A stretch of DNA of 35,155 nt from Clostridiales bacterium (GTDB taxonomy: Bacteria; Bacillota; Clostridia; Lachnospirales; Lachnospiraceae), in contig JAJQDO010000123.1 of assembly GCA_021202175.1 (NCBI GenBank), positions 1-35,155 of the forward strand, given 5' to 3'. The notes beneath the pieces are model-generated. The model saw only the letters and a list, made by a program, of their open reading frames with translations, ran no database searches and had not been told where the DNA came from. This document shows, in pieces, positions 1-35,155 of this stretch (the first letter of the stretch is position 1; every line of letters begins with the position of its first letter). A program made the position numbers and the translations under genes.

Positions 1-994
1 CGTAGCCCATACCGGGTCGCCGGAGAAAAGTTTGATTATAGGATTCAATACGGGCGAATTTCACCATGCGGAACTTCATCACCATATGGTCGATCAGCTC
101 TTGGGCTTCCTTCTCCGTCAGCACGCCGTTTTTCAGGTCTCTTTCAATGTAGATATCCAAAAATGTGGAGATACGGCCAACGCTCATGGCTGCACCGTTC
201 TGTGTCTTGACGGCTGCCAGATACCCGAAATATACCCACTGTACGGCTTCTTTTGCATTTTTCGCTGGTTTTGAGATGTCAAAGCCGTAAGAAGCTGCCA
301 TTTCTTTCATTCCCCGCAGAGCGCGAATCTGATCAGCAATCTCCTCGCGAAGCTGGAAATCATAGCGGCGCATGCCATGACGCTCGGTAGCGGCAAAATC
401 TTTTTGTTTCGATTCAATCAGATAGTCAATGCCATAAAGAGCGATCCGGCGGTAATCGCCGACGATTCGGCCACGGCCATACGTATCTGGAAGTCCGGTA
501 AGAATGTGGCTGTGACGAGCCTTCTTCATTTCCGGCGTGTAAATATCAAACACGCCTTCATTATGGGTTTTATGATATTTTGTAAAAATCTCATGAAGAT
601 CCGCACTTGGCTCATAACCGTACATCCGACAAGCCTGTTCGGCCATCTTGATACCGCCATAAGGCATGAAGGCACGTTTTAAAGGTTTATCCGTCTGCAG
701 GCCGACAATCTGTTCCAGATCTTTTATACTGTCATCAATATATCCGGGACCGTAAGCAGTGAGACCAGATACGATTTCTGTCTCCATATCAAGCACGCCG
801 CCTTTCGCCCGTTCTTCTTTCTGCAGTTCCTGTAGCCTGCCCCAAAGCTTGTTTGTTGACTCGGTAGGACCTTCCAAAAAAGATTCGTCGCCCTCATACT
901 GTGTGTAATTGGTCTGGATAAAGTCTCGCACATCGACTTTGTATCTCCAATGTACCCCTTCAAAGCCAGCCCATTCTTCTCTTATCTTGTCCAT
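1..994 (-). CDS. pflB: Formate acetyltransferase (pyruvate formate-lyase), N-terminal portion, truncated by window edge
   Basis: Minus-strand translation from ATG at 994 reads MDKIREEWAGFEGVHWRYKVDVRDFIQTNYTQYEGDESFLEGPTESTNKLWGRLQELQKEE..., typical PFL N-terminus; SD AGGAGGT at 1000-1006 (complement). Absent from the ORF track because the stop lies outside the window. Confidence 0.95.
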   Translation of the reverse strand, partial: MDKIREEWAGFEGVHWRYKVDVRDFIQTNYTQYEGDESFLEGPTESTNKLWGRLQELQKEERAKGGVLDMETEIVSGLTAYGPGYIDDSIKDLEQIVGLQTDKPLKRAFMPYGGIKMAEQACRMYGYEPSADLHEIFTKYHKTHNEGVFDIYTPEMKKARHSHILTGLPDTYGRGRIVGDYRRIALYGIDYLIESKQKDFAATERHGMRRYDFQLREEIADQIRALRGMKEMAASYGFDISKPAKNAKEAVQWVYFGYLAAVKTQNGAAMSVGRISTFLDIYIERDLKNGVLTEKEAQELIDHMVMKFRMVKFARIESYNQTFLRRPGMGY

Positions 995-996
995 AA

Positions 997-1112
997 GATA
1001 CCTCCTGTAATCCTGAGGAGCTGTTAAAGAATTCATCTGTACATCTGATTTGTCTAAATCTTTCGATACTGCGTTATATGCAGAGCTAATTCTCAGCAGC
1101 TCCTGATGTTAA
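997..1112 (-). promoter_or_regulatory. Structured 5' leader of pflB (predicted three-way junction plus alternative anti-SD hairpin)
   Basis: AGGAGCTG (1016-1023) pairs with CAGCTCCT (1097-1104); GAATT (1029-1033) with AATTC (1088-1092); internal hairpins GATTTgtctAAATC and CTGCgttatatGCAG; the CUCCU strand can also pair with the SD. Confidence 0.55.
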
Positions 1113-1131
1113 AGTTAGATTAAACTATTCG

Positions 1132-1151
1132 TAATTAGCTAAAACTAATTA
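1132..1151. promoter_or_regulatory. Inverted repeat TAATTAG-N6-CTAATTA, operator-like, upstream of pflB
   Basis: Perfect 7-bp inverted repeat read directly in the sequence. Confidence 0.4.
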
Positions 1152-1289
1152 AGCGAGGACATTATAACAGGAATCGGAAAGAATTACAATCATTATTTGT
1201 AGAAAAACAGGGATATTTCATTTTATGAAACATGCCTGTCCATTTATTTTGACATCTTGACAAAGGGCTATGCTTTAGACTGTAAGAGT

Positions 1290-1402
1290 ATTTACTGCCA
1301 TTGCCCATGGGTGTGTGCAGTAATGATTTTCCCACATAAACATATTAATTGTTTCAGCCCTGTACTGCTGCCAATGCTTTTTCATTGGCAGCAGAATTTT
1401 TA
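1290..1402 (+). ncRNA. Candidate small RNA or terminated leader: hairpin TTACTGC...GCAGTAA followed by intrinsic terminator CTGCTGCCAATG-cttttt-CATTGGCAGCAG-AATTTTT
   Basis: Two hairpins; TTGACA at 1249-1254 and 1257-1262 upstream; no ORF; terminator hairpin 1365-1394. Confidence 0.4.
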
Positions 1403-1503
1403 TATCTTTTTCCAGAAAACATAGACTTTTTTCATATTTTTATGTTAAAATTATCCATAAGTAACTTGGAACATAATCACGAATTGTAAGGAGGATGAGA
1501 AAA

Positions 1504-3711
1504 TTGAAAATGAAGAAATTTGCTACATGGTTTCTGGCGATGATTTTGTGCATCTCCTTTTCTCTTTCGGTACTGGCTGCGGATACGGAGTCACAGGCGG
1601 AGGAAGGGGAAACAGAAGCAACGGAAGCGGCCGTGACGATTCTCTACACCAATGACATTCACACGTACATTACGGAAGACCTGACCTACTCTATGGTAGC
1701 GGGTTACCGGGATACGCTGGATAATGTGCTGCTGGTGGATGCCGGCGACCATATTCAGGGAACTGCCTATGGTTCCATGGATAATGGAGAGACTATCATT
1801 GAGATTATGAATGCCGCAGGCTATGACCTCGCCACTCTGGGAAATCATGAGTTTGACTATGGCATGGATGGCGCGCTTCAGGCAGTGGAATGGGCGGATT
1901 TTCCTTATGTTTCCTGTAATTTCTATCACGAGGAGAATGGTGTTGTCGGAGAAAATGTACTGGACAGTTATCAGGTGTTTGAAGTAAATGATGTGAAAAT
2001 CGCCTTTGTAGGGATTACCACACCGGATACCTTCAGTAAGTCTACTCCGAAATATTTCCAGGACGAGGATGGGAATTATATCTACGGCATCGCCGGTGGC
2101 AGTGATGGGACAGAATTATATGAATCTGTGCAGACAGCCATTGACGAAGCTTCGAAAGAGGCAGATCTTGTCATTGCGCTTGGTCACCTGGGTGTCGATC
2201 CCAGTTCCATACCGTGGACATCAGAGGAAGTGATTGCGAATACTACCGGTTTGGATGCTTTCATTGATGGGCATTCTCATACTACCATGGAAGGAGAGTA
2301 TGTCACGGATAAGGATGGCAATGAAGTGTTACTGACCCAGACAGGCTACTATTTTAGTGCCCTGGGACAGATGACGATTACTATTAATGAAACAGATACT
2401 GATGAAACAGATACTACGGCATTCAATATTACGACGGAACTACTCACGGCAGAAGATTTGACGGATGTCACACCGAATACTGAAGTGGAAACGATCGAGC
2501 AGGAATGGATTGCCGAGATTGACGAACAGCTGGGCGAACAAATCGCAGAATCGGATATCGAGTTTACCGTGAATGATGCCGATGGCAATCGTCTCATCCG
2601 TATGGGAGAGACGAATATGGGAGACTTCAATGCGGATGCTTACTATTGGTATATGAATGAGGCGGACGGCATTGGGTGTGACATTGCCATCATGAATGGC
2701 GGCGGGATTCGTGCCACAATCGAGGCTGGTGAGTGGACATATCTTACCTGCAAGAATATAAATCCTTTTGGGAACGTATTGTGTGTGGTGGAAGCCAGCG
2801 GGCAGGATATCTTAGATGCGCTGGAATATGGCGCAAGGTACACCCCGACAGCAGAAACCGGTGGTTTCATGCATGTGGCAGGTCTTATGTATGAGATTGA
2901 TACGAGCATAGAGAGTACAGTACAGGCGGATGAAAATGAAACCTGGGTGTCTGGGCCAACAGAAGAGTATCGTGTACAAAATGTAAAGGTGTATAATAAG
3001 GAGACTGGTGAATACGAGGATCTGGTTTTGGATCAGATGTATTCTGTGGCCGGAACCAATTATACTCTTCGCAATTGCGGGGATGGATTTGACATGTTTT
3101 CAGACGTGGAACTGGTGAAAGATTACATTGTGGAAGATTACATGGCATTGGCTGCTTATGCGATGTCCGTTACCGATTCGGACGGGAACGGCTACAGCAA
3201 CCTTTCCACGGAAAACTGCCCTCTTTCCGCTTATGAAGGCTATCTTCTCACCTATGACGATATCGCCGGGTCCGGAAGGATACCGGTCTACTATGGAACC
3301 GATGAATCAACTGGGGGAGATACAAGCGGAACGACGGACACAACGGAAACAGCCAAAACTACAAAGAAATATACCATTGGCAATGCAAAATATAAGATTA
3401 CTTCATCGAATACCGTATCTTTCGTTGGGGTTGTGAAACAGAAAAAGACCGTTACGATTCCTTCTTCTGTGACGATCAACGGCAAGAAATACCGCGTGAC
3501 CGCGATTGCAGCGAAAGCATTTAAGGGCGATAAGAAGATACGGAAAGTGGTGATTCCTTCCACAGTGCAAAAGATTGGCAAGAAAGCCATATCCGGAATC
3601 AACAAAAAGGCGACGATTAAGGTTCCGAAAGGTAAGAAGGCAGCATATAAGAAACTGTTTAAGACCAAAACAGGCTATAAGAAAACGATGAAAATCAAAG
3701 TAAAAGCATAG
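1504..3711 (+). CDS. Secreted bifunctional metallophosphatase/5'-nucleotidase (UshA-like) with C-terminal LRR_5/BspA-like segment
   Basis: Signal peptide; VTILYTNDIHTYI, DAGDHIQGTAYG, LGNHEFDYG, DGHSHTTME, NGGGIRATI motifs; tail TVTIPSSVTINGKKYRVTAIAAKAFKGDKKIRKVVIPSTVQKIGKKAI is BspA-LRR-like. AGGAGG (1489-1494) suggests TTG start at 1504 rather than ATG 1495. Confidence 0.9.
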   Translation: MKMKKFATWFLAMILCISFSLSVLAADTESQAEEGETEATEAAVTILYTNDIHTYITEDLTYSMVAGYRDTLDNVLLVDAGDHIQGTAYGSMDNGETIIEIMNAAGYDLATLGNHEFDYGMDGALQAVEWADFPYVSCNFYHEENGVVGENVLDSYQVFEVNDVKIAFVGITTPDTFSKSTPKYFQDEDGNYIYGIAGGSDGTELYESVQTAIDEASKEADLVIALGHLGVDPSSIPWTSEEVIANTTGLDAFIDGHSHTTMEGEYVTDKDGNEVLLTQTGYYFSALGQMTITINETDTDETDTTAFNITTELLTAEDLTDVTPNTEVETIEQEWIAEIDEQLGEQIAESDIEFTVNDADGNRLIRMGETNMGDFNADAYYWYMNEADGIGCDIAIMNGGGIRATIEAGEWTYLTCKNINPFGNVLCVVEASGQDILDALEYGARYTPTAETGGFMHVAGLMYEIDTSIESTVQADENETWVSGPTEEYRVQNVKVYNKETGEYEDLVLDQMYSVAGTNYTLRNCGDGFDMFSDVELVKDYIVEDYMALAAYAMSVTDSDGNGYSNLSTENCPLSAYEGYLLTYDDIAGSGRIPVYYGTDESTGGDTSGTTDTTETAKTTKKYTIGNAKYKITSSNTVSFVGVVKQKKTVTIPSSVTINGKKYRVTAIAAKAFKGDKKIRKVVIPSTVQKIGKKAISGINKKATIKVPKGKKAAYKKLFKTKTGYKKTMKIKVKA

Positions 3712-3750
3712 GAATGTACGGCTAGGTGTACGAATAGTCCTTAAACCAGA

Positions 3751-3790
3751 GGGCAGCATTTTTGGAAAAAGAAAATGTTGCCCTTTTTAT
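3751..3790 (+). terminator. Intrinsic terminator after the nucleotidase gene
   Basis: GGGCAGCATTTT...AAAATGTTGCCC followed by TTTTT. Confidence 0.8.
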
Positions 3791-3866
3791 TACTTGCTAT
3801 TTACATATCAAATTATTGCTTAGAGAAATCTGACAGATACAGCCTCTGCTTATTTGCATGCCAGAT

Positions 3867-5219
3867 TTATCTTTGACTTGCCACATCCGTCGTATCCCAT
3901 TTATAATGAAGAAAGAGAATGATGCAGATGATCGCCGACAACAGAGAACCCATCGGGGTGGCCAGTCCCATCGGAAACAGGGTATCTGGGAACAGCCTGG
4001 ACATCAGGTAAGCACCAGGGATTCACACCAGCACGATGGCGATAAAGTTCTGGATGAACGACAGCATGGATTTGCCATAAGCACAGAAGAATCCGCTGAA
4101 GCAGAAATGCATGCCCGCAAAGATACAGTCCATGATGTAGGCCCTTATGTACTGTGTGCCCATAACAACGACGGCCTCTTCACTGGTAAATAAGCCAAGA
4201 ACGGAAGGGGCGATAAACTGCATGGCGACGGTCACGATCACGCCGAAGGACACAGCGATGGCCATCCCATACCAGAGTGTCTGTTTGGCACGATCTCCTC
4301 TCCCGGCTCCCACATTTTGCGCGGCGATGGCAGAGATGGAGGACAGCATGGCAGAGGGAACCAGAAAAAGGAAAGTGATAATCTTTTCCACAATCCCCAC
4401 ACTGGCGGCCGCCGCTACACCTCGACTGTTGGCAATCGTGGTGATGAACAGGAAGGATATCTGGATAAATCCGTCCTGACAGGCGATGGGAATGCCGATA
4501 CGGACGATTTCTCCGATAATTCTCTTCGAGGGAAGAAAGTCTCTTTTGCAGAAGGTAAAGGGAAACAGATTCCGACGGACGATCACGAAAAGAGCGACAA
4601 TTACGCTGATTACCTGGGCGATGACGGTAGCCAGGGCAGCTCCCGAAGCTCCCAGACCCAGATGTCCGATGAAAACGAAATCCAGCACGATATTAAAAAC
4701 ACAGGCGATGGCAACAAATATCAGAGGACTTCTGGAGTCACCCATACCCCGGAAAATGCAGCTGATGATATTGTAGGCTGTGATAAAAGGGATACCGAGA
4801 AAACAAATCGTCAGATAGGCCTTTGTCTCTGCCACGGCTTCTGTCGGCGTGGAGAGTACAGAGATAATCCCATTGGCAGCAAGAAGCAGAAGCCCGGTCA
4901 TTACAAGAGAGAGCACAGCAAATAAAACCACGGTGTTGCCGATGGATGTCCTGGCTTTCTTTGTGTCTTTCCTCCCGATGGCCTGGCTGATGGTGACGGT
5001 CGAACCCATGGCAAGTCCTACGATAACGAGTGTCACCATATGCATGACCTGGCTGCCGATGGAGACAGCAGAGATCGATGCCGCGCCATTATATTGTCCG
5101 GTTACATATAAATCCACCATCCCGTAGAATGTCTGCAAAAAACAAGACAGCAGATAGGGAAGGGAAAATGTAATCAATCCTCTCAATATGCTGCCCTTTG
5201 TAAAATCTTTGTCCATCAT
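3867..5219 (-). pseudogene. MATE family efflux transporter interrupted by in-frame TGA (4023-4025)
   Basis: ORF 4023-5240 is MATE-like (NMMDKDFTKGSILRGLITFSLPYLLSCFLQTFYGMVDLYVTGQY); after the TGA the same frame continues IPGAYLMSRLFPDTLFPMGLATPMGSLLSAIICIILFLHYKWDTTDVASQR to TAA at 3867-3869. SD suggests start at 5219. Confidence 0.8.
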
Positions 5220-5646
5220 ATTATCTCCTGTTCTCTTCATATTATATGATTATATGATTGTTCAGTTTCTTAATGTATGCCAGTTCCATTTCACTGTCAA
5301 GAGAAAAATATATGTTGTTAACCTTCGCCTTGAATTATGGCAGGTAAAATCGTCCTCACAAAAAAGTAGTGATAGACACGAGTAGTTGTTGATGTTCCAG
5401 TAGAGCCCTTTGAGAAAATGCAAAGATAAGAGGAATAATAGTATATTTCAAATGTATGTTGTATAAATCATGCGACACAACACAGATTCTGTTGCTTGAT
5501 AGTCGCTTTGTAAAGATTTTATAATATTTCAGGATACACAGCTATTTATAGTGTGATCAGGATGTTACCTGATTTCCAGTTCGATGGAGTCTGTTTTGTG
5601 GAAACGTATGTATAAATAGTTATTTCTGGCGAAAGGAGTTTGTTAA

Positions 5647-6312
5647 ATGAAAAAGATTTTCAGTAAATGGTGTGACCAGATATGGCTGTATATAGTCTAT
5701 TTTTTAGGGGTTGTCATGGCTTGCATGTTAGTCTGGAATGTTGATACATGGGAGATGTCACGCAAGCTGGTCTGCCTGCTTGCCATTGTGGTTCCCATGC
5801 ATATATTTGAAGAGAACTCTTTTCCAGCGGGATTTTATTATATGAACAATCTGGGTTTTGGTTCGCAGGAACCTATGGTTTATCCGCAGAATCGTTGTAC
5901 CAATATGGTGACAAATCTGGGGGCGGAGATTGTTTTGATTCTGCTTACAATCCATGTGCAGATCGTAGAGCAAAGTGCAGTGACCCTGGTACTGTTTTTT
6001 GGTCTGGGAGAGACAATCAATCATACTCGCAGTGGAATCCTTATGTTTCGCCGTTATCGGGAACAGGGGAAAAAGACGATTTATGGACCCGGCCTCATGA
6101 CCTCGTGGTGTGTGATGATACCACTTAGTACAGCGGCTCTTAAATGGTTGATAAATCATCCGGTGACTGTCATGCAGGTCTTGGGAGGTATTGGTATTTT
6201 TCTGGGGATCGCCATCTGTCTGATTCTGTTGCCTTTTGCAGTTTCCATAAAGGTAAAAAGCAGGGAGTTTGCTTTCCGTGACAAGGGCTATTTTGAAAAA
6301 TACGAAAAATGA
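5647..6312 (+). CDS. HXXEE domain-containing membrane protein
   Basis: IVVPMHIFEENSFPAGFYYMNNLGF (HxxEE motif), later histidine-containing helices; RBS GAAAGGAG upstream. Confidence 0.75.
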   Translation: MKKIFSKWCDQIWLYIVYFLGVVMACMLVWNVDTWEMSRKLVCLLAIVVPMHIFEENSFPAGFYYMNNLGFGSQEPMVYPQNRCTNMVTNLGAEIVLILLTIHVQIVEQSAVTLVLFFGLGETINHTRSGILMFRRYREQGKKTIYGPGLMTSWCVMIPLSTAALKWLINHPVTVMQVLGGIGIFLGIAICLILLPFAVSIKVKSREFAFRDKGYFEKYEK

Positions 6313-6317
6313 TAAAT

Positions 6318-6350
6318 GAACCTTCGGTGTTGTCGATACCGGAGGTTTTC
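6318..6350 (+). terminator. Putative terminator after HXXEE gene
   Basis: AACCTTCGGT-gttgtcgat-ACCGGAGGTTTT hairpin. Confidence 0.5.
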
Positions 6351-6660
6351 TATTGTTCAATCGCCTTGAAAAAATGTTTGCTGTCGACTATAATATTTAG
6401 AATGATTTTACATTTAAATCACTCATCCTTTTGTCTTTACGTTGGCAGAACAAATGCTAATGAAAATGTATTGTACACAGCAATGATGGAAAAAATCTGA
6501 TATATTTTAAATAGCAATCAGTTTTTGTAGTGTGAAATAGCACACGGTTCGTATATCATCACAGAAAGTGGGTGAAATCAATGGGATTTAACAAAAAGAA
6601 GATTCAATGGCATGTGGTGCAGGAAAATCGACATGCCTGGCGCCTGTAAAAAATTTTTTT

Positions 6661-6724
6661 GATTCAATTGGAAAGCACATGAGATTTATTTGGAAATACG
6701 TAAGATTCGTTTGAATTATGTAAA
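6661..6724. repeat. Three degenerate tandem direct repeats of about 21-22 bp upstream of the PPOX gene
   Basis: gattcaattggaaagcacatga / gatttatttggaaatacgtaa / gattcgtttgaattatgtaaa. Confidence 0.5.
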
Positions 6725-6822
6725 AATGACATGGTTTCAAGAGATTACAAAGATTAGTGATGTAAGGATTGTAATGTAAAGATTATACTGGAAGTTCGAA
6801 CCACAAAAAGGAGGAATTTCAT

Positions 6823-7344
6823 ATGACTCATGAAGAGTATAAAGCGGCAGCCAATCATTGGATAGAGAAGGATGCCGATGCAAAAAAGATGCCCGTGGAA
6901 CAGTTATGGATAGCAATCGAAAAATATATCCTGGCAAATAATACCTGTGCTTTTGCTACGGGCAGTGGTGATTTCATTCGCTGTACGCCGATTGAATATG
7001 CCTGGCATGATGGTGCATTCTGGATGTTTTCCGAAGGTGGCCAGAAATTTGTCGGATTGGAGAAAAACAAGAATGTCTGTCTGGCGATTTATGATAAATA
7101 TGACGGTTTCGGCAGATTAAAAGGTCTGCAGGTTACCGGTTCGGCGGAGATGGTAGAACCATTTTCTGAGGAATATATCGATGCGGCAAAATGGAAAAAG
7201 ATTCCGATTGACGCATTAAAAAAGCTGCCTTTTACCATGAATCTGATCAAAATCATGCCCAGGAAGATGGAATTTCTGAACTCGGAATTAAAAGAAGAAG
7301 GATATGACAGCCGACAGGGATTGATAATTCCACCGATTTATTAA
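6823..7344 (+). CDS. Pyridoxamine 5'-phosphate oxidase (PPOX)-family flavoprotein
   Basis: ILANNTCAFATGSGDFIRCTPIEYAWHDGAFWMFSEGGQKFVGLEKNKNVCLAIYDKYDGFGRLKGLQVTGSAE is PPOX/split-barrel-like; RBS AAAGGAGG. Confidence 0.75.
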   Translation: MTHEEYKAAANHWIEKDADAKKMPVEQLWIAIEKYILANNTCAFATGSGDFIRCTPIEYAWHDGAFWMFSEGGQKFVGLEKNKNVCLAIYDKYDGFGRLKGLQVTGSAEMVEPFSEEYIDAAKWKKIPIDALKKLPFTMNLIKIMPRKMEFLNSELKEEGYDSRQGLIIPPIY

Positions 7345-7355
7345 CACAGGGCTTT

Positions 7356-7406
7356 TATTATGTAGATAAAACAGGCATGATAAAAGAATTGTTGGAGAAT
7401 TGTTAA
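7356..7406 (+). pseudogene. Relic of an AAA-ATPase-like gene (PF09820-type N-terminal motif)
   Basis: Frame reads YYVDKTGMIKELLENC*; YYVDKT-xx-IKELLE is the hallmark N-terminus of the AAA-ATPase-like/PD-(D/E)XK family; no start or remainder. Confidence 0.5.
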
Positions 7407-7556
7407 ATTGTTGATCAATAATGGAATAAACTTCTTGTTAGCATCAAATAAAATTTATCTTTTCAAATCAGGAATAGATTATGGCTGAAGCATTGGGCAT
7501 AAATATGATGTAGGGAAGAGAATTTTATTTCTGTATATGGTTTTTCTAAAAATATG

Positions 7557-7605
7557 ACAGAAGCCTGCCTTTATTAAATTTTGATATGGGCAGGCTTCTG
7601 TTTTA
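7557..7605. terminator. Strong intrinsic terminator, possibly bidirectional
   Basis: ACAGAAGCCTGCC...GGCAGGCTTCTGT followed by TTTATAGCTTTTT. Confidence 0.75.
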
Positions 7606-7682
7606 TAGCTTTTTAATCTAGAGGCAAGAAGAAATAAGATACTTTTTATGTCTCAGGGTGTAACCTGATAAGTGTTATCAGC

Positions 7683-8348
7683 CTATTCCAGATATTTTCT
7701 CATATTTTCCAGAACTACCCGGTAGCCGTTTGCATACATATGTACGCCCTCGATGGTATATTCCTTTTTGAGCATTCCGCGATCATCCGTCAGTCCGTCA
7801 TTGACGTCGATATAATGATAATCATATTTCTCCGCGAGCTGTTTCACAGCGGCGTTGGCAATCGGAAGATTGCGGTTATTTCGATTGACAAACAATGTCT
7901 TGCCCCATTCACCTTCGGGAACCTTATCTGTCTCATTGACCGGATAGTACGCCATCATATAGACTTTCGTCTCAGGCAGACGGTGCTTGATCTGTTTTAA
8001 AATCTCCTCGTAATTTGCCAGAGTGTCCGCGAGCACTTCTTCAAAAGAGCGGGAGGCATCGGCAATATCATTGGTTCCGATATTAATAAAAATACAGGAA
8101 GGCTCCGGGTCAAAAATCTGTACATCCATGTTTTGCAGCATGTCTGTTGTGGTAAAGCCTCCCACGCCGCGATTGTAGATAATCTGATGCATGTCACAAT
8201 CGACAAGCAGTTCCTGAATCGGAAATTGTTCCATCAGAGAAGATCCGGTGAACAGAATCTGTCCCTTTTTCACCATTTTGTTTAAGATGCGATAGCGGTC
8301 GATTTTCTGTGCCTGTTCCATTTTTGTGTATTCCTGAAAAAAATCCAT
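7683..8348 (-). CDS. SGNH/GDSL hydrolase family protein
   Basis: ILFTGSSLMEQFP (block I), IYNRGVGGFTTTDML, FINIGTNDIAD, DGLTDDRG...EGVHMYANGY; RBS AAAGGAGGATAT. Confidence 0.9.
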   Translation of the reverse strand: MDFFQEYTKMEQAQKIDRYRILNKMVKKGQILFTGSSLMEQFPIQELLVDCDMHQIIYNRGVGGFTTTDMLQNMDVQIFDPEPSCIFINIGTNDIADASRSFEEVLADTLANYEEILKQIKHRLPETKVYMMAYYPVNETDKVPEGEWGKTLFVNRNNRNLPIANAAVKQLAEKYDYHYIDVNDGLTDDRGMLKKEYTIEGVHMYANGYRVVLENMRKYLE

Positions 8349-8426
8349 GGATATCCTCCTTTTTGTATCTTATTTATATGTATGATCAGGATGTCGAGAA
8401 CAATATTTTTCCTAGCTGGTGAGTCT

Positions 8427-8960
8427 TTATTCCAGTGTCTTTTCCACGGCTTCAATAGCATCAGACAAAATCTGAAAACCATCTGCATGGAAGGCATATT
8501 GTAAAACCGCTTTTTTCACATCATCTAAATCGGTCTTTATCTTGGCTTGCAGATCTTCGTAACTGATTCTTCCTATTCCCAAAGCTACAGAACCGTAATT
8601 GTTATCCCGTGTGCAGGTAGCCACGTAAAGGGAAACCATATGACACATTTCCTGATAAAGAATTTCCCGGGAAAATTCATCCTGGCGGTCCAGACAAAGC
8701 GTGTGGAGGGCAGATTGAATCTGTTTGGAAGAACGTTTTTTTGAAAGAAAATCTCCGCGGTTCGCGATGCCGATCTTTAATTCCATCCACGCGCCAAGGA
8801 AACGGTCGTTGTAACCTTCTTTGCGTCTGGGAGTGTATCGTTGATTGAACAGAGAACGCAGTTGTACCAATTGCACTGGATCGCAGGACTTCTCCTCCAG
8901 GTTATTAAGGATTGTTTTTCGTTTTATGGGATCGGTTTCTTTGTAATAATCGTTGAGCAT
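8427..8960 (-). CDS. Conserved hypothetical protein (soluble, helical; possibly DUF6553-like)
   Basis: 177-aa ORF with good codon character; MLNDYYKETDPIKRKTILNNL...; family assignment uncertain. Confidence 0.6.
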   Translation of the reverse strand: MLNDYYKETDPIKRKTILNNLEEKSCDPVQLVQLRSLFNQRYTPRRKEGYNDRFLGAWMELKIGIANRGDFLSKKRSSKQIQSALHTLCLDRQDEFSREILYQEMCHMVSLYVATCTRDNNYGSVALGIGRISYEDLQAKIKTDLDDVKKAVLQYAFHADGFQILSDAIEAVEKTLE

Positions 8961-9207
8961 AAAAGCCTCCTGAAAATGATTGTTGTTGAAAATATCTGGC
9001 TATGTTTATTTTTGGCGATGTTCCTTGGATAAGTTATGGTTAATATAGATAGTGTTATCGCTTTATTAATGAAAAAGTATACAGGATTTTTCGGGATAAT
9101 TCAAGAAGACGGGAAACGTTATGGCCCTGGGAGTTATTAATAGAATTTTCAGATAAATAGAAGCTGTTTTACCGGTTAATTTCAAGTGATTTTCAACAAA
9201 AAATATC

Positions 9208-9236
9208 TTGAAATCTACTATATACCGCGCTATAAT
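9208..9236 (+). promoter_or_regulatory. Sigma-A-type promoter driving the FMN riboswitch transcript
   Basis: TTGAAA (9208-9213), 17-nt spacer, TATAAT (9231-9236). Confidence 0.75.
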
Positions 9237-9257
9237 GTCCTAAGAAATAAAAAACAG

Positions 9258-9383
9258 ATCTTCAGGGCAGGGTGTGATTCCCGACCGGCGGTAAGCGCAG
9301 ATTTTGATGCGTAAGCCCGCGAGCGTTATAGCATGATCCGGTGCGATTCCGGAGCCGACGGTACAGTCCGGATGGTAGAAGAT
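9258..9383 (+). ncRNA. FMN riboswitch (RFN element)
   Basis: ATCTTCAGGGCAGGGTGTGATTCCCGACCGGCGGTAAG...AAGCCCGCGAGCG...GATCCGGTGCGATTCCGGAGCCGACGGTACAGTCCGGATGGTAGAAGAT matches the canonical RFN consensus, including the closing ATCTTC/GAAGAT stem. Confidence 0.95.
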
Positions 9384-9432
9384 GAGTTTAGTGCACATTT
9401 TTGTGCGCGTCTTATTTATGTGGTAATCATGA

Positions 9433-9476
9433 GCCCTGGGATGCATTGCGTGAGCAGTGGATTTCAGGGCATTTTT
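9433..9476 (+). terminator. Riboswitch expression-platform terminator
   Basis: GCCCTG...CAGGGC followed by ATTTTT, between the RFN and the kinase start. Confidence 0.65.
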
Positions 9477-9541
9477 ATACCTCATACGAACTCTGAAGAT
9501 TGCAGACTCTAACATTTATGCAGAAGAAAGGAGACAATGTT

Positions 9542-11086
9542 ATGGGCAGATATTATCTCGGGTTCGATGCAGGAACCCAAAGTGTGAAGGTAGCGGTATA
9601 TGATGAGAAGATGAATTGCGTGGTATCCTCCAGCGCGCCAACGACGCTGACCTATCCTCATCCGGGATGGGTAGCTATGGATTGTGACGAATATCTGGCT
9701 TTGGCGATTCAGGGGATGAGAAACTGCGCGCAGAAGATGCGGGAGCAGAATCTGGATCCGGCCGAAGTGCGATCCATCATGGGAGACGGCATCATCTGTG
9801 GTATCTGCGGGGTGGACGCGGATGGCAATGCCATCACACCGTATATCAATTATCTGGATTCCCGGACGGAAGAGGACGCACAGCTGATCAATAGCTGGAA
9901 CCTGGATATCTGGGGAAAAGAGACAGGAAACCCGGAAGCCAACTGTATGTTTCCAGCGCTGTTTGCACGCTGGTTTTTGAAGAATTCACCGGAATATCAG
10001 GAAAAGGGCGTGAAGTTTATTCACAATGCTCCATATATTTTAGCTCATCTGGCAGGACTGCGTGCGGAAGACATGTTTATCGACTGGGGCGCGATGTCCG
10101 GCTGGGGCATGGGTTATAAGGTGGAGGAAAAATGCTGGTCCAAAGAACAGCTGGAACTTTTAGGCATTCCAGAATCCATGATGCCGAAGATTGTGAAGCC
10201 ATGGGATGTGATCGGGTATCTTACCGAAGAGATCGCGGAGAAGACGGGATTCCCGGCGGGTATTCCTGTCTGCGGCGGAGCCGGGGACACGATGCAGTCC
10301 ATGATCGGCAGCGGTAATATGCAACCGGGTCAGGCGGTAGATGTGGCGGGAACCTGTTCCATGTTCTGCGTTTCCACCAGCGGCATTATTCCGGAACTTA
10401 GCCGAAAGGGAGCCGGACTGATTTTTAACAGCGGGACATTGCCGGATACCTATTTTTACTGGGGCTATATTCGTACAGGCGGCCTGGCGCTGCGCTGGTA
10501 TAAGGATAATATTTGCCGCCAGGAAGCAGATGGTGACTATTACCAGGTCTTGAGCGAGCAGGCATCTGCCATAGCACCAGGTTCGAACGGTGTGTTGTTC
10601 CTGCCGTATCTGACGGGCGGCACGAATGATATCAAGGATGCTTCCGGCTGTTTCCTGAACATGACGATGGATACCGACCAGGCTGTACTTTGGAGAGCTG
10701 TTCTGGAGGCCATCGGCTATGATTATATGGAGATTACAGATCTGTACCGTTCGGCAGGCATCGACCTCAGTCGCATCAGTATCACGGAAGGTGGAAGCCG
10801 GGATAAGCTCTGGAACCAGATGAAGGCGGATATGTTAGACAGCCGTACCGTTACCCTGGAAAATGCGGCGGGAGCCGTGATGACAAACTGCCTTTTCGGC
10901 GCCTACGCCGTGGGGGATATCACAGATATTAAGGGTGCGCTGACTGAGAATCTTCATATTAAAAATATATGTGAACCGAATGCGGAAAATCATGCATTTT
11001 ACCGAAAAATGTACGAGCTGAAGACTCGTCGGGTCAAAGAGGAATTGGCGCAGGCCTTCCGCACACTGAAGGAGATTCAGAGCTGA
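9542..11086 (+). CDS. FGGY-family carbohydrate kinase (xylulokinase-like)
   Basis: YYLGFDAGTQSVKVAVYDEKMN, GWVAMDCDEY, GGAGDTMQSMIGSG, VDVAGTCSMFCVSTS, ITEGGSRDKLWNQMKADML. RBS AAAGGAGA before ATG 9542 (ORF track start 9500 is upstream). Confidence 0.9.
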   Translation: MGRYYLGFDAGTQSVKVAVYDEKMNCVVSSSAPTTLTYPHPGWVAMDCDEYLALAIQGMRNCAQKMREQNLDPAEVRSIMGDGIICGICGVDADGNAITPYINYLDSRTEEDAQLINSWNLDIWGKETGNPEANCMFPALFARWFLKNSPEYQEKGVKFIHNAPYILAHLAGLRAEDMFIDWGAMSGWGMGYKVEEKCWSKEQLELLGIPESMMPKIVKPWDVIGYLTEEIAEKTGFPAGIPVCGGAGDTMQSMIGSGNMQPGQAVDVAGTCSMFCVSTSGIIPELSRKGAGLIFNSGTLPDTYFYWGYIRTGGLALRWYKDNICRQEADGDYYQVLSEQASAIAPGSNGVLFLPYLTGGTNDIKDASGCFLNMTMDTDQAVLWRAVLEAIGYDYMEITDLYRSAGIDLSRISITEGGSRDKLWNQMKADMLDSRTVTLENAAGAVMTNCLFGAYAVGDITDIKGALTENLHIKNICEPNAENHAFYRKMYELKTRRVKEELAQAFRTLKEIQS

Positions 11087-11163
11087 TTTTACGGATTCCC
11101 TCCATCCGCTTCCTGTTAACAGTACCCCCTCTTTCATTTCCTTGAATTTTTTTGTTAAAACAA

Positions 11164-11192
11164 TTGTAATATTTCCTTAAAAATGATATAAT
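11164..11192 (+). promoter_or_regulatory. Putative promoter of transglutaminase-like gene
   Basis: TTGTAA-N17-TATAAT. Confidence 0.6.
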
Positions 11193-11249
11193 AAATTTAC
11201 ACAGTTGTTATTGTAGGGACTGACAAAAGATTTTTAAGGGAGAAGGGCT

Positions 11250-11879
11250 ATGAAAAAAAGGGGATTATGGATTATACTGCTTGCGGTGATGTTTCTGTTG
11301 CCGGTGTTTGGCATGAAGGTGGAAGCGAAGAAGATTTACACGGGAAATGTTCAGGTGGATGCCGCGGCGGAAAAGATTATTAACAGATGCACCGACTCGG
11401 ATATGACAAAGAAGGAGAAGCTTTGGGCGGTGTATGTTTATCTGGTAAAAAATATGAAATATTCCCACAGTGACGGTTCTGTTCGTGTTACCGTGACGAA
11501 AAAGGAGAAAAAGGCCTGGAAGGCGACGGTAAAGGAACAGAAAAAAGAAGAGAAGATCACATATAGCTCTCGCTTCTCATCTGATTACAGGAATCTGCTG
11601 ACTTTGCAGGGGACCTGTAAGGACATGTCCGGCGTCATGTGTATTCTGGCTAATCATCTGGGATTTAAAGCCGGTTATGATAACGGGACATATATCAGGA
11701 GTAATGGTTCTACTACGGAGCATTGGTGGAATTACGTAAAAGTAGACGGCAAGAAGAAATATTTTGATGTCCAGGCGGCGAATTGTTGTTGGCTGAATTA
11801 CCACTCTATAGCAGGAATTAAAACCTATTATCTGAAAGATGCCAGCAGTTATGCCTGGCGGAAACATCATAGAGGATGA
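11250..11879 (+). CDS. Secreted transglutaminase-like domain protein
   Basis: Signal peptide; candidate catalytic Cys (GTCKDMSGVMCILANHLG), His (TEHWWNYVKVDGK) and Asp (YFDVQAAN) in transglutaminase-core order. Confidence 0.8.
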   Translation: MKKRGLWIILLAVMFLLPVFGMKVEAKKIYTGNVQVDAAAEKIINRCTDSDMTKKEKLWAVYVYLVKNMKYSHSDGSVRVTVTKKEKKAWKATVKEQKKEEKITYSSRFSSDYRNLLTLQGTCKDMSGVMCILANHLGFKAGYDNGTYIRSNGSTTEHWWNYVKVDGKKKYFDVQAANCCWLNYHSIAGIKTYYLKDASSYAWRKHHRG

Positions 11880-11882
11880 TAT

Positions 11883-12125
11883 CATCGTCGTTGTTCACAC
11901 ATCGTTGTGAATAACGACGATTTTTGTCGTTCGCCATAGGCTTTAGAGTTTCTTAACACGATCTGCGGTGCGCAGGTTGTGTTAAGATTTTTTATCTTAT
12001 AGGAAACTTCGTTCCTATAAGATAAAAACGCTCCGCTATGGATGCGCACTCGCGCGATAGGAAGTATGTCGCAAATGCGACCGCGCTCGGCGCGAGAATG
12101 CGCCAAGGCGCATTCTTTCTTATTG
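11883..12125. repeat. Cluster of at least four consecutive intergenic hairpins
   Basis: ATCGTCGTTgTTCACAcatcgtTGTGAAtAACGACGAT; TCTTAACACgatCTGCGgtgCGCAGgttGTGTTAAGATTTTTT; TTTTTATCTTATAGGAA-acttcg-TTCCTATAAGATAAAAA; GAATGCGCCaaGGCGCATTC-TTTCTT. Confidence 0.75.
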
Positions 12126-12140
12126 TACAAAATTATGTAC
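12125..12140. promoter_or_regulatory. Inverted repeat GTACA-N6-TGTAC upstream of the hydrogenase promoter
   Basis: Perfect 5-bp inverted repeat about 20 bp upstream of the predicted -35. Confidence 0.35.
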
Positions 12141-12160
12141 TGAAAATGGGCAAAAATTGT

Positions 12161-12189
12161 TTGCGTTATAAGCAACCGAATGTTAAAAT
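12161..12189 (+). promoter_or_regulatory. Putative promoter of the [FeFe] hydrogenase gene
   Basis: TTGCGT-N17-TAAAAT. Confidence 0.6.
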
Positions 12190-12243
12190 AAAGACAAATT
12201 AACCTTTCAATGTATGTATTCGTTTGTTTTAGGAGGATTATTT

Positions 12244-13710
12244 ATGGTTACAAATGATGCAACGATTTTAAAAGTCAAACATGAAGTCCTGGAGCGCGTG
12301 GCGAAACTGGCCTTTGATGGGGAGTTTGACGAAAAAAAGGATCAGATCGCTTATGAGATGATTCCGGGACCGAAGGCACAGTTCCGTTGCTGTATCTATA
12401 AGGAACGGGAAGTAATCAGAGAGAGAGTGAATCTGGCGGAGGGCAAGACGCCTTTAGGGGAAAAGGTAGAAAAAAAAGGGCATAGGATTGTTTACGTGAT
12501 TCCTGCGGCCTGCGCGGAGTGTCCGATCTCCAGATACACCGTAACCAACAACTGTCAGAATTGTATGGGGAAGGCCTGTTATAATTCCTGTAATTTCGGT
12601 GCCATCACCATCGGTATGCACCAGGCTTACATAGATCCGAGTAAATGCAGAGAGTGTGGAAAATGTGCCGCAGCCTGTCCTTATAATGCCATTGCGGATC
12701 TGATGCGTCCGTGCCGGAAAAGCTGTCCGGTGGATGCGCTTAAGGTAGATCAGGAGACAGGAATCGCCGTAATCGATGAGGAGAAATGTATCTCCTGCGG
12801 TCAGTGCATTCATAGTTGTCCGTTTGGCGCGATTGGTTCCATCACATTTATCGTAGATGTCGTGAATGCGATTCGTGATGAAAACAAGAGGGTGGTAGCG
12901 ATGCTCGCCCCGGCGCTGGAAGGCCAGTATGGTGCGGATGTTAATTTAGCCAGCATGTGTGATATGCTTAAGAAAGTTGGATTTGATGATACGGTTGAAG
13001 TGGGATTGGGTGGAGATCTTACTGCATTGTATGAAGCCAGAGAATGGGCGGAAGCGTATAAGGAAGGAAAGAAAATGACAACCTCCTGTTGTCCGGCCTT
13101 TGTCAATATGGTAAAGAGGCATTATCCAAAGGTGATGGATCATGTTTCTACGACGGTTTCTCCGATGTGTGCTGTTTCCCGTATGGAAAAGGCGAAAGAT
13201 CCGAATACGGTTACGGTTTTCATTGGGCCATGTATCGCGAAGAAGAGCGAAGCGATGGATGGTATTGAAGGGAATGCCGATTATGTTCTGACTACTGGTG
13301 AACTTTTTGCGCTGATGAATGCGAAAGGTGTGGAGATAGAGCCGACAGAAGAGAAATGTCAGCAGGCTTCCGTATTTGGAAAGCGTTTTGGTAACAGCGG
13401 CGGTGTGACGAACGCCGTACTGCAGTCTTTGAAAGAAGAGAATCAGAATACCGATATTACTGTCACTGTTTGTAATGGTGCTGATGAGTGTAAGAAGGCG
13501 CTTCTCATGCTTCAGGCTGGCAGATTAAAGTCCGACTTTATCGAAGGTATGGTCTGTGTCGGCGGCTGTGTCGGCGGTCCGAGCAAACATAAGACGGAGA
13601 TGGAAGCCAAACGTGCCCGTGATAAGCTGATCAAGGAAGCGGATGGCAGAATGATTCTTGAGAATCTTTCTAATGTGGATCTCGATTCTTTCTCCATGCA
13701 CAGAAGCTGA
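12244..13710 (+). CDS. Monomeric [FeFe] hydrogenase, group-B-like, with N-terminal 4Fe-4S clusters
   Basis: Ferredoxin motifs CRECGKCAAACPYNAI and CISCGQCIHSCPFGAI; H-cluster motifs TSCCPAFVNMV, GPCIAKKSEA, EGMVCVGGCVGGPS; RBS AGGAGG before ATG 12244. Confidence 0.9.
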   Translation: MVTNDATILKVKHEVLERVAKLAFDGEFDEKKDQIAYEMIPGPKAQFRCCIYKEREVIRERVNLAEGKTPLGEKVEKKGHRIVYVIPAACAECPISRYTVTNNCQNCMGKACYNSCNFGAITIGMHQAYIDPSKCRECGKCAAACPYNAIADLMRPCRKSCPVDALKVDQETGIAVIDEEKCISCGQCIHSCPFGAIGSITFIVDVVNAIRDENKRVVAMLAPALEGQYGADVNLASMCDMLKKVGFDDTVEVGLGGDLTALYEAREWAEAYKEGKKMTTSCCPAFVNMVKRHYPKVMDHVSTTVSPMCAVSRMEKAKDPNTVTVFIGPCIAKKSEAMDGIEGNADYVLTTGELFALMNAKGVEIEPTEEKCQQASVFGKRFGNSGGVTNAVLQSLKEENQNTDITVTVCNGADECKKALLMLQAGRLKSDFIEGMVCVGGCVGGPSKHKTEMEAKRARDKLIKEADGRMILENLSNVDLDSFSMHRS

Positions 13711-13795
13711 TCGGCCATTTGTTTTGACGTTCACAGAGAACAGAGGGTTGTTTCATGAAGAAAAAATAATAATGGGCTTATCGTAATGTATATAT

Positions 13796-13838
13796 AGAGA
13801 TTTGGATGCAATACAGTATTCCAAATCTCTTTCTTTTT
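13796..13838 (+). terminator. Intrinsic terminator
   Basis: AGAGATTTGGA...TCCAAATCTCT followed by TTCTTTTTT. Confidence 0.8.
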
Positions 13839-13933
13839 TGCCAGAAGTAGGAATATATTATATTCATATTGCCTGAAGAATCTCTCCGATTTTCGCAGAA
13901 AATGGAAGACGCATCATAATATCACATGACGAT

Positions 13934-15112
13934 TTAGTGAAAACTCTGATACAGATCTTTCGCTCGCTCTCTGGCATCTTCATCCTCCGGTTCGCCGCCG
14001 TAGCGTATACGCCGATAAAGGTCCCGGAATTCGCTGGAAGTTTCTTCATCCCAGCGTGAAACAGCGTAGTTATGAACGATGCCGCTCGTCAGAGGACGAT
14101 CTGTATCCAGCCCGTTTTTCACACAGAGCTGCAGAAATTTTCTGTAATAATAGCGGACGTTTCGCTTTCGGCCGGGGAAGCCGGGGTGCCTGGACTGGCT
14201 CGGATGTTCTTCGTCCGGACTTCTTGTTATGCTGCCTGTCACTTTTTGTCTCCATCCGGATGCGTTGGCGGCCAGCTTGCGGTAGAGGAAGAAGAGAAGC
14301 GTCACAATAGCCAGAATCAGGAGAAGAGTGCCTACAATCTTTATGACCAGAGGTGCCTGAACAGTGGCTGCTTCCTCCAGTTCCAGAGAGTCTTCCACCT
14401 CCATCTCCAGAAGCTCCTGGTTCTCGGAAGAGATGGCCCCGGAAAAAATCACGGAAAAGAGATTGACCAGAATAGAACAGAATCCGGCTAGCAGCCAGAT
14501 AATAGCTGTCAGGATAGGGATGATCAGATGGTCGTAGAAGGTTCTAAGGAGCCAGAGTGCGCCGCTTCGGACGGTTTCTGACGTGAGCACCACCGCGGAG
14601 AAAAGTGGCGCGAGCAGAGAAATTACGCTGGTGCTCCAGAAGCTGCGCTTTTCTCCGGTTGTTTCGGCGATGCGTCCTGCCCGCAGGAGAAAAATTCCGA
14701 AAACCAGAAACAAAAGTACAGGACGTCCACACAGCGCCTGCCATCTGGCCGGCCCGATAAAAAGCAACTCCATAATGCCGGCACCCAGGAGAAATCTTGC
14801 CTCAAAGAAAACCATACCCTGAATGTCCGAAATAAAGTCCCGCTTTTTCCAGGAAATGGCCAGATAAATCACCCAGAGGGCCGGAACCATCAGAAGAATC
14901 CATTTGGCCACATCGGGCAGTGCTGCCAGGATCGGAATCATGAAGGCCAGATACCAGGCGCTGTCAGTCAGCATTTTCAAAAGAGCGATTACCATATGTT
15001 TCATCTCCTCATCGTGACCTGTGATGTCGCTGCAGGTCTGTCCGCTTATCCACATTAGCTTTTTTCGGGGTTTCCGTCGGTCTTTTTTGCCTTTTTCCAC
15101 GGCTTCCGTCAC
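13934..15112 (-). CDS. Multi-pass membrane protein with DUF4129-like C-terminus (third gene of moxR operon); start uncertain (15112 or 14995)
   Basis: N-terminal TM helices and C-terminal RYYYRKFLQLCVKNGL...SEFRDLYRRIRYGGE...ARERAKDLYQSF, DUF4129-like; GAGGAG located 9 nt before ATG 14995 is an alternative RBS. Confidence 0.65.
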   Translation of the reverse strand: MTEAVEKGKKDRRKPRKKLMWISGQTCSDITGHDEEMKHMVIALLKMLTDSAWYLAFMIPILAALPDVAKWILLMVPALWVIYLAISWKKRDFISDIQGMVFFEARFLLGAGIMELLFIGPARWQALCGRPVLLFLVFGIFLLRAGRIAETTGEKRSFWSTSVISLLAPLFSAVVLTSETVRSGALWLLRTFYDHLIIPILTAIIWLLAGFCSILVNLFSVIFSGAISSENQELLEMEVEDSLELEEAATVQAPLVIKIVGTLLLILAIVTLLFFLYRKLAANASGWRQKVTGSITRSPDEEHPSQSRHPGFPGRKRNVRYYYRKFLQLCVKNGLDTDRPLTSGIVHNYAVSRWDEETSSEFRDLYRRIRYGGEPEDEDARERAKDLYQSFH

Positions 15113-15141
15113 ATTTTCGTATTTATCTTCTCCACAAGGCC

Positions 15142-16248
15142 TTAGTCAGTGCGCACATGGCTGCCTTTGGTTGCCTCGCTCTTTGTTTCAGAGTCGCCGG
15201 GCGCATAAAGAACCAGAACCTTTCTCTGGGACATTTTCTCAAGCCGCTCGACAGCTGCCAGGACAGCTGCGTCTTCCTCCGGAGTTACAAGGATGATGCT
15301 TTTTCTACGCTGCATGCCCCGGATTTCCTGTTCAAAAAAAGTCGCGGCGGATTCTCGAAAGCTGTAGGTCATCCGCCCCAGACCCTCCAGGATTGTCTCG
15401 AGATGCGCCGCCCCCAGCCCGTCGCCGACATGACTCCAGTTACCGATCGCTCCGGCGATGCGTCCGTTTGTCCTGAAATCGCAGGAGATTTTCCACTTCT
15501 CCAGTTCCTCGCAGACGCTGCGGACGATGGAGAAGCATTGTTCCAGCCGCTCATTGCATCCCCGGTCATTTTGACAATCCACATTCAGAAGAACAGTGCA
15601 GGAAAACTCGGCTGTGTGTTCATATTGTTTCACTAGCAGGCGATTGTGTTTCGCACTCTGAATCCAGCTGATGGAGCGCAGCGGCTCCCAGCCTGTGTAA
15701 TCCCGAAAACTGATGGTATCGATCGGATCCTCCATCAGACTTTTGCGCACGAAATGTTCTCCGAGGTATCCGCCCAAAAGCTCCAGAAGCTCAGGAGAAT
15801 CCCAGCGGCGCGGCTTCACAACCACGTCTTTCAACTCTGGGTAGGTCTCTGTCACCGACTGGATTCCCAGAAAATCTCCGGCTTCCACAAGAGCGCCGCG
15901 GAAAAAATATCGCCCACGCCTTGGAAACATGACGTCCCTGCTCAGGCAGACCTTTTGCCGTCGGCCGAGATAGAGTGTCGAAGTCAGCCTGGAAAGGCGG
16001 GTTGACCCTACTGGCCCGCTCCCGTCCGCAAAGAGAAGACCCTCCGGGATATTTTCCCGTAGCCGTAGATATGGAACCATCATTCGTTTTCCATTTCGAA
16101 TGGTTATTGACCAGGAGAAGGTCTCGTCCGGCTCCACAACACCTCGGTCGACCGCTGTCTCAAACGTAACCTTATCCAGTACGTGTTTCAGGGAATATTT
16201 TTCAGCGAAATATAATATGGCGGCGAATGCCAGAATCAGTAAAATCAT
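15142..16248 (-). CDS. DUF58 domain-containing protein
   Basis: LMEDPIDTISFRDYTGWEPLRSISWIQSAKHNRLLVKQYEHTAE is DUF58 hallmark; ATGA overlap with moxR stop. Confidence 0.9.
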   Translation of the reverse strand: MILLILAFAAILYFAEKYSLKHVLDKVTFETAVDRGVVEPDETFSWSITIRNGKRMMVPYLRLRENIPEGLLFADGSGPVGSTRLSRLTSTLYLGRRQKVCLSRDVMFPRRGRYFFRGALVEAGDFLGIQSVTETYPELKDVVVKPRRWDSPELLELLGGYLGEHFVRKSLMEDPIDTISFRDYTGWEPLRSISWIQSAKHNRLLVKQYEHTAEFSCTVLLNVDCQNDRGCNERLEQCFSIVRSVCEELEKWKISCDFRTNGRIAGAIGNWSHVGDGLGAAHLETILEGLGRMTYSFRESAATFFEQEIRGMQRRKSIILVTPEEDAAVLAAVERLEKMSQRKVLVLYAPGDSETKSEATKGSHVRTD

Positions 16249-17195
16249 GTTTTAATCTCTTCCAATGGCGTCGGGATTTCTCCAATCAGGTGATTCAGAT
16301 ATTTTTGCGCGTCCGCAAAACTCTCTGATCCCTTGGAGAGAATCCGATGACTGAGTACAAAGGGGGCCACGGTCAGCACGTCTTCCGGAATTACAAAATC
16401 CCGGCCCGCACATGCGGCTGTTACCTGGGAAGCGTGATAGAGAGCAAGAGCCCCTCTGGTCGATACACCCGTGATAAACTGGCTGTCCTTCCGGGTCTTT
16501 TCCACAATATCCATCATATAGTCAAGGACATCCTGCTGCACCCGAACCTTTGGAAATTCAGTCTTCATTGCATGGATATCCTCCGGTGTCACCACCGCTT
16601 TAAGCCCCTCCAGCTTTTTGGCGGACGGCTCCCCGGAAATTACTGCCAGCTCCTGTGTACGCGTCATATAGCCGAGACTGATCTTCATGAAAAAACGATC
16701 CAGCTGTGCCTCCGGCAATGGGAAGGTTCCATAGGATTCGATGGGATTCTGTGTTGCCATGACAAAAAATGGCTCCGCCATCGGATAAGTCGTGCCGTCC
16801 ACGGAAATCTGCCCTTCCTCCATCGCTTCCAGAAGACTTGACTGTGTCCGCGGCGTCGCGCGGTTGATTTCATCCGCAAGTACGATGTTCGTAAAAAGCG
16901 GCCCTGGGCGGAACTCAAACTCGCCGGACTTCTGATTATAAAAATTAATCCCTGTCAGATCCGACGGCAGCAGATCCGGCGTGAACTGGATCCGCTTAAA
17001 ATCACTGCCGACGGTCTTTGCGAAAGCACGCAGTAGCATCGTCTTGCCCGTTCCAGGGACATCCTCGAGCAGAACATGTCCAGAACATAGAAATGCCGTA
17101 AAAATCAGGCGAATCTGATCCTCCTTCCCCACGATGACCTCCGAGCAGTTCTCCACTACCCGCACTGTATTTTTCAAAAAAAGTGTACAATCCAT
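16245..17195 (-). CDS. MoxR-family AAA+ ATPase
   Basis: VIVGKEDQIRLIFTAFLCSGHVLLEDVPGTGKTMLLRAFA, DLTGINFYNQ, LADEINRATPRTQSSLLEAMEEGQISVDG; RBS suggests ATG at 17195. Confidence 0.95.
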   Translation of the reverse strand: MDCTLFLKNTVRVVENCSEVIVGKEDQIRLIFTAFLCSGHVLLEDVPGTGKTMLLRAFAKTVGSDFKRIQFTPDLLPSDLTGINFYNQKSGEFEFRPGPLFTNIVLADEINRATPRTQSSLLEAMEEGQISVDGTTYPMAEPFFVMATQNPIESYGTFPLPEAQLDRFFMKISLGYMTRTQELAVISGEPSAKKLEGLKAVVTPEDIHAMKTEFPKVRVQQDVLDYMMDIVEKTRKDSQFITGVSTRGALALYHASQVTAACAGRDFVIPEDVLTVAPFVLSHRILSKGSESFADAQKYLNHLIGEIPTPLEEIKT

Positions 17196-17416
17196 TGTAT
17201 TTCCTCTTCTGTGGTGTGGCGTCCCCGTATGAGGACTTTTCATCGGTACTTCTAAAATAGTAGTATACGCGTAAATCCGCGAAAAATCAAGAATAGGGAA
17301 ATGCAATGTATAGCATTTATTACCCTAGATGAAATCTATGTATTTTCAATTATGATTTTTCTTCAAAAACAACCCTGGAATTGAAAAATAAACCCTGGCA
17401 CTGAGAAAGAAATGTC

Positions 17417-17445
17417 TTGCATTTTTAGATAAGGTTTGTTAAAAT
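17417..17445 (+). promoter_or_regulatory. Putative promoter of tRNA-Ser
   Basis: TTGCAT (17417-17422)-N17-TAAAAT (17440-17445). Confidence 0.65.
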
Positions 17446-17463
17446 AGGTAAGCACATAGATGA

Positions 17464-17499
17464 ACAGGAAAACAGATTCTTCTGTTTTCCTGTGTTTTT
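17464..17499 (+). terminator. Terminator-like hairpin between promoter and tRNA-Ser
   Basis: ACAGGAAAACAGA-ttct-TCTGTTTTCCTGT followed by GTTTTT; perfect 13-bp stem ending 6 nt before the tRNA. Confidence 0.75.
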
Positions 17500-17587
17500 G
17501 GAGATGTACCCAAGTGGCTGAAGGGTCCGCACTCGAAATGCGGTAGGTCGGGTAACCGGCGCGAGGGTTCAAATCCCTCCATTTCCG
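17500..17587 (+). tRNA. tRNA-Ser(CGA)
   Basis: Acceptor GGAGATG/CATTTCC, anticodon stem CCGCA/TGCGG with loop CTCGAAA, long variable arm, T-arm GAGGGTTCAAATCCCTC. Confidence 0.95.
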
Positions 17588-17592
17588 TAGAG

Positions 17593-17632
17593 AAGCGGTA
17601 CGACGTTTTAGTTTTGCCGCTTTTTCTTTTTG
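17593..17632 (+). terminator. Terminator downstream of tRNA-Ser
   Basis: AAGCGG...CCGCTT followed by TTTCTTTTT. Confidence 0.6.
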
Positions 17633-17741
17633 TTACTGAAATATTTGCCAGGTGGAGCAATGCTTGTTGCAGATAGAGTGACAGTGTAAATGTATAAGGA
17701 ACAAAGACAGAATGACATATATAAATTAGGAAGATATACGA

Positions 17742-20444
17742 ATGAAACAGATTTCAATTGGGATTCTGGCCCATGTGGATGCGGGAAAGACGACACTTTC
17801 CGAAGGGATTTTATATCTGACAGGCGGCCTGCGCAAGCTGGGACGGGTCGATCACGGAGATGCCTTCCTCGATAATTTCGCCCTGGAAAAGGACAGAGGC
17901 ATTACCATTTTTTCCAAACAGGCCTTGTTTACGCTGGGAGATACCGAGGTCACATTATTAGATACTCCAGGACATGTGGACTTCTCAGCAGAGATGGAGC
18001 GCTGCCTCTGGGTGATGGATTATGCGGTGCTCGTGGTGAGCGGCGCCGACGGGATTCAGGGACATACAGAGACCCTGTGGAGGCTTTTAAAGGCATATGG
18101 GATTCCTACATTCATTTTTATCAATAAGATGGATCAGGAAGGAACGAACAGAGAAGAACTACTGAAAGGATTGAAAAAGGATCTGGATGATGGATGCATT
18201 CCTTTTGACGGGACATTTGATGCGGAAACATATAGAGAAGAGCTTGCCATGTGCGATGAGACGGTTCTGGAAGCGTATATGGAAACTGGGAAGATCGCGG
18301 AGAAGGAGATCGTTCGGCTGGTTCGAGAACGTAAGGTTTTTCCGTGTTATTTCGGTTCTGCGCTGAAATTGACCGGAGTGGAACAGTTTCTCAAAGGATT
18401 GGAACAGTATACCATTATGCCGGATTATCCGAAAGAATTTGCAGCGAAGGTATTTAAGATTACCAGGGACGAACAGGGGAATCGACTGACTCATCTCAAG
18501 GTCACAGGCGGAAGACTCCGTGTAAAAACGTCTTTGGGAGAAGGAGAGAAAATTGACCAGATTCGTATTTATTCCGGCGCGAAATATCAGATGAAGGATG
18601 AAGTTGGGCCGGGTACGGTCTGTGCAGTGACTGGTCTGTCAGACACGGAGGCCGGTCAGGGAGTGGGAACAGAAGAATCCCTGCCTTCCTTTATACTGGA
18701 GCCGGTGATGAGCTGTCGGCTGATTTTCCCTGACGGGACAGACATGACCAAAGCCCTGCGGGAATTGAAGCAGCTGGAAGAAGAGGATCCAAAGCTGCAT
18801 ATCGTGTGGAACAGCCAGCTTTCAGAAGTGCAGATGCAGCTGATGGGTGAGGTGCAGACAGAGGTATTAAAACGTATCATCGCGGAACGTTTCCATATGC
18901 AGGTGGAGTTCGGACCGGGACATATCATGTATAAGGAGACGATTCGAAATACGGTAACCGGTGTGGGGCATTATGAGCCTCTCAGGCATTATGCGGAGGT
19001 TCATCTTAAAATGGAACCGGGAGATCCGGGAAGCGGATTGGTTTTTGACAGTATCTGCAGTGAAGATGTTCTGGATAAGAACTGGCAGCGGCTGATACTG
19101 ACCCACCTTGCGGAGAAAGAACACCTTGGCGTGCTGGCGGGTTGTCCTATCACGGATATGAAGATTACACTGACGGCAGGGAGAGCCCATCAGAAGCACA
19201 CCGAAGGAGGAGATTTCCGTCAGGCGACCTACCGGGCAGTTCGTCAGGGGTTGATGCAGGCACAATCCGTACTGTTGGAACCGTGGTATGCCTTTCGGCT
19301 GGAACTGCCTGCTGACCAGGTTGGCCGGGCGATGGCAGACGTGCAGGCGATGGCAGGATCCTTCGAGGTTCCGCAGATGGAAGGAGATCGGGCAGTGCTC
19401 TGTGGCAGCGCTCCGGTGTCTGAGATGATGGATTATCCGGCACAGGTACAGTCATACACCGGCGGCAGCGGTAGAATTCGTCTCCGAATGGATGGATACC
19501 GGCCCTGCCACAATGAAGAGGATGTTCTCAGCACGATGAACTATGACTGCGAAGGGGATGTGGATAATCCCTCCGGATCCGTCTTCTGTTCTCACGGGGT
19601 CGGATATTATGTGCCATGGGATCAGGTCGCGGAACATATGCATATCAAAGAGGATACGAGAAAAGGGATTCATCAGAGCGATTTGACAACTGGAACTTTT
19701 TCCGGCGGGAGTGATGTATCTTCCGTTGCTGGTTCCATTTCCCATGGGAGTGATGCATCCGCTTTTGCTGAAGATAAAGAACTGGAAGAGATTTTCATAC
19801 GGGAAGTTGGCAGTAAAAAACAGCAGGAGGATCGTTACAGCAGTTACCGAAAGCCTGCGGCTGTGCCCGCGCGAGAAGAGGCACCGGATATTTCTTTCCG
19901 ACGAAAAGATAACGAAAAGCAATACCTTCTTGTGGATGGTTATAATATCATTTTCGCCTGGGATACGTTAAAGGAGTTGCCGGAGGTGAATCTGGAAGCG
20001 GCAAGAAACGAGCTGATGGATATCCTCTGCAATTATCAGGGATTCACCGGTTATACCGTCATTGTCGTGTTTGACGCTTATAAGGTCAAGGGAAATCCGG
20101 GAGAGATTTTCCGTTATCATAACATCCATGTGGTATATACGAAAGAGGCGGAGACGGCCGACCAGTATATTGAGAAAACCACCCATGAACTGGGACGCAA
20201 ATATCAGGTGACGGTGGCAACCTCCGATTCTCTGGAACAGGTCATCGTTATGGGTCAGGGAGCCAGAAGAATTGCTGCCTCCGATTTTCTGGAAGAAGTT
20301 TGCCGGGCAGAGAAAGAGATTCGCAGAATCAATGAGATACGCAGACAAAAAGGACGTAATTATCTTTTTGACCATATGGATAAGGATATGGCGCAGAGAA
20401 TGGAAGATATACGATTGGGAAAAGCGGAGTTTCCAGATTCTTGA
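17742..20444 (+). CDS. Tet(M)-like/EF-G-like translational GTPase fused to C-terminal NYN (YacP/Rae1-like) RNase domain
   Basis: G-motifs AHVDAGKTT, KDRGITI, DTPGHVDF, NKMD; Tet-like C-terminus NPSGSVFCSHGVGYYVPWDQVAEHMHI; then linker and NEKQYLLVDGYNIIFAW...VIVVFDAYKVKG...EAETADQYIEKTTHELG...VATSDSLEQVIVMGQGARRIAASDFLEEV (NYN/YacP). Confidence 0.9.
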   Translation: MKQISIGILAHVDAGKTTLSEGILYLTGGLRKLGRVDHGDAFLDNFALEKDRGITIFSKQALFTLGDTEVTLLDTPGHVDFSAEMERCLWVMDYAVLVVSGADGIQGHTETLWRLLKAYGIPTFIFINKMDQEGTNREELLKGLKKDLDDGCIPFDGTFDAETYREELAMCDETVLEAYMETGKIAEKEIVRLVRERKVFPCYFGSALKLTGVEQFLKGLEQYTIMPDYPKEFAAKVFKITRDEQGNRLTHLKVTGGRLRVKTSLGEGEKIDQIRIYSGAKYQMKDEVGPGTVCAVTGLSDTEAGQGVGTEESLPSFILEPVMSCRLIFPDGTDMTKALRELKQLEEEDPKLHIVWNSQLSEVQMQLMGEVQTEVLKRIIAERFHMQVEFGPGHIMYKETIRNTVTGVGHYEPLRHYAEVHLKMEPGDPGSGLVFDSICSEDVLDKNWQRLILTHLAEKEHLGVLAGCPITDMKITLTAGRAHQKHTEGGDFRQATYRAVRQGLMQAQSVLLEPWYAFRLELPADQVGRAMADVQAMAGSFEVPQMEGDRAVLCGSAPVSEMMDYPAQVQSYTGGSGRIRLRMDGYRPCHNEEDVLSTMNYDCEGDVDNPSGSVFCSHGVGYYVPWDQVAEHMHIKEDTRKGIHQSDLTTGTFSGGSDVSSVAGSISHGSDASAFAEDKELEEIFIREVGSKKQQEDRYSSYRKPAAVPAREEAPDISFRRKDNEKQYLLVDGYNIIFAWDTLKELPEVNLEAARNELMDILCNYQGFTGYTVIVVFDAYKVKGNPGEIFRYHNIHVVYTKEAETADQYIEKTTHELGRKYQVTVATSDSLEQVIVMGQGARRIAASDFLEEVCRAEKEIRRINEIRRQKGRNYLFDHMDKDMAQRMEDIRLGKAEFPDS

Positions 20445-20565
20445 CTTTTTAAAAGGGGTATGTTATACATAGACTCTAGATGTTAATTGATAAAAAGGTA
20501 AAAAGTATACCATATTCAGAAATAAGATAACGATATTCAGGAAGAAGCTAAAGGGAGGAACGATT

Positions 20566-20838
20566 ATGAGACAATGCATGGATGCCAAAAATCTTCACCA
20601 GCGGCTGAGCCGAATCAGTGGCCAGATCAATGCCATTGATCGGATGGTAGATGAGGATGTTCCCTGCGAGGATATTTTGATTCAGGTCAATGCGGCAAAG
20701 TCAGCCCTTCATAAAGTGGGGCAGATTATTTTGGAAGGCCATTTGAACCATTGTGTGAGAGATGGCATCGAAAATGGGGATGCGGAGAAGACCATAGCGG
20801 ATTTTGCACGGGCGGTAGAGTATTTTTCCAGGTTATAG
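20566..20838 (+). CDS. CsoR/FrmR-family (DUF156) metal- or thiol-sensing repressor
   Basis: LHQRLSRISGQINAIDRMVDEDVPCEDILIQVNAAKSALHKVGQIILEGHLNHCV with C...H-x3-C pattern; RBS GGGAGG. Confidence 0.85.
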   Translation: MRQCMDAKNLHQRLSRISGQINAIDRMVDEDVPCEDILIQVNAAKSALHKVGQIILEGHLNHCVRDGIENGDAEKTIADFARAVEYFSRL

Positions 20839-21043
20839 AATCGCCCTGGTGAACAATAGTTTTTGACGAGTTATGTTGATACGGATGGTGATTTTATTAA
20901 AGAAATAGAAAAAAGGCAGAATAGGATAAATGTGGAAGAAGGACAGCCGAATTAAGAATGGATATGGGCATGTAGATTATTTTTATTCAAGTGTCCACTG
21001 TTATGGGTATATTATATATGAACGGAAGATGGACATAAAGATA

Positions 21044-21082
21044 GGAGCTGTCGCAAAATAGTTGGTATTTTGTGACAGCTCC
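21044..21082. repeat. Large perfect intergenic hairpin, REP-like
   Basis: GGAGCTGTCgCAAAATA-gttgg-TATTTTGtGACAGCTCC; no T-tract. Confidence 0.6.
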
Positions 21083-21173
21083 CGGATTATAAGAATCATA
21101 TAAAAGACGGAAGCATACACTGGAATATAGAATATGACGAAGCAGCTTCGCGTCTTTCCTTTTCTTATTTCAT

Positions 21174-22085
21174 TTATTCCGCGACCTCTCCGGATATGAT
21201 CCATGGTGCAGGCTTCGCTTCGAAGACATTTTTATTGTTCAGTTTCGACATGGAAATCTGGATGACCTCGTTGCGGGAGATGTGGTATTTATCGAAGATG
21301 CGCAAAATATCCGATAAGATATCCAGTTCCAGTGTGTAAACGACAAACTTCATCTGTGGGTTCAGTTTGAGTAGATTCTGTACCTCTTCTTCGAATCTGT
21401 CGGTGGCGACGATGAAGGAAAGAGAAGGTACAGGGACCTTGCGCATGGACTCCCGGCTGGTGTCGGTGGTGATAATGACGTTTGTCAGTCCGAATTTATT
21501 GATATTTTCTTCCAGGGAAAAGCGGTCATGTTTATTATATTCCACGGCGATGATCTGCCCCTCACTGGCGATCATGGCGGATTCCACGGCGATACTCTCG
21601 CCGCTGATAATGCATATGGTATCCTGGTCGTCTAAATGCAGCTTGTTTACGATGATGGAGCGGATCTCACTGGCCACGTAGCGGACAGAACCCGGGGTGA
21701 AGTTATCGTTTTGCATACCGATACGGTAAGAGCTTCTGGAGTTCGGGTTGAAGATTAACATCACGGAAGGCTCTGTGATCTCGATGTCGATCATCTCTGA
21801 CAGCTTGCGGATTGTCACGCTGCCTTCTGGCTCCAGACCGGTTTTGAACCAGATATCACACTCGCCCAGACCATATTCCCAGAGGTTGAAGAAGAAGTTC
21901 GGATCGCCGGCATCAGCAAAGACCAGAACCCGTTTATGTGTTTCGATGGTCGGAATCAGATTCTTCTTTTTCTTACTGATATCCATCAGCTTGATTTTTT
22001 CAATGTCCAGGCCGGCTTTTTTGGAAAAATATTCAAGCCAGGCGAGAATCTGCGCGTTAGTGAAGGAAGATTTGATACTGTTCAT
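21174..22085 (-). CDS. CbiE/CbiT (CobL)-like protein with degenerate SAM-binding motif
   Basis: YVASEIRSIIVNKLHLDDQDTICIISGESIAVESAMIASEGQIIAVEYNKHDRFSLEENINKFGLTNVIIT...VVYTLELDILSDILRIFDKYHISRNEVIQISMSKLNNKNVFEAKPAPWIISG follows CbiT layout; N-terminal CbiE-like remnant. Confidence 0.55.
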   Translation of the reverse strand: MNSIKSSFTNAQILAWLEYFSKKAGLDIEKIKLMDISKKKKNLIPTIETHKRVLVFADAGDPNFFFNLWEYGLGECDIWFKTGLEPEGSVTIRKLSEMIDIEITEPSVMLIFNPNSRSSYRIGMQNDNFTPGSVRYVASEIRSIIVNKLHLDDQDTICIISGESIAVESAMIASEGQIIAVEYNKHDRFSLEENINKFGLTNVIITTDTSRESMRKVPVPSLSFIVATDRFEEEVQNLLKLNPQMKFVVYTLELDILSDILRIFDKYHISRNEVIQISMSKLNNKNVFEAKPAPWIISGEVAE

Positions 22086-22201
22086 GGAAAAGACCTCCTT
22101 TTATGATTACCATGATTGATGATAACGTGCCGATAATATATTATACATATTTTAGTACAATTATATGGAAAACGCAAGGAAAGAAAAGAAGGAGTGGCCA
22201 G

Positions 22202-23134
22202 ATGGCGATAGAACAATACACGCTATATGACTGGATTATATTTTTTTATATTTACAGTTTCTGTGGCTGGATTTTTGAGTCCAGCTATGTATCGATTCGC
22301 GGAAAGAAATTGGTGAACAGAGGCTTCCTGAAAGGACCCTTTCTGCCGATTTATGGTTCGGGAGCTGTGATCATGCTTTATGTATCAGAACCATTTCAGA
22401 CGAATATTCCGGCGATGTTCGTGATGGGGATGGTGGGTGCGACACTGTTGGAATTGGTGACAGGGATGATCATGGAAGAGTTGTTCAAGGTGCGTTACTG
22501 GGATTATTCTAAGGTGAGGTTTAATTTCGGGGGATATATCTGCCTCTCCTCTTCTCTGGCCTGGGGCGCTTTTACCGTGGGCCTGAACGAGCTGCTTCAT
22601 CCGTTCATGGCTGATCTGGTCAGTGCGGTGCCCGACCTTTTGCGACAGGGGATCGTGACGCTCGTCTCGATATTCCTGGCTGTTGATGTAACTACATCGG
22701 TGAAAGCGGCGCTCGATTTTCGAAGAGCCCTCGAAAGTGTGGAGGAAATGCGCCGGGAAATGTTGCGGTTGCGCAAGAGAGCCGATGTGCTCATTGCCTG
22801 TGTGGATGACTCCTGGCGAGAGTTTGCTGAGAATCATCCCGCGGCAGATCGAGCAGAAATCATTTACAAAGATTTGGAATTTCGGTATAATAAGCTGCGA
22901 AAGAATATTTTAAATCATGAAGTGCCTGCAAAGCTGTCCAGAGAAGATTTTAATGAATTTAAAGAACGTTTCGCAGTCATGAAGAAGAAGATGGAAGAGA
23001 ACAGAGCTGCGCGCAGCAAGAACAGTCGCAGACTTTGGAAACGTATGCGTGCCAATCCGTCTATGACTTCTGTTCACTATCCATTTTCTTTTAAGACATT
23101 AAAGGAGAAACTGGAAGAACAGGAACAGGATTGA
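22202..23134 (+). CDS. Putative ABC-transporter type IV / CmpB-like membrane protein (PF06541-like)
   Basis: DWIIFFYIYSFCGWIFESSYVSIRGKKLVNRGFLKGPFLPIYGSGAV...RYWDYSKVRFNFGGYICLSSSLAWG; RBS AAGGAG. Confidence 0.85.
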   Translation: MAIEQYTLYDWIIFFYIYSFCGWIFESSYVSIRGKKLVNRGFLKGPFLPIYGSGAVIMLYVSEPFQTNIPAMFVMGMVGATLLELVTGMIMEELFKVRYWDYSKVRFNFGGYICLSSSLAWGAFTVGLNELLHPFMADLVSAVPDLLRQGIVTLVSIFLAVDVTTSVKAALDFRRALESVEEMRREMLRLRKRADVLIACVDDSWREFAENHPAADRAEIIYKDLEFRYNKLRKNILNHEVPAKLSREDFNEFKERFAVMKKKMEENRAARSKNSRRLWKRMRANPSMTSVHYPFSFKTLKEKLEEQEQD

Positions 23135-23257
23135 ACAACATGTGGCGTTTGACAGAACATGACCGCAGCGTGTATTGATATGTGGCGGCTGCTGTTGTGT
23201 GGCTGATACAAGGAGACGGCAGAAAACCGTGTTTATCATAATGTAAGAAAGGATACA

Positions 23258-23677
23258 ATGATTATGAAGCTTGATTTAAAAGGAATACGAATTAACAAAT
23301 GTGAATTTCGCAATGAGATGGGTCCCAACACCAAGTTGAACCTTCAGGTGAACGTCAATAATCAGATAAAACTGCCCAGGCAGTTAAAAGAAGATTCTGT
23401 TGGCGCAGTGATCACCAAGATTATGGTTGGCTCTCCGATGCAGCCATTATATCTCTATCTGGAGCAGATCAGCAACTATGCGGATTCGGAAGCAAAGCAG
23501 GGAGAAGTCCTGGATACAGACAGTATGATGAGTCTTTATAAGACGATTTGTGTGCCGATGGCCATCCGGGAGGCAGAGGATACGATTAAGAAATTATGTA
23601 CCATCTATCATATCCCGGAGATTCAGATTCAGAAAAAAGACAGCGGTGATAAGATGCATACCGGGTATCTGAGCTGA
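23258..23677 (+). CDS. Conserved hypothetical; SecB-like fold suspected
   Basis: Beta-rich N-terminal half and VPMAIREAEDTIKKLCTIYHIPEIQIQ near the end, reminiscent of SecB-like proteins; low-identity pattern only. Confidence 0.4.
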   Translation: MIMKLDLKGIRINKCEFRNEMGPNTKLNLQVNVNNQIKLPRQLKEDSVGAVITKIMVGSPMQPLYLYLEQISNYADSEAKQGEVLDTDSMMSLYKTICVPMAIREAEDTIKKLCTIYHIPEIQIQKKDSGDKMHTGYLS

Positions 23678-23894
23678 TCCGTATTTGCGGATGAAACGCA
23701 CTGCGCCGTTTCCTGACCATTGCCGTGCACAGCAATGACGGCTTATCAGACTGATTACGGAATTATTAAGATAATATGAATTTGTCTTGAAAAGAATTGA
23801 CGAAACACCAAAGATGCGTTACCCTTTACCATAAATGACATAAGAAACATTAAATATACTTTAAAGTAACATATTATGTATAGAGGCAGGGATA

Positions 23895-24605
23895 ATGATG
23901 GAAGGTGTTTTTATGAAGTTTTTAAAGGATAATATCAGGGATAAGTGGGATCGATTCAAGCATATATTGTTATTGCTGTACTTTCCTTTTTATCTGGCGG
24001 TTTTTGGCTATCTTGAGGACAGAAGCACACGGGTGATACATATTATCAGCTGTCCGCTGGATGAATACATTCCGTTTTTGCCGGTTTTTATCATTCCGTA
24101 CCTTTTCTGGTTTGTTTATCTTCTTTTTGCGGGATTGTATCTTTTGTTTTTCGAAAAAGAAGTATTCAGCCGGATGATGTATTTCGGAATTATAGGGATG
24201 ACGATATTTCTTGTTGTCTCGTGGCTGTGGCCAAATGGCCTTGATATCAGGCCGACGGTTCTTACGGGGAATGATATTTTTGTCCGTCTGACAAAATATG
24301 TATACAGCGTTGATACATCAACGAATGTGTTGCCGAGCATTCATGTATTTAATTCGGTTGGCGCGTGTATCGCGCTCAGAGAGAGTAATCTGGCGAAGAA
24401 GCATCCTTCTGTGAGGCATATTTCCTTTGTTGCCTCGGCACTGATTATTTTGTCGACCATGTTTGTAAAGCAGCATTCGGTTGTGGATGTCATGGCTGGC
24501 CTTGTACTTTCTTATATCACTTATGATCTGGTATATAACGGCGGATTACTTCGGATTCGCAATGTATCCACGATAGCCAAATATCGCGGAAAACAGCAGG
24601 TATGA
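23895..24605 (+). CDS. PAP2-family phosphatase / inositolphosphotransferase-like membrane protein
   Basis: LPSIHVFNSVGACIAL...MFVKQHSVVDVMAGLVLSYITYDLVY matches PAP2 motifs (SxHxF, KxHSxxDV). Confidence 0.8.
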   Translation: MMEGVFMKFLKDNIRDKWDRFKHILLLLYFPFYLAVFGYLEDRSTRVIHIISCPLDEYIPFLPVFIIPYLFWFVYLLFAGLYLLFFEKEVFSRMMYFGIIGMTIFLVVSWLWPNGLDIRPTVLTGNDIFVRLTKYVYSVDTSTNVLPSIHVFNSVGACIALRESNLAKKHPSVRHISFVASALIILSTMFVKQHSVVDVMAGLVLSYITYDLVYNGGLLRIRNVSTIAKYRGKQQV

Positions 24606-24725
24606 TAACAGATGGCGTGTAGAAAAACAGCAGCTATGACAGCGGATGGCGTGAAGAAAAAAAACAGCGGGTATGACAGCAGTTGGCGTATAGAAAGCAG
24701 CAGGTATCATCGCGTTGACATAGGG
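24591..24725 (+). repeat. Degenerate short tandem repeat, about 3.5 copies of 32-37 nt
   Basis: Units start aaacagcaggtatgataacagatggcgtgtagaa / aaacagcagctatgacagcggatggcgtgaagaa / aaacagcgggtatgacagcagttggcgtatagaa / agcagcaggtatcatcgcgttgacatagg. Confidence 0.75.
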
Positions 24726-24816
24726 GAAAGTGCTGATGTGCTGGTAGATAGCATATTAAAGCGGTAAGTATGCTGGCAGATTACATACAGAAGACAGATA
24801 AAGGAAGAGGGTATCC

Positions 24817-25347
24817 ATGCGTAAAATCATGTTTATCGGGCGGAGTGAGTCCGGGAAAACGACTCTGACGCAGGCCATGAAAGGCAAAAAGATTGTGTAT
24901 CATAAGACGCAGTATGTCAATCATTATGATGTAATCATCGATACGCCGGGAGAGTATGCGGAGACCAAGCAGCTGGCTGGTTCTCTGGCGGTCTACAGCG
25001 CAGAGTCGGATGTCGTCGGCCTGCTGATCAGTGCCACGGAACCCTTCTCTCTTTATCCGCCGAACTGCACTTCGCAGAGTAACCGCGAGGTCGTGGGCAT
25101 TGTGACGAAGTGTGATCACTGGGCTGGAGATCCCGAACAGGCGGCCGAGTGGCTGCGGCTGGCAGGATGTAAGAAGATATTCTTTACCAGCGCCTTTACC
25201 GGTGAAGGGATTGCGGACATTATTTCTTATCTGAAAGAAGAACATGAGACGCTTCCCTGGGAGACAGTGAAAGCACAGTACGATACGATGGAGTATGGCA
25301 ACGGAGCCAGCCTTGATGATATGAATATTAATGGCGTTGTGATTTAA
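24817..25347 (+). CDS. EutP/PduV-family GTPase-like protein
   Basis: RKIMFIGRSESGKTTLTQAMKGKKIVYHKTQYVNHYDVIIDTPGEYAETKQL...SSATEP-type NREVVGIVTKCDHW. Confidence 0.85.
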   Translation: MRKIMFIGRSESGKTTLTQAMKGKKIVYHKTQYVNHYDVIIDTPGEYAETKQLAGSLAVYSAESDVVGLLISATEPFSLYPPNCTSQSNREVVGIVTKCDHWAGDPEQAAEWLRLAGCKKIFFTSAFTGEGIADIISYLKEEHETLPWETVKAQYDTMEYGNGASLDDMNINGVVI

Positions 25348-25351
25348 GTTA

Positions 25352-25392
25352 ACAGCAGGAAGATATTTAAACATCTTTCTGCTGTTTTTTTG
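25352..25392 (+). terminator. Intrinsic terminator after eutP-like gene
   Basis: AACAGCAGGAAGAT-atttaaac-ATCTTTCTGCTGTTTTTTT. Confidence 0.85.
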
Positions 25393-25657
25393 TTTGTGGA
25401 GGATGACATAACTCTATATTTGAATAGAATTTGTAGGATTCCACAAAAATTTTGCAAGTGTTTGCTGCCCCAGGATATATTACCATAAATACTTATGGTT
25501 AGTTTCCTTTCTAACTTGAAAAAAACTTTAAAAAGCTACAAAAAATATATAAAAAAGGATTGCTTTTTGTGAAAAAAATGTTAAACAGTAGGGGTGTGTT
25601 GATTTTTAGAGAATGCCGGATGCATTCTTGCATCGTTAGAAATGAGAGAGGATCGTT

Positions 25658-26119
25658 ATGTTTGTAGTATTCTTTTTGTTTTGGGTTTTGCTTAATGGAC
25701 GATGGACGATAGAAATCGCGATTTTCGGCATCGTGATCGCCGGAGCTATGTACGCGTTTATCTGTCGTTTTATGGATTACAGTATCAGGAAGGATCTGCG
25801 GGTGATCAGAAAAATACCGCTCAGTATAGTATATTGCGCGGTGCTGATCCGGGAGATCGTGAAAGCGAATCTGGCGATGCTTCCTTATATTTTTTCCGCG
25901 AAGATTATGCCGGAACCGAAGCTTGTCAGGTTTCAGACGGAGCTAAAGACACATACAGCACAGATGATCCTGGCGAATTCTATCACCTTGACTCCGGGAA
26001 CGATCACGGTGGAGATGGATGATGGACATTATCTGGTACATTGTTTTGATAAATCCATGGGTGAGGGATTGGATTCCTCTGTATTTGTAAAATGGCTGAA
26101 AAGACTGGAGGAGGAATAA
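25658..26119 (+). CDS. MrpE/MnhE-like (MbhA-like) subunit
   Basis: RKIPLSIVYCAVLIREIVKANLAMLPYIFS...SITLTPGTITVEMDDGHYLVHCFD. Confidence 0.9.
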   Translation: MFVVFFLFWVLLNGRWTIEIAIFGIVIAGAMYAFICRFMDYSIRKDLRVIRKIPLSIVYCAVLIREIVKANLAMLPYIFSAKIMPEPKLVRFQTELKTHTAQMILANSITLTPGTITVEMDDGHYLVHCFDKSMGEGLDSSVFVKWLKRLEEE

Positions 26120-26120
26120 T

Positions 26121-26462
26121 ATGACGACGGATTACAGTGCTTTTTTTCTGGGCTGCGTGATCGTGCTGGCTGTGCTGGCATTCTTCTGTCTCGTGCGGAC
26201 GATACGGGGTCCCAAGCTGGCGGATCGTATCATGGGAACGAATATGATCGGCACCATTACCATTGCGATTATTCTTCTTTTGTCTGTTTATCTGGATGAG
26301 ACCAGCGTTTTGGATATCGCGTTGATTTACGCCATCATGAGTTTTGTTGCCGTAATCGTACTGACGAAGATTTATATCGGACTTTATAGAGAATACAAAG
26401 AGGAACATTTACAGGAAGACCATGTAACCGAAAGGCAGGAGGAGAAAAAAGATGAGCATTAA
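26121..26462 (+). CDS. MrpF/MnhF-like (MbhB-like) subunit
   Basis: RTIRGPKLADRIMGTNMIGTITIAIILLLSVYLDETSVLDIALIYAIMSFVAVIVLTK. Confidence 0.9.
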   Translation: MTTDYSAFFLGCVIVLAVLAFFCLVRTIRGPKLADRIMGTNMIGTITIAIILLLSVYLDETSVLDIALIYAIMSFVAVIVLTKIYIGLYREYKEEHLQEDHVTERQEEKKDEH

Positions 26463-26778
26463 CGTGGTACAATTTGTGATCGCGGCGATTTTTATCGTAG
26501 CAGGAATTATCATTACGGCCATACAGACCTTTGCGGTATTTCGTTTTGATTATGTGCTGAATCGTATGCATGGCGCGGCGATGGGTGATTCGTTGGGGAT
26601 ACTGCTGATTATTGCCGGTCTGCTGGTGATTTACGGTATATCGTTTGCATCTTTGAAGTTGATCGCCATCATCGTGGTGTTCTGGTTTGCCTCTCCGGTT
26701 TGCAGTCATTTGTTGTCGAAACTGGAAGTGAATACGAATGAACATCTGGAGGAAGAATGCGAGGTGCCGGAAGAATGA
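26452..26778 (+). CDS. MrpG/MnhG-like (MbhC-like) subunit
   Basis: FRFDYVLNRMHGAAMGDSLGILLIIAGLLV...SPVCSHLLSK. Confidence 0.85.
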   Translation: MSINVVQFVIAAIFIVAGIIITAIQTFAVFRFDYVLNRMHGAAMGDSLGILLIIAGLLVIYGISFASLKLIAIIVVFWFASPVCSHLLSKLEVNTNEHLEEECEVPEE

Positions 26779-27056
26779 CGATATTAAGAATTATATTACT
26801 TACGATTTTGATTATCTGCGCGATTGCCGTCAGTGCTTCGAAGAATCTTCTGACGTCGATCGTCATCTATATGGCTTTCAGCCTGATCATGTCTATTGTC
26901 TGGCTGATTCTGGAATCTCCTGATCTCGCGATCACGGAGGCGGCTGTGGGAGCTGGTGTGACCAGTATCCTTTTCTTTGTTACTCTGAAAAAGATACATT
27001 CGATCCGCACGACGGCAGAGGAGGAAAAAGATGAGCAAACGGAATCCGAAGTATGA
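26775..27056 (+). CDS. MbhD/DUF4040-like subunit
   Basis: ASKNLLTSIVIYMAFSLIMSIVWLILESPDLAITEAAVGAGVTSILFFVTL; ATGA overlap with the preceding gene. Confidence 0.9.
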   Translation: MTILRIILLTILIICAIAVSASKNLLTSIVIYMAFSLIMSIVWLILESPDLAITEAAVGAGVTSILFFVTLKKIHSIRTTAEEEKDEQTESEV

Positions 27057-27576
27057 GAATAGTTTTTGGCAGCATTTTGTGCAGTGGGTTCAGGGAACCC
27101 ATGATCCTGTGGAAGGTAAGTTGGAGACAAAGGTTCGAGATAAAGAATTCTTTGGGGATGAAAAGATTCATTATATTAATCTCCATATCCAGAATGTTGC
27201 GGAATATGATGAAAGCCGTTTTGAGGAAGGCATGGCAAAAAGAGTGAACGCATACACGAAGTTTTCAAGAGTAATGTCTGTTATCCTGGCTATCTTTATG
27301 ATCGGCATCCTGTTCTGGACAGTTCGCTACCTGCCGCAGTTTGGTGATCCGAATGCGCCGGAGAACAATGAAGTGGCTACAAGGTATATCGAAAGCGGTC
27401 TGGAGGAAACCGGGGCTGTCAATATCGTGGCCGGCATGATATTGGATTACCGTGCGTTTGATACTTTTGGTGAGTCCTGTGTGCTTTTTGTGGCTTCCTG
27501 TTGTGTGCTGATCCTTTTGCGTGTGGATACGGCAGAGGATCAGCATTCGAGAGCACTGGAAGATATGTATGACTGA
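27031..27576 (+). CDS. MbhE-like subunit (MrpA C-terminal-domain homologue) with N-terminal soluble extension
   Basis: YLPQFGDPNAPENNEVATRYIESGLEETGAVNIVAGMILDYRAFDTFGESCVLFVA. Confidence 0.85.
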   Translation: MSKRNPKYENSFWQHFVQWVQGTHDPVEGKLETKVRDKEFFGDEKIHYINLHIQNVAEYDESRFEEGMAKRVNAYTKFSRVMSVILAIFMIGILFWTVRYLPQFGDPNAPENNEVATRYIESGLEETGAVNIVAGMILDYRAFDTFGESCVLFVASCCVLILLRVDTAEDQHSRALEDMYD

Positions 27577-27603
27577 AACTATGAACCGAAAAACGATACG
27601 ATT

Positions 27604-28008
27604 TTGCAATACGCGGCAAGATTTCTTGTGCCATTGATCATCATATTTGGCATTTACGTGGTGCTGAACGGACATATTTCGCCGGGCGGCGGTTTTTCCG
27701 GCGGCGCGATCATCGGGTCTGGTCTGATTTTATACCTGACGGCTTTTGACTTTGAGAAGACCAGTCGTTTTATGAATGAGCGGGTGGTGAAAACTCTGAC
27801 TGTCTGTGCGCTGACTTTCTATTGTTTTGCCAAGAGTTACTCCTTTTATACGGGAGCGAATGGACTGGAAAGCATTATTACGCCGGGTACGCCAGGCAGG
27901 ATCTTGAGTGCCGGACTGATCGTTTATCTGAATATCTGTGTCGGCATCGTTGTGGCCTGTACCATGTATTCTTTTTATACATTATTCAGAAAAGGGGGTA
28001 TTTCATAA
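27604..28008 (+). CDS. MrpB/MnhB-like (MbhF-like) subunit; start codon region anomalous (possible 1-nt deletion)
   Basis: LQYAARFLVPLIIIFGIYVVLNGHISPGGGFSGGAIIGSGLIL...ITPGTPGRILSAGLIVYLNICVG; track start at 27604 is TTG with no SD. Confidence 0.85.
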   Translation: MQYAARFLVPLIIIFGIYVVLNGHISPGGGFSGGAIIGSGLILYLTAFDFEKTSRFMNERVVKTLTVCALTFYCFAKSYSFYTGANGLESIITPGTPGRILSAGLIVYLNICVGIVVACTMYSFYTLFRKGGIS

Positions 28009-28009
28009 A

Positions 28010-28381
28010 ATGGGCTCGTTTCTGACAAATTATGAAGAAGTGGCGGCAGTGATTCTGTTTGTGATTGGTATGAGTAATCTGCTTTTGCAGCCGAATCTGA
28101 TGAAGAAGATCATCGGACTGGATGTCATGGATGCGGCCATCTATCTCTTCCTTGCGTCCAAAGGGTATATCGAGGGCAGGACGGCCCCGATTTATGTGGA
28201 TGGCATTATGGATGCGGAACATTATATCAATCCGATTCCGGCCGGCCTGGTATTGACTGGAATCGTTGTGTCTGTCAGCGTCAGTGCATTGATGATGGCA
28301 TTGACGATAAACCTTTATCGTGAATACCATACGCTGAATCTGGATGAGATCATGATGAAGATCGGCAAGGAGGAAGAGTAG
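28010..28381 (+). CDS. MrpC/MnhC-like (NuoK-like, MbhG-like) subunit
   Basis: VAAVILFVIGMSNLLLQPNLMKKIIGLDVMDAAIYLFL...DPIPAGL-type NPIPAGLVLTGIVVSVSVSALMMALTI. Confidence 0.9.
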   Translation: MGSFLTNYEEVAAVILFVIGMSNLLLQPNLMKKIIGLDVMDAAIYLFLASKGYIEGRTAPIYVDGIMDAEHYINPIPAGLVLTGIVVSVSVSALMMALTINLYREYHTLNLDEIMMKIGKEEE

Positions 28382-29875
28382 ATGACGCTGGTTCAGAATT
28401 TCCCTTTTTTCTGTATTATCTTGTCCATGTTTTCTACCATTATCTCCTTTGTGTTAAATGGCAGGGCAGCGAAATACGTGCATGTTGCCATGGTGACGAT
28501 CGTCCTGGTTCTTTCCCTGGCTACCCTATCCTTTGTATGGGGAACGGGGGAGAGTTATACCTTTTCCATGGGACATTATCCCGCTCCGTGGGGCAATGAG
28601 ATCCGAATCGGTGTGCTGGAAACACTGATGGCAGCTTTTTTTGCCTTGATTATGCTGTTGTCTGTCTTTGGTGGTATGGCACATCTTGATAGAGAGATAC
28701 AGAATTCGAAAAAGAATTTGTTTTATATATTGATGGATCTGCTGATGGCATCTTTGCTGGCACTGGTCTACACCAATGGCCTGTTTACGGCTTATGTATT
28801 TATCGAGATCAACACGATAGCGGCCTGTGGCCTGATTATGATTAAAAAACAGGGACGGACCTATGTTTCTGCCGTCCGCTATATGGTTATGAGCCTGGTA
28901 GGTTCCGGTTTGTTTTTGATTGGCCTTACTCTTTTATACAGCATTACCGGACAGCTGTTGATGTCTCCGGCTAAGGAGGCGCTGGAGGAGATTATCGCCA
29001 CCAATAGTTATCATGTGCCATTGGTCATTATCATGATTTTGATTACCGTCGGGTTGGGAATCAAGAGCGGCCTGTATCCGTTTCATACATGGATTCCGGA
29101 TGCTTATGGATATACGACGCCTGCGGCCAGCGCGATTTTATCCTCACTGGTTTCCAAAGGGTACATCTTTTTGCTGATTAAGATATTTTACCGGGTTTTG
29201 GATTTGGAATCCCTCATCAGCAATCACCTGATCAATATTTTGTTTGTTTTTGGAATCATTGGTATGATTATGGGTTCCCTGGACGCTATCCGTCAGAATA
29301 ATATCCGCAGGATGACGGCTTTTTCGTCCGTCGCGCAGATTGGTTATATTTACATGGGAATGGGGATTGGCACTACGGCAGGAATGGTTGCGGCGGTGTT
29401 TCACCTGATTTCCCATGGTGCCACCAAATCTCTGCTGTTTATCAGTATTTCCGGACTGACTGAGGTGTCGGAAGACCGGGTGGATTTTCATTCTCTGCGG
29501 GGCGCCGGCTTTCGCAATAAGATTGCCGGAGTGGCTTATACCGTGGGCGCTATGTCCATGATCGGCATTCCGCTGTTTGCCGGTTTCGTTTCCAAGTACC
29601 TGTTTGCTTCGGCGGCGATGACGGCCGGTCATAAAACGTTGGTTGCCTGGATTGTTCTGGCAATCAGTACAGTGTTAAATACGATATATTTTATGCGGAC
29701 AGTGCTGACGATATATCACCCTGTACCGAAAGAAGAGAGACAACCGCATGGGATGATGCCTTCGAGGATCGAAACGGCGGCTGCAATCGGCATGATCGCG
29801 TTAAATATAGGATTGGGCGTTGCTTCTACGCCGGTGATTCGGGCGATTGAAACGGGCCTGGCGATGTTCGGGTGA
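28382..29875 (+). CDS. Antiporter-type subunit 1 (MrpD/MbhH/NuoN-like)
   Basis: FIEINTIAACG, GIKSGLYPFHTWIPDAYGYTTPAASAILSSLVSKGYIF, FHLISHGATKSLLF, GIPLFAGFVSKY. Confidence 0.9.
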   Translation: MTLVQNFPFFCIILSMFSTIISFVLNGRAAKYVHVAMVTIVLVLSLATLSFVWGTGESYTFSMGHYPAPWGNEIRIGVLETLMAAFFALIMLLSVFGGMAHLDREIQNSKKNLFYILMDLLMASLLALVYTNGLFTAYVFIEINTIAACGLIMIKKQGRTYVSAVRYMVMSLVGSGLFLIGLTLLYSITGQLLMSPAKEALEEIIATNSYHVPLVIIMILITVGLGIKSGLYPFHTWIPDAYGYTTPAASAILSSLVSKGYIFLLIKIFYRVLDLESLISNHLINILFVFGIIGMIMGSLDAIRQNNIRRMTAFSSVAQIGYIYMGMGIGTTAGMVAAVFHLISHGATKSLLFISISGLTEVSEDRVDFHSLRGAGFRNKIAGVAYTVGAMSMIGIPLFAGFVSKYLFASAAMTAGHKTLVAWIVLAISTVLNTIYFMRTVLTIYHPVPKEERQPHGMMPSRIETAAAIGMIALNIGLGVASTPVIRAIETGLAMFG

Positions 29876-29889
29876 TGGAGGTGTAGAAA

Positions 29890-31362
29890 ATGGAAGTGAA
29901 TAATTATTTTCTGTTGTTGCCAGTACTGTTGCCGATTATCGCGGGAATACTGCTGATGGTTTTGCCACGGAAAAAGAGAAAGCACATGCTGGTATATGTG
30001 GGCATTGTTCTAGTCGTCGATCTGCTTTTGACGATCTGGATCATGTTGCTGCCGGAGAAAGCCTCCTCGCTGGAGTTATTGACGATCATGGAAGGAATGA
30101 AGATTTATTTTCATGTGGATACGATTTCCCGGATTTTTGTCTTGCTGGTGGCATTTATGTGGCTGATGGCGGGCCTGGCAGCTTTTGAATATATGGTTCA
30201 TGAAAAAAATGAGGCGCGATTTTACTGCTTTTATCTGATTGTTGGCGGTGTGCTGTCGGCTCTGTGCTTTGCGGGTAATTTACTGACTTTATATATATTT
30301 TACGAGCTGATGACCTTAACTTCCATGCCTTTGGTCATGCATTCTCAGGACCATGGAGCGATTATGGCAGGACTGAAATACCTGTTTTATTCCATGGGCG
30401 GTGCACTTCTGGTATTATTTGGCCTGCTTTTGTTTCTGGCAGAAGGAAATGATCTGGTATTTACCGCAGGCGGTGTCTTGCAGGGGGAGACTTCTGCCAT
30501 CCGAATGGTGGCCTTATTTTTGATGATACTGGGCTTTGGCACTAAGGCCGGTATGTTTCCGATGCATGGATGGCTGCCGACAGCTCATCCGGTGGCGCCG
30601 GCTCCGGCAAGCGCGGTTTTGTCAGGCGTGATTACCAAAGCAGGTGTGCTGGGAATCATCCGCACAGTGTTTTTTATCGCGGGTGCGGATATGATTCGCG
30701 GAACCTGGGTGCAGTATCTTTGGATCCTGTTCAGCTTGGTTACGATATTTATGGGTTCTATGCTTGCTTATAGTGAAAAGGTGCTTAAGAAGCGTCTGGC
30801 CTACTCGACTGTCAGCCAGGTCTCTTATATATTGTTTGGCTTATCTGTACTCCATCCGACGGCTTTTATCGGGGCTATCATGCATGTGGTCTTCCACTCT
30901 CTGGTGAAGAATACGCTCTTTATTTCCGCCGGCGCCATTATCTATAAGACAGGTCGAACAAAGGTGGACGAACTCACTGGAATTGGAAAGGAGATGCCTG
31001 TGACGATGTGGTGTTTTACGCTGGTATCATTGACGTTGGTGGGCATTCCACCTACCAGTGCTTTTGTCAGTAAATGGTATCTGGCCATCGGCGCCATGGA
31101 GTCCGGGGTTTTGGTATCCTCCTGGTTAGGACCGATTATCCTTCTGGTCAGTGCTCTTTTAACGGCAGGGTATCTGCTGACGATTTCCATCAAAGGCTTT
31201 CTGCCAGGAGCGGATTATGATTATACCGCTCTTAAAAAGAAGGAACCAGGATGGATGATGCTTGTCCCGATGGTTACCCTCACTGCGCTGGCTGTTGTTT
31301 TTGGCATCTGGCCGACGGGGTTGATGAATCTGATCAATGATGTGGCAGTAGCCGTATTTTAG
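29890..31362 (+). CDS. Antiporter-type subunit 2 (MrpD/NuoM-like)
   Basis: FYELMTLTSMPLV, GFGTKAGMFPMHGWLPTAHPVAPAPASAVLSGVITKAGVLG, FHSLVKNTLFISAG, SAFVSKW. Confidence 0.9.
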   Translation: MEVNNYFLLLPVLLPIIAGILLMVLPRKKRKHMLVYVGIVLVVDLLLTIWIMLLPEKASSLELLTIMEGMKIYFHVDTISRIFVLLVAFMWLMAGLAAFEYMVHEKNEARFYCFYLIVGGVLSALCFAGNLLTLYIFYELMTLTSMPLVMHSQDHGAIMAGLKYLFYSMGGALLVLFGLLLFLAEGNDLVFTAGGVLQGETSAIRMVALFLMILGFGTKAGMFPMHGWLPTAHPVAPAPASAVLSGVITKAGVLGIIRTVFFIAGADMIRGTWVQYLWILFSLVTIFMGSMLAYSEKVLKKRLAYSTVSQVSYILFGLSVLHPTAFIGAIMHVVFHSLVKNTLFISAGAIIYKTGRTKVDELTGIGKEMPVTMWCFTLVSLTLVGIPPTSAFVSKWYLAIGAMESGVLVSSWLGPIILLVSALLTAGYLLTISIKGFLPGADYDYTALKKKEPGWMMLVPMVTLTALAVVFGIWPTGLMNLINDVAVAVF

Positions 31363-31375
31363 GAAGGAGGAGCGT

Positions 31376-32851
31376 ATGAAATCCTGGTTTATTCTTGTAC
31401 CGATCCTGCTTCCGATCCTGGCAGGAATCTTATTATTAGCATTTCCAATTGAGGACCAGAAAAAGAGGAATATCTGTATCGAGATCGTTGTTTTGCTCAA
31501 CACGGTCCTCACCTTTTGGCTTTTGCTTCACAGACCGGAACAGAGACTGTATTTGTTTTCTATTACGAATAATATGCCGTTAACTTTGCATATCGATGGC
31601 CTGTCCATGCTGTTTGGGGGACTGGTGGCATTTCTCTGGCCACTGGCTTCTCTGTACGCTTTCGAGTATATGCGCCATGAGGAGCGGGTGAATACCTTTA
31701 TGGCCTTTTATACGATTACGTATGGCGTGACGCTGGGCGTTGCTTTTTCGGGCAATATCGTCACGATGTATCTGTTTTATGAGATGTTGACCCTGGTTAC
31801 TTTACCATTGGTCATCCATACCATGACGAAAGAAGCCTGGAAGGCTGCCAGAAAGTATTTGTACTATATGATCGGTGGGACTGCGTTTGCCTTTATCGGC
31901 ATTGTTTTTTATTCGTTGTATTGTAATGGTAATGAATTTATTTTGGGAGGAAATCTGAATCTTTCCGATTTAGACGGAAATATGACGATCGTATTGATTG
32001 TGTATGTCCTGGCGTTTTACGGATTTGGCGTGAAGGCAGCGGTATTTCCATTCCATGGATGGCTGCCCTCGGCATCGGTAGCTCCCACGCCGGTCACTGC
32101 TCTGCTTCATGCGGTGGCTGTAGTAAAAGCGGGCGTGTTCGCCATCATGCGGCTTACGTATTACTGTTTTGGACCGACAGTGTTAAAAGGGACCTGGGCT
32201 CAGACGGTTGTGGTGACGGTTGCTATCGTAACGATCATTTATGGCTCTACCATGGGTGTGCGTGAGACGCATTTTAAGCGCAGGCTGGCTTATTCTACGA
32301 TCAGTAATCTGTCCTATATCCTGCTGGGCGTCACGATGATGTCTACCCTTGGATTGGTGGCCGGTCTATGCCACATGTTCGTTCACGCGATCATGAAGAT
32401 CAGCGGATTCTTCTGCGCGGGCGCCGTGATGCATCAGACGGATAAAAATTATATTTATGAGTTAGATGGCCTGGGCTATGCCATGCCGTTAACCTTTACC
32501 GCTCTGTTGATTTCCGGATTATCCTTGACAGGTGTGCCGCTGTTTGCCGGATTTGTCAGCAAGTGGAGCATTGTGGAGGCTTTGTTTCATCATGAATCGA
32601 TGATTGCTTATATCGGACTGGCTGCATTGCTGTATTCGGCGCTCATGACCGGTATCTATATGTTGCCGATTGCGGTTCGCGCATGGTTTCCGCGCAATGG
32701 CTATCATAAGGATCAGGTCAAGGGGTTTACCGATCCGAATTGGATGATGAAAGTGCCATTGTTCATATTTTCTGTAATTACTGTCGGAATCGGCTTGTAT
32801 GCGCAGCCACTTTATCATTTTATCGAAAACATCGCCACGGGCGTATTGTGA
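31376..32851 (+). CDS. Antiporter-type subunit 3 (complex I subunit 5/NuoM-like)
   Basis: FYEMLTLVTLPLV, GFGVKAAVFPFHGWLPSASVAPTPVTALLHAVAVVKAGVF, HAIMKISGFFCAG, GVPLFAGFVSKW. Confidence 0.9.
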   Translation: MKSWFILVPILLPILAGILLLAFPIEDQKKRNICIEIVVLLNTVLTFWLLLHRPEQRLYLFSITNNMPLTLHIDGLSMLFGGLVAFLWPLASLYAFEYMRHEERVNTFMAFYTITYGVTLGVAFSGNIVTMYLFYEMLTLVTLPLVIHTMTKEAWKAARKYLYYMIGGTAFAFIGIVFYSLYCNGNEFILGGNLNLSDLDGNMTIVLIVYVLAFYGFGVKAAVFPFHGWLPSASVAPTPVTALLHAVAVVKAGVFAIMRLTYYCFGPTVLKGTWAQTVVVTVAIVTIIYGSTMGVRETHFKRRLAYSTISNLSYILLGVTMMSTLGLVAGLCHMFVHAIMKISGFFCAGAVMHQTDKNYIYELDGLGYAMPLTFTALLISGLSLTGVPLFAGFVSKWSIVEALFHHESMIAYIGLAALLYSALMTGIYMLPIAVRAWFPRNGYHKDQVKGFTDPNWMMKVPLFIFSVITVGIGLYAQPLYHFIENIATGVL

Positions 32852-32866
32852 GAAGGAGGGCTATCT

Positions 32867-34987
32867 ATGATTGGTAATGCTATACTTTTACTCTTGGTTG
32901 CTGGCCCCATGGCTGCAGGCGTCATTGACTATGGAATCGGCCGTTTCAATAAAACGGCCAGGGATTATTTCGCGAATGCCGTGACCGTTCTTGAATTTCT
33001 GGTTATGGCAGTTTTCCTGCTGACTTACAGCAGTGGTCAGGAGATTACTTTATCCCTTCCGGGAGTCTGCGGGATGGGTCTGTCTTTTTGCCTGGACGGA
33101 TTTCGCACGATTTTTGCTGTAGTGACAGCCTTTATGTGGATGATGACGACGTTGTTCTCCAGAGAATATCTCGCGCATGCCAGAAACCGGAATCGGTATT
33201 ATCTTTTTATGCTGATCACTCTCGGCGCGACCATGGGTGTATTCCTGTCGGATGATCTGTTTACGACCTTTGTGTTTTTTGAGATTATGTCGCTGGCCTC
33301 CTATGTCTGCGTGGTTCACGATGAGAAAGAAGAGACGATGCACGCCGGGGGAGTTTATCTGGCGGTAGCCATTCTTGGCGGCCTGGTTGCGTTGATGGGC
33401 ATCTATATGCTTTATTATAAAGCAGGAACCTTGCAGTTTAATGAATTGTTGTCTGCCTGCGAACCATTGTTTGCCGAGAACAGTCGCTGGTTCTATATAT
33501 GTGGTGGCTGCATTCTGTTTGGGTTTGGCGCCAAAGCGGGCATGTATCCGCTTCATGTCTGGCTGCCGATGGCCCACCCGGTGGCGCCGGCGCCGGCCAG
33601 CGCCCTCTTATCCGGAATCATTACCAAATCCGGTATTTTTGGCGTACTTCTCATCAGCACCCGCATTTTTCTGCATGACGGATACTGGGGATTTACGTTG
33701 TTGATTTTTGGGATCGTTACGGCATTCCTTGGCGGTATGCTGGCAGTGTTTTCCATGGATTTGAAACGGACGCTGGCCTGCTCTTCGATGTCTCAGCTGG
33801 GATTTATCTTCATGGGCATTGGCATGCAGGGGCTTCTGGGAGAGGAAAATGCGCTGGCCGTCAGAGGGACGATTTTACACATGTTTAATCACTCGAATTT
33901 AAAGCTCGTACTGTTTATGGCGGCCGGCGTGGTGGTCATGAATCTTCACAAACTGAATCTCAATGATATCCGTGGTTTTGGCCGAAAGAAGCCGTTACTG
34001 CTCTATGTTTTCCTGATGGGATCTCTGGGAATCGGCGGGATTCCGCTATTTAACGGCTATATCAGCAAGACATTGATTCACGAAAGCATCGTGGAATATA
34101 TCGAACTTCTGGAAGAAGGCGGCGGAGCTCTGACCTTTGCCCTGGCTTCCGGACAGAGCGCAGTGACATTGTTTCGGACGATAGAGATTCTCTTTATCGT
34201 GACCGGAGCGATGACGGTCGCCTATATGACAAAACTGTTTGTTGTCTTATTTGTGGAGAAAAATAATGACCCCGTGATTCAGAAGTCTTTTGAGGAAAAG
34301 AAACCGTACTGCAATAAGACGACGGCAGTGGTTCTGGGAGTATCGGCGACGGTGCTTCCGATTCTTGGTCTGTTCCCGGGATTGACACTGGATAGGCTGG
34401 CAGACATGGGACAGAGTTTTTTGTACGGAGAATCACCGGCCCACGCAGTGCATTATTTTTCCTGGACGAATTTAAAGGGCGGACTGTACTCTATCGTGAT
34501 CGGTGCCCTGATCTACCTGATCGTGATTCGTGGATGGATGCGCGTCAAAGAAAAGAATGGCGCTGTTATCTATGTGGGCCGGTGGCCGAAGTCCCTTGAT
34601 TTGCTGCGGCTGATCTACGAGCCGGTGGTGATGAAACTGCTGCCGCTGATCGCAACCTTTGTATGCAGGTGTATGGAGTATGTCACGGATGGGATCATCC
34701 TGTTGGCAAGAAAGACGACGCACCGTCAGTTACATGGAGAAAAGATTGCTCCGACTGGCTATTGGAGAGCGTTGGTATTTGGCCGGATGTTAAATGGTAT
34801 TTTCTTCCTGCTGAACAAGACGATTCTCAAAAACCGACCATATAAAAGAGATTTTGTGCTGCGATTCGCGGAGAGAGAACACATTGTCAAGGTAAGTAAC
34901 AGTGAGATTATGGCCAGTGTGTCGTTTAGTTTATTAATGTTCGGTATAGGAATCATGATTGTCGTATTTTTCGCTTTTCTTTCCTGA
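32867..34987 (+). CDS. Antiporter-type subunit 4 (NuoL/HyfB-like, 706 aa with long C-terminal extension)
   Basis: FFEIMSLASYVCV, GFGAKAGMYPLHVWLPMAHPVAPAPASALLSGIITKSGIFG, LHMFNHSNLKLVLFMAAG, GIPLFNGYISK; about 200-aa C-terminal tail with amphipathic/TM segments. Confidence 0.9.
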   Translation: MIGNAILLLLVAGPMAAGVIDYGIGRFNKTARDYFANAVTVLEFLVMAVFLLTYSSGQEITLSLPGVCGMGLSFCLDGFRTIFAVVTAFMWMMTTLFSREYLAHARNRNRYYLFMLITLGATMGVFLSDDLFTTFVFFEIMSLASYVCVVHDEKEETMHAGGVYLAVAILGGLVALMGIYMLYYKAGTLQFNELLSACEPLFAENSRWFYICGGCILFGFGAKAGMYPLHVWLPMAHPVAPAPASALLSGIITKSGIFGVLLISTRIFLHDGYWGFTLLIFGIVTAFLGGMLAVFSMDLKRTLACSSMSQLGFIFMGIGMQGLLGEENALAVRGTILHMFNHSNLKLVLFMAAGVVVMNLHKLNLNDIRGFGRKKPLLLYVFLMGSLGIGGIPLFNGYISKTLIHESIVEYIELLEEGGGALTFALASGQSAVTLFRTIEILFIVTGAMTVAYMTKLFVVLFVEKNNDPVIQKSFEEKKPYCNKTTAVVLGVSATVLPILGLFPGLTLDRLADMGQSFLYGESPAHAVHYFSWTNLKGGLYSIVIGALIYLIVIRGWMRVKEKNGAVIYVGRWPKSLDLLRLIYEPVVMKLLPLIATFVCRCMEYVTDGIILLARKTTHRQLHGEKIAPTGYWRALVFGRMLNGIFFLLNKTILKNRPYKRDFVLRFAEREHIVKVSNSEIMASVSFSLLMFGIGIMIVVFFAFLS

Positions 34988-35155
34988 TAATAAACGATAT
35001 TATATCTCTTACTATCGGTTGCTATAATTTGTACATTTTTAATATAGAATTTTGCCGCTTCGTTTAAATATTTAACAAAAATGATAAAAAACAGTTTAAA
35101 AACTTTGATTTGGGTGTCTAAACTACCTTTTTGAACTGCATTTTATAGTTGAATA

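Follow-up and report, generated by a model that had tools for sequence, protein, structure and literature searches.

EF-G and the Tet proteins insert domain IV into the A site and decoding centre of the ribosome. In RPPs, Pro509 of the tip loop YYSPVST overlaps or displaces tetracycline at the drug site (PMC7456112, PMC8161019). Rae1 is a translation-dependent mRNA nuclease acting in the A site of stalled ribosomes (PMC6613710, PMC10100781). An architecture that joins a Tet protein to an RNase was reported in ten Clostridiales species by Atkinson 2015 (PMC4342817), where a novel resistance mechanism was suggested. No functional study after Atkinson 2015 was found in the open literature, and fusions of this kind may already figure in Condon 2018, which surveyed where Rae1 occurs. 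The architecture itself is already known; its reading as a clostridial Rae1, with replacement in progress, was not found described.

A gene of this kind lies in the 35,155-nt stretch of DNA analysed here (the window). The ORF listing of the window contains one 900-aa ORF at 17742-20444 (+), with an ATG start and no break, in agreement with the uninterrupted frame given in the preliminary description. Its features are as follows.

17742..20444 (+), whole fusion gene, 900 aa, translational GTPase plus Rae1/YacP NYN nuclease (ORF, Pfam, genome search)
17742..18410 (+), G domain, aa 1-223, with P-loop AHVDAGKTT, switch I RGITI, DTPGH, and NKMD (Pfam GTP_EFTU; invariance among relatives)
18438..18914 (+), EF-G domains II (aa 233-306) and III (aa 320-391) (Pfam)
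18921..19265 (+), EF-G domain IV, aa 394-508 (Pfam)
19179..19220 (+), domain IV tip loop GRAHQKHTEGGDFR, aa 480-493, with K485 at the position of Tet(M) Pro509 (alignment)
19269..19517 (+), EF-G domain V, aa 510-592 (Pfam)
19518..19643 (+), family-specific C-terminal segment, aa 593-634, ending in NPSGSVFCSHGVGYYVPWDQVAEHMH (alignment)
19644..19922 (+), flexible linker, aa 635-727, pLDDT mostly below 50 (alignment, AlphaFold model)
19779..19811 (+), fusion-specific conserved linker helix, aa 680-690, consensus ELxxIFxRTYG (alignment; modelled helix 674-689)
19923..20414 (+), NYN_YacP/Rae1 nuclease domain, aa 728-891, with acids D732, D778, D807, E811, and D829 (Pfam, structure relatives, alignment)

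Pfam assigned GTP_EFTU to aa 4-223, EF-G_D2 to 233-306, EFG_III to 320-391, EFG_IV to 394-508, EFG_C to 510-592, and NYN_YacP to 729-891 (E 9.3e-55, 186 bits against a cut-off of 24.6, profile positions 1-165 of 166). The NYN domain had been predicted to start at about nt 19911, close to its start at about nt 19923. In the AlphaFold model (57 relatives; pLDDT 81, pTM 0.61), an EF-G fold extends to about residue 634; then come a disordered linker, in which residues 674-689 form a single helix, and, from about residue 725, a folded NYN domain. The model does not fix where the NYN domain lies with respect to the GTPase. A Foldseek search matched the GTPase part of the model to EF-G (E 2e-51). The nearest solved relatives of the GTPase part were Tet(O), EF-G, and Tet(M), with Tet(O) the closest over the whole length. 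A fusion created by a frameshift or by faulty assembly was ruled out, because frames of ca. 900 aa carrying the domain recur in many genera (most of the positive genera listed for the window's family, and many other families of the class), the fusion form being found across hundreds of genera of Clostridia.

The GTPase part belongs to the EF-G superfamily: the G motifs, the catalytic His of DTPGH, and domains II-V are all present. The four motifs pointed out in the preliminary description (AHVDAGKTT, RGITI, DTPGH, and NKMD) were invariant or nearly so among 57 relatives, and alignments of relatives indicated that the GTPase motifs, the tip loop, and the C-terminal segment are strongly constrained. 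The description of the GTPase as Tet(M)-like was not supported. The best NCBIfam model was tet_protect, whose cut-off of 775 bits was not reached by the fusion (416 bits), while the controls Tet(O) and Tet(Q) scored 851 and 975 bits. In the GTPase tree, the RPP clade (support 98) and the family of the fusion GTPase (support 96) formed separate long branches; the deepest joins are uncertain, since this was a quick tree with long branches. The tip of domain IV differs as well. H483, K485, and H486 were found in 43 of 43 fusions at the position occupied by SPVST in Tet(O/W/S/Q); every fusion carries His, Lys, His, and Thr at the tip, with Lys at the Pro509 position, followed by GGDFR. This tip loop is mostly common to unfused relatives of the GTPase too. 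The RefSeq names of some fusion members refer to the TetM/TetW/TetO/TetS family. One such label, that of a TetM/TetW/TetO/TetS resistance protein, is attached to a fusion copy on an Agathobacter rectalis plasmid (L181 2980-5781), in contrast to the window homologue, which lies far under the NCBI resistance cut-offs.

The segment NPSGSVFCSHGVGYYVPWDQVAEHMHI, previously taken for a Tet(M)-type C-terminal domain, had no counterpart in the aligned sequences of Tet(O), Tet(W), Tet(S), Tet(Q), OtrA, and EF-G. Being specific to the GTPase family of the fusion, it is a marker of that family, and the C-terminal segment (aa 593-634) is also present in the unfused GTPase relatives. The linker that follows had been called Ser/Gly-rich, which is correct for the window protein and incorrect for the family, where linkers are rich in E, K, R, and S. 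Family linkers are 70-147 aa long, charged, and mostly disordered, with a single conserved helix-like motif, ELxxIFxRTYG, which was found in neither the unfused GTPases nor the stand-alone Rae1 proteins.

For the NYN part, B. subtilis Rae1 (5mq9, 5mq8; E 1.7e-29) was the only solved relative matched with confidence. The acidic motifs named in the preliminary description were borne out by the full-length NYN_YacP match and by alignment with the Rae1 structures, in which VDGYN, VVFDA, ETAD, and ATSD of the fusion have their counterparts. Acids corresponding to Rae1 D7, D53, D81, E85, and D104 were kept in 43 of 43 fusions and 25 of 25 stand-alone proteins, so the catalytic residues, whose loss on alignment had been considered, are intact throughout. 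Arg at Rae1 position 118 was present in all 25 stand-alone proteins and missing from about half of the fusions; docking of the fused NYN domain may therefore differ from that of stand-alone Rae1.

The distribution of the two forms was surveyed in samples of the window's family (298 genomes), order, class, and phylum. A YacP domain was found in 263 of the 298 family genomes, in a frame of ca. 900 aa in most of the matches listed. In the order, class, and phylum samples, nearly every positive genome encoded either a fusion of ca. 850-1000 aa or a stand-alone protein of ca. 170-230 aa, a few frames of intermediate length being assigned to neither form. The class sample contained 54 genomes with the fusion (one in a short frame), 44 with the stand-alone gene, and none with both (Fisher p 1e-11, a value that is overstated because related genomes are not independent and kinship was uncorrected). 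The same exclusive pattern was observed in the order, phylum, and family samples, and both intact forms occurred together in one genome only, G535 of the order sample. Genomes with several matches were examined as possible exceptions: those in the family were contig splits, duplicates, or sub-threshold matches, and the second matches of G476 and G451 turned out to be remnants of rae1, not intact genes. Named carriers of the fusion include Mediterraneibacter, Anaerostipes, Agathobacter, Hungatella, Monoglobus, Anaerovorax, and Desulfosporosinus. A second YacP domain was sought throughout the window genome and none was found. Thus, the question raised in the preliminary description of whether a stand-alone rae1 is absent elsewhere in this genome can be answered affirmatively, and the same was true across the class samples.

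Within the window's family, the presence of the GTPase goes with that of the nuclease. It occurred once per genome in the 237 genomes passing the threshold, with one contig-split exception, and was fused in almost all of those listed. Where rae1 was separate, an unfused GTPase was found in eight of ten such family genomes, and all ten nuclease-free genomes tested had no GTPase either. One genome with stand-alone rae1, G437, carries two unfused GTPase copies (L154, L155). Outside the family, the GTPase was absent from 13 of the 15 tested genomes with stand-alone rae1; Rae1 can therefore work alone, and B. subtilis Rae1 does work without a GTPase of the fusion type.

Stand-alone rae1 occupies a conserved position. 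In most of 20 neighbourhoods the gene order was cysS-mrnC-(thyX)-rlmB-rae1-sigH (gene names here were read from sequences, not from the output of an annotation tool). In none of 21 neighbourhoods did the fusion lie in the cysS-mrnC-rlmB-sigH locus, and no conserved operon partner or neighbour of the fusion was observed across these 21. The mrnC locus was then examined in twelve fusion genomes, that of the window included. Both mrnC and rlmB were kept in all twelve, sigH came after rlmB in eight, and rlmB and sigH overlapped or abutted in G191, G102, G206, and G180. An intact rae1 was found at the mrnC-rlmB locus in none of the twelve, and in the window genome no rae1-like sequence follows rlmB.

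Decayed copies of rae1 were recognizable in four fusion genomes. Genus g322, which provides the decisive case, contains a genome with rae1 and no fusion (G347) and two with the fusion (G319 and G412). The 533-nt gap between rlmB and sigH of G319 was 68% identical over 477 nt to rae1 of G347 (blastn E 2e-44) and was full of stops and frame shifts. In G408, what is left of rae1 in this slot is shorter (E 1.6e-6); G476 has a broken copy there (E 9e-40), and G451 an N-terminal stub (E 1e-10). Since these four genomes belong to four different families, the remnants indicate repeated loss of rae1 once the fusion had been gained, an outcome to be expected if the fusion takes over the function of rae1. 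The G476 remnant was closest to the intact rae1 of its congener G535, in which an intact stand-alone rae1 accompanies a fusion whose frame is cut at the contig start (L172, G535:C101). G535 has 5% contamination; because its congener has the fusion together with a broken rae1 closest to its own, it may be a genuine transition state rather than a product of contamination.

A tree built from 68 NYN domains set the 43 fused ones together on one side of a branch with support of 98/91, and the stand-alone genes of the window's family adjoined the fused group. The idea that these same-family genes are split-off fusions was unsupported, since none of them falls within the fused NYN branch. The fusions formed one clade in the GTPase tree (support 100), which includes three unfused genes, one from a Ligilactobacillus salivarius megaplasmid and two from contigs of a viral collection. 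Comparison of these sequences shows that the fusion was formed once. Members of families f8, f20, f21, f25, f59, f72, f75, Anaerovorax, and Desulfosporosinus formed a tight group in the GTPase tree, and such a group across many families points to horizontal spread. A mobile resistance gene was rejected as a general explanation, most of the fusion being present in only 2 of 72,556 plasmid records, both large replicons.

Neither of the two viral-contig matches contained the nuclease. These IMG/VR contigs, L151 and L152 (1-2178), start exactly at the start codon of an unfused copy, which carries an insertion after domain IV; this copy is probably a gene of the host bordering a prophage. The unfused gene of the L. 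salivarius megaplasmid (L178 3529-5920) is divergent from, and beside, rpsN (S14) and a putative metal homeostasis gene, a context hinting at a connection with the ribosome when metals are limiting.

In the window, a tRNA-Ser(CGA) gene at 17499-17588 (+) ends ca. 150 nt short of the fusion gene, with a strong hairpin and a T-run immediately before it; an Rfam search upstream of the fusion gave no attenuator, only the tRNA-Ser. A gene for a CsoR/RicR-type metal-sensing repressor (20566-20838, +) follows the fusion by ca. 120 nt, with no obvious adjoining metal target. Elsewhere, an FMN riboswitch (9254-9387, +; 110 bits) lies directly 5' of an FGGY-type sugar kinase ORF (9500-11086, +), an unusual target for such a riboswitch; the kinase reaches no NCBI equivalog cut-off. 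A run of Mrp/MBH-type antiporter subunits, one of them MbhE-like and at least three of them large Proton_antipo_M proteins, occupies 25658-34987 (+).

The replacement of stand-alone rae1 by the fusion in many Clostridia is well supported by these comparisons, and since the fusion displaced the stand-alone gene, the fused NYN domain is very probably the only Rae1 that these cells have. We consider it probable that the fusion is the clostridial Rae1, an A-site mRNA nuclease of paused ribosomes that relies on a ribosome-binding GTPase of its own for delivery or gating. By analogy with its relatives, the protein would bind ribosomes, hydrolyze GTP, and cut mRNA in the A site, and we infer a GTP-gated mechanism in which GTPase and RNase act in a coupled manner on one ribosome. 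In its GTP form, the GTPase would dock on ribosomes that have paused and whose A site is therefore vacant; domain IV would extend into the decoding centre, as it does in EF-G and Tet(M). Hydrolysis of GTP would pull domain IV out, and the nuclease, on its tether of 70-147 residues, would enter the A site and cut the mRNA there; the cut message would be cleared and the ribosome rescued. Recruitment to the ribosome, or the timing of the cut, would thus be the contribution of the GTPase, a help that B. subtilis Rae1 does without. Sequential action is argued because domain IV and the Rae1 domain would clash in the A site, and the order of events is a guess, since the two would compete for this same site. 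More tentatively, and at somewhat less than even confidence, the fusion may be a one-chain mRNA surveillance system, in which the GTPase probes for ribosomes whose A site is empty and, by hydrolyzing GTP, licenses the tethered nuclease to cut the mRNA in that site. In logic, this would be a bacterial counterpart of the Hbs1-Dom34 pair with an A-site nuclease.

The strongest rival, which we regard as unlikely, is that the chain combines two independent functions, a GTPase with work of its own, like that of the unfused relatives, and a NYN domain acting as an ordinary Rae1, the tether doing no more than raising the local concentration of the latter. Unfused GTPases do occur without a neighbouring rae1, stand-alone Rae1 occurs without the GTPase, and the two parts are joined by a long linker that is for the most part disordered; however, the fusion arose once and was kept in very many lineages, its specific linker helix is conserved, and in the window's family the GTPase is paired with the nuclease once per genome. 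A role in rRNA or tRNA maturation, with the NYN domain trimming rRNA and the GTPase serving as an assembly or quality-control factor, is distinctly improbable. Such a role was proposed early on for YacP, as cited by Atkinson 2015 (PMC4342817). It would fit the ancestral position of rae1 beside rlmB, for a 23S methyltransferase, and mrnC, for Mini-III, as well as the placement of yacO (rlmB) and rae1 in one pathway in B. subtilis (PMC6613710). Against this stand the reported action of B. subtilis Rae1 as a translation-dependent mRNA nuclease, the constrained domain IV tip, whose His and Lys suggest a role in the A site, and the absence of the fusion from the rlmB locus.

We give the least credence to the suggestion of Atkinson 2015 that the protein is an RPP with an added RNase, conferring resistance by a new route. 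Tet(O) as the closest whole-length solved relative, tet_protect as the best NCBIfam model, and the RefSeq labels of some members agree with it, but the score of 416 bits is far from the cut-off of 775 that Tet(O) and Tet(Q) exceed, the clade is separate from the RPPs, and the YYSPVST loop is absent, with Lys replacing Pro509 in 43 of 43 fusions. Moreover, a gene that is near-universal and single-copy in a family, and that displaces rae1, is unlike an acquired resistance gene. Plain tetracycline resistance is thus an unlikely role for the fusion, as the preliminary description had proposed, and ribosome-linked mRNA decay is likely.

In a lineage where Rae1 always comes joined to an EF-G-like GTPase, that GTPase is a likely partner activity for Rae1, and recognition of paused ribosomes becomes directly testable. 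Because the fusion is near-universal in a dominant gut family, it may set the response of these bacteria to ribosome stalling and to ribosome-targeting drugs. The tetracycline-resistance labels that RefSeq attaches to some fusion members can inflate resistance counts in gut metagenomes.

Among known systems, the RPPs Tet(M) and Tet(O) share with the fusion an EF-G-like five-domain GTPase with the same domain order (~30% identity); the fusion differs from them in lacking the Pro509-containing loop, in its position under the NCBI cut-off and in a separate clade, and in having segment 593-634 and the nuclease, both absent from Tet(M) and Tet(O). EF-G and its paralogues, e.g., Bacteroides EF-G2 (PDB 8dmf), have the fold and G motifs in common with the fusion, and its domain IV tip His aligns with a His of EF-G, but identity is only ~21-25%, the tip loop is different, and the C-terminal segment and nuclease are extra. 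The unfused relatives, such as the "translation factor GTPase family protein" of the L. salivarius megaplasmid (L178), are 39-50% identical to the fusion. Most have the same C-terminal segment, and the tip loop is mostly the same; they stop right after the MH motif and have neither the linker nor the nuclease. B. subtilis Rae1/YacP (PDB 5mq8, 5mq9; Leroy 2017, cited in PMC6613710) belongs, like the fused domain, to the NYN_YacP family and has all the active-site acids. Each is the sole YacP domain of its genome, the fusion being almost mutually exclusive with stand-alone rae1. Rae1 is a protein of ~170 aa, whereas its counterpart here is the C-terminal domain of a 900-aa GTPase that is encoded outside the rlmB-sigH operon, has an extra linker helix, and has relaxed one Arg conserved in stand-alone proteins. 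Finally, the clostridial Tet proteins with a YacP-like NYN domain of Atkinson 2015 have the same architecture as the window fusion. They were read as resistance proteins with an acquired RNase; the replacement of Rae1, and the evidence from distribution, tip loop, and pseudogenes, do not form part of that account.
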